Positions 1 to 64,000 of a stretch of DNA of 64,000 nt are shown here, one piece after another; within the stretch, counting starts at the first letter, position 1; every line of letters starts with the position of its first letter. The stretch comes from Rhizobium sp. BT04 (GTDB lineage: Bacteria > Pseudomonadota > Alphaproteobacteria > Rhizobiales > Rhizobiaceae): assembly GCF_030053135.1 (NCBI RefSeq), contig NZ_CP125652.1:2328001-2392000 (forward strand), in the 5' to 3' direction. Under the pieces are notes generated by a model, which saw only the letters and a program-made list of their open reading frames with translations, was not told the DNA's origin and did no database searches. A program made the position numbers and the translations under genes.

Positions 1-62
1 TTCAGGCTATCGAGAACACGATCGTGTATCTTCCCGGGAACGAGAATGGCGATGCGGGACAC
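1..62 (-). CDS. 5' end of a probable NAD-dependent 2-hydroxyacid dehydrogenase (cut by window edge)
   Basis: Only about 20 codons lie in the window. A GTG start at 62, preceded by a good AGAGGA ribosome site, opens a frame reading VSRIAILVPGKIHDRVLDSL. A short strand ending ILVPGKIH resembles the N-terminus of the catalytic domain in D-isomer 2-hydroxyacid dehydrogenases. It begins 30 bp after the stop of the LacI-type gene on the same strand, so the two are probably co-transcribed. The family name is an inference from 20 residues. Confidence 0.45.
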   Translation of the reverse strand, partial: MSRIAILVPGKIHDRVLDSL

Positions 63-91
63 GGCTTTTCCTCTTGGGTGGCGGTCTAGGG

Positions 92-1114
92 TCAGGCGCG
101 GGGCCGATGGGGGCTGGTGGACTGGCGAATGCGCATTTCCGGTTTGATCAGATGCATGCCGTCAGGTTCGTGGCTGCCGGCTAGGCGATCAAGCAGCGCC
201 CGGGCGGCCAGGCGCCCGACCTCGGCCTGGCCGTTCCAGACGGTCGTCAGCGCCGGCGTGGCGATCGAGGCCTCCTCGAGATCATCATAACCGGTGACGG
301 AAATGTCGCGTCCCGGCATCAGGCCGGCGCGCGCAATGCCGTTCATCAGCCCGATCGCCACGAGATCGTTCCAGCAGACGGCCGCCGTCGGCTTTTGCGG
401 CAGCGACAGGAAATGCACGGCGGCCTCGAAGCCGCCCTGTTTCGAGCGCGGGCCGGGAATGCGCAGGTTCGGATCGACCTCGATACCGGCCTTGCGCAAC
501 GCATTGACATAACCCTGGTAGCGGTCGCGGCCGGTGGAGGTCTGGTCCGTGCCGCCGATCATGGCGATCGAGCGGTGGCCGAGGCCGATCAGGTGGTTGG
601 TGGCAAGCGAGATGCCGTAGCTGTCGTCGCCGCGATAGGTCGGCAGGTCCTGCCCTTCCATCGAGCGGGCAACCAGGATCGCCGGCATGCCGTTTTCTTC
701 CGCCAGTTGCACGTCCTCAGGCGGCGTGCCGATCGCCGGCGACATGATGACGCCGTCGCCGCCGAGCTGCAGCAGCGTCTCGATGAAGGTGCGCTGCTTT
801 TCGACATTGTCGTAATGGTTGGACAGGATGAAGGTGTGGCGGCTGCGATCGAGCTCGCTTTCGATCGCCTTCAGGATCTCCCCGTAGAAGGGGTTCATGA
901 TGTCGTGCACGACGACGCCGATGATGCCGGAGCGCGAGGTGCGAAGACTGGCGGCGCGGCGATTGTAGATATAGCCGAGCGCGCGCGCCTGTTCCTTGAT
1001 CTTCTCCCGCGTATTGCCGGCGACGAGCGGGCTGTCGCGTAAGGCAAGCGATACGGTCGCCGTTGAAATGCCGAGCGTTTCGGCAATCGTCGAAAGCTTG
1101 ATCTTCTGGACCAC
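92..1114 (-). CDS. LacI-family transcriptional repressor
   Basis: 340 aa DNA-binding sugar-responsive repressor. Residues about 5-55 are a LacI helix-turn-helix (LSTIAETLGISTATVSLALR) with the hinge. The rest is a periplasmic-binding-protein-like effector domain with the usual GYVNALRKAG and TGYDDLEEA segments. I place the start at the GTG at 1114 because an AGGAGG site lies just upstream and the helix-turn-helix follows at once. An in-frame ATG at 1135 would add seven non-conserved residues. The truncated dehydrogenase-like gene directly downstream is a likely target. An AT-rich sequence at 1181-1202 could hold its operator. The ligand is unknown. Confidence 0.9.
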   Translation of the reverse strand: MVQKIKLSTIAETLGISTATVSLALRDSPLVAGNTREKIKEQARALGYIYNRRAASLRTSRSGIIGVVVHDIMNPFYGEILKAIESELDRSRHTFILSNHYDNVEKQRTFIETLLQLGGDGVIMSPAIGTPPEDVQLAEENGMPAILVARSMEGQDLPTYRGDDSYGISLATNHLIGLGHRSIAMIGGTDQTSTGRDRYQGYVNALRKAGIEVDPNLRIPGPRSKQGGFEAAVHFLSLPQKPTAAVCWNDLVAIGLMNGIARAGLMPGRDISVTGYDDLEEASIATPALTTVWNGQAEVGRLAARALLDRLAGSHEPDGMHLIKPEMRIRQSTSPHRPRA

Positions 1115-1178
1115 GTGTCCTCCTCCAGGCAGCACGCAAGACAGCGAGACCCCGCCGGAAAACCGGCGCGGCCCCTTA

Positions 1179-1202
1179 AAATGTTTAATTAAAAGATTTA
1201 AT
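1179..1202. promoter_or_regulatory. AT-rich candidate operator upstream of the LacI gene
   Basis: A strikingly AT-rich stretch in GC-rich DNA lies between the MarR stop and the LacI start. It contains the palindrome TTTAATTAAA (1184-1193) and a second TTTAAT 13 bp further on. Its place upstream of the lacI-type gene suggests a promoter/operator. No consensus was tested. Confidence 0.3.
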
Positions 1203-1233
1203 CGGTGGAGGCAATTCGTCTTTCAGGGAAATT

Positions 1234-1746
1234 TCAGTCTTCGTCCGGTTCTTCGATGTGAAGGGCCTCGGCCTGCAGATTGCCGTCGATCGCTTTCAGC
1301 AGCCGGACGAGATTGCGGATTTCCTTGTCGGAGAATTCCAGCGTCGCCAGCCTGTCGCAGGCAGACGCCGCCATCTCGATCGCCTGCACGCTGCCGCGGC
1401 CGAGTTCGGTGAGATAGACCTTGGTGAGTCGCGCATCCTCGGCATCGGGCTTGCGCTCGAGGAAACCCTGCGCCTCCATGCGGCCGATCGTGCGCGTCAT
1501 CGTCGGCGCCTTGACGCCGAGCTTCTGGGCAAGGCCGCCGGCCGTCATGCCGTCGCTTTCGGCGAGCGAGAGAATGACGCCGTCCTGGCCGGCATAGAGG
1601 CCGCTTTCGAGAAGGTTGCGCGACAGCACCGTACGCATGGAACGAGCCGCCTGGGTCAGCGCCGGAGAGAGGTCGACGAGCGTATACTCGGTCTGGTCCT
1701 TCTTCTTGGACTTGTTCTTTTTGCCGTCCTTATGCTTCTTTCCCAT
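1234..1746 (-). CDS. MarR-family winged-helix regulator
   Basis: 170 aa. The first 20 residues are very lysine-rich (GKKHKDGKKNKSKKK). A MarR winged helix follows: the recognition-helix region (GGLAQKLGVKAPTMTRTIGR) sits near residues 70-90 and the wing (DAEDARLTKVYLT) near 105-115. The start at 1746 has AAAGGG seven bases upstream; the in-frame ATG at 1752 lies too close to it. The gene is divergent from the creatininase-family gene at 1832 and shares an 85-bp intergenic region with it, so it may control that gene. The polybasic tail is unusual for the family and could add non-specific DNA contacts (inference). Confidence 0.9.
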   Translation of the reverse strand: MGKKHKDGKKNKSKKKDQTEYTLVDLSPALTQAARSMRTVLSRNLLESGLYAGQDGVILSLAESDGMTAGGLAQKLGVKAPTMTRTIGRMEAQGFLERKPDAEDARLTKVYLTELGRGSVQAIEMAASACDRLATLEFSDKEIRNLVRLLKAIDGNLQAEALHIEEPDED

Positions 1747-1831
1747 GGCCATCCCTTTGATCTTTAAGCCCCGGCGCCGCTGCGATATGACATTGCCCAG
1801 GATCTCGTCATAAACAAGAGGCTACGACCGG

Positions 1832-2620
1832 ATGATGACGCCTTCGCCGCGCTTCGAGGACAGCAACCCGGCCTTTGCTCCCGGCGAAGGCCGGCTGATC
1901 GCCGTGCTGCCGCTCGGCGCCCATGAGCAGCACGGCCCTCACCTGCCCTTCGAAACCGACACGCTGATTGCCGAAGGCATCGCCGGACGATTGCAGATGG
2001 CCTTGCCCGCCGGCCTGCCGGTCACCTTCCTGCCCGCCGAATCCGTCGGCTACTCCATAGAGCATATGGATGTCGAAGGAACGAAGACGCTTGCTTTCGA
2101 CGAAGCGGTCACCCGCTGGCTCGCCATCGCCGAAAACCTGGCGAAGCAGGGCATCCGCAAATTCGTGATGCTGAATGCCCATGGCGGCAATTCGCCCGTC
2201 ATGACGATCGTCGCCACCGAGGCGCGGGTCCGCTTTGCCATGCTGGCGGTGGCAACGAGCTGGACCCGCTTCGGCCTGCCGGACAGCGTGATCACCCCTG
2301 AGGAGAAGGCGATCGGCATCCATGGCGGCGATATCGAGACTTCGGTGATGCTGGCGCTTGACCCCGACAGGGTCGATATGGCGAAAGCGGCGGACTTTTC
2401 CTCGAGGCAGACGGAATTCGCCGGACGCTTCAAACATCTGCGCGCCTACGGGCCGCATGCCTTCGGCTGGAAGATGTCGGATCTCAATACCACCGGCGCA
2501 GCAGGCAATGCCGCGGCGGCGACGGCTGAAAAGGGTGAGGCGCTGATTGCGCATGCGGTGAAGGGGCTGGTCGAATTGCTGGAGGATGTCGACGCCTTCG
2601 ACGTCACGCAACTCCGCTGA
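1832..2620 (+). CDS. Creatininase-family metal-dependent amidohydrolase
   Basis: 262 aa, normal for the family. Metal-ligand motifs are visible: LPLGAHEQHGPHLP near residues 29-42 (Glu and His ligands), NAHGGN near residue 115, and HGGDIETS near residue 165. Members hydrolyse creatinine or formamide-type C-N bonds using Zn or Mn (creatininase, MftE, ArfB); the substrate here is unknown. A second ATG at codon 2 is equally possible. The gene is divergent from the MarR regulator. About 28 bp after its stop begins the Zur-like box of the zinc GTPase operon. Confidence 0.85.
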   Translation: MMTPSPRFEDSNPAFAPGEGRLIAVLPLGAHEQHGPHLPFETDTLIAEGIAGRLQMALPAGLPVTFLPAESVGYSIEHMDVEGTKTLAFDEAVTRWLAIAENLAKQGIRKFVMLNAHGGNSPVMTIVATEARVRFAMLAVATSWTRFGLPDSVITPEEKAIGIHGGDIETSVMLALDPDRVDMAKAADFSSRQTEFAGRFKHLRAYGPHAFGWKMSDLNTTGAAGNAAAATAEKGEALIAHAVKGLVELLEDVDAFDVTQLR

Positions 2621-2648
2621 AGATGGAACCTGCACCGGGCAACCGATG

Positions 2649-2664
2649 TGATCTTATAACATTA
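2649..2664. promoter_or_regulatory. Zur-like operator upstream of the CobW/WD40 operon
   Basis: TGATCTTATAACATTA is an imperfect palindrome (12 of 16 positions symmetric) built on the TTATAA core. The ATAACATTA half matches the known alphaproteobacterial Zur box (TGTTATAACATTAC type). It lies about 100 bp before a COG0523 GTPase gene, a usual Zur target induced by zinc starvation. Zur binding is inferred from the motif. Confidence 0.6.
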
Positions 2665-2766
2665 TAAAACCCTTTGAACTGCCGCGCCCATGCCATTATA
2701 TGAGACCAACCGTTCAAGCAGCCGATCCCAAGCCGCTCGGCCGCACGCCTAATCCTAGAGGTTCTC

Positions 2767-3861
2767 ATGACCGACGCGATCTCCACCCAGAAGCCCATTC
2801 CCGTCACCGTGCTCACCGGTTATCTCGGCGCCGGCAAGACGACCTTGCTCAACCGCATCCTTTCCGAAAATCACGGCAAGAAATATGCGGTCATCGTCAA
2901 TGAGTTCGGCGAAATCGGCATCGACAACGACCTGATCGTCGAGTCGGACGAAGAAATCTACGAAATGAACAATGGCTGCGTCTGTTGCACGGTGCGCGGC
3001 GACCTGATCCGCGTCGTCGAGGGCCTGATGCGCCGCCCCGGCCGCTTCGACGGCATCATCGTTGAGACGACGGGCCTCGCCGATCCGGTGCCGGTCGCCC
3101 AGACCTTCTTCATGGATGATGACGTGCGCGCCAAGACCGAGCTCGACGCCGTTGTCGCTCTGGTGGACGCCAAGCACCTGCCGCTGCGCCTGAAGGACAG
3201 CCGCGAGGCAGAGGACCAGATCGCCTTCGCCGACGTTGTCGTCATCAACAAGAGCGACCTCGTCACCCCGGAAGAACTTGATGTGATCGAGGACATCGTC
3301 CGTGCCATCAACCCGGCCGCCCGCGTCTACAAGACCAGCCGCTCCGGCGTCGACCTTGCCCGCGTGCTCGACCAGGGCGCCTTCAACCTGGAGCGCGCGC
3401 TCGAAAACGATCCGCATTTCCTGGAACATGGCCATGACGACCATGTCTGCGGGCCGGACTGCGATCACGACCACCACCATCATGATCACGATCATCACCA
3501 CGGGCACGACCATCATGACCATGGCGCCCATAACCACGGTGCAATGTCGGCGATCCATGATGTGACGGTGCAGTCGGTGTCGCTGCGCGGCGGTCAGATG
3601 AACCCGGAGCGCTTCTTCCCCTGGATCCAGAAGGTCACCCAGACACAGGGGCCGAATATTCTCCGTCTCAAGGGCATCATCGCCTTCAAGGACGATCCCG
3701 AGCGTTACGTCGTTCAGGGCGTGCACATGATCATCGAGGGCGATCACCAGCGGCCATGGAAGGAAGGCGAAAAGCATGAAAGCCGTCTCGTCTTCATCGG
3801 CCGCGATCTCGACCGCGAAAAGCTCGAAGCCTCCTTCAAGGCCTGCGAGGCAGCCGTCTGA
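2767..3861 (+). CDS. CobW/COG0523 zinc-chaperone GTPase
   Basis: 364 aa G3E P-loop GTPase. Visible motifs are Walker [10 protein letters not shown] (18-26), the metal-binding CVCC (71-74) following NNG, the guanine-specificity motif NKSD (about 161-164), a histidine/aspartate-rich metal-buffering stretch at about 221-258, and a C-terminal CobW_C domain. COG0523 proteins pass Zn(II), or other metals, to client enzymes when metal is scarce. The Zur-like box upstream, the His-rich loop and the absence of cobalamin genes point to a zinc role (ZigA/YciC type) and not cobalamin synthesis. The stop overlaps the start of the WD40 gene by one base (TGATG), so the two are translationally coupled. Confidence 0.92.
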
Positions 3862-4850
3862 TGCCGACAGTTGCACCGCTTGATCTCGACGGCCATGTTC
3901 TGGCCGTCGAATTTTTAGGTGATGTCCCTTTCTTCGCGAATGCAAACGGCACGTTTCACCGGCTGGATGGCGGCGACAGGGTCTGCGAAGCCCACCAAGG
4001 CATGCTCACCGTCATCCGCGATCCCTATAGCGAGAGCCTGATCTCGGGCGGCGAGGACGGCAAGGTGCTGCGCATCGCCGCCGATGGCAGCGTCAGCGAG
4101 ATCGCCACGGCGCCGCGCAAGTGGATTTCGCAGGTCGCAGCCGGCCCGCAGGGCGCCGTTGCCTATTCCTACGGCAAGAGTTCGCTGGTGCGTCTTGCCG
4201 ATGGCACGACCAAGGAATTCCCCGAGGAGCGCACCGTCGAAGGCCTTGCCTTCGCGCCGAAAGGCCTGCGCATCGCGGCGGCGCGTTATAACGGCGTGTC
4301 ATTGCACTGGGTTGGCATGAGCGCCAAGCCGGTCGATCTTGAATGGAAGGGTGCGCATACCGGCGTCACCTTCTCGCCAGATGGTAATTTCCTCGTCACC
4401 TCGATGCAGGAAAATGCGCTGCACGGCTGGAAACTCGACAGCAAGCCGGGTGCCGAGGCTCGCCACATGCGCATGACCGGCTACCCTGCCAAGGTGAAAT
4501 CGCTCTCCTGGTCGGTCAAGGGCAAGTGGCTCGCCTCTTCGGGCGCGCCGGCGGCCATCGTCTGGCCGTTCCAGGGCAAGGACGGGCCGATGGGCAAGGC
4601 GCCGCTCGAACTCGGCACTCGCGCCAATATCATGGCGACCGCGGTGAAATTCCATCCGCTGGAGGATATCCTCGCCATCGGCTTCATCGACGGCATGATT
4701 CTGGCCGTGCGCATCGCCGACAGCAAGGAGGCGCTGCTGCGTCGCCCCGGCAAGGGCGCAGTCACGGCGATGAGCTGGAGCAAGGACGGCAAGCTGCTCG
4801 CCTTCGCCTCCGAAGCCGGCGATTGCGGCGTCGTCGATATTTCGGCCTGA
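3861..4850 (+). CDS. WD40-repeat beta-propeller protein, partner of the CobW GTPase
   Basis: 329 aa protein of repeated WD40-like blades: YSESLISGGEDGKVLRIAADG, GVTFSPDGNFLVTSMQENA, VKSLSWSVKGKWLASSG and MSWSKDGKLLAFASEAGD. No signal peptide is visible, so it should be cytoplasmic. Its start overlaps the cobW stop by one base, so the products are made together and it is presumably under the same zinc control. It may act as a scaffold for the GTPase or its client (inference). Its biochemical role is unknown. Confidence 0.85.
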   Translation: MPTVAPLDLDGHVLAVEFLGDVPFFANANGTFHRLDGGDRVCEAHQGMLTVIRDPYSESLISGGEDGKVLRIAADGSVSEIATAPRKWISQVAAGPQGAVAYSYGKSSLVRLADGTTKEFPEERTVEGLAFAPKGLRIAAARYNGVSLHWVGMSAKPVDLEWKGAHTGVTFSPDGNFLVTSMQENALHGWKLDSKPGAEARHMRMTGYPAKVKSLSWSVKGKWLASSGAPAAIVWPFQGKDGPMGKAPLELGTRANIMATAVKFHPLEDILAIGFIDGMILAVRIADSKEALLRRPGKGAVTAMSWSKDGKLLAFASEAGDCGVVDISA

Positions 4851-4865
4851 GCTATATTGGCGGCA

Positions 4866-5363
4866 ATGGACGACCCCCCGACGGAAGCTGAGATCGTAGC
4901 GCTCTCGTCCGATCACATGCAGGCGGCCGCAGCGATCAGGCGTGTCGCCCTGTGGCAGCGGCTCCCCTGGCTGCCGGATCTGCATACGCCTTGGGAAGAT
5001 GAGCAGTACTGGCGCATGCACCTGCTGCCGAACTGCACGATATTAGGTGCCGCCATGGGCAACCGGCTCATCGGCGTCATCGCCTATGGCGACAACTGGA
5101 TAGAGCAGCTCTATATCCTCCCCGACTTTCAAGGCATGGGCATCGGCTCTCTGCTTCTCGGCTGCGCCAAGGAGGAGATGGGCGAGATCAGGCTCTGGAC
5201 GTTCCAGCGTAATATCGGCGCACGTGCTTTCTACGAACGCCACGGTTTTGCCGCCGCGGAGGAGACCGACGGCGCCGATAACGAGGAAAGAGAGCCGGAT
5301 GTGCTGTATCATTGGCGCCGGCTTCCGGAATTGACGCCGGTCCTGCAGCCGTCAGATGGCTAG
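4866..5363 (+). CDS. GNAT-family N-acetyltransferase
   Basis: 165 aa. The acetyl-CoA-binding signature is clear: IEQLYILPDFQGMGIGSLLL near residues 80-100 (the Q-x-x-G-x-G loop), followed by NIGARAFYERHGF near 118-130. I use the ATG at 4866; an in-frame TTG at 4857 would add three residues. The gene starts 15 bp after the WD40 stop and may be the third gene of the zinc operon. The substrate is unknown. Confidence 0.85.
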   Translation: MDDPPTEAEIVALSSDHMQAAAAIRRVALWQRLPWLPDLHTPWEDEQYWRMHLLPNCTILGAAMGNRLIGVIAYGDNWIEQLYILPDFQGMGIGSLLLGCAKEEMGEIRLWTFQRNIGARAFYERHGFAAAEETDGADNEEREPDVLYHWRRLPELTPVLQPSDG

Positions 5364-5455
5364 ATTATCAGGGCTTGCCAAATGCCTTGCCCGGGCGAAA
5401 CATGAACTGCACGCAGCGGGCGCTTGCGCCGCCGTCGCTGACAAAGGAAACGGAA

Positions 5456-6274
5456 ATGGCGAAATCAACCGGCCTCGGTTTGGCCGAGCAACAGCCGCAG
5501 CCTTTGGGCGGCGCATCGGTCTGGGCCGTGATCCGCACCGAGGCGGCCGAGCTTGCCGCACGCGAGCCGATCTTGCGGCGGCTGCTTGCCGCGGAGGTAA
5601 CGGACGCCGCCGACAACAAGGAGATCATTGCCCGTGTTCTGGCCGCGCGGCTTTGCGTGGCCCAGGTGGAAACGGGCAATCTGTTTGATCTCATCCTCTC
5701 CACACTGAACGACGATATCATGCGAAAGGTCGAGGCCGATCTCGCAGCCGTGCGCGAGCGCGATCCGGCCTGCACGACGTTTCTGCACGCGCTTCTGAAC
5801 CTCAAGGGCTTTCATGCGCTTGAGACGCATCGCATCGCCCATACACTCTGGAACGCCGGCCGGCCGGAGATCGCCAGCTGGCTCGCCAATCTCGCCTCGC
5901 TGGTCTTCGGCCCGGATATCCACCCCGCCGCCCGGATCGGCGCTTCCATCATGCTCGACCACGGCTCGGGCATCGTCATCGGCGAAACGGCTGTCATCGA
6001 GGATGAAGTCTCGATCCTGCAGAATGTCACGCTAGGCGGCACCGGCAAAGAAACCGGCGACCGCCACCCGAAGATCCGCCACGGCGTGATGATCGGCGCC
6101 GGCGCCAAGATCCTCGGCAATATCGAGATCGGCGCCTTCAGCAAGGTTGCCGCCGGCAGCGTCGTGCTGAAGCCGGTCCCCGAGCATTGCACGGTCGCCG
6201 GCGTGCCGGCAACACTCGTGCGCGTCCACCGCGCCGACGAAATCCCAGCAGAGACGATGGATCAGAATATCTAG
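5456..6274 (+). CDS. cysE: Serine O-acetyltransferase (CysE)
   Basis: 272 aa, the family's usual length. It acetylates L-serine with acetyl-CoA to O-acetylserine, the carbon acceptor for cysteine synthesis. The N-terminal helical domain (residues about 20-140, SATase_N) is followed by a left-handed beta-helix of hexapeptide repeats. The catalytic region LDHGSGIVIGE and the loop GGTGKETGDRHPKI are intact. The start at 5456 is chosen for AAGGAA eight bases upstream; an ATG at 5402 in the same frame would add 18 residues unlike CysE. Feedback inhibition by cysteine is normal for the family and cannot be judged from sequence. Confidence 0.95.
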   Translation: MAKSTGLGLAEQQPQPLGGASVWAVIRTEAAELAAREPILRRLLAAEVTDAADNKEIIARVLAARLCVAQVETGNLFDLILSTLNDDIMRKVEADLAAVRERDPACTTFLHALLNLKGFHALETHRIAHTLWNAGRPEIASWLANLASLVFGPDIHPAARIGASIMLDHGSGIVIGETAVIEDEVSILQNVTLGGTGKETGDRHPKIRHGVMIGAGAKILGNIEIGAFSKVAAGSVVLKPVPEHCTVAGVPATLVRVHRADEIPAETMDQNI

Positions 6275-6284
6275 AGCAGATCCT
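6270..6284. repeat. 15-mer shared with the IS630 remnant (copy 1)
   Basis: TCTAGAGCAGATCCT occurs here, overlapping the cysE stop, and again at 14391-14405 next to the IS630-type remnant. It may be an IS end or part of a rhizobial palindromic element. Only these two copies were noticed by eye. Confidence 0.35.
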
Positions 6285-6513
6285 CTGATCGACGAATCGA
6301 TTGCGATGCGACGACGGAGCTCGAAGCTGTTTCAACATCCACGGCTCAGGCCAGTTTGGACAACGGAAACGGGAAAAATTCGCCAGTCGGACACTTTTCA
6401 ATCAACGAGAGTTCGGTATTTTGAGCGCATGCTTTCGAAAGCGCGTCTCGGAGCAAGAACGGTTGCAGGCGCCAGCTTCGCGACCGGTCAGGGTCTGTTG
6501 AATGGAATGACGA

Positions 6514-7416
6514 ATGGCACCCGATCACATCGTTGACGCAATTACGATTTCCGGGGTGGAAAAGAAGTTTGGACGCGGACGGCAAGCAGTGATTGCTCTT
6601 GATGGGCTGTCGCTGCGTATTCCGCGTGGAAAGATATTCGGTCTGCTTGGCCCAAACGGCGCCGGCAAGAGCACGTTGTTACGGATCATCGCTGGCCTCG
6701 TCCGGCAAGACAAGGGAAGCGTCGAATTGTTCGGCCGCCGCCCGGACCAGGCTTCCCGGCGCAGGGTCGGCATGCTGATCGAGGCGCCGACCATCTATCC
6801 GTTCCTGACCGCACGAGAGCATCTGCGCATGCTGGGATCATATTCGGAAAGGCGCCTGCACGTCGACGCTGTCCTTCGACGTGTGGGGATATTTGCTGCG
6901 GCAGACAAAAAGGCGGGAGAGTTCTCGCTGGGAATGAAGCAGCGGCTCGGGATTGCATGCACGCTGATTTCCAGACCCGATGCCATCATCCTCGACGAGC
7001 CCACGAACGGCCTCGACCCAGACGGCATCCTGCAAATGCGGGCTCTCTTGAGAGAATTGGCAGAACAAGATGGAACAACGGTTCTCTTTTCCAGCCATCT
7101 CCTTGATGAGGTCGAGCGCGTCTGCGATCACATCGCGATCTTGCGGCAAGGCCGGGTCGTCGTTGAAGGAGATGTTGCCCATCTCCTCGATCGGGAAGGA
7201 CGGTTTTGGCTCGATGTCGATCGACCGGCAGAGATCGTCGACCGCCTCGGCGCGATTGCCGAGCTTGCCGATGGCGGCCTCTATGTCCGGCTCGAGCGCA
7301 AACATATCCCAGATCTCCTGAGATCCATCGTTTCTGCGGATATCAAGGTGTATGAAGCGAAATGGGTGAAGCCGGACCTGGAAACTGTGTTCTTGTCCCA
7401 GACGAGGAATGATTGA
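6514..7416 (+). CDS. ABC transporter ATP-binding protein (BcrA/CcmA type)
   Basis: 300 aa. Walker A is GPNGAGKST (about 49-57), the signature is FSLGMKQR (about 138-145), Walker B is IILDEPTNG, and the H-loop is SSHLLDEVER. The long C-terminal part after residue 220 is typical of ATPases serving ABC-2 exporters for peptides or antibiotics (BcrA-like). Translation probably starts at 6514, although the ribosome site is weak. It is coupled to the permease gene by TGATG overlap. Base composition is somewhat less GC-rich than in the neighbouring genes, which could indicate acquisition. The substrate is unknown. Confidence 0.88.
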   Translation: MAPDHIVDAITISGVEKKFGRGRQAVIALDGLSLRIPRGKIFGLLGPNGAGKSTLLRIIAGLVRQDKGSVELFGRRPDQASRRRVGMLIEAPTIYPFLTAREHLRMLGSYSERRLHVDAVLRRVGIFAAADKKAGEFSLGMKQRLGIACTLISRPDAIILDEPTNGLDPDGILQMRALLRELAEQDGTTVLFSSHLLDEVERVCDHIAILRQGRVVVEGDVAHLLDREGRFWLDVDRPAEIVDRLGAIAELADGGLYVRLERKHIPDLLRSIVSADIKVYEAKWVKPDLETVFLSQTRND

Positions 7417-8216
7417 TGACAGGCCTCGTTCGCTTCGAGCTGCTAAAGCTTGCCAGACAGCCGGCGCTGCTTTTCTGGGGGTTCTTTTTCGTCCCGTTGG
7501 CGGTGACGGTGTTCAAACTGTTCCTGATCTTATTCATCGTCATACGGTCACTCCAGTCTCCGGCAACGGGATCCGATTTGATCCTCGCAGCAGCCAAGTC
7601 GCTCAGCATCTCCGGAAACTCGCTGGCGCAGCTCTTGTTTGCAATCGGCATAGCGGGCGTGTTTCACCTTGAATATCGTCTGGCGACCTGGCGCCTCGTG
7701 GTGCCGAGAGCGTCACGGGTTTCGATTTGGCTTGCCAAATTCCTGACCTGTCTCTTTTGCATTTTCATCAGCCTGTCCGTGCTTGTGCTTGGCGACTTTT
7801 CGGTTGATATCGTCGCGGCTTTCACCAGCCCCGGTTCGTCATCGCTGGAAATCCATCCTGATAGCGTTCAGATGCTGATCATCTCGTCGGCAATTGCCAC
7901 GATGGAACTGACCGTCTTGATTGCGCTCGTTTCGGCAATGGCGATCCTCACACGCTCATTGATTGCAGCGGTCCTGCCGGCCTTCATGCTCGCAATCGTT
8001 TCGTCAATCATGCAAGTCTATCTGGGAACAACGACATCTCCCGTCCCATTGCCCGCGTTCAGCGCAGAAATGCTGCGGACATGGTTGTTTGACCAAAGCC
8101 GCGACGTCACTGACGCCTATGCATGGAGCGGACTTGCGATTTTGACATTATGGCTCCTTGTGGGAATTGCGATTGGGTCAATCGGCTTTGCAAGGCAGCA
8201 ATTGTATTCCGAGTGA
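7416..8216 (+). CDS. ABC-2 type transporter permease
   Basis: 266 aa hydrophobic protein with about six membrane segments (for example residues 18-45, 95-125, 145-170 and 180-200). An N-terminal LVRFELLKLARQPALLFWG start is typical of ABC-2 permeases such as BcrB. The ATG at 7416 overlaps the ATPase stop (TGATG); an in-frame TTG at 7413 is less likely. With the preceding ATPase it forms a complete two-gene exporter. No regulator or biosynthesis gene lies beside it. Confidence 0.82.
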   Translation: MTGLVRFELLKLARQPALLFWGFFFVPLAVTVFKLFLILFIVIRSLQSPATGSDLILAAAKSLSISGNSLAQLLFAIGIAGVFHLEYRLATWRLVVPRASRVSIWLAKFLTCLFCIFISLSVLVLGDFSVDIVAAFTSPGSSSLEIHPDSVQMLIISSAIATMELTVLIALVSAMAILTRSLIAAVLPAFMLAIVSSIMQVYLGTTTSPVPLPAFSAEMLRTWLFDQSRDVTDAYAWSGLAILTLWLLVGIAIGSIGFARQQLYSE

Positions 8217-8393
8217 GCTATTGATGTGGGTGAGGACCTGCCGCAGACCGCTCCAAGGGCTGGTCGAACGCATGCCATTTTGTGAAACTGATGAGTTGCC
8301 ACGAGTGCGTAGCTTGTAACAATGCGATGCTCTTGAGAGGACTCGAGCTGCAGGCCGGACGGATCGCTCCGAGATAGGAGACTCACCCCTTCT

Positions 8394-9551
8394 CTAAGCA
8401 GCCTGCTGATTTTCTCCGCAGGCTTCGACCCGGTTGCGACCTTCGCGCTTCGAACGATAGAGCGCCTCATCCGCCTTCTGCATCAGCCGTTCAAAATCCC
8501 CGTCGTTTTCACGACGCGCGGCAACACCGATACTCAGCGTCGGAAAGACGGCCAGATCCAGCCGTTGCATGACGGCGGCGGCAAAGGTGAGACGGAGGCG
8601 GTCGGCAATCAGCACCGCATCTTCGCGGGAGACATTTTTCAGCACGACCAGAAACTCATCCCCACCTTGACGGGCGAGCAGATCGCCGGACCCCATGATG
8701 TCTCGCGCAACACCGGCGAAAAGCCGCAGCATTTCGTCGCCGGCGGCATGACCATGCCGGTCGTTCAACTGCTTGAAATGGTCGATATCGATGATCAGCA
8801 GCGATACCGGCCGGGAACCGAGAGCGGGCAGATGCTGGGCAAGGCCGCCGCGATTGAGCGCACCGGTTAGTGGATCGTGGTGAGCGAGTTCGGTCAGCTG
8901 ATTTCGGCTGCGCTCAGCGGCCATCAGCACCATGGCCATGCTGCGCAGCATGATGAAAGCGACCGCCGATACCGCCATCCAGCTATGAATTGCACTGCCG
9001 CCGAAAGGATCCGGCCCGCCGATCTCGCCGGTCGCCGCAAGAATGCTGCGAACCGCAAAGATCATGGCAGTGCAGGCATAGAGGCCGACAAGCAGGGCTG
9101 CCGAATAAAGCTTCTCGCGCCGGACGATGCTGACGGCTTCCCTTGCGACGGCAAGATCGCACAGGCAGCAGATGACGGAGACGTAGAGGAGCCGGGCCGA
9201 TACGGCCGAAGGGTTGCTGACGATAAGCACGACAGGCACGCTGACGAGAAAGATGGCGAGCCAGAAAGTCCGCTGGTCGAGCGCTCGTCCCGAAAAGACG
9301 CGCACGGCAAAGAACATCAGCATGTAGCCCGCAATGGTGACGATATTGCCGCCATCGATCGAGACGGAATAGGGAACGAAATTGCGCAGCGCGACGAGGA
9401 AGGACCCGACACCGACAAGCAGGTTGCTCAAGCCCCACCACAGCGGCCACCTCTCGAAGCGGCCGGTCGCATAGGCTGCGAGCTGGAGAACGCCCAGCAC
9501 GAAACAACTCACGGCAACAATGAAATAAATAGTCCTGAGATCCAGCAGCAT
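8394..9551 (-). CDS. Membrane diguanylate cyclase (GGDEF)
   Basis: 385 aa. Residues 1-210 hold about six to seven membrane segments (MASE-like input module, starting IYFIVAVSCFVLGVLQLAAY). A GGDEF domain from about 220 carries an intact GGDEF motif at 296-300, so cyclic di-GMP synthesis from two GTP is expected. The inhibitory I-site should be RxxD ending six residues before GGDEF. The sequence there is GSGD, so classical product inhibition seems lost. It lies downstream of the octad-repeat giant on the same strand, with a hairpin between them. Confidence 0.9.
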   Translation of the reverse strand: MLLDLRTIYFIVAVSCFVLGVLQLAAYATGRFERWPLWWGLSNLLVGVGSFLVALRNFVPYSVSIDGGNIVTIAGYMLMFFAVRVFSGRALDQRTFWLAIFLVSVPVVLIVSNPSAVSARLLYVSVICCLCDLAVAREAVSIVRREKLYSAALLVGLYACTAMIFAVRSILAATGEIGGPDPFGGSAIHSWMAVSAVAFIMLRSMAMVLMAAERSRNQLTELAHHDPLTGALNRGGLAQHLPALGSRPVSLLIIDIDHFKQLNDRHGHAAGDEMLRLFAGVARDIMGSGDLLARQGGDEFLVVLKNVSREDAVLIADRLRLTFAAAVMQRLDLAVFPTLSIGVAARRENDGDFERLMQKADEALYRSKREGRNRVEACGENQQAA

Positions 9552-9708
9552 GACGCTTTCCCGAGGTTCTGGCGGCGGAACCTACAGCAAGCATTTTTCA
9601 GTTTGATTGGGGGCTTCGCTAAAAATTGAACGATTGCTGGTTTTCCTGCTGCGTGACTCAAGGTGTTACAGCATCCGCCGCCAAAAAACTGGCGCTAAAT
9701 TTCAAACA

Positions 9709-9735
9709 GGAAAGCCGGCCAGTGGCCGGCTTTCC
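9709..9735 (-). terminator. Hairpin terminator of the octad-repeat gene
   Basis: A perfect 12-bp stem, GGAAAGCCGGCC with GGCCGGCTTTCC, encloses a 3-base loop 36 bp after the stop of the giant gene. The T-run after it is poor on this strand, so termination may be partial and allow some read-through toward the diguanylate cyclase. Confidence 0.65.
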
Positions 9736-9770
9736 TTCTGGTTTGTAACCCAGACCTTTTCGCTTGTTGA

Positions 9771-12700
9771 TCAAAACTCGTGATATGCTGTGAGCAACGC
9801 TTGGACTTGGTCGTTGTTCATTGCGGCAATTTGTTGAGCTTTGAAGCCGCCAATTTGATCTTCGCTGAGGCCAGCGATGTCCGCCACCTCAAGACCTGTG
9901 ATTGCTTTCGTGTTGATTGCGCCGATGTCATCAACAGAGAACTTTGCCAGATCGGCGGTGCTCATTGCTGTGATCTGAGCCGCGCTTAGGGACGCTGTTT
10001 GCGCAGTGGTGAGCGCTTCGATCTGGCTCTCGGTCATCGCATCGATCTGCCCGGCCTTGAGACCTGCAACCGCCTTGACGTTGATCGCCGCGACCTGACC
10101 TTCCGTCAGCGCACCAATCTGGCCAGTCGTCAGCGAGCCAACCTGACCAGACGTCAGAGCACCGACCTGAGCCGTGCTCAGTTTGGCGACCTGTGCCGTC
10201 GTCAACGCGCCAATCTGTTCGTTCTTCATGGCCGCAATCTGCGGAGCCTTCAAACCAGCAAGCTGATCGTCGGTCAGAGCAGCAACAGCCGTGGTCGAAA
10301 GACCGGTGATCGCATTGGCGCTGATCGCGCCGATCTGTTCCGCTGAGAACTTGGCCAGACCGCCGGTGCTGATGGCACCGATCTGGGTCGAGCCCAGAGC
10401 GCCGATCTGGCCAACGGTCAGGGCACCCGCCTGCGTGTCCGTCAGAGCGCCGATCTGCCCGACCGTGAGACCTGCAACCGCCTTGACGTTGATCGCCGCG
10501 ACCTGACCTTCCGTCAGCGCACCAATCTGGCCAGTCGTCAGCGAGCCAACCTGACCAGACGTCAGGGCACCGACCTGAGCCGTGCTCAGTTTGGCGACCT
10601 GTGCCGTCGTCAACGCGCCAATCTGTTCGTTCTTCATGGCCGCAATCTGCGGAGCCTTCAGACCAGCAAGCTGATCATCGGTCAGAGCAGCAACAGCCGT
10701 GGTCGAAAGACCGGTGATCGCCTTGGCGCTGATCGCGCCGATCTGTTCCGCTGAGAACTTGGCCAGACCGCCGGTGCTGATGGCACCGATCTGGGTCGAG
10801 CCCAGAGCGCCGATCTGGCCAACGGTCAGGGCACCCGCCTGCGTGTCCGTCAGAGCGCCGATCTGCCCGACCGTGAGACCTGCAACCGCCTTGACGTTGA
10901 TCGCCGCGACCTGACCTTCCGTCAGCGCACCAATCTGGCCAGTCGTCAGCGAGCCAACCTGACCAGACGTCAGGGCACCGACCTGAGCCGTGCTCAGTTT
11001 GGCGACCTGTGCCGTCGTCAACGCGCCAATCTGTTCGTTCTTCATGGCCGCAATCTGCGGAGCCTTCAGACCAGCAAGCTGATCATCGGTCAGAGCAGCA
11101 ACAGCCGTGGTCGAAAGACCGGTGATCGCCTTGGCGCTGATCGCGCCGATCTGTTCCGCTGAGAACTTGGCCAGACCGCCGGTGCTGATGGCACCGATCT
11201 GGGTCGAGCCCAGAGCGCCGATCTGGCCAACGGTCAGGGCACCCGCCTGCGTGTCCGTCAGAGCGCCGATCTGCCCGACCGTGAGACCTGCAACCGCCTT
11301 GACGTTGATCGCCGCGACCTGACCTTCCGTCAGCGCACCAATCTGGCCAGTCGTCAGCGAGCCAACCTGACCAGACGTCAGGGCACCGACCTGAGCCGTG
11401 CTCAGTTTGGCGACTTGTGCCGTCGTCAACGCGCCAATCTGTTCGTTCTTCATGGCCGCAATCTGCGGAGCCTTCAGACCAGCAAGCTGATCGTCGGTCA
11501 GAGCGGCAACAGCCGTGGTCGAAAGACCGGTGATCGCCTTGGCGCTGATCGCGCCGATCTGTTCCGCTGAGAACTTGGCCAGACCGCCGGTGCTGATGGC
11601 ACCGATCTGGGTCGAGCCCAGAGCGCCGATCTGGCCAACGGTCAGGGCACCCGCCTGCGTGTCCGTCAGAGCGCCGATCTGCCCGACCGTGAGACCTGCA
11701 ACCGCCTTGACGTTGATCGCCGCGACCTGACCTTCCGTCAGCGCACCAATCTGGCCAGTCGTCAGCGAGCCAACCTGACCAGACGTCAGGGCACCGACCT
11801 GAGCCGTGCTCAGTTTGGCGACCTGTGCCGTCGTCAACGCGCCAATCTGTTCGTTCTTCATGGCCGCAATCTGCGGAGCCTTCAGACCAGCAAGCTGATC
11901 ATCGGTCAGAGCAGCAACAGCCGTGGTCGAAAGACCGGTGATCGCCTTGGCGCTGATCGCGCCGATGTCCTCGGGAGAGAACTTGGCTAGGTCGGCCGCA
12001 CTCATAGCGCCAAGCTGGCTAGCGCTTAACGCCGCCGTCTGTACAGGGCTGAGCGCTTCGATCTGGCTCTCGGTCATCGCATCGATCTGCTCGGCCTTGA
12101 GACCTGCAACCGCCTTGACGTTGATCGCCGCGACCTGACCTTCCGTCAGCGCACCAATCTGGCCAGTCGTCAGCGAGCCAACCTGACCAGACGTCAGAGC
12201 ACCGACCTGAGCCGTGCTCAGTTTGGCGACCTGTGCCGTCGTCAACGCGCCAATCTGTTCGTTCTTCATGGCCGCAATCTGCGGAGCCTTCAGACCAGCA
12301 AGCTGATCGTCGGTCAGAGCGGCAACAGCCGTGGTCGAAAGACCGGTGATCGCCTTGGCGCTGATCGCGCCGATCTGTTCCGCTGAGAACTTGGCCAGAC
12401 CGCCGGTGCTGATGGCACCGATCTGGGTCGAGCCCAGAGCGCCGATCTGGCCAACGGTCAGGGCACCCGCCTGCGTGTCCGTCAGAGCGCCGATCTGCCC
12501 GACCGTGAGACCTGCAACCGCCTTGACGTTGATCGCCGCGACCTGACCTTCCGTCAGCGCACCAATCTGGCCAGTCGTCAGCGAGCCAACCTGACCAGAC
12601 GTCAGGGCACCGACCTGAGCCGTGCTCAGTTTGGCGACCTGTGCCGTCGTCAACGCGCCAATCTGTTCGTTCTTCATGGCCGCAATCTGCGGAGCCTTCA

Positions 12701-14018
12701 GACCAGCAAGCTGATCATCGGTCAGAGCAGCAACAGCCGTGGTCGAAAGACCGGTGATCGCCTTGGCGCTGATCGCGCCGATCTGTTCCGCTGAGAACTT
12801 GGCCAGACCGCCGGTGCTGATGGCACCGATCTGGGTCGAGCCCAGAGCGCCGATCTGGCCAACGGTCAGGGCACCCGCCTGCGTGTCCGTCAGAGCGCCG
12901 ATCTGCCCGACCGTGAGACCTGCAACCGCCTTGACGTTGATCGCCGCGACCTGACCTTCCGTCAGCGCACCAATCTGGCCAGTCGTCAGCGAGCCAACCT
13001 GACCAGACGTCAGGGCACCGACCTGAGCCGTGCTCAGTTTGGCGACTTGTGCCGTCGTCAACGCGCCAATCTGTTCGTTCTTCATGGCCGCAATCTGCGG
13101 AGCCTTCAGACCAGCAAGCTGATCATCGGTCAGAGCAGCAACAGCCGTGGTCGAAAGACCGGTGATCGCCTTGGCGCTGATCGCGCCGATCTGTTCCGCT
13201 GAGAACTTGGCCAGACCGCCGGTGCTGATGGCACCGATCTGGGTCGAGCCCAGAGCGCCGATCTGGCCAACGGTCAGGGCACCCGCCTGCGTGTCCGTCA
13301 GAGCGCCGATCTGCCCGACCGTGAGACCTGCAACCGCCTTGACGTTGATTGCCGCGACCTGACCTTCCGTCAGCGCACCAATTTGGCCAGTCGTCAGCGA
13401 GCCAACCTGACCAGACGTCAGGGCACCGACCTGAGCCGTGCTCAGTTTGGCGACCTGTGCCGTCGTCAACGCGCCAATCTGTTCGTTCTTCATGGCCGCA
13501 ATCTGCGGAGCCTTCAGACCAGCAAGCTGATCATCGGTCAGAGCAGCAACAGCCGTGGTCGAAAGACCGGTGATCGCCTTGGCGCTGATCGCGCCGATCT
13601 GTTCCGCTGAGAACTTGGCAATGCCGTCATCGCCGAGCGCAGCAATCTGCGTAGCACTAAGCGCACCAATTTGCTTTGCAGTCAGATCACCGACCTGGTC
13701 GGCCGTGAGCGAATCAAGCTGAGAGTTATCCATCGCTGACACTTGCGAAGCGTCTAAGCTTTGGATTTTGGCGGCATCGAGAACAGCCAATTGAGCAACG
13801 GTCAGACCCTTGATGGAAGATGCCGAAATTGATGCAAGCTGGCTGCCGTTCAACTCGGTAAAGTCCTCAACCTCCAGCGCGGCTACTTGATCCTTGCTCA
13901 AGGCCTTCACCTGGGTCGCATTCAAGGAACCTACTTCTTCCTTAGTCAAAGAAGTAATCGTCGCGGTGGAAAGAGATTTGATCTGAGTTGCGGTAAGAGA
14001 AGAAACAATGGAGGTCAT
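9771..14018 (-). CDS. Giant octapeptide-repeat protein (7 residues + 176 octads)
   Basis: 1415 aa, function unknown. After the leader MTSIVSS the whole protein divides exactly into 176 octapeptides, with no other domain. The consensus is L-[TS]-x-x-Q-[IV]-[GA]-[AKSG]. Octads 1-16 (residues 8-135) are diverse. Octads 17-169 are nine blocks of 17 octads (136 aa). The last seven octads end in LLTAYHEF. The translated sequence has no Arg, Cys or Trp, and only one Tyr and one His. No signal peptide or membrane segment is visible. The ribosome site is weak (AAAGG about 12 bases upstream). The [TS]xxQ spacing resembles a helix capping box, so short repeated helices are possible, although a beta-solenoid is not excluded. 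The composition suits a secreted or surface fibre (inference). A shorter paralogue lies at 15325-15741. Confidence 0.85.
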   Translation of the reverse strand: MTSIVSSLTATQIKSLSTATITSLTKEEVGSLNATQVKALSKDQVAALEVEDFTELNGSQLASISASSIKGLTVAQLAVLDAAKIQSLDASQVSAMDNSQLDSLTADQVGDLTAKQIGALSATQIAALGDDGIAKFSAEQIGAISAKAITGLSTTAVAALTDDQLAGLKAPQIAAMKNEQIGALTTAQVAKLSTAQVGALTSGQVGSLTTGQIGALTEGQVAAINVKAVAGLTVGQIGALTDTQAGALTVGQIGALGSTQIGAISTGGLAKFSAEQIGAISAKAITGLSTTAVAALTDDQLAGLKAPQIAAMKNEQIGALTTAQVAKLSTAQVGALTSGQVGSLTTGQIGALTEGQVAAINVKAVAGLTVGQIGALTDTQAGALTVGQIGALGSTQIGAISTGGLAKFSAEQIGAISAKAITGLSTTAVAALTDDQLAGLKAPQIAAMKNEQIGALTTAQVAKLSTAQVGALTSGQVGSLTTGQIGALTEGQVAAINVKAVAGLTVGQIGALTDTQAGALTVGQIGALGSTQIGAISTGGLAKFSAEQIGAISAKAITGLSTTAVAALTDDQLAGLKAPQIAAMKNEQIGALTTAQVAKLSTAQVGALTSGQVGSLTTGQIGALTEGQVAAINVKAVAGLKAEQIDAMTESQIEALSPVQTAALSASQLGAMSAADLAKFSPEDIGAISAKAITGLSTTAVAALTDDQLAGLKAPQIAAMKNEQIGALTTAQVAKLSTAQVGALTSGQVGSLTTGQIGALTEGQVAAINVKAVAGLTVGQIGALTDTQAGALTVGQIGALGSTQIGAISTGGLAKFSAEQIGAISAKAITGLSTTAVAALTDDQLAGLKAPQIAAMKNEQIGALTTAQVAKLSTAQVGALTSGQVGSLTTGQIGALTEGQVAAINVKAVAGLTVGQIGALTDTQAGALTVGQIGALGSTQIGAISTGGLAKFSAEQIGAISAKAITGLSTTAVAALTDDQLAGLKAPQIAAMKNEQIGALTTAQVAKLSTAQVGALTSGQVGSLTTGQIGALTEGQVAAINVKAVAGLTVGQIGALTDTQAGALTVGQIGALGSTQIGAISTGGLAKFSAEQIGAISAKAITGLSTTAVAALTDDQLAGLKAPQIAAMKNEQIGALTTAQVAKLSTAQVGALTSGQVGSLTTGQIGALTEGQVAAINVKAVAGLTVGQIGALTDTQAGALTVGQIGALGSTQIGAISTGGLAKFSAEQIGAISANAITGLSTTAVAALTDDQLAGLKAPQIAAMKNEQIGALTTAQVAKLSTAQVGALTSGQVGSLTTGQIGALTEGQVAAINVKAVAGLKAGQIDAMTESQIEALTTAQTASLSAAQITAMSTADLAKFSVDDIGAINTKAITGLEVADIAGLSEDQIGGFKAQQIAAMNNDQVQALLTAYHEF
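9942..13613 (-). repeat. Nine tandem 408-bp units inside the octad gene
   Basis: Each unit encodes 17 octads (136 aa), beginning FSAEQIGA-ISAKAITG in most. Read in the coding direction, units 1-3 and 5-8 are type A, ending LTVGQIGA-LGSTQIGA-ISTGGLAK. Units 4 and 9 are type B, with LKAxQIDA-MTESQIEA ending MS[AT]ADLAK. The order AAAB AAAAB shows a higher-order duplication. Copies differ mostly by scattered synonymous changes. 408 is a multiple of 3, so unequal exchange changes length without breaking the frame. Confidence 0.93.
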
Positions 14019-14407
14019 CTATGGAGCGCCTTTAGGTTGACCGATTGCGATGTTATTCCTGCCAGCGGTGTCGCGAGAAGCACCGCCGCTTGGAGCGGAT
14101 CCTGCGCTTCGACGTCGCTCGCCGTCTAGCCGATACGGAACGCACCGACGACTCGGATCTTGGGAACATGAAAGTGACGAAACATCGCTCGGCGGAGCCA
14201 AGGCGTCGGGAAGGCATCATGCTCACAGGGCGAAAATGGACCCTGTCTCCCTAACCTGAAAACACCATGACTTGCCAATCAAGCCGGTGTCCTCGAATTC
14301 GATTACCGAGTACGCAAATATTTTGGACATCAGAATTCTGCTCAAATAACTATCCGGCAAATGTCTAATTTCAGGTTAACGGCGACGCGGTCTAGAGCAG
14401 ATCCTGT
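14019..14407. other. 389-bp gene-free region upstream of the octad giant
   Basis: No convincing gene is present; the small open frames on the + strand overlap each other and have no family features. The region should hold the promoter of the giant gene. It contains a 10-bp inverted repeat (TAACCTGAAA at 14252-14261, TTTCAGGTTA at 14369-14378) around 107 bp of more AT-rich DNA, and the 15-mer TCTAGAGCAGATCCT (14391-14405) against the IS630 remnant. Confidence 0.5.
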
Positions 14408-15023
14408 TCAATCCGGGTCATATCCTGCAGCTCTCAAGTAGTTTGCGCATTCTCCAGGGGGGAACCGGGGTAGCAAGGCGCCGACTGCGTCCCATAGCGC
14501 ATCAATCTTTCGCTCCGCTCTTGCCCGCAACATCGCTTTCAATTTCGAGAATGCGTTTTCGATGGGATTAAAGTCGGGACTATAGGGCGGCAGAAACACG
14601 CGTTTGGCGCCGGTGCGCTCGATGGCTTCGCGCACCCCGGCTGCCTTGTGGGCCGGCAGGTTATCCATAACGACGACGTCGCCGGTCTGAAGGGGCGGCG
14701 AAAGCACTTACTCGACACAAGCCATCGCTCCATCGTAGACGAAGGGTGCGGTCATGCCTGTGAGGCGGAGCGCGCAGGTGAATGTCGTTGTTTTCCAATG
14801 GCCGTGCGGTATGCCAGTCCGATAACGCTCGCCTCGAATTGCGCGTCCGCGCAACCGTGCCATTTTGGTCGACAGGCCGTTCGACGGGCAATCGATTCAC
14901 TGGATCGATTGCTTCTCCGTCTCACCATCTATAAAGATCAGCCTATCGGGATCGAGATCAAGCTGACCATCGAACAGGCACATCGCCGCTTCAGGACATC
15001 CGGCCGATCCTGCTCCAATGCAT
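14408..15023 (-). pseudogene. IS630-family transposase remnant
   Basis: The C-terminal DDE part is well preserved: [40 protein letters not shown] and [13 protein letters not shown], ending at 14408. The same frame upstream reads STKMARLRGRAIRGERYRTG then HGHWKTTTFTCALRLTGM, and is broken by TAA at 14708-14710, where a short deletion joins ACVE to VLSPPLQ. Further upstream, DLDPDRLIFID and HALEQDRPDVLKRR occur in shifted frames. So the gene has at least two frameshifts and a stop and cannot make an active transposase. Confidence 0.8.
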
Positions 15024-15073
15024 GTGCGCTCCACGAGATTGCGTTCACAGTATAGGGCATAGTCGCAGGCAAC

Positions 15074-15237
15074 CTACGGCGATGTCTTTCGCCGCCAAGG
15101 GCCGGGATCGCCGGCCGCCTCCGCCCGCATCCAACCCGTCTTGCGCCGCTCTTCTCCCAGCAAACCGTCCAGAAATTGGCTCGCTGAATTCGCTACCCGC
15201 TCCTGCGTGAACAGCCGTCGCATTCGCACTTTCACAT
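15074..15237 (-). pseudogene. IS701/IS4-like transposase fragment
   Basis: A single frame of about 53 codons contains QFLDGLLGEERRKTGWMRAE followed by AAGDPGPWRRK and then stops. This is the characteristic N-terminal segment of an IS701-type DDE transposase as I remember it; the rest of the gene is absent. It lies directly beside the IS630 remnant, so this spot took several insertions that later decayed. Confidence 0.6.
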
Positions 15238-15324
15238 CACGCAAGGAGGACGCTCAAGGCTCCAGTGTCGTCTCTATCGATACACCTGCCATCCACGACC
15301 TCCAAATCATGGAGACCTATAGAT

Positions 15325-15741
15325 TCAGGCAATGCACGTCGCCACATCCGCGGGGCTCAGGGCCGCAATCTGCAGCGAACTGAGGACGCCGACTTGGGAT
15401 GACGTCAAAGCCTCTGCTTGCGCCGTCGTCAGCGCGCTGATCTGCTTGGTCGTGATTGCTGCGATCTGCAGCGAGGTTAAACTTTCGATGGCGGACGTCG
15501 TCAGTACGGCCAGTTGATCAAGAGTGAGGCCGGATACGGCACCTTGCGAAATTGCGCTCAACTGCTGAGAGCTGAGGACCTCTACGTCTTCAGTATCCAA
15601 GGCGGTGATTTGAGCCGACGACAGGACACTGATCTGCTTCGTGGAAAGAGTTGCTACGTCTTCCGTCGTCCAGGCAGCGACAGCCGCCGTCGAAAGCGAC
15701 CTGATCTGAGTGAAACTGTAGGAAGAAACTATCGAGGTCAT
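15325..15741 (-). CDS. Short octapeptide-repeat protein, paralogue of the giant's head
   Basis: 138 aa: the leader MTSIVSS is identical to the giant's, then 16 octads and the tail CIA. I start it at the ATG at 15741 because that reproduces the paralogue's N-terminus; the open frame runs on upstream to 16032 without similarity. The octads align one by one with octads 1-16 of the giant, for example LDTEDVEV with LEVEDFTE, ISQGAVSG with ISASSIKG, and LTLDQLAV with LTVAQLAV. It is therefore homologous in register and not just similar in composition. Function unknown; it may be the unexpanded ancestral form or a partner subunit. Confidence 0.75.
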   Translation of the reverse strand: MTSIVSSYSFTQIRSLSTAAVAAWTTEDVATLSTKQISVLSSAQITALDTEDVEVLSSQQLSAISQGAVSGLTLDQLAVLTTSAIESLTSLQIAAITTKQISALTTAQAEALTSSQVGVLSSLQIAALSPADVATCIA

Positions 15742-16344
15742 AGACAAGACTCTTTCAGCAGCCGATATGAACGGGATCGGGATGTCGCAGCCTGGCAAGG
15801 CGCGTCTTACCGATTCGCAGGAAATGAATGTCTCCAAAATTCGCCGCCAGCCTAGGTTGGCTGGCTTGCGTGAACCTGTGATTGTTCCTGCTGGAGTCCT
15901 GATCGCCGCTTGATCCCGACCCAACCGTCTGCAGCTGGAAGGCGACCGCACGCGCGCTCGCGAAACGGGCAATCGACCAGATCGGGTGCCTGCGGCTCGG
16001 ATGACGCTCCCGTCAAAACCTGGAATTACCACGCGTCGGGATATAGAAGCCGGCGAGACGCCAAATGCCGATCATCGCAGACATTGCATATGAGCGGACG
16101 GAGACGCAATGTCCACGCAAATGATGCGCGGCGCGGCGCGCCGACAAGGGCTACGACGCGGAAGACTAGGCCAAGACGAGGCCGGGCGGGCGCAGCTCAA
16201 GCTGCGTGGCCTGGGCAAGGTGAAGCTGGCCACCGGCTGAAGCGCGTCGCATCAAATTTGATTCATGCGATGCGCTTCAGCTGTTTGTTTTATGCATGCC
16301 GTTATCCCGGAACCGCTGCACACTCCGGGCGACACGCATTGGCT
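15742..16344. other. 600-bp region without an intact gene
   Basis: The region upstream of the short octad gene holds its presumed promoter. From about 16060 there is low-quality coding-like DNA, including a frame reading ADKGYDAED as in IS5-type transposases, and a 43-codon frame at 16109-16240 ending GKVKLATG that I do not recognise. Its 3' end is the RIME element at 16236-16348. I see no intact gene. Confidence 0.45.
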
Positions 16345-16348
16345 TCAG
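16236..16348. repeat. RIME-type rhizobial intergenic element (copy 1)
   Basis: It begins with an inverted repeat (GCTGAAGCGCGTCGCAT with ATGCGATGCGCTTCAGC). It continues with the conserved ATGCATGCCGTTATCCCGG and ACCGCTGCACACT and ends GGCTTCAG. The layout matches the second copy at 22472-22579. It overlaps the stop codon of the acetyltransferase gene at 16345. Confidence 0.75.
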
Positions 16349-16935
16349 GCGGCGCGGCGAACCGGCGCGCTGGCCAGTATGCGTCCCGAAGGGACGATCA
16401 TGCCGGCCGCGCCGTCAAGCCAGCCTTCCGTAAGCTCGAGCGCCAGAAAGCGCGAGCGTTCGAACGGGCCTGGCATGACAAGATGGCGAGCCTTCTCGGC
16501 AAAAAAGCCGAAACGCTCGTAATAGGCAGCATCGCCGACGAGCAGGACGGCGCCATGCCCGCGCTTCTTCGCTTCGAGGATCGCCGCGCGCATGAGCGCC
16601 GAGCCGATGCCTTTGCCGCCGCAATGCGGCGCAACGGCGAGCGGCCCGAGCAGCAGCGCATTGATCGGCGTGCCTTCGTCGTTGACGCCGGCCTCGATGT
16701 TCCAGAGCCGCACCGAGCCGATGACATGGCCGTCGCGATCGCGCGCGACGAGCGCGAGGCCCTCGGCCGGCACGCGATTGCGGCGGATCTTCTCCGACGA
16801 CTTCTTGCGGCGATCCGGGCCCATGACGCGGTCGAGCAGGTTTTCACGGGCAACGACATCCGAAGGATTTTCGGCATCGATGGCGAAAGTGGTGGGCGCA
16901 AAGAATGCGCGGACAGAATCAAGAACAGCGGCCAT
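16345..16935 (-). CDS. GNAT-family N-acetyltransferase (YhbS-like), downstream of odc
   Basis: 196 aa. The acetyl-CoA loop GPLAVAPHCGGKGIGSALMR lies near residues 98-117, followed by VLLVGDAAYYERFGF near 132-146, a YhbS-type pattern. GGGAGG five bases before the ATG supports the start. It follows the decarboxylase gene by 94 bp on the same strand, so polyamine or lysine-derived amine acetylation is conceivable but unproven. The last codon and stop lie inside a RIME repeat, so the C-terminus may have been altered by that insertion. Confidence 0.85.
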   Translation of the reverse strand: MAAVLDSVRAFFAPTTFAIDAENPSDVVARENLLDRVMGPDRRKKSSEKIRRNRVPAEGLALVARDRDGHVIGSVRLWNIEAGVNDEGTPINALLLGPLAVAPHCGGKGIGSALMRAAILEAKKRGHGAVLLVGDAAYYERFGFFAEKARHLVMPGPFERSRFLALELTEGWLDGAAGMIVPSGRILASAPVRRAA

Positions 16936-17029
16936 CTTGGCCTCCCGTACCCAATACCGTTATCAGCGGCGATGAAGGAAAATTGTGAAGTTGCCGCCCC
17001 GGCTGGTTACGGGGCCGGCGGAAACGACC

Positions 17030-18163
17030 TTAGATGACGTAGGCCTTCAGCGGCTCGAAACCGTTGAAAGCGACCGCCGAATAGGTCGTCGTATAGGCGC
17101 CGGTGCCTTCGATCAGGACCTCGTCGCCGATCGAAAGGGAGATCGGCAGCGGATAGAGGTTCTTCTCGTAGAGCACGTCGGCCGAATCGCAGGTCGGGCC
17201 GGCAATGACGCAGGGCTCCATCTCGTCGCCGTCGTGCTCCGTACGGATCGGATAGCGGATGGCTTCGTCCATCGTCTCGGCGAGACCGCCGAACTTGCCG
17301 ATGTCGAGGAAGACCCAGCGCGCATCGTCATTGTCCGACTTCTTCGAAATCAGCACGACCTCAGCCTTGATGACGCCGGCATTGCCGACCATGCCGCGGC
17401 CCGGCTCGATGATCGTCTGCGGGATCTGGTTGCCGAAATGCGTGCGCAGCGCCTGGTAGATCGACTTGCCGTAAGCTTCCGCGGACGGAACGTCGCGCAG
17501 GTACTTGGTCGGGAAGCCGCCGCCCATGTTGACCATCTGCAGGTGGATGCCCTGCTTGGCAAGCGAGACGAAGACGCGCTTGGCATCGGCAAGCGCCGAA
17601 TCCCAGGCATCGACCTTGGTCATCTGCGAACCGACATGGAACGAGACGCCGTAGGACTGCAGGCCGAGCTGATGGGCGTAGACGAGAACGTCGACAGCCA
17701 TCTGCGGCACGCAGCCGAACTTGCGCGAGAGCGGCCATTCGGCGCCTTCGCCGTCCGTCAGCACGCGGCAGAAGACGCGGGCGCCGGGAGCGGCGCGCGA
17801 GATCTTCTCGACTTCCTCGTGGCTGTCGACGGCAAAGAGGCTGACGCCGAGCGCATGCGCGCGGGCGATGTCACGTTCCTTCTTGATCGTGTTGCCGAAG
17901 GAGATGCGGGCGGCGGTCGCACCGGCTTCGAGCGCCATTTCGATTTCGGCAACGGATGCGCAATCGAAATTGGAGCCGAGGCCTGCGAGCAGCTTCAGCA
18001 CTTCCGGGGCCGGGTTGGCCTTGACGGCGTAATAGATGGCGCTGTCCGGCATGGCGTGACGGAAAGCGTGGAAATTGTCGCGAACCACATCGAGGTCAAC
18101 CACGAGGCAGGGACCGTCGGGACGTCGGGTTGCGAGAAAGTCGCGGATGCGCTGGGTGGTCAT
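17030..18163 (-). CDS. odc: Ornithine/lysine decarboxylase (PLP fold type III)
   Basis: 377 aa, the usual size for alphaproteobacterial enzymes. It decarboxylates ornithine to putrescine and often lysine to cadaverine. Visible features are YYAVKANP with the PLP lysine K48, the HVGSQ motif, the phosphate-binding MGGGFP, IEPGRGMVGNAG, and CDSAD with catalytic Cys325 supplied to the neighbouring subunit. The start at 18163 has GAGGG seven bases upstream; the frame runs further upstream only through the leader. A leader of more than 200 nt resembling the speF element precedes it. The GNAT gene follows it. Confidence 0.93.
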   Translation of the reverse strand: MTTQRIRDFLATRRPDGPCLVVDLDVVRDNFHAFRHAMPDSAIYYAVKANPAPEVLKLLAGLGSNFDCASVAEIEMALEAGATAARISFGNTIKKERDIARAHALGVSLFAVDSHEEVEKISRAAPGARVFCRVLTDGEGAEWPLSRKFGCVPQMAVDVLVYAHQLGLQSYGVSFHVGSQMTKVDAWDSALADAKRVFVSLAKQGIHLQMVNMGGGFPTKYLRDVPSAEAYGKSIYQALRTHFGNQIPQTIIEPGRGMVGNAGVIKAEVVLISKKSDNDDARWVFLDIGKFGGLAETMDEAIRYPIRTEHDGDEMEPCVIAGPTCDSADVLYEKNLYPLPISLSIGDEVLIEGTGAYTTTYSAVAFNGFEPLKAYVI

Positions 18164-18189
18164 ATCGATTCCCTCTTCCAATTCCAGAG

Positions 18190-18480
18190 CTCCGGCATGA
18201 ACCGGAGGACAAAGGGCATACGAGAACTCGCATTGGAACCAGCCGGTGGAGACCCCGGAACCATAGCAAGCGCTCGATGCGCGGATAGTGAACCAACGCC
18301 GCGGATGCGGTGTAAGTTCGGCTTTGTCTGCCATGGATTGGAGGGAGAATCCCAACCGCACTTCCGGCAATGATGGTGTGCCTCTTCAGTAACCCCCGCT
18401 GATGGAAAGCAGGGAGAGAACAAAAAGGCCCGCACCGTCGTTGCTTCAGGCGTCCTCGCATTTTCCGGTTGGCCGGAATA
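18190..18480 (-). ncRNA. Candidate speF-type leader RNA of odc
   Basis: The decarboxylase gene has an unusually long untranslated leader rich in potential stems, for example GGTTCCGGGGTCTCCACCGG near 18245-18264 and GTCCTCCGGTTCATGCCGG near 18195-18213. A conserved RNA (speF, described by Corbino and colleagues) sits before ornithine decarboxylase genes in alphaproteobacteria. Position and gene fit; I cannot run the covariance model, and both ends are approximate. Confidence 0.5.
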
Positions 18481-18638
18481 GCGACTGGAGGGGTTAATTC
18501 CAGGTACCTTACCGATTTCCTCACCAATTCGAGGGTTCGGCGGACACCCATGGGCACGTGCGACTTTGGGCTGAGTGGGAAATAAGAATATTCGCCTTCA
18601 CAATCAAGCGGTTTTTTGATCTCGAGGCTAAAAAAATA

Positions 18639-18667
18639 ATTGAACAAAACAAGCCAATTTGTTCAAT
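18639..18667. promoter_or_regulatory. LysR-type dyad upstream of the LysR gene
   Basis: A perfect 10-bp inverted repeat, ATTGAACAAA (18639-18648) and TTTGTTCAAT (18658-18667), surrounds a 9-bp AT-rich spacer. It lies 27 bp before the LysR start and contains several T-N11-A arrangements. It is probably the autoregulatory site. Confidence 0.6.
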
Positions 18668-18693
18668 ATTCCGAAACAGCCTGGAGGGGTGCC

Positions 18694-19587
18694 ATGGATA
18701 CCTTGACCCGCATACGCGCCTTCATCGATGTCGTCGAAGCCGAAGGCTTTTCCGCTGCGGCGCGACGCACCGGCCGTTCGAAGGCGCTGCTCTCCAAATA
18801 TGTGCGCGAGTTGGAGGATGAGCTCGGCGCTCTGCTGCTCAACCGCACCACCCGGCAGTTCTCGATGACCGAGGCCGGCCACACCTATTACCGCACCGCT
18901 TCCGATATCCTCAAGGAGATCGACAACCTCGCCGACCTCGTGCGCGAGAACAATGCGCAGCTCAAAGGACGGCTGCGCATCTCGGTGCCGCGCACCTTCG
19001 TCGACGCCGATGTCGGCCAGTCGCTGATTGATTTCGCCAAAGAGAACCCGGACCTTTCGCTGGAGATCGCCGCCGACGACCGGTTCGTCGATCTGATCGA
19101 AGAAGGCTTCGATGTGGCGATCCGCGTCACCAAGCTCGAGGATTCCGGCATGATCGCCCGCAAGATCTCGGATTTCCGCGTCCATCTCTGCGCCACTCCG
19201 GAATTTCTCGAGCGCCATCCGAACATCGAGCATCCGACCGATATTTCCAACGTCCCCTTCATCGTCGATACCAATGCGCGGAGCCAGGCGAGCATCCGCT
19301 TTCACAATCCCGACAACACCTCATTCGCCGTCGCCGTTTCCGGGCCGATCGAGGTCAACAGTCCGCATGCGACATTGCGCGCAGCACTCGCCGGCATCGG
19401 CATCGCCCTCATCCCGGATTTCATCGCCCGCAAGCCGATCGAGAGCGGCGAACTGGTGACGCTGTTCAACGACTACCTCCCGACCGACCGCGGCATCTAC
19501 GCCGTCTATCCGCACCGGCGCTACTTGCCGGCCAAGGTGAGGATCTTCGTCGACTACCTGCACAACTGGTTCAAAAAGCATCCGTAA
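18694..19587 (+). CDS. LysR-family transcriptional regulator
   Basis: 297 aa. The N-terminal winged helix covers residues 1-60 (TLTRIRAFIDVVEAEGFSAA, then RSKALLSKYVRELEDELG). The co-inducer domain from about 90 has the two-lobe LysR substrate-binding layout. The ATG at 18694 has a perfect GGAGG seven bases upstream; upstream frame extension is non-coding and contains the operator dyad. It is divergent from odc but 530 bp away; whether it controls odc is open. Confidence 0.92.
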   Translation: MDTLTRIRAFIDVVEAEGFSAAARRTGRSKALLSKYVRELEDELGALLLNRTTRQFSMTEAGHTYYRTASDILKEIDNLADLVRENNAQLKGRLRISVPRTFVDADVGQSLIDFAKENPDLSLEIAADDRFVDLIEEGFDVAIRVTKLEDSGMIARKISDFRVHLCATPEFLERHPNIEHPTDISNVPFIVDTNARSQASIRFHNPDNTSFAVAVSGPIEVNSPHATLRAALAGIGIALIPDFIARKPIESGELVTLFNDYLPTDRGIYAVYPHRRYLPAKVRIFVDYLHNWFKKHP

Positions 19588-19723
19588 TGCCACCCTTCTC
19601 AAGCGATGCGACACTCCGTCCCGGTTCAGCCTCCGGTTCCGCGAATCCGATGCGGAGCCCGGTCCCAATTCCGTCCCAATTTCTGGCAAGAAGTCAGGGT
19701 CACCGAACAGGGCAGCGGGATAG

Positions 19724-20365
19724 ATGAGATATTCGACGATACTGATGGCCGCGCTTCTTTCGCTGGCGCCGGCCGCCGCCTTTGCCCATCCGCACATCTT
19801 CGTGGAGGCTCGCCTCGAGGTCGTGGCCGACAAGGACGGCAGCGTCGAGGAATTGCGCAATGTCTGGCGCTTCGACGAGGTCTTCTCCTCCTCGGTGGTC
19901 ATGGATTTCGACAAGAACACCGATCTGAAGCTGGAGCCGAACGAGCTCGCGGAGGTCGGGAAAACGGTGAAGCAGTCGCTTGCCGAATACGATTACTACA
20001 TGAACCTGACGATCAACGGTAAGAATATCACCGTCCAGAAGCCCGATATCATCCATGTCGACTACAAGGACGGTCAGCTGCTGATGTTTTTTGCGGTGAA
20101 ACCGGCGGAGAAGATGCCGCTCAAGGGCAGGCTCACCTTCGGCGTCTACGACCCGTCGCTTTATACCTCGATCGATTTTCCGACAGACAACGAACTTTCA
20201 TTGGTCGGCGACGGCTTCAAAGCCTGCAAGCATCAGGTGGTAAGACCTGATGCCGACCAGGTGATCTCGCAGAACAAGCAGTCGCTGACCGACGCCTTCT
20301 TCAACGATCCCACCGGCACCAACATGTCCAAACTCTTCGCCACCCGGCTGGAGGTCACATGCTGA
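19724..20365 (+). CDS. DUF1007 periplasmic protein of a NicO metal transporter
   Basis: 213 aa. A signal peptide (residues 1-21, STILMAALLSLAPAAAFA) precedes HPHIFVEA, the characteristic His-rich start of mature DUF1007 proteins and a likely metal ligand. The gene overlaps the NicO permease gene by 7 bp. DUF1007 genes are regularly paired with NicO/RcnA-like permeases, so a role in metal delivery or sensing at the periplasmic face is likely. The metal is unknown (Ni, Co or Zn). Confidence 0.85.
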   Translation: MRYSTILMAALLSLAPAAAFAHPHIFVEARLEVVADKDGSVEELRNVWRFDEVFSSSVVMDFDKNTDLKLEPNELAEVGKTVKQSLAEYDYYMNLTINGKNITVQKPDIIHVDYKDGQLLMFFAVKPAEKMPLKGRLTFGVYDPSLYTSIDFPTDNELSLVGDGFKACKHQVVRPDADQVISQNKQSLTDAFFNDPTGTNMSKLFATRLEVTC

Positions 20366-21429
20366 TGAGACGCCTGACCCTTTCCGCTGCAGTCCTCGCG
20401 CTCCTGACGGCGGCAAGTCTCGCCCATGCGCAGTCGCCGCTCGGCATCGGCACGGCGGAGCCGAGCTTCCAGCCGACCGGCGGGCCGCTCGCACCGCTTT
20501 TGCTCTATGTGAATTATGAACAGCAGGCCTTTTACCGGGCACTGACCGAAGCCTTGAAGGCGATGCGCCAGGATCCGTGGCAGCTGGCATCGCTGATCGG
20601 CCTCTCCTTCGCCTACGGCGTCTTCCATGCCGCCGGCCCCGGCCACGGCAAGGCGGTCATCTCCTCCTACATGATCGCCAACGAGATCGAGCTGAAGCGC
20701 GGCGTCGTCATTTCCTTCATTTCGGCTTTTATCCAGGGCGTCGTCGCGGTGGCGCTGGTCGGCGGTGCCTGGCTGGTGCTGCGCGGCACCGGCATCACGC
20801 TGACGGCGGCGACCCATGCGATGGAGATCGCAAGCTTCGTCATGGTCATCCTCTTCGGCGGCTGGTTGCTGTTGCGCAAACTGCGCTCGATGGTGGGCAA
20901 CATGCCGCGCCGCCGGCTGATGGCCACATCTGCCGGTCCGGTCAGCATGATGCTCGACTGGAAGGACAATGCCGCCGAACGCCAGACCTATGCCTTCAAC
21001 GGCAAGGCGCAGGCCGTCGAAGCCGGCCACACCTTCGTTCCCGGCATGGTCTGCGAGACCTGCGGCAATGCCCATGTGCCTGATCCGGCCCTGCTCTCCG
21101 GCGACAGGTTCAGCGCCCGCGAGGCCTGGTCGGCGATCGTTGCCGTCGGTCTTCGCCCCTGCTCCGGCGCTTTGCTGGTGATGACCTTCTCGCTGTTGAA
21201 CGGGCTTTATCTCGGCGGCGTGCTTTCCGTCGCCGCCATGTCGCTCGGCACGGCGATCACCGTTTCCCTGCTTGCCACCCTTGCCGTCACCGCCAAGAGT
21301 GCCGCCGTCCGCCTCTCCGGCCACGGCTCGACCGCCTCGGTCTGGATCGGCAACACCATCGAAATCCTCGGCGCCGTGCTTGTCATCCTGATGGGCGCCC
21401 TGCTGCTCGGGGCCTCGCTGCAGGGCTAG
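20359..21429 (+). CDS. NicO/RcnA-type nickel-cobalt transporter
   Basis: 356 aa membrane protein with an N-terminal signal-like segment. Family motifs are FAYGVFHAAGPGHGKAVISS (about 87-106) with its histidines, and AVGLRPCSGALLVM near 260-273. About six membrane segments flank a soluble loop (residues 180-245) containing the pair CETCGNAH, a possible extra metal site. Members export Ni(II) and Co(II), and some import. It overlaps the DUF1007 gene; a second ATG at 20365 is possible. No RcnR-type regulator is next to it. Confidence 0.87.
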   Translation: MLMRRLTLSAAVLALLTAASLAHAQSPLGIGTAEPSFQPTGGPLAPLLLYVNYEQQAFYRALTEALKAMRQDPWQLASLIGLSFAYGVFHAAGPGHGKAVISSYMIANEIELKRGVVISFISAFIQGVVAVALVGGAWLVLRGTGITLTAATHAMEIASFVMVILFGGWLLLRKLRSMVGNMPRRRLMATSAGPVSMMLDWKDNAAERQTYAFNGKAQAVEAGHTFVPGMVCETCGNAHVPDPALLSGDRFSAREAWSAIVAVGLRPCSGALLVMTFSLLNGLYLGGVLSVAAMSLGTAITVSLLATLAVTAKSAAVRLSGHGSTASVWIGNTIEILGAVLVILMGALLLGASLQG

Positions 21430-21516
21430 CAATTCCAGCAAGGCTGCGCAGCGGCTTTGCCAGGCAAAGCGTGAAACGCTTTTGCCGGGAATTGCGCAAC
21501 GCTCAATGCTGTCGGC

Positions 21517-21723
21517 CTATTTCTCCTGGCCGCGCTGATAGCGCGCCCGCAGCCAGAAGACCACGAAGAACGCCAGGATCAGGCAGACGCCGACGACGAT
21601 CGCCAGCGTCGGCGAGAAATTGCCGATCCACAGCACGATGGTCGGCAGGAAATAGATGACGAGGCTGGCGCCGAGCAAGATGATGCCGGCGGCGATTGCC
21701 TGCGAGCGGCTTTCCGGGCTCAT
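21517..21723 (-). CDS. Small two-helix membrane protein
   Basis: 68 aa. Two hydrophobic segments are visible, at about residues 9-32 (AIAAGIILLGASLVIYFLP) and 37-59, followed by the basic tail RARYQRGQEK. The ATG at 21723 overlaps the stop of the upstream acetyltransferase gene (ATGA), so expression should be coupled; a longer frame upstream is the acetyltransferase gene in another phase. Function unknown. Confidence 0.7.
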   Translation of the reverse strand: MSPESRSQAIAAGIILLGASLVIYFLPTIVLWIGNFSPTLAIVVGVCLILAFFVVFWLRARYQRGQEK

Positions 21724-22415
21724 GCCAGCCTTTCCTTTTCCAGATCGGCGCGGATATCCTGCAGGCGGCGGATCTGGTTGCCCTCGGCGTCGAAATTGCC
21801 CGGCGAAAGCCAGGCCTCGAAGGCGTCGTTGATCGTCGGCCATTCGGCATCGATCATCGAGAACCAGGCTGTGTCGCGGTTGCGATGCTTGGAGATCATG
21901 TGCTGGCGGAAGACGCCTTCGAAGCTGAAACCGTAACGCGCGGCCGTCGTCTTGCTCGCCTCGTTCTTATTGTCGCATTTCCATTCGTAGCGGCGGTAGC
22001 CGAGTTCCTCGAAGACGTGCTTGGCCATCAGATAATGCGCTTCGGTGGAAAGCGGCGAACGCTTCATCTCCGGACCATGCGCCACGCCGCCGATCTCGAC
22101 GACGCCGTTTGCCGGGTCGGCGCGCATATAGTTCGCCATGCCGACAATCTTTCCGGTGGCGTTGTCACGGAAGATATGGGTGAGCCAGCCGGACTTGGTG
22201 TAGACCGTTTCCAGCCAGTTGGCGAAATCGTCGATACCGGAAAAATCGTCCTGCGCGAAATAGAGAAGCAGCGGGTTGATGCCCATGCCGCCGAGCCCGT
22301 CCCACAGGGCCTGGAGATGTTCCGCGCGCCGATAGGGCTCGACGGTGACGAAACGGCCCTTCAGCATGACCGGCTTCGGCGCCGGGCAGCCTTTGAAATT
22401 TGCAAGATCCCGCAT
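21720..22415 (-). CDS. RimJ/RimL-type GNAT acetyltransferase
   Basis: 231 aa. It follows the RimL pattern: RFVTVEPYRRAEHLQALWDG near residues 20-39, the core VEIGGVAHGPEMKRSPLSTE near 106-125, YRRYEWKCDNKNEASKTTAA near 141-160, and YGFSFEGVFRQHMISK near 162-177. Such enzymes acetylate protein N-termini or small amines. The ATG at 22415 has GGGGAG about five bases upstream; an in-frame GTG at 22421 is the alternative. Its end overlaps the small membrane protein gene. Confidence 0.88.
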   Translation of the reverse strand: MRDLANFKGCPAPKPVMLKGRFVTVEPYRRAEHLQALWDGLGGMGINPLLLYFAQDDFSGIDDFANWLETVYTKSGWLTHIFRDNATGKIVGMANYMRADPANGVVEIGGVAHGPEMKRSPLSTEAHYLMAKHVFEELGYRRYEWKCDNKNEASKTTAARYGFSFEGVFRQHMISKHRNRDTAWFSMIDAEWPTINDAFEAWLSPGNFDAEGNQIRRLQDIRADLEKERLA

Positions 22416-22471
22416 GTTCACTCCCCTTGTCTAGGAGTGGATAGGCCAGCCGCCCGACAAAGGCAACCGGC

Positions 22472-22579
22472 CTAAAGCGCGTCGCAATCTTTCAGTTTCG
22501 CTCGTCGCGCTTTAGGACTTTATTTCTAAGCATGTCGTTATCGCAAAACCGCTGCACACTTTTGCGCGCCATGCCTTAG
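22472..22579. repeat. RIME-type rhizobial intergenic element (copy 2)
   Basis: CTAAAGCGCG is paired with CGCGCTTTAG in a first hairpin, followed by AGCATGTCGTTATCGCAAAA, CCGCTGCACACTTTTGCGCG and CCATGCCTTAG. This is the standard form of the element found in Rhizobium intergenic DNA, better preserved than the copy at 16236. It lies between the acetyltransferase start and the TerB-like gene stop. Confidence 0.85.
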
Positions 22580-22582
22580 ATG

Positions 22583-23302
22583 TCACTGTGACAAGGTCAC
22601 CTTGGCGGAGGAGACCGTCGCCTCGATATGGTCGACCAGTTGGTCGGCAAGGCCGAGCCGGCCGGCGAGGAGATCGAGATAACCGCGCTCGGCGCGCGAA
22701 TCCGGCTCGATGGTGAGCCGCGAGGCGGTGTAAAGTTCGACGCGCTGTTCTTCCGTCCTCGCGGCAGCGACGAGTGCATCGAGATCCGTCGGCGAAGCGA
22801 GTTCCCGCTCGATGAAGGCCGCAGCCTCGCCGCTGACATCGGCCGCCTTGACCTTGTCCATGATGAGGGCGCGTTCGGCATCGTCGATATGACCGTCGGC
22901 CTTGGCGGCGGCGATCATCGCGCGGATCAGCACCAAAACGAATTCATTGCTGCCGGCAGGCGACGCCGGCCCGAAACCGGATTCGACCGGCGGCGGCAGG
23001 AGAACCGGATTGTTGGCCGAGGGCGCATCCGAGGGGGCTGCGGGCGCCTGCCCCGCCTGGTAATTCTTGTAGGCCTGGTAGCCGAGGCCGGCAATGGCGG
23101 CAAGACCGCCGATCGCCAATGCATTGCCGGCAATACCCCGGCCGGTCTTGGTGCCGAGAAGCGCGGCGGCAATCGCACCTGTCGCCAGCGGGTTGTTTTT
23201 AGCCGTCTGAACAGCGTCGCCCGCCCTGTCGCGAACCGAACCGCCGAGACCCGGCACCTGCGAACCCAAGAACTGGTCGAGAAGCTTCTTTGCGTCGAAC
23301 AT
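22583..23302 (-). CDS. DUF533 / TerB-like membrane-associated protein
   Basis: 239 aa. The N-terminal half is Gly/Ala-rich, with a hydrophobic stretch at about 45-75 (AIAAALLGTKTGRGIAGNAL onward). A Pro-rich linker (85-115) leads to a TerB-type helical bundle from about 120 (LVLIRAMIAAAKADGHIDDA), in which the acidic DGHIDDAE matches the metal-binding loop of TerB. YebE-like proteins of this kind occur widely; their function is unsettled, with envelope stress suggested. Confidence 0.83.
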   Translation of the reverse strand: MFDAKKLLDQFLGSQVPGLGGSVRDRAGDAVQTAKNNPLATGAIAAALLGTKTGRGIAGNALAIGGLAAIAGLGYQAYKNYQAGQAPAAPSDAPSANNPVLLPPPVESGFGPASPAGSNEFVLVLIRAMIAAAKADGHIDDAERALIMDKVKAADVSGEAAAFIERELASPTDLDALVAAARTEEQRVELYTASRLTIEPDSRAERGYLDLLAGRLGLADQLVDHIEATVSSAKVTLSQ

Positions 23303-23412
23303 TCCTCGTCATCTCCCTGTTTGAAGCTGGAGAGGTACATAGGTTTGCGACGGCTGAAATACAAATTGAGGAGTGGGGATTATGCCCGAAGGCCGACCCA
23401 CCCTGCCGAAAC

Positions 23413-24051
23413 TCAGGCCTTCAGTGCCGCCGCTTCTGCCGCGAGCCTGGTAATGCCAGCCCAGTCGCCGGCTGCGACCAGTTCCTTCGGCGCCACCCAG
23501 GAGCCGCCGACGCAGATGACATTCGGCAGCGAGAGATAATCATTGGCGTTCTTCAGCGAAATGCCGCCGGTCGGGCAAAACAGCGTGCCGGCGAGCGGCG
23601 AAGAGAGCGCCTTTAGCAAGGCCGCGCCACCGGCCTGCTCCGCCGGGAAGAATTTCAGCACTTGATAGCCTTCTTCGCGCAAAGCCATCACTTCGCTGGC
23701 GGTCGCAGCCCCGGGAAGCAATGGCACATCGGAGTCGGCGGCGGCATCGAGCAGTTCCTGTGTCGTGCCCGGGCTGACGATGAACTTCGAACCGGCCTCG
23801 ACGGCGGCTTGCCAATGGGCGGCATTCAGGATCGTGCCGGCGCCGACTTCGGCGCCCTCGACCTCGGCGGCGACGGCGCGCACGGCATCGAGTGCCGCCG
23901 GCGTGCGCATGGTGATCTCGATCGCCTTCAGGCCGCCCGCGACGAGCGCGCGGGCCAGCGATACCGCCGACTTCGCATCGTCGACGATCAAGACCGGAAC
24001 GACAGGCTGGAGTTTCAGGATGGAAAGGAGCTTTTCGGTTTTCTCGCCCAT
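23413..24051 (-). CDS. eda: KDPG/KHG aldolase
   Basis: 212 aa. It cleaves 2-keto-3-deoxy-6-phosphogluconate to pyruvate and glyceraldehyde-3-phosphate, the last step of the Entner-Doudoroff route used by rhizobia. Visible are the catalytic-base region AIEITMRT near residue 45, SPGTTQEL near 95, the Schiff-base lysine in YQVLKFFPAEQAGG near 133-146, and the phosphate-binding CPTGGI near 163. The ATG at 24051 gives the normal family length; the frame continues upstream without similarity. Confidence 0.92.
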   Translation of the reverse strand: MGEKTEKLLSILKLQPVVPVLIVDDAKSAVSLARALVAGGLKAIEITMRTPAALDAVRAVAAEVEGAEVGAGTILNAAHWQAAVEAGSKFIVSPGTTQELLDAAADSDVPLLPGAATASEVMALREEGYQVLKFFPAEQAGGAALLKALSSPLAGTLFCPTGGISLKNANDYLSLPNVICVGGSWVAPKELVAAGDWAGITRLAAEAAALKA

Positions 24052-24205
24052 GGTCGTGCGACTTCCTTGAAACGATTGAATTCGGATCCCGAATAACGCT
24101 CCCGCCGACCCTTGTCGAGATAAAACCAGACCATATGACAAGATGGGTATGAAATGCGTGGAAATTGGTCTACCGTGCCGCAATCGTCACAAAAGGTTCA
24201 CCGAT

Positions 24206-24694
24206 ATGGCGAAAGAGATCGAGCGGAAGTTTCTTGTACGCAGCGATGGATGGCGTTCCGCCGTCGAGGCGAAGTCTGTCCTGAGGCAGGGTTACATCGC
24301 CTCGATGGACGACCGTTCCGTCCGGGTGCGCATCCTCGACGGCAAGAGTGCGAGACTGACGATCAAGATCGGCCGCAGCGCCATCACCCGGGACGAATTC
24401 GAGTACGACATCCCGATCGCCGATGCCGAAGAGCTGTTGCAGAATGCGATCGGCATCGTCATCGAGAAGACACGCTACCGCGTTCCGCATCAGGGTTTCG
24501 TCTGGGAGGTCGACGTCTTTGCCGGCGAACATCGCGGGCTTGTCATCGCCGAGGTGGAGATGACGGCCGAAACCGACAATCCGGCCCTGCCCGCCTGGCT
24601 CGGCCGCGAAGTAACCGGTGATTTCCGCTATTCCAATCAGGCCCTTGCCACAGAATACGAGCACGACAGGCATGGCCTATCGCATTCGGCCTGA
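24206..24694 (+). CDS. CYTH-domain phosphohydrolase (inorganic triphosphatase type)
   Basis: 162 aa. The defining N-terminal ExExK pattern appears as EIERKFLV (residues 4-11). The alternating charged strands of the triphosphate tunnel follow: RQGYIA, VRVRILDGKSARLTIK, DEFEYDIP, IEKTRY and WEVDVF. Family members hydrolyse inorganic triphosphate or bind polyphosphate. The gene overlaps the CHAD gene by 23 bp, and CYTH and CHAD are often fused or adjacent. The start at 24206 follows AAAGG; an upstream ATG at 24143 adds 21 unrelated residues. Confidence 0.9.
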   Translation: MAKEIERKFLVRSDGWRSAVEAKSVLRQGYIASMDDRSVRVRILDGKSARLTIKIGRSAITRDEFEYDIPIADAEELLQNAIGIVIEKTRYRVPHQGFVWEVDVFAGEHRGLVIAEVEMTAETDNPALPAWLGREVTGDFRYSNQALATEYEHDRHGLSHSA

Positions 24695-25595
24695 CGCCGA
24701 TTTCACCGACGAGTTCCGCAGTGTCGCGACGGAGCAATTGGAACGCGCCGCCGCGGTTCTCGAGGAACGCCCGGACGGCGCGCATGAGGCGATCCATTCC
24801 TTCCGCAAGAACCTGAAACGATTGCGTTCGCTCTACCGCCTCGTGGCCCGCGAGGTACCGGATTTCCAGGCCCGAGAAAACGCCAGGCTGCGCGATGCCG
24901 CGCAGTCGCTGTCAGCGATCCGCGATGCGGCCGCCCTCATCGGCACCGCGCAATATCTGCAGCAGTCGGCCCGTGGGCCGGAGGAGAGCGAGGCGCTCGG
25001 CCGCATCGTCACGATTCTAGAAGGACGCCGCGACTGGATGGCGGCTGCCGAAAGCGACCTGGAACAGCGGCTGACGGAAACCTCCGGCGTTCTGCAGGAG
25101 GCGATCGCTGCCCTGGGTGGAGTCTGTTTTGATGGCGGCCATCGCAAGACTGCCCGCAAGCTGGGGAAGAGCTGGCGCCGAACCGCGCGGAAGGCGAAGG
25201 CAGCACTGGCGGCCTGCCACGGCGAGGCATCGGCCGACGATTTCCATACTCTGCGCAAACGCACCTACGACTACCGGCTCTATCACGGCCTTTTGCGCGA
25301 TGCCTGGCCTGGCGCGATGAAGGCCAAGCGCGATGCGGCCAGGGAACTCGTCGAGGATCTCGGCCATATCCACGATCTCGCCGTGCTCTCCGAACTCGTC
25401 GAAGCCGAGCCGCAGCTCTTCACCCGCAACGATGATCTGGCCCATCTGCTCGACGCCATCATCTTCCGCCAGCAGGAAGACCGGCGGCAAGCGCTTGTCA
25501 AAGCCGAAACCGTCTTCACCGATGATCCCGACGAGGAAGCGCAGCGGATCGAGCTTCTGTGGCTGACGGCCGGGAGTTCTCGGCTTTACCGGTGA
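24672..25595 (+). CDS. CHAD-domain protein (polyphosphate-associated)
   Basis: 307 aa. The conserved-histidine alpha-helical domain has AHEAIHSFRKNLKRLRSLYR near residues 36-55 and HTLRKRTYDYRLYHGLL near 192-208, giving the basic surface that binds polyphosphate. CHAD proteins target polyphosphate granules and usually accompany CYTH triphosphatases, as here. The last residues (GSSRLYR) run into the remnant of a glyoxalase-type gene, so the natural C-terminus was probably altered by a deletion. Confidence 0.88.
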   Translation: MAYRIRPDADFTDEFRSVATEQLERAAAVLEERPDGAHEAIHSFRKNLKRLRSLYRLVAREVPDFQARENARLRDAAQSLSAIRDAAALIGTAQYLQQSARGPEESEALGRIVTILEGRRDWMAAAESDLEQRLTETSGVLQEAIAALGGVCFDGGHRKTARKLGKSWRRTARKAKAALAACHGEASADDFHTLRKRTYDYRLYHGLLRDAWPGAMKAKRDAARELVEDLGHIHDLAVLSELVEAEPQLFTRNDDLAHLLDAIIFRQQEDRRQALVKAETVFTDDPDEEAQRIELLWLTAGSSRLYR

Positions 25596-25755
25596 ACCGG
25601 CAACGGAGCCGGTGGTTTTCGGCTGGATGCCGGCGCTGTCGATCTATTTCAAGGATCCAGACGGGCACTCGATCGAGTTCATCAGCATTCTCGACGACAC
25701 CCCCGACCGGAGCTTCGGCGTGCGGCCGTTTTCCGAGTGGCAGGCGCGAGCGTAG
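25567..25755 (+). pseudogene. 3' remnant of a VOC (glyoxalase/bleomycin-resistance) gene
   Basis: An open frame without a start reads GVLGFTGEPATEP, then FGWMPALSIYFKDPDGHSIE and FISILDDTPDRSFGVRPFSE, ending WQARA at 25755. The YFKDPDGHSIEF strand with its metal-ligand glutamate is the classic C-terminal motif of the vicinal oxygen chelate family. The N-terminal half is missing and the frame starts inside the end of the CHAD gene, so a deletion fused the two. Confidence 0.75.
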
Positions 25756-25827
25756 TCGGCCGCCTGCCGAAGCCGCCGCTGGCAAGGGCAATTGCGCGGC
25801 CCGCCGATTTTCTGTATTTCCTGGCGC

Positions 25828-26757
25828 ATGACCGACAGCCTCACACCCACCAGCCCGTTCCTCGTGGCGGCACTCTATCATTTCGTTTCCGTGCCGCGCT
25901 TTGCCAGCCTGCAGGATCCGCTGCAGACGCTTTGCGAAGAGAATGGCGTCAAGGGAACGCTGCTTCTGGCGCATGAGGGCATCAACGGCACGATCGCCGG
26001 CCCGGATGCCGGCATTGGCGCCGTGCTCTCCTTCCTGCGCACCCAGCCGGAATTTTCGGGTCTGGAGCATAAGGAAAGCCGCGCATCGAAAATGCCCTTC
26101 CTGCGCATGAAGGTGAAGCTGAAAAAGGAAATCGTCACCATGGGCGTCGAGGATATCGACCCCAACAAGGTGGTCGGCACCTATGTGGCGGCGAAGGACT
26201 GGAACGCGCTGATCTCCGATCCCGATACGATCGTCATTGATACCCGCAACGACTACGAAACGGCGATCGGCACCTTCCGCGGCGCGATGGACCCGAAGAC
26301 GAAGACCTTCCGCGAATTTCCGGATTGGGTGCGGAACAATCCCGGCCTGCACAACAAGCCGAAGGTCGCCATGTACTGCACCGGCGGCATACGCTGCGAA
26401 AAGGCCACCGCCTTCATGAAGGCTGAGGGCTTCGACGAGGTCTATCATCTGAAGGGCGGTATCCTGAAATATCTGGAGGACGTGCCGCAGGAGGAAAGTC
26501 TCTGGGACGGCGCCTGCTTCGTCTTCGACGAGCGCGTGTCGGTCGAGCACGGGCTGAAGGAAGGTGAACACCGCCTCTGCCACGCGTGCCGCAACCCGAT
26601 CACTGCCGAGGAGATCACCTCGCCGCTCTACGAGGAAGGTGTTTCCTGCAGCCATTGTTATCCGAAGCGCACAGAAGAAGACCGGCTGCGCTACCGCCAG
26701 CGGCAGCACCAGATCGCCCTCGCCAAAAAGCGCGGCCAGCGGCATATCGGCAGCTGA
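25828..26757 (+). CDS. trhO: tRNA uridine(34) hydroxylase TrhO (rhodanese-type, YceA)
   Basis: 309 aa. An N-terminal acylphosphatase-like domain (residues about 1-95, containing [16 protein letters not shown]) is followed by a rhodanese domain with active-site Cys184 in [10 protein letters not shown]. The C-terminal cysteine-rich part has CHACRNP and CSHCYPK, typical of the family. TrhO hydroxylates U34 of some tRNAs to 5-hydroxyuridine using O2. The ATG at 25828 fits family length; an in-frame ATG at 25792 is less likely. Confidence 0.93.
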
Positions 26758-26802
26758 GCCGGGGTGCGGATCAAGCCTGCTGTCTGAAGATCAGGCCGCC
26801 GG

Positions 26803-29019
26803 TCAGGCTGCGCCAATGCGGCGCCAAGCCTCCGGCGGCGGCGCTGCACGCCGCTCGTTCAGCATCTCAGTGATAAGGTCTGATGTAACCGGCTTTCCGA
26901 ACAAATAGCCCTGCAGGCAATCGCAGCCGAAGAGGCGCATGGCGATGGCCTGTTCCTCGGTCTCGATGCCTTCGGCCGTCACCGGAATATCGAGCGAGCG
27001 GGCAAGCGCCACCGTCGCCTGCAGCATCTCGCGCTGGCGCTTGTCCTCGTTGACACCCATGACCAGCGAGCGGTCGATCTTGATTCGGTCGAAGCCGAAC
27101 TGCCTGAGATAACCGATCGAGGAGAAGCCGGAGCCGAAATCGTCGAGCGCCACCTTGACCCCGAGCGCCTTCAGCCGTTCGATCGACTGGCGGGTGCGTT
27201 GCGGGTTCTGGATCATATAACCTTCGGTGATCTCAAGCGTAATGCGCCCGGTCTCGATCTCCGTCTGCTTCAGCACGTAGCGCACATAGTCGGCGAAGGC
27301 GGGATTGCGGAACTGGCCGGGCGAGACGTTGACCGAGACGTTGAGGTCCGGCCATTGCTTGGCCGTCTCGCAGGCCTTGCGCAACACGAACAGGCCAAGC
27401 GATTCGATGAGGCCGCTGGTCTCGGCGATCGGGATGAACAGCTCGGGCGAAACAGGGCCATGGCCCGGACGATTCCAGCGCACCAGTGCCTCGACGCCGG
27501 TGATCGCATGTGTGCTTGCATCGATCAGCGGCTGATAGGCGAGCGTAAGGTCGCCGCTTTCGATGGCGATCCTGAGATCGAGCTCCAGCGCATTGCGCTG
27601 CTCTCGATCCGCATCCATCGACGGATCGTAAAGCATCATGCGCGCGCGGCCGGCCTCCTTCGCCTTATACATGGCAAGGTCGGAGCGCCGCACCAGTTCT
27701 TCCCGCCCGATCGTACCGAGAGACGACATGGCGATGCCGATGCTGGCCCCGACGACGACGACCCGGCGGCCGATCTCCAGCGGCTCGACAAGAAAATCGA
27801 GGATCTGCTCGGCAAGCTGCAGTGCGGCGGCATTCTCGCTGTCGGAGAGAAAGGCGATTGCAAATTCATCGCCACCGATACGAGCGAGGACCGCTCCTTT
27901 CGGAATGAGCACGTCGAGCCCGGCCGCGACGGCACGGATCAACTGGTCGCCGGTGCCGTGGCCATAACTGTCGTTGACTTCCTTGAAACCATCGAGATCG
28001 AGATAGAGGAGCAGCACGTTGCGCTTGGTCTGGTGCGCCTCGACGACAAAACGGTCGACGGCGAGCCCAAGACCATCGCGATTGGAAAGGCCGCTCAGCC
28101 GGTCGCGCAGCGCCTCTTCGCGGGCGTTGTTTTCCTCGCTTTTCAGCCTGCGGCCGGCAAGCCAACCGATGAGCAGCAGCACCACGAAGAACAGGCCGAC
28201 GAGGCCGAGCGCCTGAATGACCATCGGCCGCACCTGTGCATAGCCGGCATCACCAGGCGAACGCGAGGTCCAGACGAGCTTCTTGAGGGTCGCCCCCGCC
28301 GGATCGGCGATCGGCACGAAATAATCGGCCTCGAAGTTCGCCGGCGCCAACCTCAGCCCGCCGATGACATAGGTCTGGCCAAGCGCCGCCACCCTGTCGT
28401 TATCGAGATGGCGGGCGAAAACCAGATAGCGGTGCTGGCCGGCGGGCACTTCAAGGGCACCGGATTTTTTCCGCACCAATGCCACGCCGACAGCCGCAAT
28501 ACCCCTTCTGGTGGTGACGAAGCCAACCGCCTGCGGAGTACCGGTCGGGCCGATGGCCTTCACCGTCTCGAACAGGGTCCAAAGCGTAGGCGCGAAGAAA
28601 TCCGTGAGCGGCTCCTCCATCGGCTTGCCGTCGCGATAGGCCATGATCGCCTTCTTCTCGTCATCGATGACCATCGCCATGTCGAACAGCGAGCTGTTGG
28701 CAGACACTTCGCCATAATTGCTCACGGTCCAGGCCATACCATCAGGCGCGTAGACATTGACGGCGGCATCGTCCCAGGCGGCGTAATCGTCGAGCGTCGC
28801 GCCGAGCTGATCCTCGAAGGTCTTTACCGCGCCGATCGTCGTTTCGCGCGAGCGCTCGTCATCGAGGAGATTGGCATTTTCGGCCACCCGTTCGAGCGCC
28901 GTCAGCACCATGAAGGTGACGACGGCGACAATGACGGCAAAGGAGAAAAGCACGCCCGTGACGGTGATGTGACGGCCTATTTTCGATCCCTTGCTCTGCG
29001 ATTTTCCGGCTGTCTGCAT
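26803..29019 (-). CDS. CHASE4-GGDEF-EAL cyclic di-GMP protein
   Basis: 738 aa from the ATG at 29019, which has GGGAG five bases upstream; a TTG at 29061 would add 14 residues. Order: membrane segment at about 19-41; periplasmic CHASE4-type sensor at about 45-255 (DDYAAWDDAAVNVY); second membrane segment at about 270-290 (ALGLVGLFFVVLLLIGWLAG); GGDEF domain with an intact GGDEF at 382-386; EAL domain with E510-A-L and LDDFGSG. Both catalytic motifs look intact, so the protein could make or break cyclic di-GMP. No RxxD I-site precedes GGDEF. Confidence 0.92.
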   Translation of the reverse strand: MQTAGKSQSKGSKIGRHITVTGVLFSFAVIVAVVTFMVLTALERVAENANLLDDERSRETTIGAVKTFEDQLGATLDDYAAWDDAAVNVYAPDGMAWTVSNYGEVSANSSLFDMAMVIDDEKKAIMAYRDGKPMEEPLTDFFAPTLWTLFETVKAIGPTGTPQAVGFVTTRRGIAAVGVALVRKKSGALEVPAGQHRYLVFARHLDNDRVAALGQTYVIGGLRLAPANFEADYFVPIADPAGATLKKLVWTSRSPGDAGYAQVRPMVIQALGLVGLFFVVLLLIGWLAGRRLKSEENNAREEALRDRLSGLSNRDGLGLAVDRFVVEAHQTKRNVLLLYLDLDGFKEVNDSYGHGTGDQLIRAVAAGLDVLIPKGAVLARIGGDEFAIAFLSDSENAAALQLAEQILDFLVEPLEIGRRVVVVGASIGIAMSSLGTIGREELVRRSDLAMYKAKEAGRARMMLYDPSMDADREQRNALELDLRIAIESGDLTLAYQPLIDASTHAITGVEALVRWNRPGHGPVSPELFIPIAETSGLIESLGLFVLRKACETAKQWPDLNVSVNVSPGQFRNPAFADYVRYVLKQTEIETGRITLEITEGYMIQNPQRTRQSIERLKALGVKVALDDFGSGFSSIGYLRQFGFDRIKIDRSLVMGVNEDKRQREMLQATVALARSLDIPVTAEGIETEEQAIAMRLFGCDCLQGYLFGKPVTSDLITEMLNERRAAPPPEAWRRIGAA

Positions 29020-29114
29020 CACGGCTCCCTGACCGTCGGACTTTGCCAGCCAAGGGTTCAAAAACGTTTAAGCAAGCACTGCAGATCTTTGTGCCCGCTG
29101 CGTGAGGGCAATGG

Positions 29115-30488
29115 CTAACCCGCCTTGTGATTGCCCTTTGGGAATTGCGCTGCGAGGTTGCTGTACCACTTGCCGCTGTTCTTCACCGTACGCAGCTGCG
29201 TCTGATAATCGACATGGACGAGGCCGAAGCGCATGCGATAGCCTTCCGCCCATTCGAAATTGTCCATCAGGCTCCAGGCGAAATAGCCGCGCAGGGGATA
29301 ACCGTCCTTGATGAGGTCGGCCACGACATCGAGATGGTCCCCGAGATAATCGAGACGCATCGTATCATTGACCGCGCCGTCGACGACGCCGGTGTTGTCG
29401 CAGGCGCCGTTCTCGGTGATGTAGCATTCCGGCAGGTCGTAGCGGCGGTAAAGGTCCTCAACCGAAAGCTTCAGGCCCGGCGCATAGATTTCCCAGCCGA
29501 TATCGGTCTTGACGTCGCTTGCCGGCGGCGCTTCCACCGTCCAGGGGAAATCGCCCCTGCGTCCGGCATCATCGGTGATGCGCTCGGGCTTGTAGTAGTT
29601 CAGGCCCCACCAATCGAGTTTCTGGCTGATGAGCTTCAGGTCGCCATCCTCGATGACGGGCATGCGGTCGCCGAGCGCTTCGACGAATTCTCTGGGATAT
29701 TCGCCCTTGAAGACGGGATCGAAGAAGGCGCCGTTGTGGAACTGATGCGCCCGCTCGCCGGCGGCAAGATCGGCCGGGCTGTCGGAGCCCGGGATGATCG
29801 AGGCGGCGTTGAGCACCAGCCCGACGGGCACATCAGGGGCTTCCGAGCGGATCGCCTCGACGCCGAGGCCATGGGCAAGGTTTATGTAATGCATGGCATG
29901 CAGGGCGGCCTGCATGTTGCGTTCGCCCGGGGCATGGATGCCATAGAGATGGCTGAGCCAGACGATGCACCAGGGTTCGTTGAAAGTCGCGACCCGGTCG
30001 AGGCGGTCGCCAAGGCGGTTCATCACCGTCTTGGCGTAGCGCTGAAACGCATAGGCGGTCGAGCGCGCGGTCCAGCCGCCGTCGCCGGCAAGCAACAAGG
30101 GCAGATCCCAGTGGTAGAGCGTCGCGAAGGTCTTGATCCCGCGCGCCTTGCAGCCGTCGATAAGCCGATCGTAGAAATCGAGCCCGGCCTCGTTCACCGG
30201 ACCCGTGCCGTCGGGGATAATGCGCGGCCAGGCAATGGAGAAGCGATAGGCTTCGACACCCATCTCCTTGATGAGATCGAGGTCCTGCTCCAACCGGTTG
30301 TAGTGGTCGCAGGCAACGTCGCCGTTATCGCGATTATAGACGCGGCCGGGCATGTTGCAGAAAGCATCCCAGATGGATGGCTTGCGGCCATCGGCCTTGC
30401 TGGCGCCCTCGATCTGGAAGGCGGCGGTGGCAACGCCGAAGGTGAAATCGCCGGGAAGGCGGGCTGCAAGCGTCTTTGCATCGATCAT
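29115..30488 (-). CDS. GH1 beta-glucosidase
   Basis: 457 aa, full length for glycoside hydrolase family 1. The acid/base glutamate is E171 in TFNEPW and the nucleophile is E359 in YITENGA. FTFGVATAAFQIEGA at the N-terminus and SLMDNFEWAEGY near the C-terminus bind the sugar. No signal peptide, so it acts in the cytoplasm on imported beta-glucosides, cellobiose or phenolic glucosides. It is divergent from a DoxX gene across a 264-bp region with an inverted repeat; a direct sugar transporter partner is not adjacent. Confidence 0.94.
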   Translation of the reverse strand: MIDAKTLAARLPGDFTFGVATAAFQIEGASKADGRKPSIWDAFCNMPGRVYNRDNGDVACDHYNRLEQDLDLIKEMGVEAYRFSIAWPRIIPDGTGPVNEAGLDFYDRLIDGCKARGIKTFATLYHWDLPLLLAGDGGWTARSTAYAFQRYAKTVMNRLGDRLDRVATFNEPWCIVWLSHLYGIHAPGERNMQAALHAMHYINLAHGLGVEAIRSEAPDVPVGLVLNAASIIPGSDSPADLAAGERAHQFHNGAFFDPVFKGEYPREFVEALGDRMPVIEDGDLKLISQKLDWWGLNYYKPERITDDAGRRGDFPWTVEAPPASDVKTDIGWEIYAPGLKLSVEDLYRRYDLPECYITENGACDNTGVVDGAVNDTMRLDYLGDHLDVVADLIKDGYPLRGYFAWSLMDNFEWAEGYRMRFGLVHVDYQTQLRTVKNSGKWYSNLAAQFPKGNHKAG

Positions 30489-30604
30489 TGGTAAACCCCG
30501 TCTTTCGGCTTGTCGACTGACCGTCTGGGTTCGGATTTAGCCAAGCCGGAAAGCAAAGTACAGGCCCGGAAGAAGAAAAACTGCAACGTTACAGTATGGC
30601 GACG

Positions 30605-30627
30605 GAACGGTGGTACCTGCACCGTTC
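30605..30627. promoter_or_regulatory. Inverted repeat in the bgl/doxX divergent region
   Basis: GAACGGTG (30605-30612) and CACCGTTC (30620-30627) form a perfect 8-bp inverted repeat with a 7-bp spacer, about 125 bp before the DoxX start. It has the form of a dimeric repressor site; the regulator is unknown. Confidence 0.4.
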
Positions 30628-30752
30628 AATCGTCCGAGCCAGCGGACTTTCCGCCTCCGACTGCTCTTATAACGCGAATGTCAGCAGTCGTGATTTGCCG
30701 CCGAGCCGACGATCACCGACACAGCCATCATCGCAAACATGAAAGGAATCCG

Positions 30753-31157
30753 ATGCTGTCTTCGATCCATCTGCTGCAGCCGCATCTGCTGAGCCTGCTG
30801 CGCATCGTCTCGTCACTCGTGCTGTTCAGCTACGGAACGCAGAAGATCCTGCATTTTCCGGTTGCGGCAAGCGTACCGCCCGTCGGCTCGCTGTCCTGGG
30901 TTGCCGGCCTGATCGAACTCACCCTCGGCTTCCTGGTCCTGGTCGGATTCCAGACCCGGATCGCCGCCTTCGTGCTCTCGGGCCTCATGGCCTTTGCCTA
31001 TTTCATCGGGCATGCGTCGAAAGGTATCTACCCCGCGCAGAATGGCGGCGTCGCGGCGATCCTGTTCTGCTTCGTGTTTCTTTATCTGGTGGCGGCGGGC
31101 GCCGGACCATTGAGCGTCGACAACCTGCTCAAGCGCGGCCGCACGGCCGCGGTCTGA
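30753..31157 (+). CDS. DoxX-family membrane protein
   Basis: 134 aa with four membrane helices. The family signature HLLSLLRIVSSLVLFSYGTQ at residues 11-30 is followed by GLIELTLGFLVLVGFQTR near 52-69 and HASKGIYPAQNGGVAAILFC near 91-110. DoxX-like proteins are small quinone-linked or redox-stress membrane proteins. The ATG at 30753 follows AAAGGA. It ends before a strong shared terminator. Confidence 0.87.
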   Translation: MLSSIHLLQPHLLSLLRIVSSLVLFSYGTQKILHFPVAASVPPVGSLSWVAGLIELTLGFLVLVGFQTRIAAFVLSGLMAFAYFIGHASKGIYPAQNGGVAAILFCFVFLYLVAAGAGPLSVDNLLKRGRTAAV

Positions 31158-31172
31158 TCGACCATAAACAAG

Positions 31173-31208
31173 AACGCCGAGGCGATTCGAGCCCGCCTCG
31201 GCGTTTTC
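31173..31208. terminator. Bidirectional terminator between doxX and the Gfo/Idh gene
   Basis: A 12-bp perfect stem (AACGCCGAGGCG / CGCCTCGGCGTT) encloses a 9-base loop and is followed by TTTTC on the + strand. A-rich DNA before it gives Ts on the other strand. It lies between convergent genes, so it likely serves both. Confidence 0.85.
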
Positions 31209-31232
31209 ATTGGGCAACCGGGATCGATAGAC

Positions 31233-32420
31233 TCAGACCTTGACCCATGCGCCGTTCTTCTTCGAAGACGCGACGCAGGCTTCGACGAAGGCCACGCCCT
31301 TCACGCCGTCGTCCACGGTCGGGTAGACCACGGCCTTGTCGACGGCCTTGCCCTTCTTGCGGGCATTGATCGCATGGGCAGCTTCGGTATAGATCGTCGC
31401 AAAGGCCTCGAGATAACCCTCGGGATGCCCTGACGGCACGCGCGAGACGCGGCCGGCGGCCGCGCCTGAACCGGCGCCGCCCCGGGTGATCAGCCGCTTC
31501 GGTTCGCCGAAAGACGTGTACCAGAGATAGTTCGGGTCCTTCTGGGTCCATTCCAGCCCGCCCTTGCTGCCGTAGACGCGGACCATCAGGCCGTTTTCAT
31601 GGCCGGGCGCCACCTGGCTGCACCAGAGCATGCCCTTAGCCGGCTTCTCCGAACCCTTCGCCTTGAAACGCAGCATGACATGGGCATTATCGTCAAGCCG
31701 GCGGCCGGGAACGAAGCTGTCGAGATCGGCGGCCAGGCTGTCGAGTTCCAGGCCTGATATGAACGAGGCGAGATTATAGGCATGCGTGCCGATATCGCCT
31801 GTGGAGCCGCCGACGCCGGACTGCGCCGGATCGGTGCGCCAGGCGGCCTGTTTCTGGCCGGTCTGCTCCACGGCTTCGGTCAGCCAGTCCTGCGGATATT
31901 CGGCCTGGACGACTCTTATATCGCCGAGTTCGCCGTTCGCGATCATCTCGCGCGCCTGGCGGACCATCGGATAGCCGGTGTAATTATGCGTCAGCACGAA
32001 CAGCGCGCCGCTCTCGTCGGCGATTTTCTTCAGCTTCTTCGCATCGGCAAGGTTTGACGTCAGCGGCTTGTCGCAGATGACGTGGATGCCGCGCTTCAGG
32101 AATTCCTTGGCCGCATCGTAGTGCACATGGTTCGGCGTGACGATCGCCACCGCCTCGATGCCGTTCTTCAGCTTTGCCTCGCGGATCGCCATCTCGCGAT
32201 AGCTGGAATAGGTCCGCGACGGATCGAGACCGAGATCGCGGCCGGACTGCACGGCCTTTTCGGGCGTCGATGACAGCGCGCCGGCGATAAGATCGTACTG
32301 ATCGTCGATGCGGGCCGCGATACGGTGCACCGCGCCGATAAACGCGCCCGCGCCGCCGCCCACCATGCCAAGCCGGATGCGCGGCTCGCGAGTCTGTTCG
32401 GATGATGCTTCGATTGCCAT
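31233..32420 (-). CDS. Gfo/Idh/MocA-family sugar dehydrogenase
   Basis: 395 aa. The N-terminal Rossmann fold starts RLGMVGGGAGAFIGAVHR (about 15-32). The family's EKP-type motif appears as VICDKPLTSN near residue 115, where the lysine takes part in catalysis. The catalytic-histidine region STGDIGTHAYNL lies near 210-221. Members oxidise sugars or cyclitols with NAD(P). The ATG at 32420 has GGAGG five bases upstream. The isomerase gene upstream on the same strand, separated by a palindromic repeat, suggests a two-step pathway such as inositol-like or keto-sugar breakdown; the substrate is unknown. Confidence 0.9.
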   Translation of the reverse strand: MAIEASSEQTREPRIRLGMVGGGAGAFIGAVHRIAARIDDQYDLIAGALSSTPEKAVQSGRDLGLDPSRTYSSYREMAIREAKLKNGIEAVAIVTPNHVHYDAAKEFLKRGIHVICDKPLTSNLADAKKLKKIADESGALFVLTHNYTGYPMVRQAREMIANGELGDIRVVQAEYPQDWLTEAVEQTGQKQAAWRTDPAQSGVGGSTGDIGTHAYNLASFISGLELDSLAADLDSFVPGRRLDDNAHVMLRFKAKGSEKPAKGMLWCSQVAPGHENGLMVRVYGSKGGLEWTQKDPNYLWYTSFGEPKRLITRGGAGSGAAAGRVSRVPSGHPEGYLEAFATIYTEAAHAINARKKGKAVDKAVVYPTVDDGVKGVAFVEACVASSKKNGAWVKV

Positions 32421-32456
32421 TCTGTCCTCCTGGAATTCAACTTGGTGCGGATGCGT

Positions 32457-32594
32457 GCCCCTCATCCGGCTGCCGCCACCTTCTCCCCGCAAACGGGGCG
32501 AAGGGACTGTGTCGCACCCTCTCCGTTCCACTTCACTCTCGCAAGGCACGTCCCCTCTCCCCGTCAGAACGGGGAGAGGGAGAGGGTGAGGGGC
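32457..32594. repeat. C-rich palindromic intergenic repeat
   Basis: The ends GCCCCTCATCC and GGGTGAGGGGC are inverted. The interior repeats CCTTCTCCCCGC/GCGGGG-like and CCCCTCTCCCCGT/ACGGGGAGAGGG stems. This matches the rhizobial palindromic repeat found again at 40212-40316. It lies inside the isomerase/dehydrogenase operon and could form a stabilising or attenuating hairpin. Confidence 0.7.
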
Positions 32595-32617
32595 AGCCTC
32601 GCGTTAAGACCTATATC

Positions 32618-33670
32618 TTAAAGCCCCAGCATCCGCCGGTTCGCAGCCTGATCGGTGCCGCTGCCGGCGAAATCGTCGAAGGCCTTTTCCGTGACGCGGA
32701 TGATATGAGCGGCCACGAATTCGGCCCCTTCGCGGGCACCATCCTCCGGATGTTTCAGCGCGCATTCCCATTCGACCACGGCCCAGCCGTCGAAATTATT
32801 GGCGGTCATCTTGGAAAAAACCGCGCCGAAATCGACCTGGCCGTCGCCCAGCGAGCGGAAGCGGCCGGCGCGTTCCACCCAGCCCTGATAGCCGCCGTAG
32901 ACGCCCTGGCGCCCGGTCGGATTGAACTCCGCATCCTTGACGTGGAACATCTTGATGCGGTCCTTGTAGATATCGATATTGTCGAGATAATCGAGGCACT
33001 GCAGGACGTAGTGCGAGGGATCGTAGAGCATGTTGGCGCGCGGATGGTTCTTCACGCGCTCCAGGAACATCTCGAAGGTGATGCCGTCATGCAGGTCCTC
33101 GCCCGGATGGATCTCGTAGCAGACGTCGATACCGTTCTCGTCCGCATGGTTGAGGATCGGCGTCCAGCGGCGGGCGAGTTCGTCGAAGGCCGTCTCGACC
33201 AGACCGGCAGGACGCTGCGGCCAAGGATAGATGAAGGGCCAGGCAAGGGCGCCGGAGAAGGTCGCATGCGCCTTGAGCCCGAGGTTTTTGGATGCCGTCA
33301 GCGCCAGTTTGACCTGCTCGACCGCCCATTCCTGGCGCGCCTTCGGATTGCCCCGCACCTCGGGTGCGGCAAAGCCGTCGAAAGCTTCGTCATAGGCCGG
33401 GTGCACGGCGACGAGCTGGCCTTGCAGATGGGTCGAAAGTTCGGTGATCTCGATGCCGTTTTCGCGCGCCTTGCCGGCGAATTCGGCGCAATAATCCTTG
33501 GATGTGGCAGCCTTTTTCAGATCGATCAGCTGGCTGGCCCAGGTCGGCACCTGGACGCCCTTGTAACCGATGTCGGCCGCCCATTTGGTGATTGCGTCCC
33601 AGGAATTGAAAGGAGCGGTATCGCCCGCGAACTGGCCAAGGAAAAGGCCGGGGCCCTTGATCGTCTTCAT
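32618..33670 (-). CDS. TIM-barrel sugar phosphate isomerase/epimerase
   Basis: 350 aa of the AP endonuclease 2-like xylose-isomerase fold. Metal-ligand regions are visible: CYEIHPGEDLHDG near residues 184-196, LYDPSHYVLQ near 214-223, FHVKDAEF near 240-247, and VVEWECALKHPEDGAREGAE near 299-318. The ATG at 33670 has GGGAGGA upstream. It precedes the Gfo/Idh dehydrogenase gene on the same strand, a pair typical of cyclitol or keto-sugar catabolism (IolE/IolG-like). The exact sugar cannot be told. Confidence 0.88.
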   Translation of the reverse strand: MKTIKGPGLFLGQFAGDTAPFNSWDAITKWAADIGYKGVQVPTWASQLIDLKKAATSKDYCAEFAGKARENGIEITELSTHLQGQLVAVHPAYDEAFDGFAAPEVRGNPKARQEWAVEQVKLALTASKNLGLKAHATFSGALAWPFIYPWPQRPAGLVETAFDELARRWTPILNHADENGIDVCYEIHPGEDLHDGITFEMFLERVKNHPRANMLYDPSHYVLQCLDYLDNIDIYKDRIKMFHVKDAEFNPTGRQGVYGGYQGWVERAGRFRSLGDGQVDFGAVFSKMTANNFDGWAVVEWECALKHPEDGAREGAEFVAAHIIRVTEKAFDDFAGSGTDQAANRRMLGL

Positions 33671-33694
33671 GTCAGATTCCTCCCTGAATATCGA

Positions 33695-33711
33695 CCGTAA
33701 ACGTTTCTGAA
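33695..33711. promoter_or_regulatory. LacI-type operator candidate before the isomerase gene
   Basis: GTAAACGTTTC lies about 30 bp upstream of the isomerase start; its core AAACGTTT is palindromic, with the central CG common in LacI/GalR operators. The flanks are not symmetric, so this is weak. Confidence 0.3.
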
Positions 33712-33869
33712 GTGTTGTAGCACGCAATTTGGCGGGCGCAAGGCGCCTCCTTGCCCTGGGCTCGTGATTGGCGCGAAGCCGGATGCGATATGGCGGCGAG
33801 CTAATCATGATGGGCTGTGGCGGGCAAGAGGTACGTGCAGCATTTTCGGCGGGGCACGGTATGGACGCA

Positions 33870-33904
33870 TAAAAAATGCGCCCATCCCTAACGAATGGGC
33901 GCAT
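33870..33904 (-). terminator. Rho-independent terminator of the sugar ABC operon
   Basis: On the minus strand, ATGCGCCCAT and ATGGGCGCAT pair perfectly over 10 bp around a 9-base loop, followed by six Ts. It lies 17 bp after the stop of the binding-protein gene. Confidence 0.9.
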
Positions 33905-33920
33905 CTCTCCAATCGATGGA

Positions 33921-34868
33921 TCAGAACGGAGAATCCGGGAAATAGAAGTCCTTGGCATTCTCCTTGGTGACGAGCGTTGCGTCGAGGATGTAGCTGCCGT
34001 GGACCGGCACCTGATCATAGAGCGCCGCCGCCGTCAGCTCCATTGCCGTACCGACCATTGCCGGCGGATAGAGAACGTCGACCGGGATCAGCTTGTCGCC
34101 GTCCATGACCTTCTTGACCATGTCCTTGGAGCCGGCACCGGCGACGACATACTTGATGTCGGTGCGCTTGGCCTGCTCGATCGCCTGCAGAACGCCGACG
34201 GCCATGTCGTCGTCCTGGCACCAGACGACATCGATCTTCTGATACTTCGTCAGGTAGTCCTGCATGACCTTGAAGGCATCGTCGCGGTTCCAGTTGCCGT
34301 ACTGACGGTCGAGAACCTTGACCTTGGAGCCGGCAATACCTTTGTCGAAACCGTCCTGGCGCTGCTGGTCGATCGGGATCGGCAGTCCGCGGATGATAAC
34401 GACCTCAGCTTCCGGGGTCTTTTCGGCAATGTACTTGCCCGCGACTTCGCCGAGCGCCGGGTTGTTGCCGGCGACATAGAGGTCGCGCACGGAATTGTCA
34501 TTGTTGCTCGGCGCACGGTCGACGAGGGCGACGAACTTGCCCTTGCCTTTGACTTCCTTGATGGCGTTGACGAGCGGATCCGGATCCGACGGCAGAATGA
34601 CCAGGGCGTCGATACCCTGCGTCTCGAGATCCTGCACGGCGTTTGCCTGGCTTGCGGCATCCGGCGAGGTCTTGACGATAACGTTGAGACCGGGATGTTC
34701 GGCCATCAGCAGTTTGGCGACGCGTTCGGCATGGAAGACAACGCCCGAGGTCCAGCCGTGGTCGGCGGCCGGGATGGAGACGCCGATCGTGAATTTCTTG
34801 TCCTGGGCGTGAGCGGCGCCGGCGAATGTCACCGCCGCAACCGCGAGACCCAACATCAATTTCCGCAT
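33921..34868 (-). CDS. Sugar ABC transporter periplasmic binding protein (RbsB class)
   Basis: 315 aa. The signal peptide (MRKLMLGLAVAAVTFAGAAHA) is followed by a two-lobe type I binding protein: FTIGVSIPAADHGWTSGV near residues 25-42, the middle DALVILPSDPDPLVNAI near 88-104, VALVDRAPSN near 113-122, and the hinge DVVWCQDDDMAVGVLQAI near 217-234. The start at 34868 has GGGAGG upstream; the open frame extends 12 codons further. It is the last gene of the importer operon. Ribose-like pentoses or polyols are plausible substrates. Confidence 0.92.
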   Translation of the reverse strand: MRKLMLGLAVAAVTFAGAAHAQDKKFTIGVSIPAADHGWTSGVVFHAERVAKLLMAEHPGLNVIVKTSPDAASQANAVQDLETQGIDALVILPSDPDPLVNAIKEVKGKGKFVALVDRAPSNNDNSVRDLYVAGNNPALGEVAGKYIAEKTPEAEVVIIRGLPIPIDQQRQDGFDKGIAGSKVKVLDRQYGNWNRDDAFKVMQDYLTKYQKIDVVWCQDDDMAVGVLQAIEQAKRTDIKYVVAGAGSKDMVKKVMDGDKLIPVDVLYPPAMVGTAMELTAAALYDQVPVHGSYILDATLVTKENAKDFYFPDSPF

Positions 34869-34950
34869 GCTATTTCCTCCCAATGATTTCAGGGACTTTT
34901 CCATACCGGACCGGACGCCCTGTAAACCCGGTCAAATGCAAGCGGTCAGA

Positions 34951-35955
34951 TCATGATTTGCGCACCAGCGAGCGCTGCACGAACATGGCGATGATGATGA
35001 TCGCACCCTGGATGGCGCCGATCAGATACTCGCTGATGAAATTCGAAAGCAGCATGATGTTGCCGACCAGTTCGAGAATGAAGGCGCCGCAGATCGTGCC
35101 CCAGACCCTGCCCGCGCCACCCTTGAGCGCCGTACCGCCGACGACGACAGCCGTAATCGCCTGCAACTCCCACAGGATGCCCGTCGTCGCCGACGTCGAG
35201 CCGAGTCTGGGAACATAGAGCAGCACGGCAATGGCGACGCACAGTCCCTGGATGACGAAGGCGATCGTCCTGACACGGTTGACCGCGATACCGGAATAGC
35301 GGGCGACATCGCTGTTTGATCCCACCGCGACGACGTGGCGCCCATAACGGGTGCGATAGAGGATGAAGGCCGCAACCGCGGTCACTGCCAGGATCACCAC
35401 GATCGGCACCGGTATGCCGGCAATATTGCCGAAATAGGCAGGACGATAGAGCGTCTGGATATCGGCGGAGCGAAGGGTGATCGCGCCGCCCTGCGACAGC
35501 CATGTCGTCAGACCGCGATATATGCCCATCGTGCCGAGCGTCGCGATGAAAGGCTCGATCTTGCCCACCGTGGTGATCAGGCCGTTCGCCAGACCGCAAA
35601 GCGAACCGGCGACCATCGTGAAGACGACCGCAACCGTCAGCATCAGGGCCGGGTTTTCGATGGCGCCCGAATTCATCAGCAGGATCATTAGGCTGGCGAC
35701 AAAGGCCACCATCGAGCCCACCGACAGGTCGAGATCACCTGCCGAGATCACGAAGGTCGCGCCGACCGCAATGATAGCGATGAAGGCGCTGCGCGTCGCG
35801 ACATTGGCAAGGTTGGTGATGCCGATGAAATTGGGATTGACCAGAGCTCCGACGATCAGGAGCAAGGCCAGGGCGACGAAGGGTGCCACCGCTCGCAGGT
35901 CGACATCCCGCCAGGACCGGCGCCGGATTTCCCTGGTCTCCTCGTTGACACTCAT
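34951..35955 (-). CDS. Sugar ABC transporter permease (RbsC class)
   Basis: 334 aa with about nine to ten membrane helices. RbsC motifs are visible: AGDLDLSVGSMVAFVASLM near residues 72-90, GKIEPFIATLGTMGIYRGLT near 130-149, and the EAA-like loop GSNSDVARYSGIAVNR near 212-227. The ATG at 35955 is 12 bases after GGAGG; a TTG at 35961 has better spacing and may be the true start. It sits between the ATPase and binding-protein genes. Confidence 0.91.
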   Translation of the reverse strand: MSVNEETREIRRRSWRDVDLRAVAPFVALALLLIVGALVNPNFIGITNLANVATRSAFIAIIAVGATFVISAGDLDLSVGSMVAFVASLMILLMNSGAIENPALMLTVAVVFTMVAGSLCGLANGLITTVGKIEPFIATLGTMGIYRGLTTWLSQGGAITLRSADIQTLYRPAYFGNIAGIPVPIVVILAVTAVAAFILYRTRYGRHVVAVGSNSDVARYSGIAVNRVRTIAFVIQGLCVAIAVLLYVPRLGSTSATTGILWELQAITAVVVGGTALKGGAGRVWGTICGAFILELVGNIMLLSNFISEYLIGAIQGAIIIIAMFVQRSLVRKS

Positions 35956-36033
35956 TTCCAAAACCAACCTCCCGTCCCGTATTTTATGGGCATCTTATCT
36001 CTCGTCCTGATCGGCGAAGCCCTGCTGTCGCCC

Positions 36034-37560
36034 TCAGGCGGCCGCCTTCTTCTTGAGCCCGGCGGCGTAACGCATGATCTCCTGCTCGGAAATCTCGTCT
36101 CCCTCGAGCATGCCGACGATACGTCCTTCACGCATCACCGCCACTCTCGTGCAGAGGCCGATGACCTCCGGCATCTCCGAGGACACGACGATGATCGACC
36201 GGCCGTCCCGGGCGAGCGCCGAGATGAAATGATAGATCTGCTGCTTGGTGCCGACATCGATGCCGCGCGTCGGCTCGTCGATGATGATGATCTGAGGCTC
36301 GGTCTCCATGACCTTGGCCAACAGCAGCTTCTGCTGGTTTCCCCCCGACATGCGGCCGGCTACGATATTGCCGTCGCGAACCCTGATGTCGAAGCGGCGC
36401 TTGGCCTTTGCCATCGCGGCCGCCTCGCTGCCCGGGCTGAGATAGCCGTGGCGAGCGTGCCTTTCGAGCGATTGCAATGTCAGATTGGCCACCATGCCGG
36501 AGCGCAGCAGCAGCCCCTTCGACTTGCGGTCCTTGGTCATATAGGCGAGCCCGCAGCGATTGGCGGCATGCACGTCGCCGGAGGGAACCGTCTCACCCTT
36601 GATGACAACCTCGCCGTCAAGACGGCTTCGCAAGCCGGCGATCGCTTCCATCAGCTCGGTGCGGCCGGAGCCGATCATGCCAGAGAAGCCGATGATCTCG
36701 CCCTTGCGCACCTCGAAGCTCGCATCCTTCACATAGCCCGTCGACACCGAGGCAACGCGGAGAACGACCTCCTCGTCCACGTCAGGTTCGACCTTGGCGG
36801 GATAAAGGCTGGAAAGTTCGCGGCCGACCATCAGCTGCGCGATCGATTCCCCGTCGAGAATGGAGGTCGGGGACGTCTTGATCCACTGGCCGTCGCGCAG
36901 CACCGTGACCCGATCGGTCAATTCCATGACCTCGTCGAGCTTGTGCGACACGAAAACGAAGCTCGTGCCCTGATCGCGCAGCTTGCGGACCTGCTTGAAC
37001 AGCATATTGGTCTCTTCCCGCGACAAGACGGCGGTCGGCTCATCCATGAACACGACCCGCGCATCGCGGCTGATGGCCTTGGCGATTTCGACCATCTGTT
37101 TGTCGGCGATGGAAAGCGTGCTGATCAGCGCATTCTCGTCGACATGCGAACCGAGCACATCGAGAACCTTGCGGGTTTCCGACCGCATATATTTGCGGTC
37201 GAGCACACCGAAGCGCGTCACTTCTCGCCCGAGGAACAGGCTCTCCGTGACGGTCAGATGGTCGGCCAGGTTGAATTCCTGGTGAATGATGACGATGCCA
37301 AGCGCCTCGGCAGCGCCGTTGGGCGGCAGCACCACGGGCTTGCCGTCGAGCAGGATCTCGCCGGAACTTGCCTGCTCGAAACCGGACAATACCTTGACGA
37401 GAGTGGATTTGCCGGCGCCGTTTTCACCCATCAGCGCATGGATTTCGCCGGCCCGGAGATCGAAGTTCACGCTGAAGAGGACCTGCACCCCACTGAAGGA
37501 TTTGCATATGCGCCTGGCGGACAGCACCACGGGTGCGGTGTCGGCGGCTTCCACGGTCAT
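36034..37560 (-). CDS. Sugar ABC transporter duplicated ATPase (RbsA class)
   Basis: 508 aa with two ATP-binding cassettes. The first has Walker A GENGAGKST (about 45-53), signature LSIADKQMVEI and Walker B VVFMDEPTAV. The second starts near 270 with a degenerate Walker A (GMIGSGRTEL), then MSGGNQQKLLLAK and IIIIDEPTRGIDVG. A weakened second P-loop is normal for RbsA. The ATG at 37560 has a perfect GGAGGA. It is the first gene of the operon, divergent from the LacI repressor across two operator sites. Confidence 0.94.
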   Translation of the reverse strand: MTVEAADTAPVVLSARRICKSFSGVQVLFSVNFDLRAGEIHALMGENGAGKSTLVKVLSGFEQASSGEILLDGKPVVLPPNGAAEALGIVIIHQEFNLADHLTVTESLFLGREVTRFGVLDRKYMRSETRKVLDVLGSHVDENALISTLSIADKQMVEIAKAISRDARVVFMDEPTAVLSREETNMLFKQVRKLRDQGTSFVFVSHKLDEVMELTDRVTVLRDGQWIKTSPTSILDGESIAQLMVGRELSSLYPAKVEPDVDEEVVLRVASVSTGYVKDASFEVRKGEIIGFSGMIGSGRTELMEAIAGLRSRLDGEVVIKGETVPSGDVHAANRCGLAYMTKDRKSKGLLLRSGMVANLTLQSLERHARHGYLSPGSEAAAMAKAKRRFDIRVRDGNIVAGRMSGGNQQKLLLAKVMETEPQIIIIDEPTRGIDVGTKQQIYHFISALARDGRSIIVVSSEMPEVIGLCTRVAVMREGRIVGMLEGDEISEQEIMRYAAGLKKKAAA

Positions 37561-37601
37561 CTGTTCCTCCCCCAAGCGGCTCTCCATCCGCTCTGGATCT
37601 T

Positions 37602-37638
37602 ATGTAAACCTTTACATACATCGTGTAAAGGTTTACAT
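37602..37638. promoter_or_regulatory. Two LacI-type operators, 21 bp apart, between the ABC operon and lacI
   Basis: ATGTAAACCTTTACAT (37602-37617) and TGTAAAGGTTTACAT (37624-37638) are both palindromic except for the centre pair and are reverse complements of each other. Their centres are 21 bp apart, two helical turns, so two repressor dimers could bind the same DNA face. They lie 42 bp before the ATPase start and 92 bp before the lacI start. Confidence 0.8.
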
Positions 37639-37729
37639 CATTGATTTGCACAGATCCGTTGAAGCCTGCCTTTGACCTCTCGACAAGTCTGTGTAGTGTC
37701 GCGGCGAAGACAGCCCAAGGCAGAGCTCA

Positions 37730-38761
37730 GTGTCGAATTCCACGCCCGCAACAATCGAAGACGTCGCCCGGATCGCCGAGGTCTCCATTGCGACGGTGTC
37801 CCGGGCGATCCACATGCCCGAGAAGGTCGCCAACTCCACCCGCCTCAAAGTCAACCAGGCGATCGCCATCACCGGTTATACGACCAATGCCATGGCCCGC
37901 AGCCTGAGGCTCGGCCGCTCCAACATGATCCTGGTCGTGGCGCCCGATATCGGCGACCCCAATTTCTCCAATATTCTCGTCGGGCTGGAGAACGAGGCGC
38001 GCGCGCACGGCTACGGCATCCTCATCGGCCACACCCAGAACGACGCCCAGCGCGGGCTGGAATATCTGAAATTCTTGAATTCCAACCAGGCTGCCGGGCT
38101 GATCCTGTTCACCGGCATCCTGCCCTTTGGGCATCAGACGATGACGGCGCGGCTGCCGCCGAGCGTCGGCGTTTTCGAGCCCGTCTTCAATGGCGGCATT
38201 CCCTATGTCGGCGTCGACGACACCGAGGGCGCTCGCAAAGCGGTGGACCTGCTGCTGGCCGAAGGGCATCGCAAGATCGCCTTCATCGGCGATTCGCGCA
38301 CCCGGCTTGCCTATACCAGACGCCGCATGGGTTATGATGCCGGCCTCGACGCCGCCGGTATCCCGCCCGACTTGCGGATCGTTCTCGAAGGCGACGGCAC
38401 GATCGAAAGCGGGCGGCATGCGGTCGAACAGCTTTTCATGCGCGACACGCTTCCCACCGCCTTCATGTGCGTCAACGACCAGACCGCGATCGGCGTCATG
38501 ATCGGGCTCGGCGCGCGTGGCTACGACATTCCGCGGGATTTCTCGGTGACCGGTTTCGACGACGTGCCGCAGGCCGTCTTCATATCGCCGCCGCTGACCA
38601 CGATCCGCCAGCCGAGAACGGCAATCGGCAAGCAGGCGATGGCGCTGCTGCTGGAACTCCTGTCCGATGGCCGCCCGACCGAAACGGAAATCCTGCTGAG
38701 GGCGGATCTGGTGGTTCGAAACTCCGTCTCCGCGCCGTCGCGCAACTGGTCGAAGCGTTGA
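37730..38761 (+). CDS. LacI-family repressor of the sugar ABC operon
   Basis: 343 aa. The HTH at residues 7-30 (ATIEDVARIAEVSIATVSRA) is followed by the hinge YTTNAMARSLRLGRS and a sugar-binding domain with NDQTAIGVMIGL and FSVTGFDDVPQA. The GTG start at 37730 has AAGG nine bases upstream. It is transcribed away from the ABC importer; the paired operators between them indicate that it represses both the importer and itself, with the transported sugar as likely inducer (inference). Confidence 0.92.
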   Translation: MSNSTPATIEDVARIAEVSIATVSRAIHMPEKVANSTRLKVNQAIAITGYTTNAMARSLRLGRSNMILVVAPDIGDPNFSNILVGLENEARAHGYGILIGHTQNDAQRGLEYLKFLNSNQAAGLILFTGILPFGHQTMTARLPPSVGVFEPVFNGGIPYVGVDDTEGARKAVDLLLAEGHRKIAFIGDSRTRLAYTRRRMGYDAGLDAAGIPPDLRIVLEGDGTIESGRHAVEQLFMRDTLPTAFMCVNDQTAIGVMIGLGARGYDIPRDFSVTGFDDVPQAVFISPPLTTIRQPRTAIGKQAMALLLELLSDGRPTETEILLRADLVVRNSVSAPSRNWSKR

Positions 38762-38807
38762 ACGGATTAGGCTGAAAGCTTCCCGCCGCACCCGGTCGGA
38801 AAGGGTT

Positions 38808-38841
38808 TGCGCCGGCGGCGGGTGACCGCCGGCGCATTTTA
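38808..38841 (+). terminator. Terminator between the LacI gene and xylA
   Basis: TGCGCCGGCGG and CCGCCGGCGCA form an 11-bp perfect stem with a 7-base loop, followed by TTTTAT on the + strand. It lies between the convergent lacI and xylA genes. Confidence 0.85.
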
Positions 38842-40152
38842 TCAGACGTAACGGTTGACGATATTCTCGAGCAGTTCCTGCTTGCCCGATCTCGGCTGTG
38901 GGTTGACATCCTTGCTCTCGACCCAATGGGCGATCTCGCCCAGCGAATATTCGCCGCGGAAGAGCTTTTGGCTTTCAGCCGAATCCCATCCGGCGTAGCG
39001 GTCCGCGAGCGGCTGCGAGAGCGCCTTGTCCTCGATCATCTTGGCCGCAGCCTTGAGGCCGCGGGCGCAGCAATCCATACCCCCGATATGGCCGATCAGC
39101 AGATCGGCCGGATCGAGCGACTGGCGGCGCAGCTTCGAGTCGAAGTTGGTGCCGCCGGTCTTGAAGCCGCCGCCTGCCAGGACGTGATAGTAGGCAAGCG
39201 CCATTTCGGGAACATTGTTCGGGAACTGGTCGGTGTCCCAGCCGGACTGGTAGTCGTTGCGGTTCATGTCGATCGAGCCGAAGATGCCGAGCGCGTTGGC
39301 GAGCGCCAGCTCATGCTCGAAGGAGTGACCGGCAAGGATGGCGTGGCCCTGCTCGATATTGAGCTTCACCTCGTTTTCAAGGCCATGCTTCTTGAGGAAG
39401 CCGTAGACGGTGGCAACGTCGTAATCATACTGGTGCTTGGTTGGCTCCTGCGGCTTCGGCTCGATCAGGATGGTGCCCTTGTAGCCGATCTTATGCTTGT
39501 ATTCGACGACGAGGTTGAGGAAGCGTCCGAGCTGGTCGAGCTCGCGGCCGATATCGGTGTTGAGCAGCGTCTCGTAGCCTTCGCGGCCGCCCCAGAGCAC
39601 GTAGTTCTCACCGCCGAGCTTCTGCGTGGCGTCGATGCAGGTCTTGACCGTCGCAGCAGCGAAAGCAAAGACATCCGGATCCGGATTGGTGGCTGCACCC
39701 GACATATAGCGGCGGTGCGAAAACAGGTTCGCCGTGCCCCAGAGCAGTTTGGTGCCGGTGGCGGCCTGCTTTTCGGCGAAATAATCGACGATCTCGTTGA
39801 GGTTCCTGGTGTTCTCGGCAAAGTTCTTGCCCTCGGGACGCACGTCGGCGTCATGGAAGCAATAATAGGGCGCGCCGAGCAGCGAGAAGAATTCGAAGGC
39901 GACGTCGGCCTTCAGCTTGGCGGCCTTCATCGTGTCCTCGAACCAGGGACGCAGGAAGGTCTGGCCGCCGAAGGGGTCGCCGCCCGGCCAGGTGAAGGTG
40001 TGCCAGTAGGCCACCGCAAAGCGCAGATGGTCTTCCATGCGTTTGCCCAGGACGATCTCGTCCGGCTGGTAATAGCGGAAGGCCAGCGGATTGGTGCTGT
40101 CGGGGCCTTCGTATTTTACTTTCTGGATATCGCCGAAAAATCCGGTGCTCAT
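38842..40152 (-). CDS. xylA: Xylose isomerase
   Basis: 436 aa, a class II (long) xylose isomerase that converts D-xylose to D-xylulose. Active-site elements are visible: [11 protein letters not shown] near residues 53-63, [10 protein letters not shown] near 99-108, [14 protein letters not shown] near 228-241 with metal glutamates, the metal region [18 protein letters not shown] near 264-281, and SIDMNRND near 292-299 with the metal aspartate. GGAGA seven bases before the ATG supports the start. It lies 177 bp after xylB, separated by a palindromic repeat, and ends at a shared terminator. Confidence 0.96.
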
Positions 40153-40211
40153 GTCAGGTCTCCTTGGGTTCGTATCTTTTCGAAGTTCTGAATTGTTGGT
40201 CTACGCCAGAG

Positions 40212-40316
40212 GCCCCTCATCCGACCCTTCGGGCCACCTTCTCCCCGGGTCCGAAGGACGGGTCGAGACGCGTGGCTCGACCCCGGTCGGTGCCCGGCAG
40301 GCGGATGAGCGGGCCG
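40212..40316. repeat. C-rich palindromic intergenic repeat between xylB and xylA
   Basis: It opens GGCCCCTCATCCG and closes CGGATGAGCGGGCC, with inner stems such as GACCCTTCGGG and CCGAAGGACGGGTC. It resembles the element at 32457-32594. In an operon transcript it could form a structure that changes the xylB/xylA ratio. Confidence 0.65.
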
Positions 40317-40329
40317 CTGGCTCCGGTTT

Positions 40330-41784
40330 CTAATGCGCCAGCGACTTGATCGCCGGATAGAGCGCCCGATAGCGCTTGTAGGCATCCTCGTAAGCGCCGG
40401 TCAGCGCCAACACCGGTTCGATCGTGCCTGACGTTACCGGCGGCGTGCAGACGGCGATCGGGTCTGCCCCTGTTGCGGCGATCAGGCCGAGGCGGGCGGC
40501 GCCGAAGGCCGCGCCGAAATCGCCGTCGGCGGGCAGGTCGACGGGAACGCCGAGGGCGGTCGCGATCGACGCCAGCCAGTAACGCGAGCGCGAACCGCCG
40601 CCGATTGCCGTGACCCGGGATATGTTGGTGCCGGCCGAACGCAGCGCTTCGAGATTGTCACGGATGGCGAAGGCGACACCTTCGAGCACCGCCTGGGTGA
40701 GCACGACACGGCTGCTTTCATGTTCGAGGCCGATGAAGACGCCGCGGATGACGGCGTCATTGTGCGGCGTGCGTTCGCCGGAGAGATAGGGTAGGAAGGT
40801 GACGCCTGTGGGCGCCTTCAGCGTCTCGCCGAGCTCACCGGTAAGATCGGCGGCCGATTTGCCGGTGACGCCGGAATGCCAGTTGAGCGCATCGGTGGCC
40901 GACAGGATGACGCCCATCTGATGCCAGGTGTTCGGCAGCGCATGGCAGAAGGCATGCACGGCGCTTTCCGGCTTCGGCAGGTAAGAGCCGTTGGCGGCAA
41001 ACAGCACGCCCGAAGTGCCGAGCGAAACGAAGGCGGCTCCGTCGCTGACCGTGCCCATGCCGCAGGCCGAGGCCGCATTGTCGCCCGCGCCGCCGGCAAC
41101 GACGACATCGCCTGATATGCCCCATTGCGCCGCGAGTTCAGACCGCAGCTTGCCGGCCTGCTCGGTGCCTTCGACGAGCGCCGGCATCTGCTCTTGGGAA
41201 AGACCGGTGGCGGCAAGCAGCTCGGACGACCACGCGCGCTTGCCGGTGTCGAGCCAGGAGGTGCCGGCCGAATCCGACATTTCGGAGATATATTCCCCGG
41301 TCAGCCAAAGACGCAGATAGTCCTTCGGCAACAGCACCTTGGCGATCTTAGCAAAGACAGCGGGCTCGTGCTTTGCGACCCAGGCGAGCTTCGGCGCCGT
41401 GAAACCGGGGAAGACGATGTTGCCGGTGAGCGCGCGGAAGCGCGGATCGGCATCGAGTGCCGCGGCCTCGATGTAGCTGCGCGTGTCGTTCCAGAGGATG
41501 CACGGGCGCAGGACCTTGTCGCTGGCATCGATGAGCGTCGCGCCGTGCATCTGGCCGGAAAGGCCGATACCCCTGACCGCGGCCAGCTCTTTCGGATGCT
41601 TCGCCTTGAGGCCGGCGACAGCCTCCTCGGTGGCACGCGCCCAGTGGGCCGGCTCCTGCTCCGACCAGCCGGAATGCGGACGCGAAACGTCGAGCGAACC
41701 ATTGGCCGAGCCGACGATCTTTTGATCGCCGTCGATCAGCATCGCCTTGACGCCGGAGGTTCCGAGATCGAGACCGAGATACAT
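40330..41784 (-). CDS. xylB: Xylulokinase
   Basis: 484 aa FGGY-family kinase that phosphorylates D-xylulose to xylulose-5-phosphate. The N-terminal phosphate loop is LGLDLGTSGVKAMLID (residues 3-18). SGQMHGATLID near 75-85 is a xylulokinase signature. The catalytic aspartate lies in VVAGGAGDNAASACG near 225-239. The ATP-binding AIGGGSRSRYWLASIATALG lies near 390-409. GGAGA before the ATG supports the start. It begins 19 bp after the LacI-type gene and precedes xylA, forming lacI-xylB-xylA. Confidence 0.95.
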   Translation of the reverse strand: MYLGLDLGTSGVKAMLIDGDQKIVGSANGSLDVSRPHSGWSEQEPAHWARATEEAVAGLKAKHPKELAAVRGIGLSGQMHGATLIDASDKVLRPCILWNDTRSYIEAAALDADPRFRALTGNIVFPGFTAPKLAWVAKHEPAVFAKIAKVLLPKDYLRLWLTGEYISEMSDSAGTSWLDTGKRAWSSELLAATGLSQEQMPALVEGTEQAGKLRSELAAQWGISGDVVVAGGAGDNAASACGMGTVSDGAAFVSLGTSGVLFAANGSYLPKPESAVHAFCHALPNTWHQMGVILSATDALNWHSGVTGKSAADLTGELGETLKAPTGVTFLPYLSGERTPHNDAVIRGVFIGLEHESSRVVLTQAVLEGVAFAIRDNLEALRSAGTNISRVTAIGGGSRSRYWLASIATALGVPVDLPADGDFGAAFGAARLGLIAATGADPIAVCTPPVTSGTIEPVLALTGAYEDAYKRYRALYPAIKSLAH

Positions 41785-41803
41785 GGGGTATTCTCCTTTG
41801 CCG

Positions 41804-42829
41804 TTACGGCAGATTGTCTTTCAGGAATATGTCGAGGCGGATGCGCTCCTGCGCTTCAATGACGGCAAGCCCGTCTGCCTTGGCTTTCAGCACCCGGATC
41901 GCGCTGCGCACCTCATGGCCGGCGTCCTGGTTGAGGATCGCATCGATCGTGTTGTCGAGGAGTGCTGCGCGGGTGTGGGCGGTCAACTCGTGGGCAATCA
42001 CGGTCAGCGTCCGATCGACGGCTTTCTCCTTCAACGCCCGGATCAGCCCGCGATTGCCGGCGCCGAGGCTGTAGACGCCGACGATGCCGGCATTCCTGGC
42101 GAGCGCATCGGCAACGAGCCCATGGGCGACCTCCGGGTCGTCGCGGCCTTCGAGAACCGACAGGATCGCCAGATCCGGAAATTCCTCTGCTATAACGGCG
42201 GTGAAGCCCTCCAGCCGCTCGCGATGGTCGCGCACCAGCATGGAGCCGGCAAGCACCGCAATCTCGCCTTTTCGCGGCCCGAGAAATCGCCCGAGCAACC
42301 GGGCGGCGGTGCGGCCGGCAGCGATATTGTCGACGCCGGCATAGTGATGGCGCAGCGAGCCGGTGAGATCGGAAACCAGGGTGACGATGGGAAAACGCTC
42401 GCGCACCAGCCTGTCGACGGCGGCGCGTACTTCGGCCGCATCGGTCGCAACCAGCGCAATGCCGCAGGGCTTTTCCCGGGAAAGCCCTTCAAGCACGGAG
42501 ACGAGGGCGGCGGGATCGAAGGCCGGCACCTCGATGGTGCGGATATCGGTACGCTCGGCCGACGAACGGACGATCGCCTGCCGGATCTCGGCATTGAGCC
42601 CGTGCATGAAGGAATTGTCGCTGGCCGGAAGGATGAAGACCAGCGGATAGGTGCGCCCCTTGGCGAGATTGGCGGCGGCGACATCTCTGATATAACCGAG
42701 CTCACGGATCGCGTTCTCGACCTTCGCCCGCGTGACGTGACGCACACCGGGACGCTGGTTGAGAACCCGGTCGACAGTCGCGAGACTGACACCGGCGGCG
42801 GCAGCGATATCGTGAACAGTTGGCCTCAT
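41804..42829 (-). CDS. LacI-family regulator heading the xylB-xylA operon
   Basis: 341 aa. The HTH PTVHDIAAAAGVSLATVDRV occupies residues 3-22, and the rest is a type 3 periplasmic-binding-like effector domain. Of two adjacent ATGs, the one at 42829 has the better spacing from AGGAGGA. It is the first gene of the lacI-xylB-xylA unit (19 bp to xylB). A 20-bp palindrome 32 bp upstream is the likely autoregulatory operator, so the operon should be controlled by this protein, presumably with xylose or a derivative as inducer. Confidence 0.92.
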   Translation of the reverse strand: MRPTVHDIAAAAGVSLATVDRVLNQRPGVRHVTRAKVENAIRELGYIRDVAAANLAKGRTYPLVFILPASDNSFMHGLNAEIRQAIVRSSAERTDIRTIEVPAFDPAALVSVLEGLSREKPCGIALVATDAAEVRAAVDRLVRERFPIVTLVSDLTGSLRHHYAGVDNIAAGRTAARLLGRFLGPRKGEIAVLAGSMLVRDHRERLEGFTAVIAEEFPDLAILSVLEGRDDPEVAHGLVADALARNAGIVGVYSLGAGNRGLIRALKEKAVDRTLTVIAHELTAHTRAALLDNTIDAILNQDAGHEVRSAIRVLKAKADGLAVIEAQERIRLDIFLKDNLP

Positions 42830-42860
42830 CATTCCTCCTGACGAGACCATTAACGCCAAA

Positions 42861-42880
42861 TTTGATGTACGTAAATCAAA
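42861..42880. promoter_or_regulatory. LacI-type palindromic operator of lacI-xylB-xylA
   Basis: TTTGATGTACGTAAATCAAA is a 20-bp palindrome with one mismatched pair and a central TACGTA, 32 bp before the LacI start. The form fits a LacI-family site overlapping the promoter. Confidence 0.7.
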
Positions 42881-42987
42881 AAATCGAACAGGCCGGTTTC
42901 CTTGTCGATTTTCCGCATGGATGGCCCGGTTCGAACCGATCCGCCAGCGATCATTTTCCCGATGGCACGGAAGCTGGAAACCCGCAA

Positions 42988-43016
42988 CAAAAAGGCCCTC
43001 CGGAGAGGGCCTTTTC
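42988..43016 (-). terminator. Terminator of the emrAB operon
   Basis: AAAAGGCCCTC and GAGGGCCTTTT form an 11-bp stem with a 4-base loop and a T-rich tail, 20 bp after the MFS gene stop on the minus strand. The T/A symmetry could let it work in both directions. Confidence 0.85.
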
Positions 43017-43036
43017 AAACGGCGGCAGGCCGGAGG

Positions 43037-44635
43037 TCAGTGGCCGCCGCCGCCTCCCCCGCCTTGCGGCGCGGGTTTCTTGATCATGGCGACACCGAAG
43101 ATCATCGCGACAAAAAGCACGGTCAGGATCAGGAATATATCGCTGAAAGAGAGGATGACCGCCTGCTTGGTGGCAAGGCCGACCATCTGCTTGACCGCGA
43201 CCGAGGCGCCATCCATGCCATAGGTGTTGAAATTGGCGGCCATGTTGTTCATCTGGTCGACCGCCGCCGGATTGCCCCAATCCATATTCTCCCGCAGCCG
43301 CTCGTAGTGCACGTCCTGCCGGTTGGTGAGCACAGTGTTGATGACGGCAAGGCCGACGGCGCCGCCGAGGTTTCTGGTCAAGTTGAACAGGCCGGACGCA
43401 CCGCGAATGCGCGATGGCGGCATCGTGCCGAGCGCGATGTTGTTGATCGGCACCATGCACATCATCAGCCCGAAGCCACGCAGAATCTGCGGGATGAAGA
43501 GTTCGTAGAAATCCCAGTCCGCCGTCAGGTGGATCATGATGTATGTGCCGGCGGCGAAGCTGATGAAGCCGATCACCATCATCAGCCGCAGGTCCATCTT
43601 GGTCGACAGCCGGCCGGCGATCGGCGCGGTGAAGAACATCGCTAGTCCGGAGACGAACATCGTCTGGCCGATCATCAGCGAATCATAGCCGCGGATACGG
43701 CCGAGATAGACCGGATAGATATAGGTGAGACCATAGAGGCCGATGCCCATGACGAAAGAGAAGATCGAGCCGAAGGAGAAATTCCGGTTCGCAAAGGCCT
43801 TGAGATCGACGACAGGAAAATCCACCGTGAAGGCGCGATAGAAGAATACGATGGCTGCAACGCCGGAAGCGACGGCAGCAATCGCGATGGAACTGTCGTT
43901 GAACCAGTCGTTCGAATTGCCCTCTTCGAGCACATATTCCATCGCACCGAGGAAGATGCCCATCGAGAACAGCCCCCACCAGTCGAACTTCTTGAAGAGC
44001 GACAGTTCCGGCTTGTCGAAATCGATGAAGTTCCAGGTGACGATCGTGACGATGATGCCGGGGACGATATTGACGAGGAACAGCCAGTGCCACGAAAATG
44101 CATGGCTGAGATAGCCGCCGACGGTCGGGCCGATGGTCGGCGCCAGCGTCGCGATCAGGCCGATGATCGGCGAGACGATGCTGCGCTTCGACGGCGGGAA
44201 AATGGTGAAGGCGGCCGCAAACACCGACGGGATCATGCCGCCGCCGATGAAGCCCTGGATGGCCCGGTAGACGATCATCTGGTCGATATTCGTCGCCGTC
44301 GCTGCAAGCGCGCTGGCCATGGTGAAGCCGGCGGCCGAGATCGCAAAGAGATAACGCGTCGAGATAATGCGCGCCAACGTGCCCGATAGCGGGATCATGA
44401 TCACTTCGGCGATCAGATAGGCCGTCTGCACCCAGCCGACCTCGTCGCTGCCGGCCGAAAGGCCGGCCTGGATTTCGGCAAGCGAGGCCGAGACGATCTG
44501 AATGTCGAGGATCGACATGAACATGCCGAGCACCATCGCGAAGAAGGCGATGAGCTTCTTCGGATCCATGCGCTCGTCGACGTGGGCAGGCGCTGCGGGA
44601 ATCGTCCCGGCTGTTGCTGTCGCGCTTCCGGCCAT
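43037..44635 (-). CDS. emrB: EmrB-type MFS multidrug exporter (DHA2, 14 helices)
   Basis: 532 aa with 14 predicted membrane helices. DHA2 motifs are visible: MVLGMFMSILDIQIVSASLA near residues 34-53, the signature EVGWVQTAYLIAEVIMIPLS near 64-83, and ALAATATNIDQMIVYRAIQG near 108-127. The C-terminus is Gly-rich (PQGGGGGGGH). With the EmrA adaptor and an outer-membrane channel it would pump toxic organic compounds from the cell by proton exchange. It follows emrA by 33 bp and has GGAGG before its ATG. Confidence 0.93.
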   Translation of the reverse strand: MAGSATATAGTIPAAPAHVDERMDPKKLIAFFAMVLGMFMSILDIQIVSASLAEIQAGLSAGSDEVGWVQTAYLIAEVIMIPLSGTLARIISTRYLFAISAAGFTMASALAATATNIDQMIVYRAIQGFIGGGMIPSVFAAAFTIFPPSKRSIVSPIIGLIATLAPTIGPTVGGYLSHAFSWHWLFLVNIVPGIIVTIVTWNFIDFDKPELSLFKKFDWWGLFSMGIFLGAMEYVLEEGNSNDWFNDSSIAIAAVASGVAAIVFFYRAFTVDFPVVDLKAFANRNFSFGSIFSFVMGIGLYGLTYIYPVYLGRIRGYDSLMIGQTMFVSGLAMFFTAPIAGRLSTKMDLRLMMVIGFISFAAGTYIMIHLTADWDFYELFIPQILRGFGLMMCMVPINNIALGTMPPSRIRGASGLFNLTRNLGGAVGLAVINTVLTNRQDVHYERLRENMDWGNPAAVDQMNNMAANFNTYGMDGASVAVKQMVGLATKQAVILSFSDIFLILTVLFVAMIFGVAMIKKPAPQGGGGGGGH

Positions 44636-44668
44636 CAGACCACCTCCGCCTTCCGCCTTTCGAAAGGC

Positions 44669-45883
44669 TTACTTGCCCGGCGCCGTGCGGGTATCGACGT
44701 CGACGACGACGCTGAGGCCCGCGCGCAGACGCCCGCTGTCGAGCGCATCCTGCGGCAGCGCGATGCGTACCGGCACCCGCTGGATCACCTTGGTGAAGTT
44801 GCCCGTGGCATTTTCCGGCGGCAGCAGCGAGAAGACCGAGCCGGAAGCCGGCGAGATCGACTCGACGGTGCCGACAACAGGATGGTCGCTATAAGCGTCG
44901 ACATGGACATTGACCTTCGAGCCGGGAACCAGATGCTGGATCTGCGTTTCCTTGAAGTTGGCGTCGATATAGAGCTGACGCACCGGAACGAGCGCCATCA
45001 GGCGCTGGCCGGGCGAAACGAGATCGCCTTCCTGGACCGAGCGGTTACCGACAATGCCGTCATAAGGCGCTTTGAGCACGGTGAAGGAGAGGTCGCGGGC
45101 GGCTTTGTCGCGCGAGATCTCAAGCGAGCGGACCGAGCCTTCGGCCTCTCGGCGTTGGGACTGAAGAATGGTGACGTTGGCATGCGCAACCGCGATGTTG
45201 GCGTCGCCGCCGGCCAGATTGGCCTTCGCCTGGTCAAGGGCGATATTGGCGTTGTCGAGATCGGCAGCCGTGCCGACCGACTTCGCCTGAAGCTCGCTTT
45301 GGCGCTTCTGGGTGATCTCGGCGCCGCGAACGGCCGCTTCGAGTGCCACCTTCTGCGCCCGCGCCTGCACGAGGCTGGCATTGGCGCCTTCGATCTGTGC
45401 GTCGATGCGCTGCAGCGAAAGCTGTTCGGTGGCGATCTGGGCCTGGGCCAGGTCGAGGGCGTTCTGATAGTCGCCGTTATCAAGCGTGGCGAGCACGTCG
45501 CCCGCTTTGACTTCCTGGTTGGCGACCACATTCACCTTCGCGACGTAGCCCGTGACCTTCGGCGAAATCGTTGCGATATCGCCCTCGATATAGGCGTCGT
45601 CGGTCGACACCATGAAGCGGCCGTTCGTCCACCATTCGTAACCATACCAGCCGCCGCCGGCGAGAAGAGCAAGCACGACGATCGGCAGCACCGGGCTGCG
45701 GCGCTTCTTCGCAGCCGCGGGCGTGGCAACCGAAGCCGGCGCCGACTGCGCGGGGGCAGACGGCTTTTCCAGGACTTCCGCCGTCGGCGCCTCAGCAACG
45801 GTCACGACCTCGGCCTTTGCCTCTTCGGGTCGGGCGTTTTCGCTGACGATCCGCGCGACGTTACTTTTCTGGTTGCTCGACAT
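44669..45883 (-). CDS. emrA: EmrA-type membrane fusion protein
   Basis: 404 aa HlyD-family periplasmic adaptor. The cytoplasmic N-terminus is Pro/Ala-rich; one membrane anchor at about 68-86 (SPVLPIVVLALLAGGGWYGY) is followed by STDDAYIEGDIATISPKVTG, the standard EmrA lipoyl-half motif. A long coiled hairpin covers about 125-265, and the second lipoyl half LKAPYDGIVGNRSVQEGDLV lies near 272-291. The ATG at 45883 is preferred; a GTG at 45889 is in frame. It is divergent from the TetR gene across two inverted repeats. Confidence 0.93.
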   Translation of the reverse strand: MSSNQKSNVARIVSENARPEEAKAEVVTVAEAPTAEVLEKPSAPAQSAPASVATPAAAKKRRSPVLPIVVLALLAGGGWYGYEWWTNGRFMVSTDDAYIEGDIATISPKVTGYVAKVNVVANQEVKAGDVLATLDNGDYQNALDLAQAQIATEQLSLQRIDAQIEGANASLVQARAQKVALEAAVRGAEITQKRQSELQAKSVGTAADLDNANIALDQAKANLAGGDANIAVAHANVTILQSQRREAEGSVRSLEISRDKAARDLSFTVLKAPYDGIVGNRSVQEGDLVSPGQRLMALVPVRQLYIDANFKETQIQHLVPGSKVNVHVDAYSDHPVVGTVESISPASGSVFSLLPPENATGNFTKVIQRVPVRIALPQDALDSGRLRAGLSVVVDVDTRTAPGK

Positions 45884-45914
45884 GGCCACTTTACCGATTT
45901 GGAGTAAATAATCG

Positions 45915-45936
45915 AACTGAACGGTTCGGTTCAGTT
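45915..45936. promoter_or_regulatory. TetR-type operator 1 (emrA side)
   Basis: AACTGAAC (45915-45922) and GTTCAGTT (45929-45936) form a perfect 8-bp inverted repeat with a 6-bp spacer, 32 bp before the emrA start. The GAAC/GTTC arms recur in the second site at 45974. Confidence 0.65.
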
Positions 45937-45973
45937 GACTTAAACCTGTTTTCCCGTCATATCAAGGTGTATA

Positions 45974-45987
45974 GAACCAATCGGTTC
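45974..45987. promoter_or_regulatory. TetR-type operator 2 (tetR side)
   Basis: GAACC and GGTTC form a 5-bp inverted repeat with a 4-bp spacer, 48 bp before the tetR start. It shares the GAAC/GTTC arms with the site near emrA, consistent with one TetR protein controlling both promoters. Confidence 0.5.
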
Positions 45988-46034
45988 GATTTCTTTTAAT
46001 GAAAATACGAAATCGTGAACACGGTTAAGGAGAC

Positions 46035-46715
46035 ATGACGCTGAAACCCGACCACGCCGCCGTCTTGAGCCCCCCCGTTGGGGGAGGCCGATTTGCCGCG
46101 GGCGAAGATCCGGCCAAACGCCAGCAGATTCTCGCCGGCGCCAAGCGCGTCTTCATGAAAATGGGTTTCGACGCCGCCAGCATGAACGACGTGACGCGCG
46201 AGGCAGGAGTCTCCAAGGGAACGCTCTACGTCTATTTCACCAACAAGGAAGAGCTGTTTTCGGCGATGATCGAGACCGAGCGCGCCGCCTTCGTGGCGGC
46301 CGTGCGCACAGCGCTTGCCGAACATGACGATCCCGAAGCCGGCCTGTACGAATTCGGGATAAGCTTCGTCACCTATATGACCGATGAAAAGGTCATCAAC
46401 GCGATGCGCACCGTTCTCGGCGTGCGCGACCGCATGCCGGTGCTCTCTAAGCGCTTTTTCAAGGGCCCGGAAAACCTGCGCACCATCATGCGCGACTTCC
46501 TGGAACGGCACGTCGCCGAAGGCAGGCTCGAGATCGACGACATCGACCTGGCCGCCGGCCAGTTTCTCGATCTCGCCAGCGGCAGTTTTTTCAAGCTCCG
46601 CCTGTTCGGAAGCATGGAAGAGCCGCCGCCCCGCGAGGAAATCGACCGTGTCATCCGCGGTGCGATCCGGGTCTTCATGGCCGCCTACGGCGCGCGCCGG
46701 CACGAGACCACCTGA
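46035..46715 (+). CDS. TetR-family repressor of emrAB
   Basis: 226 aa. The HTH lies near residues 46-65 (SMNDVTREAGVSKGTLYVYF), followed by TNKEELFSAMIE. The C-terminal ligand domain is helical (AefR-like TetR_C). An unusual Pro/Gly-rich extension (residues 8-22) precedes the HTH domain; its DNA forms a short C/G hairpin. AAGGAG before the ATG at 46035 supports this start. It is divergent from emrA with two operators between, the classic layout for a drug-responsive repressor. Confidence 0.92.
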   Translation: MTLKPDHAAVLSPPVGGGRFAAGEDPAKRQQILAGAKRVFMKMGFDAASMNDVTREAGVSKGTLYVYFTNKEELFSAMIETERAAFVAAVRTALAEHDDPEAGLYEFGISFVTYMTDEKVINAMRTVLGVRDRMPVLSKRFFKGPENLRTIMRDFLERHVAEGRLEIDDIDLAAGQFLDLASGSFFKLRLFGSMEEPPPREEIDRVIRGAIRVFMAAYGARRHETT

Positions 46716-46820
46716 CCGCACCCTTGACCGCCGCTTCCCGTTGGCCAAAATCCCGCAATAGCGATCAAATCCGGCTGCCGGCTTTTCTTTAAGGAAGAAG
46801 CTGCAATCAGGAGAATGAGG

Positions 46821-47659
46821 ATGAGCGCCGTCGCACGGGCGATCTGGTTCATAGAAAGCCATTTCGAAAACGATCTATCGCTGGAAGAGATATCGGAAGC
46901 AGCCGGATTGTCGCGCTACCATCTGTCACGTGTCTTCGGGCTCGTCACCGGCCACTCGATCAGCGGTTATATAAGAGGGCGGCGTCTCAGCCGCGCCGTA
47001 CCCGCGCTCGTCGACGGCTCATCCACCGTTCTCGAGGTTGCGCTTTGCGCGGGCTACGGCTCGCACGAGGCTTTCACCCGTGCCTTCCGCGACCAGTTCG
47101 GCATGACGCCGGATGCGGTGCGCAGACAGGGCCACGCCCGTAACCTTATCTTGCTGGAGCCGATCAGAATGGACCCCGCCCACCTCAACGACCTCGAACC
47201 GCCCCGCTTCGAAACCCTGCAGCCGATGCTCGTTGCCGGCCTGCAGGAAATCTACCCCTATGGCGGCAATGCCGCCATCCCCTCTCTCTGGCAGAAGTTC
47301 AATGTCCATTTCGGCCATGTCTCCGGCCAGAAGGGCAACGTCGCCTATGGCGTCTGCACCCATATCGACGGCGAAGCGGAGAAATTCCGCTATATGGCCG
47401 CAGTCGAAGTCTCCGATGCCGGCGATCTGCCGGCGGATTTCGCGACGCTCAAGCTTCCCGGCCAGCGCTACGTCGTCTTTCCCATCGCGGCCATGTCTCG
47501 GGTATTCCGGCGACGATGAACCGGATTTTCGGCACCTGGTGGCCGACCTCGGGCCTGGAGCACGGCGAGGTGCCTGATATGTTCGAACGCTACGACGAGC
47601 GCTTCGACCCCTATACCGGCATGGGCACCACTGAAATCTGGTTGCCGATTAAGGAATAA
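46821..47659 (+). pseudogene. AraC/GyrI-type regulator with a frameshift
   Basis: An N-terminal AraC HTH pair (IWFIESHFENDLSLEEISEA onward, residues 7-105) is joined to a GyrI-like small-molecule domain. The frame reads YVVFPIAAMSRVF and stops at 47519. Re-reading one base near 47481-47483 restores [20 protein letters not shown] and continues to EIWLPIKE at 47659, the normal end for the family. One C seems missing from a C-run. This is a real mutation or a sequencing error. If real, the product lacks the last 59 residues of the ligand domain but keeps DNA binding. The start at 46821 follows AGGAG by seven bases. Confidence 0.8.
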
Positions 47660-47765
47660 AAGTCACATCGATTTCGTATACCCCCTTGCGGCGCTTGCGT
47701 GGCGGACCGCCGACACTACATTGCGCGCGTCCTCCAATCATGTGACGCAAGAGGGATATAAGCTG

Positions 47766-48515
47766 ATGCAGGAAATCATGACGCTCATTCAGGATCCGGC
47801 CGCCTGGGTGGCGCTCATCACGTTGGTGGTGATGGAAGTCGTTCTCGGGATCGACAACCTGATCTTCATTTCCATTCTCACCAACAAACTGCCGCCTGAG
47901 CACCGGGAGAGGGCCCGCAAGATCGGCATCGGTCTCGCCCTCGTCATGCGCCTGGCGCTGCTCGGCACCATCGCCTGGATCGTGCAGCTGACCGAACCGC
48001 TGTTTACGGCCTTCGGCCATGGCTTCTCCTGGAAGGATCTGATCCTGATTGCCGGCGGCTTGTTCCTCGTCTGGAAAGCCACCAAGGAAATTCACCACAC
48101 CGTCGATCCCTTGGACCACCAGGAGGATTTCATCGCAACGTCGGCAACGACAGGCTTTGCATCGGCGATCGGCCAGATCCTGCTGCTCGACCTCGTCTTC
48201 TCGGTCGACAGCATCATCACCGCCGTCGGCATGACGCCGCATCTGCCGATCATGGTGATTGCCGTTATCGCCGCCGTCACCGTCATGCTGGTCGCCGCGA
48301 ACCCGCTTGCCAACTTCATCGAGAGGAACCCGACGATTGTCATGCTGGCCCTCGCCTTCCTGCTGATGATCGGCACGACACTGATCGCCGACGGCATGGG
48401 CTTCCATGTGCCGAAGGGCTACGTCTACGCCGCCATGGCCTTCTCGGCACTGGTCGAGGTGCTGAACATGTTCGCCCGCAATGCCCGCAAGCGGAAGCGC
48501 GAAGGCACGCATTGA
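47766..48515 (+). CDS. TerC-family membrane protein
   Basis: 249 aa with about seven membrane helices. Signature segments are [20 protein letters not shown] near residues 21-40, with the conserved acidic EVVLGIDN, and [20 protein letters not shown] near 139-158. TerC/Alx-like proteins are now linked to manganese or other cation export coupled to secretion, and originally to tellurite resistance. The C-terminus is basic ([13 protein letters not shown]). The ATG at 47766 gives the family length; a TTG/ATG further upstream is less likely. Confidence 0.88.
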
Positions 48516-48759
48516 GGCTGAAGTGGGAGGCGCGGCGAAACCGGCGCGCCTCACCTCGCTGCCATCGGGCCTTTGCAGGTGTGGTTTTTCTTGACGCGCC
48601 CGGTTGAATATGGCCTAAGGCCAGCCGAACGGACGATCGGCGAATGGTGCGGGCGAATGCCCTTTTTCGGCCGGTTTGCCGATGAAGATATCTGCATCCT
48701 TCCGGCCGAACATCGCTTTCCCGCGAATACCGTCCGGCATTCATTGACGGGCACACACA

Positions 48760-50226
48760 ATGACAGTTTCCGGGACAGCTACCGGCGTCCGCGTCCGCAT
48801 CGCTCCCTCGCCGACCGGCGAGCCGCATGTCGGCACCGCTTACATCGCTCTCTTCAACTATCTCTTCGCCAAGAAGCACGGCGGCGAGTTCATCCTGCGC
48901 ATCGAGGATACCGATGCGACGCGCTCGACCCCGGAATTCGAGACGAAGGTGCTGGACGCCCTGAAATGGTGCGGGCTGGAATGGAAGGAAGGCCCCGATA
49001 TCGGCGGCCCCTACGGCCCTTATCGCCAGTCCGACCGCAAGCAGATGTACCAGCCCTACGCACAGGAACTGCTGGGCAAGGGACATGCCTTCCGCTGTTT
49101 CTGCACGCCTGAGCGCCTCGAACAGATGCGCGAGGGCCAGCGCGCCGCCGGCAAGCCGCCGAAATATGACGGTCTCTGCCTCAGCCTGACGGCCGAGGAA
49201 GTCACCTCGCGCATGGCCGCTGGCGAAACGACCGTTATCCGCATGAAGATCCCGGCCGAAGGCTCGTGCGACTTCACGGACGGCGTCTATGGCGATGTCT
49301 CCATCCCGTGGGATTCCGTCGACATGCAGGTGCTGATCAAGGCCGACGGCATGCCGACCTATCACATGGCCAACGTCATCGACGACCATCTGATGAAGAT
49401 CACCCATGTGGCGCGCGGCGAAGAGTGGCTGGCTTCGGTGCCGAAGCACATCCTGCTCTATCGCTATTTCGGCTGGGACCAGCCGGTCTTCATGCATCTG
49501 TCGCTGATGCGCAATGCCGACAAGTCGAAGCTGTCGAAGCGCAAAAACCCGACCTCGATCTCCTATTACTCCGCGCTCGGTTATATTCCCGAAGCGCTGA
49601 TGAACTTCCTCGGCCTGTTCTTCATCCAGATCGCCGAAGGCGAAGAGCTGTTGACGATGGATGAACTCTCCGAGAAGTTCGACCCGGAGAACCTCTCCAA
49701 AGCAGGCGCGATCTTCGACATCCAGAAGCTCGACTGGCTGAACGGCCGCTGGATCCGCGAGAAGCTCTCCGAAGAGGAATTCCAGGCGCGCGTGCTTGCC
49801 TGGGCGATGGAAAACGACCGCCTGAAGGAAGGTCTGCGGCTGTCGCAGACGCGGATCTCCAAACTCGGCGAACTGCCCGATCTCGCCGGCTTCCTGCTGA
49901 AATCAGATCTCGGCCTGCAGCCTTCCGATTTCGCCAAGATCAAGTCGCCGCCGGAAGAGATCCTCGAGATCCTCAACACCGTTCAGCCGGATCTCGAAAA
50001 GATCCTGGAATGGAATGTCGAGACGATCGAAGCGGAGTTGCGCGCCATCGCCGACCGCATGGGCAAGAAGCTGAAGGTCGTGGTCTCGCCGCTCTTCGTG
50101 GCCGTGTCCGGCTCGTCGCGCTCGCTGCCGCTCTTCGATTCCATGGCGATCCTCGGTCGCTCCGTGGTGCGCCAGCGCTTGAAACTCGCCGCACAGGCAG
50201 TCGCCGCCCTCGTCGGCTCGAAATGA
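48760..50226 (+). CDS. gltX: Glutamyl-tRNA synthetase
   Basis: 488 aa class I synthetase that charges tRNA-Glu, and in organisms without GlnRS possibly also tRNA-Gln for transamidation. The HIGH-type motif is APSPTGEPHVGTA (residues 15-27) and the KMSKS-type motif is KLSKR (257-261). The alpha-helical anticodon-binding domain forms the C-terminal third. Rhizobia commonly have two gltX genes; I cannot tell which paralogue this is. A 244-bp gene-free stretch before it includes a possible promoter with TTGACG at 48594. A palindromic repeat separates it from lysS. Confidence 0.96.
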   Translation: MTVSGTATGVRVRIAPSPTGEPHVGTAYIALFNYLFAKKHGGEFILRIEDTDATRSTPEFETKVLDALKWCGLEWKEGPDIGGPYGPYRQSDRKQMYQPYAQELLGKGHAFRCFCTPERLEQMREGQRAAGKPPKYDGLCLSLTAEEVTSRMAAGETTVIRMKIPAEGSCDFTDGVYGDVSIPWDSVDMQVLIKADGMPTYHMANVIDDHLMKITHVARGEEWLASVPKHILLYRYFGWDQPVFMHLSLMRNADKSKLSKRKNPTSISYYSALGYIPEALMNFLGLFFIQIAEGEELLTMDELSEKFDPENLSKAGAIFDIQKLDWLNGRWIREKLSEEEFQARVLAWAMENDRLKEGLRLSQTRISKLGELPDLAGFLLKSDLGLQPSDFAKIKSPPEEILEILNTVQPDLEKILEWNVETIEAELRAIADRMGKKLKVVVSPLFVAVSGSSRSLPLFDSMAILGRSVVRQRLKLAAQAVAALVGSK

Positions 50227-50228
50227 CA

Positions 50229-50262
50229 GTGTAAACCCCTCCCCTTGTAGGGAGGGTTAGCA
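50229..50262. repeat. Partial C-rich palindrome between gltX and lysS
   Basis: AACCCCTCCCCTTG followed by TAGGGAGGGTTAG can form a short stem. It shares the CCCTCCCC(T)TTG core with the long inverted repeat at 55041-55180 and is probably a truncated copy of the same family. Confidence 0.5.
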
Positions 50263-50336
50263 CCGAGCCAGCCGCCGCGCTTCGAACCGCGGAACCGTTG
50301 ATTTAGAATTCGTGCCGCATCGATGAGGCAAAAGAT

Positions 50337-51830
50337 ATGAACGACAAGACCGAAAACACCCTCTCCTCCGACGCGACTGAGGTGCGCGCCCAGAAGCTGA
50401 AGCTGCTGCGCGAGCAGATCGGCGACGTCTATCCGGCGCATTTCCACCGGACGCTGACCAATGCCGAACTTGGCGCCAAATATGAATCACTGGAACCCGA
50501 CGTCGAGACACAGGATGTCGTCACCGTCGCCGGCCGCGTCTATTCCTCGCGCAACTCGGGCATGTTCATGGATATCCATGACGCTTCCGGCAAGATCCAG
50601 ATCTTCAGCCACAAGGACACGACGCCGGAAGAGGCCCGCGCCCTGCTGCCGATGATCGACATCGGCGATATCATCGGCGTCACGGGCATCGTGCGCCGCA
50701 CCAAGCGCGGCGAACTGACGATCAACGCCCAGAAGATCGAAATGCTGACCAAGTCGCTGCTGCCGATGCCCGAGAAATGGCACGGCCTCTCCGACATCGA
50801 GCTGCGGTATCGCAAGCGCCATCTCGACATCATGACCAACGAGGATTCGAAGCTTCGCTTCCAGCAGCGCTCGAAGATCGTCTCCGGCATCCGCCGCTTC
50901 ATGGAGAATGACGGCTTCATGGAAGTCGAAACGCCGATGCTGCAATCGATCTATGGCGGCGCCACCGCCGAGCCGTTCAAGACGCATCACAACACGCTGA
51001 AGCTCGACATGTATCTGCGCATCGCGCCGGAACTGTTCTTGAAGCGCACGCTGGTCTCGGGTCTCACCGACAAGGTCTTCGAGATCAACCGGAACTTCCG
51101 CAACGAAGGCGTCTCCACCCGGCACAATCCCGAATTCACGATGATGGAATGTTATTGGGCCTATGCCGATTACGAGGACATGATGGACCTCGTCGAGCGG
51201 CTGTTCGAAGGCCTGGCGCTCTCCATTCACGGCACGACGGAATTCGATTTCGGCGACAAGCGGTTGTCCTTCAAGGGGCCGTTCAAGCGCGTGCCGATGC
51301 CCGATGCCGTCAAGGAAGCCACCGGCATCGATTTCCTCGCCATCAAGACCGATGAAGAGGCGCGCACCGCCGCCAAGGCTGCCGGCTTCGCGGTCGAGAA
51401 GGATTGGACTTGGGGCGAATGCCTCGCCTTCATCTTCGAGGAAAAGGTCGAATCCACGCTGATCCATCCGTCGCATGTCACGCATTTCCCGAAGGATATC
51501 TCACCCTTCGCCAAGGAAGTGCCGGGTGAGCCACGCCTGGTCGAGCGTTTCGAGACCTATTGCAACGCCTGGGAACTCGGCAACGCCTTCTCGGAACTCA
51601 ACGATCCCGAAGAGCAGCGCCGCCGCATGGTCGAGCAGCTCGAACAGGCGCATGCCCGTGGCGAAAAGGAAAAGCAGCTGGACGAGGAATTCCTCGACGC
51701 GATCGACCAGGGTATGCCGCCGGCAGGCGGCCTCGGCATCGGCGTCGACCGCCTGATCATGCTTCTGACCAACGCGCCGTCGATCCGCGACGTCATCCTC
51801 TTCCCGGCCCGCCGCAACAAGGCCGACTGA
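50337..51830 (+). CDS. lysS: Lysyl-tRNA synthetase, class II
   Basis: 497 aa. An OB-fold anticodon-binding domain (about 55-150: VTVAGRVYSSRNSGMFMDIH) precedes the class II catalytic core. Motif 1 ends in FMEVETPMLQ near 198, motif 2 is FEINRNFRNEGVSTRHNPEF near 248-267, and motif 3 is GLGIGVDRLIMLL near 467-479. It charges tRNA-Lys. The start at 50337 is in a good context. It follows gltX by 110 bp and is followed by a terminator hairpin. Confidence 0.96.
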   Translation: MNDKTENTLSSDATEVRAQKLKLLREQIGDVYPAHFHRTLTNAELGAKYESLEPDVETQDVVTVAGRVYSSRNSGMFMDIHDASGKIQIFSHKDTTPEEARALLPMIDIGDIIGVTGIVRRTKRGELTINAQKIEMLTKSLLPMPEKWHGLSDIELRYRKRHLDIMTNEDSKLRFQQRSKIVSGIRRFMENDGFMEVETPMLQSIYGGATAEPFKTHHNTLKLDMYLRIAPELFLKRTLVSGLTDKVFEINRNFRNEGVSTRHNPEFTMMECYWAYADYEDMMDLVERLFEGLALSIHGTTEFDFGDKRLSFKGPFKRVPMPDAVKEATGIDFLAIKTDEEARTAAKAAGFAVEKDWTWGECLAFIFEEKVESTLIHPSHVTHFPKDISPFAKEVPGEPRLVERFETYCNAWELGNAFSELNDPEEQRRRMVEQLEQAHARGEKEKQLDEEFLDAIDQGMPPAGGLGIGVDRLIMLLTNAPSIRDVILFPARRNKAD

Positions 51831-51854
51831 CCGGAAGAAAACAGAGAAGAACGA

Positions 51855-51886
51855 AGCGGAGTGCCAGCCGGCGTTCCGCTATTTTC
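51855..51886 (+). terminator. Terminator after lysS
   Basis: AGCGGAGTGCC pairs with GGCGTTCCGCT (11 bp including two G-T wobbles) around a 4-base loop, followed by ATTTTC. It lies 25 bp after the lysS stop and faces the convergent gene at 51898. Confidence 0.6.
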
Positions 51887-51897
51887 ATGCCATCCGT

Positions 51898-52647
51898 TCA
51901 GTGGGCCTTGGCGGGCGCGGTTTCCGGCGGCTCTTCGGCCGGGGCTTCAGCCACCACATCGGCGCCCCCGCCCTCCGGCGCAGGCGCCGCTTCGCGTTCG
52001 GCCGGAGGGGCGGCACCATGACCGCCACCCGCAGCCTTCGTTTCCTTAGCTTTTTCGCCGTTCTTCGTCGAGCCAACCGCAACCGGATCGACGCAATCCT
52101 CCGGATCCTTGAAAGCGGCGCTGATCATGGCGACCTCGTCTGACGGCATGTCTATCCGCTCGCCGAAGAACAGCCCGTTTTCGCTGGCCTTGCCGTCATA
52201 GTAGCGCGCCGTATAGGGCTTGTCGTCGAGGCCGGGAACGGCCTTGTCGGGATGCGGGATATAGACGACATCGGCGCCGATCGCCCGGCCGCGAATGTCG
52301 GCGCGCAGGGTGGGGCCGTTCTCGTCGAGGACCACCACCTGCACCAGATCCGGCTTCTGCGCGGCATAAACGGCCTGGGCGACACGAAGTGCGGTCGTGA
52401 CGCGCGTCATCCCGTCGGTCGGTTCTGTCTTGATGTATTTGCGCACCCAGACGCGGTTCTGCTTGCGGATCGTCACCAGGTTGACGTCGCTGCATTCGAG
52501 CCCGTAGCCACCACCGGCGGCACCGATCAGCCTGTCCTTGCCGACATAGATGGCCGCACCGCCGGAAACGCCCGCCAGAAGAGCGACTCCACCGATGATG
52601 ATTGCCAATTTCCGGGAAGGCCGGAAGATGCGCAGTAAGGCCTTCAC
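51898..52647 (-). CDS. Hypothetical membrane-anchored protein with Ala/Pro/Glu-rich tail
   Basis: 249 aa, not recognised. One membrane segment lies near residues 12-34 (KLAIIIGGVALLAGVSGGAA), followed by a soluble domain (about 45-190) with LECSDVNLVTIRKQNRVWVR and IRGRAIGADVVYIPHPDKAV, and a low-complexity tail rich in A, P, E and G (205-249). The topology suggests a periplasmic domain. The GTG at 52647 with GGAG upstream is preferred over 52686, which adds 13 residues. It is divergent from the LysR gene at 52827. Confidence 0.72.
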   Translation of the reverse strand: MKALLRIFRPSRKLAIIIGGVALLAGVSGGAAIYVGKDRLIGAAGGGYGLECSDVNLVTIRKQNRVWVRKYIKTEPTDGMTRVTTALRVAQAVYAAQKPDLVQVVVLDENGPTLRADIRGRAIGADVVYIPHPDKAVPGLDDKPYTARYYDGKASENGLFFGERIDMPSDEVAMISAAFKDPEDCVDPVAVGSTKNGEKAKETKAAGGGHGAAPPAEREAAPAPEGGGADVVAEAPAEEPPETAPAKAH

Positions 52648-52826
52648 GCCAACTGCTCCGCCATCTGAAACTCCAACGCAGGACAAGTGCTGAGAACGTT
52701 AAGGAAATCACGTTTCCGAAAGTTTAAGTGGGCGTGTGAAGCCTGCGCCATTTAAAGAAAACACCAAAAAAGGTCCGCTTCTCCAAGCGGCTTGCCACGG
52801 CCTATTCCACCATGCTCTAAACGCTG

Positions 52827-53735
52827 ATGGCCTTCACGCTTCGCCAGGTTCAATATTTTGTCGCCGTCGCCGAACAGGGTTCGGTGACTCGCGCTGCACA
52901 GAACCTTTCGATCTCGCAATCCTCGGTGACGGAAGCGCTGAAGGAGCTTGAAACCGACCTCGGCGTCGCGCTGTTCGAGCGCCATCCGCGCGGCCTGACG
53001 ATCACCCATAACGGCCACCAGTTTCTGCGCCATGCGACCAAGATTCTGGCCTCCGTCTCCGATGCACGCACCAGTTTTTCCGGCCAGCAAAGCGCCCTCT
53101 CCGGCACGCTGAATATCGGCGTCACTTCGCTTGTCGCCGGCTACGTGCTCTCCGACCTTCTGGCGCGATACCGGCGCGCCTGTCCGGGCATCGAGGTCAG
53201 CGCCATCGAGGACAATGGCGGCTATCTCGAACACCTCCTGGTCGGCGGCGAACTGGATGTTGCCGTCATGGTGATCTCGAATCTGCGCGATCGCATGGCG
53301 CTGCAGGCGGAAATCCTCGAAACCTCGCCCTACCGTCTATGGCTGCCGATGGGCCATCTGCTGGTATCGGCCGACATCATCTCGGTCGCCGACATCGCCC
53401 GCGAACCGCTGATCATGCTGACGGTCGACGAAATCGAGGAGAACACCGGCAAGCTGCTCTCGGCGCTCGGCGCCCGCCCGCATGTCGCCTTCCGCACCCG
53501 CTCGGTGGAGGCCGTGCGCAGCCTGGTGGCGACAGGCGCCGGCGTGGCGCTGCTTCCCGATCTCGTCTATCGCCCTTGGTCGCTGGAAGGCGATCGTATC
53601 GAAAGCCGTGACGTCTCCGGTTCGCTGCCGGTCGTCCAGGTCGGCATGGTCTGGCGCAAGGGCTCCAGCCTGCCGCAGGCGGCACGCGATTTCGTCGGCA
53701 TCGCCGAAAGCCTGCGCTCCGGCCGCATCCGATGA
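52827..53735 (+). CDS. LysR-family regulator of the polyamine ABC operon
   Basis: 302 aa. The winged-helix HTH occupies residues 1-60 (FTLRQVQYFVAVAEQGSVTR, then SQSSVTEALKELETDLGVAL). The effector domain from about 90 has the LysR two-lobe fold. It lies just before the putrescine-type ABC genes on the same strand, with a 17-bp palindrome right after its stop, and is probably the operon's regulator. The name is by position; the ligand is unproven. Confidence 0.9.
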   Translation: MAFTLRQVQYFVAVAEQGSVTRAAQNLSISQSSVTEALKELETDLGVALFERHPRGLTITHNGHQFLRHATKILASVSDARTSFSGQQSALSGTLNIGVTSLVAGYVLSDLLARYRRACPGIEVSAIEDNGGYLEHLLVGGELDVAVMVISNLRDRMALQAEILETSPYRLWLPMGHLLVSADIISVADIAREPLIMLTVDEIEENTGKLLSALGARPHVAFRTRSVEAVRSLVATGAGVALLPDLVYRPWSLEGDRIESRDVSGSLPVVQVGMVWRKGSSLPQAARDFVGIAESLRSGRIR

Positions 53736-53752
53736 TATCGGAATTTCCGATA
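53736..53752. promoter_or_regulatory. 17-bp palindrome between lysR and the ABC binding-protein gene
   Basis: TATCGGAATTTCCGATA is a perfect palindrome around a central T, directly after the LysR stop and 100 bp before the binding-protein start. It is a good candidate regulatory site for the ABC operon. Confidence 0.55.
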
Positions 53753-53852
53753 ACGCCTTTCTGATAAATGAATTTGCGAAAGCGGCTTTTTCGCGTCACC
53801 TTTTCATCCGGGAACAAACCGCCACGGAAAGTGGCACCAGACCGGGAGACGG

Positions 53853-55016
53853 ATGATGACCAATCTGTTGAAATCCTGCACGGCGGCACTCGCCTGCCTG
53901 AGCTTTGCGACGCAGGGGATCGCCGCCGAACCGCTGAAGGCGCTCGGCAAAGCCGAAGGCGCGGTCAGCATCGTCGCCTGGGCCGGCTATATCGAGCGCG
54001 GCGAAACCGACAAGAACTACGACTGGGTCACCGATTTCGAAAAGGAGACCGGCTGCAAGGTTTCCGTCAAGACCGCCGCCACCTCGGATGAAATGGTCTC
54101 GCTGATGAACGAGGGCGGCTTCGATCTCGTCACGGCATCGGGCGACGCGTCGCTGCGCCTCATCGCCGGCAAACGTGTCCAGCCGATCAACACCGATCTG
54201 ATCCCGAGCTTCAAGACCGTCGACGAGCGCCTGCAGAACGGCCCGTGGTATACGGTCGGCGGCGTGCATTACGGCGTGCCCTATCTCTGGGGGCCGAATG
54301 TGCTGATGTATAATACCGATGCCTTCAAGGACAAGGCGCCAACCAGCTGGAACGTCGTCTTCGAGGAGCAGACGCTGCCCGACGGCAAATCGAACAAGGG
54401 CCGCGTCCAGGCCTATGATGGCGCGATCTATATCGCCGACGCCGCCATGTATCTGATGGCCCACAAGCCGGATCTCGGCATCAAGGATCCCTATGAACTG
54501 ACCGAGGACCAGTACAAGGCCGCCCTCGACCTCTTGCGCGGCCAGCGCAAGCTGGTCTCCCGCTACTGGCACGACGCGATGATCCAGATCGACGACTTCA
54601 AGAATGAAGGCGTCGTCGCCTCCGGCTCCTGGCCCTTCCAGGTCAACCTGCTGCAGGCCGACAAGCAGAAGATCGCCTCCACCTTCCCGGAGGAAGGCGT
54701 CACCGGCTGGGCCGACACGACCATGCTGCACGCCGACAGCGAGCATCCGAACTGCGCCTATATGTGGATGGAACATTCACTGAAGGCCAAGGTCCAGGGC
54801 GATGCAGCCGCGTGGTTCGGCGCCGTGCCCTCCGTTCCCGCCGCCTGCAAGGGCAACGAGCTGATGGGCGACACCGGCTGCGCCACCAACGGCTTCGATC
54901 ACTTCGACAAGATCAAGTTCTGGAAGACCCCGGTCGCCAAATGCACGACGCAGAGCGAATGCGTGCCCTATCATCGCTGGGTGTCGGATTATATCGGCGT
55001 GATCGGCGGGCGGTGA
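53853..55016 (+). CDS. Putrescine/spermidine-type ABC transporter binding protein
   Basis: 387 aa. A signal peptide (about 1-25, ending FATQGIAA) is followed by a PotD/YdcS-like periplasmic domain: SIVAWAGYIERGETDKNYDW near residues 39-58, CKVSVKTAATSDEMVSLMNE near 67-86, and GVPYLWGPNVLMYNTDAF near 141-158. It should capture putrescine or a related polyamine. Two ATGs (53853, 53856) follow GGGAG. A long inverted repeat separates it from the ATPase gene, which could keep its message more abundant than the rest of the operon. Confidence 0.92.
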   Translation: MMTNLLKSCTAALACLSFATQGIAAEPLKALGKAEGAVSIVAWAGYIERGETDKNYDWVTDFEKETGCKVSVKTAATSDEMVSLMNEGGFDLVTASGDASLRLIAGKRVQPINTDLIPSFKTVDERLQNGPWYTVGGVHYGVPYLWGPNVLMYNTDAFKDKAPTSWNVVFEEQTLPDGKSNKGRVQAYDGAIYIADAAMYLMAHKPDLGIKDPYELTEDQYKAALDLLRGQRKLVSRYWHDAMIQIDDFKNEGVVASGSWPFQVNLLQADKQKIASTFPEEGVTGWADTTMLHADSEHPNCAYMWMEHSLKAKVQGDAAAWFGAVPSVPAACKGNELMGDTGCATNGFDHFDKIKFWKTPVAKCTTQSECVPYHRWVSDYIGVIGGR

Positions 55017-55040
55017 ATCGGGCCGGTCCGCGGGGGTAAA

Positions 55041-55180
55041 GTCCCCTCCCCAACCCCTCCCCACAAGGGGGAGGGGCTGCGAGTGGCACCGTCGAATCCT
55101 GCCGAAACGCCAAGGTATTTGCGAAAGGGTACGGCAGGTTAAGCCCCTCCCCCTTGTGGGGAGGGGTTTGGGGCGGGGTC
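55041..55180. repeat. Long C-rich inverted repeat between binding-protein and ATPase genes
   Basis: The arms 55044-55079 and 55142-55178 are near-perfect inverted copies of about 36 bp (CCCAACCCCTCCCCACAAGG on the left, CCTTGTGGGGAGGGGTTTGG on the right) around 62 bp. Each arm also contains an internal GGGGAGGGGT/ACCCCTCCCC-type hairpin. In the transcript the two arms would form a very stable stem inside the operon. Confidence 0.85.
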
Positions 55181-55233
55181 TTCAATAACCAAGACCGAGC
55201 CCTCTCTAAACATCCAAGATCTGGAGCCCTCAA

Positions 55234-56220
55234 ATGACGTCAGCCGTCCGTTTCCAGCAGGTATCGCGCCATTTCGGCCAGGTGCGCGCCGTCGACGGCG
55301 TCGATCTCGAAATCGCGCCGGGCGAATTCTTCGCCATGCTCGGACCCTCCGGCTCCGGCAAGACGACGTGTCTCCGATTGATCGCCGGCTTCGAACAGCC
55401 GACATCAGGCCATATCCAGATCTTCGGCGAGACGGCCGACGGCGTTCCGCCCTATCGCCGCAACGTCAACACCGTGTTCCAGGACTACGCGCTCTTCCCG
55501 CATCTCAACATTCTCGACAATGTCGCCTATGGGCTGATGGTCAAGGGCGTCGGCAAGGCGGAACGGATGAAGGCTGCCGGCGATGCCCTCGAACTCGTCA
55601 AGCTGCCGGGTTATGGCGGCCGCCGCCCCGGCCAGCTGTCCGGCGGCCAGCGGCAGCGCGTGGCGCTCGCCCGCGCGCTGGTCAACAAGCCGAAGGTGCT
55701 GCTGCTCGACGAACCGCTCGGCGCACTCGACCTGAAACTGCGCGAGCAGATGCAGGAGGAATTGAAGAGCCTGCAGCGCGCCCTCGGCATCACCTTCGTC
55801 TTCGTCACCCACGATCAGGGCGAGGCGCTGTCCATGGCCGATCGCGTCGCCGTTTTCAACGACGGCAACATCGTTCAGCAAGGCACGCCGCAGGATATCT
55901 ACCGCTGCCCGAAGACCCGCTTCGTCGCCGATTTCGTCGGCTCCTCAAACGTCATCGCGCCTGATCTGATGGCCTCGCTCGGCGGCGAGAAGCGCTGGGC
56001 AAGCCTCCGTCCCGAAGCGATCCGGCTGGCAAGCGACGGCGTCGAGGCGAAAGTCGAAAACGCAAGCTTCCTGGGCGCAGCCACCCGTCTCAGCGTCGAT
56101 CTCAAGGGCAGCCGGCTGCACGTCATGCTGCCTGCGGGCGCGCCCGTGCCCGATGTCGGCGCCGGCATCCGTCTCGCCTGGCAACCTGCCGATATCCACT
56201 ATATGGATGATGCGGCATGA
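55234..56220 (+). CDS. Polyamine ABC transporter ATPase (PotA/YdcT type)
   Basis: 328 aa. Walker A is GPSGSGKTT (about 36-44), Q-loop VFQDYALFPH, signature LSGGQRQRVALARA near 134-147, Walker B VLLLDEPLGALD, H-loop VTHDQGEA. A C-terminal TOBE-type domain follows after residue 235. It powers the two permeases that follow. Its stop overlaps the first permease start by ATGA. Confidence 0.93.
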   Translation: MTSAVRFQQVSRHFGQVRAVDGVDLEIAPGEFFAMLGPSGSGKTTCLRLIAGFEQPTSGHIQIFGETADGVPPYRRNVNTVFQDYALFPHLNILDNVAYGLMVKGVGKAERMKAAGDALELVKLPGYGGRRPGQLSGGQRQRVALARALVNKPKVLLLDEPLGALDLKLREQMQEELKSLQRALGITFVFVTHDQGEALSMADRVAVFNDGNIVQQGTPQDIYRCPKTRFVADFVGSSNVIAPDLMASLGGEKRWASLRPEAIRLASDGVEAKVENASFLGAATRLSVDLKGSRLHVMLPAGAPVPDVGAGIRLAWQPADIHYMDDAA

Positions 56221-57179
56221 CAACCCTCACCATGTCAGGCGGCAAGACATCGATCCTTCCGGGGCGCGGCGGTTTCTTCGGCCAATTGTCGGATGCTTTC
56301 TGGCGGCGCCCGAAGCTGCTGCTCTTCCTGATGCTGACGCCGCCGCTGCTCTGGCTGGGGATCATCTATATCGGCTCGCTGATCGCCCTGCTTCTGCAGA
56401 GCTTCTTTTCGATCGACGATTTCTCCGGCCTGGTGAATTACGAATTCACCCTCTCGACCTATGCCCAGCTTCTCAGCCCGACGAATTTCGACATCATCAT
56501 CCGCACCGTCGTCATGGCAGCGCTGGTCACCATCGCTTCTGCCCTGATCGCCTTTCCGATCGCTTACTACGCGGCGCGTTATGCGCAAGGCAAATGGAAG
56601 GCGCTGTTTTATCTCGGCGTCATGCTGCCACTCTGGTCGAGCTATCTCGTCAAGATCTATGCCTGGAAGCTGATCCTTGCCAAGGAAGGCATCCTTACCT
56701 GGATCTTCGAAAAGCTCCATCTCTCCCGGCTGCTCGACGGCATCCTGAACCTGCCTATCATCGGCGGTAACTCGCTGTCGGTGAGCTACCTCGGCACCTT
56801 CATCGTCTTCGTCTATATCTGGCTTCCCTATATGGTCCTGCCGACGCAGGCAGCCCTCGAGCGTGTGCCCGGCAACCTGATCGAGGCTTCGGCCGATCTC
56901 GGCGCCACGCCACGCCAGACCTTCCGCACCGTGCTGCTGCCCTTGGCGCTGCCCGGCATTGTCGCCGGCTCGATCTTCACCTTCTCGCTGACATTGGGCG
57001 ATTACATCATCCCGCAGATCATCGGCTCGTCCAGGCTATTCATCGGCCAGGCGGTCTATGCCCAGCAGGGAACGGCCGGCAACGTGCCGCTGGCGGCCGC
57101 CTTCTCGGTCGTGCCGATCGTCATCATGGCGCTCTATCTCTCGCTCGCCAAGAAGATGGGGGCTTTTGATGCGCTCTGA
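56217..57179 (+). CDS. Polyamine ABC transporter permease 1 (PotB/YdcU type)
   Basis: 320 aa with six membrane helices. The cytoplasmic EAA loop is [20 protein letters not shown] near residues 222-241, the ATPase docking site. The large first periplasmic loop (55-90) is typical of PotB. The ATG at 56217 overlaps the ATPase stop; the end overlaps permease 2 by 11 bp. Together they form the channel. Confidence 0.93.
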
Positions 57180-57981
57180 TCTTAAGACCTCGCCGCTGCC
57201 TTTGAAGATCGCAGCTGCCGTCGGCCTCCTCTTCCTGCACCTGCCGATCCTGCTGATCTTCGTCTATGCCTTCACCACCGAGGAAAAGAGTTATCAATGG
57301 CCGCCGCCCGGCCTGACGCTGCAGTGGTTCACTGTTGCGTGGAACCGGCCGGATGTCTGGTCGGCGCTCGGGCTTTCCGTGCAGGTCGCCGTCATCGCCA
57401 CCGCGATCGCGCTGATCCTCGGCACGCTCTGTGCGGCAGCCGTCAGCCAGACGAAATTTTTCGGCCGCGAGGCGATCTCGCTGCTGGTTATCCTGCCGAT
57501 CGCCCTTCCCGGCATCATCACCGGCATAGCGCTGCGCTCCGCCTTCAGCCTGTTCGACATCCCGTTTTCGGTCTGGACCATCGTGCTCGGCCACGCCACT
57601 TTCTGCGTGGTCGTCGTCTACAACAATGCCGTCGCCCGCTTCCGCCGCACATCCGGCTCGCTGATCGAGGCGTCGATGGATCTCGGCGCCGACGGCTTCC
57701 AGACTTTCCGCCATGTCATCCTGCCGAATATCGGCACCGCCCTTCTGGCCGGCGGCATGCTGGCTTTCGCGCTGTCCTTCGACGAGGTCATCGTCACCAC
57801 CTTCACCGGCGGCCAGCAATCGACCTTGCCGATCTGGATGCTCGAAGAACTCATTCGCCCGCGCCAGCGCCCCGTCACCAATGTGGTCGCCATGGTCGTG
57901 GTGCTCGTCACCTTCCTGCCGATCCTGGCAGCCTACTACCTCACCCGCGACGGCGACCAGATCGCCGGCGCCGGCAAATAA
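57169..57981 (+). CDS. Polyamine ABC transporter permease 2 (PotC/YdcV type)
   Basis: 270 aa with six membrane helices. The N-terminal helix is [20 protein letters not shown], and the EAA loop is [20 protein letters not shown] near residues 166-185. The ATG at 57169 lies six bases after GGGGG and overlaps the first permease gene. It precedes the aldehyde dehydrogenase gene by 13 bp, so uptake and catabolism are one transcription unit. Confidence 0.93.
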
Positions 57982-57994
57982 CAGGGAGAACATC

Positions 57995-59422
57995 ATGGAT
58001 ATCCAAATGCTGATCGGGTCCCGCTTCGAAAAAGGCACGGAGACGGAAGAGCACATCCTGAACCCGAAGACCGGCGAGACGGTGATCGACCTTCCCGAGG
58101 CCTCACTTTCCCAAATCGACGCCGCCGTCGATGCCGCCGAAAAAGCCTTCGCAAGCTGGTCGCAGACGACGCCGGGCGAGCGTTCCGGTTACCTGCTGAA
58201 GATCGCCGACGCGATCGAAAAGGATGCCGCGGGCTTCGCGACGCTGGAGGCTTTGAATTGCGGCAAGCCGATCAATGCAGTGCTGAACGACGAGATCCCG
58301 GCGATCGTCGATTGTTATCGCTTCTTCGCCGGCGCCGTGCGCAACCTGCACGGCCCGGCCGCCGGCGAATACCTGCCCGGCCACACCTCGATGATCCGCC
58401 GCGATCCGATCGGCATCGTCGGCTCGATCGCGCCGTGGAACTATCCGCTGATGATGATGGCCTGGAAGCTGGCGCCGGCGATCGCCGGCGGCAACACCGT
58501 CGTCTTCAAGCCTTCGGAACAGACGCCGCTGACGGCGCTGAAAATGGCAAAACTACTCTCCGAAATCCTTCCCGAAGGCGTCGTCAACGTCATCCTCGGC
58601 CGCGGCGAAAGCGTCGGCAACGCCCTGATCAACCACGCCAAGATCGGCATGATCTCGATCACCGGCGATGTCGCGACCGGCAAGAAGGTGCTGCAGGCCG
58701 CCGCCAAGACGGTCAAGCGCACCCATCTGGAACTCGGCGGCAAGGCGCCGGTCATCGTCTTCGACGATGCCGATATCGATGCCGTCGTGTCCGGCATCCG
58801 CACCTTCGGCTATTACAATGCCGGCCAGGACTGCACCGCCGCCTGCCGCATCTATGCCGATGCCAAGGTCTACGACAACTTCGTCGCCGACCTCTCCTCG
58901 GCCGTCGCGAGCATCCGCTTCAACCAGGCCGACGATACCGAAAACGAAATCGGTCCGCTGATCTCCAGGCGCCAGCGCGACCGCGTCGAAAGCTTCGTCG
59001 CCCGCGCCTCCGAACACAAGCACATGGAGATCACCACCGGCGGAAAGGTCTCCGGCGACAAGGGCTTCTTCTTCGCCCCGACCGTCATAGCAGGCGCCCA
59101 GCAGGACGACGAGATCGTCCGCCGCGAGGTCTTCGGCCCGGTCGTCTCGGTCACCCGCTTTTCCCAGGCCGACGATGCCATTGCCTGGGCAAACGACAGC
59201 GACTACGGCCTCGCCTCCTCCGTCTGGACCAGGGATATCGGCCGCGGCATGAAGACCGCCGCCCGCCTGCAATATGGCTGCACCTGGATCAACACGCACT
59301 TCATGCTGGCCAACGAGATGCCGCATGGCGGCCTCAAACAGTCGGGCTACGGCAAGGACATGTCGGTCTACGCGCTGGAAGACTACACCGCCGTGCGCCA
59401 CGTGATGATCAATCACGGCTGA
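57995..59422 (+). CDS. Gamma-aminobutyraldehyde dehydrogenase (PatD/YdcW type)
   Basis: 475 aa NAD-dependent aldehyde dehydrogenase. [10 protein letters not shown] near residues 144-153 and [18 protein letters not shown] near 169-186 bind the cofactor; the general base lies in [10 protein letters not shown] near 244-253; the catalytic cysteine is in [13 protein letters not shown] near 276-288. The AGQDCTA pattern and position at the end of a putrescine importer fit oxidation of 4-aminobutanal to GABA. Betaine aldehyde or another omega-amino aldehyde cannot be excluded. The ATG at 57995 follows AGGGAG. Confidence 0.92.
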
Positions 59423-59450
59423 GCGTCTGCATCGAAAGGCCGGCAGACGC
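59423..59450 (+). terminator. Hairpin after the polyamine operon
   Basis: GCGTCTGC and GCAGACGC form an 8-bp perfect stem directly after the dehydrogenase stop, but no T-run follows. It may be a weak terminator or an mRNA 3' stabiliser. Confidence 0.35.
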
Positions 59451-59486
59451 CACGGTTCTATCGCGTTATTCCGTTCTACACGATCC

Positions 59487-59511
59487 GGAACAATTTCCCG
59501 GCTGCGGCGTC
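59487..59511 (+). promoter_or_regulatory. Candidate EcfG/RpoE2 general-stress promoter
   Basis: GGAAC (59487-59491), then 16 bases, then CGTCTT (59508 on). The alphaproteobacterial EcfG consensus is GGAAC-N16/17-CGTT, so there is one mismatch in the -10. It lies 30 bp before a UPF0391 gene, a usual stress-regulon member. Confidence 0.5.
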
Positions 59512-59540
59512 TTTCTCAGGCAAACGAAAAGGATGATGTC

Positions 59541-59714
59541 ATGCTGAAATGGGCTCTGATTTTTTTCGTGATTTCGATCATCGCCGGCTTCTTCGGCTTC
59601 TCCGGCGTCTCCGCAGCCACCGCAACGATCGCCCGCGTTCTCTTCGGGATTGCACTGGTGATCTTCCTGATCTTCCTGGTCCTTGCGCTGATGGCCGGCC
59701 AAGCGATCTTGTGA
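59541..59714 (+). CDS. UPF0391/DUF1328 small membrane protein
   Basis: 57 aa: [20 protein letters not shown] at the start, a [15 protein letters not shown] middle, then [13 protein letters not shown]. This is the well-known DUF1328 two-helix pattern, full length. AAGGA eight bases before the ATG supports it. In alphaproteobacteria these genes often belong to the general stress regulon, and a matching promoter lies upstream. Molecular function unknown. Confidence 0.88.
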
Positions 59715-59827
59715 GCAGAAACGCAGCCCCTCCGTCACCTTGTTTCTAATGACAGGGCGCGGTGAGCGTCTGGGGCGGCGTCCCTTTAGCACGTGGTCTT
59801 TCAAGATGATATCGCTTCGGCGCATGC

Positions 59828-60274
59828 TTACGACAATACCGCCCTGAGCCAGGGATGCATTCTGTTTGTTCGCTTTCGCAGCAGCCTGTCGATCGATATC
59901 GATCCCGCACCTGAAGCCGTCAGCACGAACATGCCGCCGGCAATCGCCAGGTCCTTCTCGAAATGCAGCAGCTCGTTCTGGCTTGCGAAATTCGTGTGGA
60001 AGAGCAAGGCGGTCGCCAGGCAGAAGAGCCCCAGCGCCAGTGCACCAAGCCGGGTGAGGAAGCCTGTCGCAAGGGAAAGGCCGGCACCGAGCTGAAGGGC
60101 AATGGTGGCAAATGCCACCGGCGCCGACAGCCCCAGTTTTGCGAAAGTGTCGAGCGTCGCGGTGATATCCGAGGCGAGTACCAAGCCTTCGTGCAGGAAG
60201 ATCAGCGACAGCAGCAGCCTGCCCAGGAGAAGAATGAGATCGGCCGGCCGGGGCCGGCTTGAGGCGCTGTCCAT
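59828..60274 (-). CDS. DoxX-family membrane protein
   Basis: 148 aa with four membrane segments. LILLLGRLLLSLIFLHEGLV near residues 13-32 and GAGLSLATGFLTRLGALALG near 63-82 match DoxX. The ending (KRTNRMHPWLRAVLS) is basic. GGAGGG lies before two adjacent ATGs, of which 60274 is better spaced. It follows the DUF1345 gene by 55 bp on the same strand, so the two are likely co-transcribed, though TATAAT-like DNA in between (near 60330) could be a separate promoter. Confidence 0.83.
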   Translation of the reverse strand: MDSASSRPRPADLILLLGRLLLSLIFLHEGLVLASDITATLDTFAKLGLSAPVAFATIALQLGAGLSLATGFLTRLGALALGLFCLATALLFHTNFASQNELLHFEKDLAIAGGMFVLTASGAGSISIDRLLRKRTNRMHPWLRAVLS

Positions 60275-60329
60275 CATACCCTCCGTTTTGAAGAGCAGGT
60301 GATTGGCCACCCGCTCCGGCAAGGCCGCA

Positions 60330-60998
60330 TTATAGCAGGCTCGCCCCGACATTGATCGCCAGCGCCAGGATCGTCGTGTTGAACAGGAACGACAGCACGG
60401 CATGCAGCAGCGTCAGCTTGCGCATGCTGGTCGAACTGACCGCGACATCCGCCGTCTGCGCGGCAACGCCGATGGTGAAGGAGAAATAGAGGAAGTCCCA
60501 GTAGCCCGGCTCTTCGATCCCGTCGGGAAACTTGAGGCCGCCCTCCTCGTCCGCCCCACCATAGAAATAATGGGCATAGTGGATGGTGAAAAGCGTATGC
60601 AGGAAGATCCAGGAGATCAGGATGGTCAAAATCGCCGCACCTGCCCGTGCCAGCGCAACGTCAGGTGCTGCCTCCTTGATCGAATGAAGCTCGATGCCGA
60701 TGCCGGCGATGCTGGCAAGGGCGGTACCGATCGAAAGAGCCAGGAGGACGGTGTCGGAGAAATCGAGATCCGCGGAGCGTTTGCGGATGCTTTCGACCGT
60801 CGCCCGCAGCATCTTGCGCCAGCTGAGCGCGACAAAAACGCCGGCGCTGACATTCCAGCCGAACAGGATATTGCCGGCGCTGACCTCACGCGAGGTCACA
60901 GCCAGGAAGACCGCCAGTCCGGCAAGAGCGGCGATGATGAAGGTCGCATGCTTATAGGCAAATGCCGCAAGCGAATTTGCCTTTTCCTCATCCGCCAT
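60330..60998 (-). CDS. DUF1345 membrane protein
   Basis: 222 aa with about five membrane helices. ILISWIFLHTLFTIHYAHYF near residues 126-145 and PDGIEEPGYWDFLYFSFTIG near 155-174 are the DUF1345 signature, which recalls the pore region of two-helix potassium channels (YWDFLYFSFTIGVAAQTAD). Function unproven. The ATG at 60998 has GGAG at proper spacing; an ATG at 61016 adds six residues. Confidence 0.83.
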   Translation of the reverse strand: MADEEKANSLAAFAYKHATFIIAALAGLAVFLAVTSREVSAGNILFGWNVSAGVFVALSWRKMLRATVESIRKRSADLDFSDTVLLALSIGTALASIAGIGIELHSIKEAAPDVALARAGAAILTILISWIFLHTLFTIHYAHYFYGGADEEGGLKFPDGIEEPGYWDFLYFSFTIGVAAQTADVAVSSTSMRKLTLLHAVLSFLFNTTILALAINVGASLL

Positions 60999-61035
60999 AT
61001 CGGTCTCCGACAGCATATGCCCTTGATAACAGCAC

Positions 61036-61070
61036 GAAAAAGGCGCGCCTGCCAGCCGGCAGCCGCGCCT
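61036..61070 (-). terminator. Terminator of the transaldolase gene
   Basis: On the minus strand AGGCGCGG-CTGCC pairs with GGCAGG-CGCGCCT (about 12 bp, with a small internal mismatch) around a short loop and is followed by five Ts. It lies 20 bp after the tal stop. Confidence 0.8.
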
Positions 61071-61090
61071 GCGATTGCATGCCGTGCCTA

Positions 61091-62056
61091 TCAGGCGGCG
61101 GCGAGCTGCAGTTCCTTCTGCACCATGCTGCGCAACGTTCCCAGATCCTTGGCAAAGGCGCGGATGCCTTCGGCGAGTTTTTCCGTCGCCATCGCGTCTT
61201 CGTTCATCAGCCAGCGGAAGGTCTTCTCGTCGACCGAGACCTTCGGATCCGGCTTGCGACTATCAGGCGAGAGCTTGCGCTCCAGCTTGCCCTCATCCTT
61301 GGCGAGCTCGTCGAGCAGGTTCGGGCTGATCGTCAGGCGGTCGCAGCCGGCAAGGGCTTCAATTTCGCCGGCGCTGCGGAAGGAAGCGCCCATGACGATC
61401 GTCTTGATGTCGTTGGCCTTGTAGTAGTTGTAGATTTCACGGACGGAGATGACGCCCGGATCTTCCTCGGCGGTGAAGTCCTTGCCGGTCGATTTCTTGT
61501 ACCAGTCGAGGATACGGCCGACGAAGGGCGAGATCAGGAATACCTTGGCGTCGGCGCAGGCAATCGCCTGGGCCTTGCTGAAGAGGAGCGTCAGGTTGCA
61601 GTCGATGCCTTCCTTCTGCAGCACTTCCGCGGCGCGGATGCCTTCCCAGGTGGAGGCGAGCTTGATGAGGATGCGGTCCTGATCGATGCCGCGATCCTTG
61701 TAGGCGGCGATGATCGCGCGCGCCTTGGCAAGCGAAGCCTCGGTATCGAAGGAAAGATCGGCGTCGACTTCGGTCGAGACGCGGCCTGGGACGAGCTTCA
61801 CCAGGGCGGCGCCGACGGAGATGGCGAGGCGATCGGCGACGGCCGATGAAACGGCTTCAGGATTGCCGCCCTGCTTCTTGCCCCAGGCGACGGCTTCCTT
61901 GATGGCGTCGGCGAACATCGGCGTGCCGAGCGCCTTCAGCACGATGCTCGGGTTCGTCGTGCAATCCACCGGCTTCAGGCGGGCAACGGCCTCGATGTCG
62001 CCGGTATCGGCGACGACGGTGGTAATCTCGCGAAGTTGGTCAAGCTTGGATGTCAT
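61091..62056 (-). CDS. tal: Transaldolase (TalB type)
   Basis: 321 aa. It moves a dihydroxyacetone unit in the non-oxidative pentose phosphate pathway. The Schiff-base lysine is K132 in [14 protein letters not shown], the same number as in E. coli Tal[14 protein letters not shown] near residues 28-40 and [12 protein letters not shown] near 152-163 are family signatures. The ATG at 62056 has AAGGAT nine bases upstream. Its pathway joins the xylulose-5-phosphate made by XylAB. It is divergent from the SorC regulator. Confidence 0.96.
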
Positions 62057-62476
62057 GGTCAATAATCCTTGTTGAACTTGGGCTGCGACCGGCGCGCGTT
62101 CCGCCCGGCAAAGGTGATCTACCGACAGGTTGTTTGCAAGCTGCAGGCGAAAATGCGCGCATCCGTCACGGATGATTCATAAACGTGAAGCACAGTCGCC
62201 ATGTTCCGGCCGCCAGCGAACGGCGGCTCGAACACAAGCGATGCCGCCTGCGGCTGGAAGGCCGGTCGTGACTTTCGGGATGCCCGCACTATGTCCTCCT
62301 CGATGGACAAGAACGACTTGTGTCGTCAGGACTATCGACATTCGCCCAGGGAAAAGTCAAGGACATTTGTGCATTTCAATTGACATAAGTGTCACACCCG
62401 TCATTATCCGCCCAACAAAATGACGTCACGCCTTTCATCCCAGGGGGGATCTGGGGCGAATTCGTGCGGAGGCGAT
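62057..62476. other. 420-bp divergent intergenic region between tal and the SorC gene
   Basis: No gene is supported; small frames on either strand have no features. It holds a good promoter toward the SorC gene (62380-62407) and, on the minus strand, a TTGACT (about 62356-62361) with a GATAG element 17-18 bases on, which may serve tal with a leader of about 250 nt. Confidence 0.45.
62380..62407 (+). promoter_or_regulatory. Promoter of the SorC-family gene
   Basis: TTGACA at 62380-62385, a 16-base spacer and CATTAT at 62402-62407 match the housekeeping sigma consensus. Transcription from here would start near 62414, which supports the downstream GTG start at 62477 and not the ATG at 62420. 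Confidence 0.6.
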
Positions 62477-63502
62477 GTGGTCAAGCTCAAACGCGGCACA
62501 CACACGGCTTATTCCGAGGCATCCTCGCTGCGGCTCAGGGCGGCATGGCTCTATTATAACGAGGGGCTGACCCAGAAAGACGTCGCCGAACAGCTCGGCA
62601 TCAGCCGTACCACCGTCATCCGCCTGCTCGACGAGGCGATGAAGCGCAGCGAAGTCCAGATCTGGATCAACGATTCGATCGGCGACTGCGTTGAACTTTC
62701 GGTGAAGCTGGAGCGCGCCTACGGCCTCGACGAGGCGATCGTCGTGCCCGCACCGTTCAATGGCGACGTCAATGCGCTGGCGAAAAATGTCGGCCTGGCG
62801 CTTGGCCAGTTCCTCTCCGAAGCCATCCCCGACGACTACACCATCGGCGTCGGCTGGGGCCGCACCATGACCGCCTCGCTGTCGAGCTTCCGGCCGCCGC
62901 GCCGCACCAATTGCAAGGTCGTTTCGCTGCTCGGTGGCATCGTCGCCGTGCACCAGACCAACCCGATCGATTACACATGGCGGCTGGCAAATCAGCTCGG
63001 CGCCGAATGTTACATGTTCCTGGCGCCGCTTCTCGTTGATTCCATCGAGACCAAACGCAATCTGATCGAGAAATGCGGGTTGGACACGATCTACCGTCTG
63101 GCCGAGAATCTCGACCTGGCGATCGTCAGCTGCGGCGATATCGGCCCGCATTCGACCTCGCTGTCGGAGGGCTGGATCTCCAAGGCCGAGTTGCAGGAAC
63201 TGATCGATGCCGGCTGCGTCTGCGACACCATGTTCAACTTCCTCGACAAGGATGGCAATTCGGTCGACCACTCGATCAATCGTCGCGTCATGTCCGTCGA
63301 TCTCGACACGCTGAAGGAGGCCAAACATATCGTGCTCTCCTCCGGCGGCGCCCACCGGGCCGTGGCGATCCGCGCCACGATCAAGCGCATCGGCTGCAAC
63401 ACGCTGATCACCGATGAAAGTGCCGCACGGGCGCTGCTCGAAGTGGCAGAGACCGCGCCGCCCGTCTCTTCGCCCCAGCGGGAAGAAGTGTCAGAGCGAT
63501 AG
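62477..63502 (+). CDS. SorC/DeoR-type sugar-binding transcriptional regulator
   Basis: 341 aa. An N-terminal HTH near residues 22-50 (RAAWLYYNEGLTQKDVAEQL, then GISRTTVIRLLDEA) is followed by a SorC sugar-phosphate-binding domain of the NagB fold: IGVGWGRTMTASLSS near residues 119-133, KVVSLLGGIVA near 144-154 and AIVSCGDIGPHSTSLSEGWI near 215-234. The GTG at 62477 has GGAGG four bases upstream and suits the promoter. The effector is probably a phosphorylated sugar or polyol. It is divergent from tal; whether it regulates tal is unknown. Confidence 0.88.
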   Translation: MVKLKRGTHTAYSEASSLRLRAAWLYYNEGLTQKDVAEQLGISRTTVIRLLDEAMKRSEVQIWINDSIGDCVELSVKLERAYGLDEAIVVPAPFNGDVNALAKNVGLALGQFLSEAIPDDYTIGVGWGRTMTASLSSFRPPRRTNCKVVSLLGGIVAVHQTNPIDYTWRLANQLGAECYMFLAPLLVDSIETKRNLIEKCGLDTIYRLAENLDLAIVSCGDIGPHSTSLSEGWISKAELQELIDAGCVCDTMFNFLDKDGNSVDHSINRRVMSVDLDTLKEAKHIVLSSGGAHRAVAIRATIKRIGCNTLITDESAARALLEVAETAPPVSSPQREEVSER

Positions 63503-63550
63503 CGAACGACGTAAGTGGAAACGACGGCCGCTCCGCCCCGGGAAACGCCA

Positions 63551-64000
63551 TCAGGCGTGCGCCGATTCCCAGCCGAGCATTGCCCGTTTGCGGGTGAGGC
63601 CCCAATGGTAGCCCGTCAGCGCGCCGTTCTTGCCGAGCGCCCGATGGCAGGGCACCACGAAGGAGATCGGGTTTGCCCCGACCGCCGCACCCACGGCGCG
63701 CTGCGCCGTCGGCCGGCCGATATCGCTGGCGATATCTGAATAGGTGACCGCCTTGCCGAACGGGATCTTCAGCAGGCTCTGCCAGACACGCACCTGGAAG
63801 TCGGTGCCGATCAGCACGACGCGCAGCGGCTGTTCGGAAGACCACTTGCCGGGCTCGAAGATACGGGCGGCATAGGGCACCGTTGCCTGCAGGTCCTCGA
63901 CATAAGAGGCGTTCGGCCAGCGGCAGGTCATATCCTCGAGGCAGGCCCTCTCATCGCCGGAATCGCTGAAGGCGAGGCCGGCAAGGCCGCGGTCGGTCAC
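63551..64000 (-). CDS. Methylated-DNA--cysteine methyltransferase, C-terminal part (Ogt/Ada), cut by window edge
   Basis: At least 149 codons are present; the 5' end lies beyond the window, and the GTG at the very edge need not be the start. The methyltransferase core is complete: FQVRVWQSLLKIPFGKAVTY, RPTAQRAVGAAVGANPISFV, the active-site PCHR in VVPCHRALG, and LTGYHWGLTRKRAML. It removes alkyl groups from O6-guanine onto its cysteine. The N-terminal part seen (LEDMTCRWPNASYVEDLQAT) resembles the region between the HTH and methyltransferase domains in Ada-like proteins. Confidence 0.88.
   Translation of the reverse strand: MTDRGLAGLAFSDSGDERACLEDMTCRWPNASYVEDLQATVPYAARIFEPGKWSSEQPLRVVLIGTDFQVRVWQSLLKIPFGKAVTYSDIASDIGRPTAQRAVGAAVGANPISFVVPCHRALGKNGALTGYHWGLTRKRAMLGWESAHA

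What the first reader, a model, noticed from the sequence alone, without database searches (positions are those of the whole stretch)
9771..14018. A 1415-residue protein that is exactly 7 residues plus 176 octapeptides
Dividing the translation from residue 8 gives 176 octads with no insertion, no linker and no other domain, up to the stop codon. The consensus is L-[TS]-x-x-Q-[IV]-x-[AGSK]. I know no named family with this exact architecture. Ice-nucleation proteins also have octads but with a different consensus, and the first residues of TAL-effector repeats (LTPEQVVAI) are similar but the unit length is not. The [TS]xxQ spacing could be a helix-capping box, giving a fibre of very short helices. 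This may be a new solenoid class.
Basis: partly seen in the sequence, partly recalled or inferred. Interest (0 to 1): 0.9.

Follow-up and report, generated by a model that had tools for sequence, protein, structure and literature searches.

The report
Giant octapeptide-repeat spiral (ALTTAQ) protein
A soil-type bacterium encodes a 1415-residue protein made only of eight-residue repeats that are predicted to wind into one long spiral rod; the repeat family was already catalogued, but its build in blocks of 17 repeats and the sugar-attaching enzymes found beside its relatives give a first testable idea of what it does.

Summary
Not noticed before: the array is also built of 17-octad (136-residue, 408-bp) units. 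'New solenoid class' is not supported: the protein is a strong member of Pfam ALTTAQ_rpt PF20080 (E 1.9e-238), and a PDB chain, HeliScrew4 (9zem), matches by sequence. The helix-capping guess is supported: AlphaFold2 gives a short helix for nearly every octad (pLDDT 95.6 with alignment, 93.6 without). New points: 39 diverse arrays show a periodicity near 3.4 octads, so 17 octads may be five turns; relatives' lengths favour 6 + 17k octads; in 26 of 47 genome groups an array shares its region with a TPR-GT41 O-glycosyltransferase, and in two genomes of other families GT41 follows the array directly, once with type I secretion genes nearby. The window's own clade lacks that enzyme. Best reading: a secreted alpha-solenoid rod, O-glycosylated in many relatives. 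The fold is well supported by prediction; secretion and glycosylation are inferred.

The parts
9771..14018 (-). CDS of the 1415-residue pure octad array (stop codon 9771-9773)
   Evidence: Pfam PF20080 1.9e-238
13998..14018 (-). 7-residue N-terminus MTSIVSS, like the MTSI[IV]-type starts of many relatives
13590..13997 (-). octads 1-17, diverged N-terminal unit
   Evidence: octad table
9918..13589 (-). octads 18-170: nine 17-octad (408-bp) units, mostly near-identical; octads 80-85 and 164-169 carry variant sequence
9774..9917 (-). octads 171-176, ending in the C-terminal motif QVQALLTAYHEF; predicted last helix is 10 residues long
15325..15741 (-). truncated paralogue: 7 residues + 16 octads, then three residues and a stop; resembles the N-terminal part of a long-class array
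   Evidence: over 128 residues up to 73% identical to long-class arrays, 47% to the main array
14392..15028 (.). IS630-family fragment between the two array genes
   Evidence: top-ranked match 86.7% to an IS630 transposase of a Sinorhizobium fredii plasmid

Best explanation
It is a stand-alone ALTTAQ-repeat (PF20080) protein. Each octad forms a 4-6 residue helix (position 2, S/T, as N-cap; positions 1 and 6 as core) plus a short turn, and the octads stack into one continuous alpha-solenoid with about 3.4 octads (27 residues) per turn. Seventeen octads would then be five turns, the shortest exact return to the same face, which could explain why the gene is built and resized in 408-bp units. The rod would have about 52 turns. 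It is most likely exported without a cleaved N-terminal signal (type I-like, C-terminal signal) and acts as an extracellular rod: adhesin, matrix or surface filament. In many relatives the exposed Ser/Thr at octad position 3 (or 4) would be O-glycosylated in the cytoplasm by a neighbouring TPR-GT41 enzyme before export; the window's copy belongs to a clade without that enzyme nearby and has fewer Ser/Thr there. Shown: repeat structure, family membership, lengths, gene neighbourhoods. Predicted: fold. Inferred: turns per unit, secretion, glycosylation, function.
For: Family: PF20080 770 bits. Fold: two AF2 jobs on different regions, one with an alignment (pLDDT 95.6, pTM 0.87), one single-sequence (93.6, 0.85). 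Periodicity: nine octad features of 39 non-redundant distant arrays together peak at 0.298 per octad (3.36 octads); band power 1.289 against 1.035 +- 0.049 in 300 octad shuffles (largest 1.169); in the window's family four of nine features peak highest at 0.294 = 5/17. Lengths: 24 of 42 complete in-phase relatives, and the window, have octad numbers equal to 6 mod 17 (list); 13 of 29 hand-deduplicated genus/length combinations (window included) against 1/17 expected, p 2.8e-9. Extracellular context: some relatives carry RTX, calpain-type protease, F5/8C, cadherin or metalloprotease domains; G372 has an array, GT41 about 80 bp downstream, then OEP, HlyD and ABC transporter genes on the other strand. 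Glycosylation: GT41 in the same region as an array in 26 of 47 genome groups and 10 of 20 genera; about 105 bp downstream in G351; S/T at position 3 is 0.78 in linked (10) against 0.51 in unlinked (15) genus groups, p 0.00097; of eight further measures only total S/T also differed (p 0.007). Precedent: Caulobacter FlmG, a TPR + glycosyltransferase, modifies flagellins in the cytoplasm (PMC7591256: abstract and passages).
Against: Near the window gene no HlyD, OEP or fused ABC exporter and no array-type GT41 was found (10 ORFs scanned, which do include an ABC ATPase at 6514-7416); the genome's only GT41 lies 1.4 Mb away in a flagellin locus and is 33-35% identical. The GT41 label needs only 4 changes on the tree, so the position-3 difference rests on few events, and two unlinked branches (L089 0.79; L115/L128 0.70-0.73) do not fit it; in G351 the S/T-rich position is 4, not 3. 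The test was exploratory and its rows include duplicates and contig-end cases. Only 12 of 39 runs peak individually in the band (5.2 expected), and a period-2 signal is stronger overall; in the family arrays harmonics 2/17 and 7/17 are as strong for other features. 21 of 71 array genomes of the family have no GT41. The absence of a signal peptide was judged by eye, and secretion of pure arrays was not tested.
Confidence: 0.55

Rival explanations
1. The array is an intracellular scaffold or peptide-binding solenoid, like ARM/HEAT proteins, not an exported rod.
For: Foldseek's nearest solved structures are mesothelin, importin-alpha and designed armadillo proteins; no evident signal peptide in the N-terminus (by eye) and no type I secretion set among 10 neighbours scanned.
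Confidence: 0.25
2. The exact size of 1415 residues is itself the function: a molecular ruler fixed at 176 octads.
For: 8 of 8 complete Rhizobium-type relatives, 39-40% identical to the window protein, also have exactly 1415 residues, and so do L077 and L083.
Against: Other complete in-phase relatives have 91 to 329 octads. On the tree the window's clade holds arrays of 156 to 329 octads, so 176 is not a shared fixed length; it is one step of a 6 + 17k ladder.
Confidence: 0.07
3. The repeat is a decaying or selfish expansion with no present function in this strain.
For: 7 of 7 sampled genomes of the same genus have no PF20080 match at E up to 1e-5; a paralogue next door is truncated beside an IS630 fragment.
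Against: The 1415-codon frame is intact and in exact phase over 176 units, the C-terminal motif is kept, and the predicted fold is confident.
Confidence: 0.13

Closest known systems
Pfam PF20080 ALTTAQ_rpt
   Same: Octad consensus and register; 54 stretches pass on their own, 770 bits
   Different: Most of the 120 relatives listed carry further Pfam domains (some of these may be spurious); this one is repeat only, with a 17-octad superunit that is rare outside the window's family (clear best shift of 136 in 3 of 121 proteins, the window's included; proteins with too few octads had no shift computed)
HeliScrew4, PDB 9zem (name suggests a designed protein; not verified)
   Same: Gapless alignment over 108 residues (13.5 octads), E 7.7e-16 and 4.2e-32 with a profile
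   Different: 120 residues, too short for a superunit; its structure did not appear in the structure searches, so the folds were not compared
Mesothelin / stereocilin / otoancorin family (extracellular short-helix solenoids)
   Same: Best Foldseek match of both models; mesothelin is a right-handed solenoid of 24 short helices, repeats of 27-37 residues (PMC10035497: abstract and passages)
   Different: TM 0.43 or below; no Pfam Mesothelin hit for the window protein; one distant ALTTAQ protein, P0002, falls just under the cut-off (25.5 against 25.8 bits)
Caulobacter FlmG flagellin glycosylation (PMC7591256: abstract and passages)
   Same: TPR + glycosyltransferase acting in the cytoplasm on exported proteins; a TPR-GT41 lies beside many arrays
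   Different: Substrate there is flagellin; array-linked GT41s are only 33-35% identical to the flagellin-locus GT41 of the window genome

Membership tests
Pfam PF20080 ALTTAQ repeat | Whole-protein score above the curated cut-off | tested here: met
   770.3 against 26.4 bits
Pfam PF20080 ALTTAQ repeat | 8-residue register with L at 1, S/T at 2, Q at 5 | tested here: met
Mesothelin family (PF06060) | Sequence profile match | tested here: not met
   No hit at E up to 1 for the window protein
Mesothelin family (PF06060) | Same overall fold | tested here: inconclusive
   Best Foldseek E 1.3e-4 and 3.4e-5 but TM 0.43 or below
Ice-nucleation protein repeats | Profile match to the ice-nucleation repeat | tested here: not met
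   No such family among the 10 Pfam hits at E up to 1; predicted structure all-helical
TAL-effector repeats | 33-35 residue unit and TAL profile match | tested here: not met
   Unit is 8 residues; no TAL family among the 10 Pfam hits; the TAL unit length is recalled
GT41-linked array locus | TPR-GT41 of the array type adjacent to the array | tested here: not met
   No match in the 64-kb window; the genome's only GT41 is in a flagellin locus
Type I secretion substrate | Exported through ABC/MFP/OMP without cleaved signal peptide | not testable with these tools
   No HlyD, OEP or fused ABC exporter among 10 neighbours scanned; such genes lie next to one relative, G372

The most novel reading that the evidence does not exclude
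ALTTAQ octad arrays are a general class of secreted alpha-solenoid rods whose length evolves in quanta of five superhelical turns (17 octads, 408 bp), and whose regularly spaced Ser/Thr are dedicated targets of adjacent cytoplasmic TPR-GT41 (OGT/FlmG-like) enzymes, giving evenly sugar-coated rods; the window's clade has lost the enzyme and its acceptor residues are fading.
Probability: 0.4. Interest if true: 0.75.

Novelty: new variant of a known kind. Interest (0 to 1): 0.55.

Why it matters
Three literature searches (terms ALTTAQ, heliscrew and PF20080) found no paper in the held open-access library, although names place the repeat in Verrucomicrobiota, Proteobacteria, Actinobacteria and Planctomycetota. 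A periodicity near 3.4 octads, a 17-octad quantum and a neighbouring O-glycosyltransferase make structure, length variation and function directly testable, and would give a very regular natural scaffold for evenly spaced glycans.

Tried and rejected

Selections and dropped rows: the relatives were found through two short peptide words of the window protein (9 of 15 candidate stretches). Loci were chosen from array matches listed, those of 55 and 56 after one search had shown GT41 places, so linkage counts are not a random sample; L133, L135, L136 and L137 were chosen as GT41 loci, yielded no array and show only 33-38% identical GT41. L088, L110, L112, L126 and L127 end at a contig end; L098, L114 and L130 start at one; L124 is a whole 7-kb contig. 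L098 has GT41 but its array was not parsed and is not in the counts. In one search some rows are second views of one gene (L093/L131, L094/L132, L077/L134), and L131, L112 and L130 count as unlinked although their region is cut on one side. For the length count, arrays out of phase, without a found start, or cut (L045) were left out. The 29 combinations behind one search were listed by hand. Fisher tests (family 50 of 71 against 61 of 323, p 1.3e-16; phylum 19 of 28 against 109 of 370, p 7.5e-5, the 19 counted by hand) assume that both searches drew the same genomes and are not corrected for kinship. Outside the family, 10 array-holding genomes were picked by hand; comparing coordinates, I count a GT41 within about 10 kb of an array in 6 of 10.

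Full report
Observation. The reported stretch codes on the minus strand for 1415 residues. From residue 8 it splits into exactly 176 octads; L/I/M/F is at position 1 in all 176, Q at position 5 in 129, S/T at position 2 in 128. The array reads as one diverged unit (octads 1-17), nine units (18-170) and a six-octad end (171-176).

Family. Pfam PF20080 ALTTAQ_rpt matches with 770 bits and 54 stretches. Nine other Pfam families appear in that call, five of them above their cut-offs, but none has a stretch that passes on its own, so I take them as following from composition. The PDB holds a 120-residue chain, HeliScrew4 (9zem), with the same octad spacing (E 7.7e-16, E 4.2e-32); the name suggests a design, which I could not verify. 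No paper in the held library mentions ALTTAQ, heliscrew or PF20080.

Fold. AF2 of residues 1-287 with 49 further rows from the window and Rhizobium-type relatives: pLDDT 95.6, pTM 0.87; 34 of 35 octads hold a helix of 4-6 residues, octad 18 does not. To check that the alignment did not impose the result, the C-terminal 287 residues were folded from single sequence: best of five models 93.6, pTM 0.85; the others 91.9, 88.0, 86.4 and 43.5. It too shows about one helix per octad, the last being 10 residues. Foldseek ranks mesothelin first for both but with TM 0.43 or below.

Periodicity. In 39 non-redundant arrays from distant proteins, nine octad features taken together peak at 0.298 per octad, that is 3.36 octads, above all 300 shuffles in that band; a period-2 signal is stronger, and only 12 of 39 runs peak there on their own against 5.2 expected. 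In the window's family four of nine features peak highest at 0.294 = 5/17, while others peak at 2/17 or 7/17. Inference: about 3.4 octads per superhelical turn, so that 17 octads close five turns. Pitch on the models was not measured.

Lengths. The Rhizobium-type relatives, 39-40% identical to the window protein, have exactly 1415 residues in 8 of 8 complete cases. A wider sample of complete in-phase arrays shows 91-329 octads, with 24 of 42 at 6 mod 17: 91, 142, 159, 176, 210, 261 and 329. This fits resizing by whole 408-bp units. On the tree the window protein falls in a 10-row clade (support 100/99) with lengths 156-329, nearest to the 261- and 329-octad arrays.

Neighbours. In 26 of 47 genome groups (Rhizobium-type loci counted as one, the window as one) and 10 of 20 genera, an array lies in the same fetched region as a TPR-GT41 glycosyltransferase of one subfamily, often with UDP-galactopyranose mutase. 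Outside the family, G351 has an array frame of 2448 residues ending at L142:7347 and GT41 starting at 7453, followed by a GT61 gene; G372 has an array ending at L141:2185, GT41 starting at 2269, then OEP, HlyD and ABC transporter genes on the other strand. S/T at octad position 3 is higher in linked arrays (0.78 against 0.51 by genus-group means, p 0.00097); position 2, the presumed N-cap, does not differ (0.77 against 0.76). Against: the label needs only four changes on the tree, two unlinked branches have high values, and G351 has its S/T at position 4.

The window's own case. Its genome has one GT41 gene, in a locus with four flagellins and FliP, 33-35% identical to the array type, so it is probably a flagellin enzyme. 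The window protein has S/T at position 3 in only 36% of octads. Next to it lie a truncated long-class paralogue (15325-15741) and an IS630 fragment. In L093 and L094 a short and a long array flank the GT41 gene, so the window locus may be a remnant of such a pair; this is inference.

Mechanism proposed. Short-helix solenoid rod; export by a type I-like route (inferred from the absence of an evident N-terminal signal, a recurrent C-terminal motif, extracellular domains in some relatives and the G372 locus); extracellular rod or adhesin function; glycosylated in GT41-linked relatives, probably not in this one.

Noticed in passing
window 15325-15741 (-): Truncated second ALTTAQ gene (7 residues + 16 octads), up to 73% identical to the N-termini of long-class arrays.
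   Followed up: yes
window 14392-15028: IS630-family fragment; the surrounding stretch has matches in 419 plasmid records, mostly rhizobial.
   Followed up: partly
L097 8246-15946: GT41 gene of the window genome beside four flagellins and FliP, a likely FlmG-like flagellin glycosylation locus.
   Followed up: partly
L141 2269-9304: TPR-GT41 directly after an array, and ABC, HlyD and OEP genes next to it, in G372.
   Followed up: yes
P0043, P0003 and others: ALTTAQ arrays fused to calpain-like C2 cysteine proteases.
   Followed up: no
G041, G089: Genomes of family f47 with very many GT41 matches (58 and 29) and several ALTTAQ frames.
   Followed up: no
L084, L087, L103, L121, L122: A long class ending, after a non-octad linker, in [DE]-[IV]-A-[AS]-[IL]-I-S-S-Y-L, suggesting a separate C-terminal signal.
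   Followed up: partly
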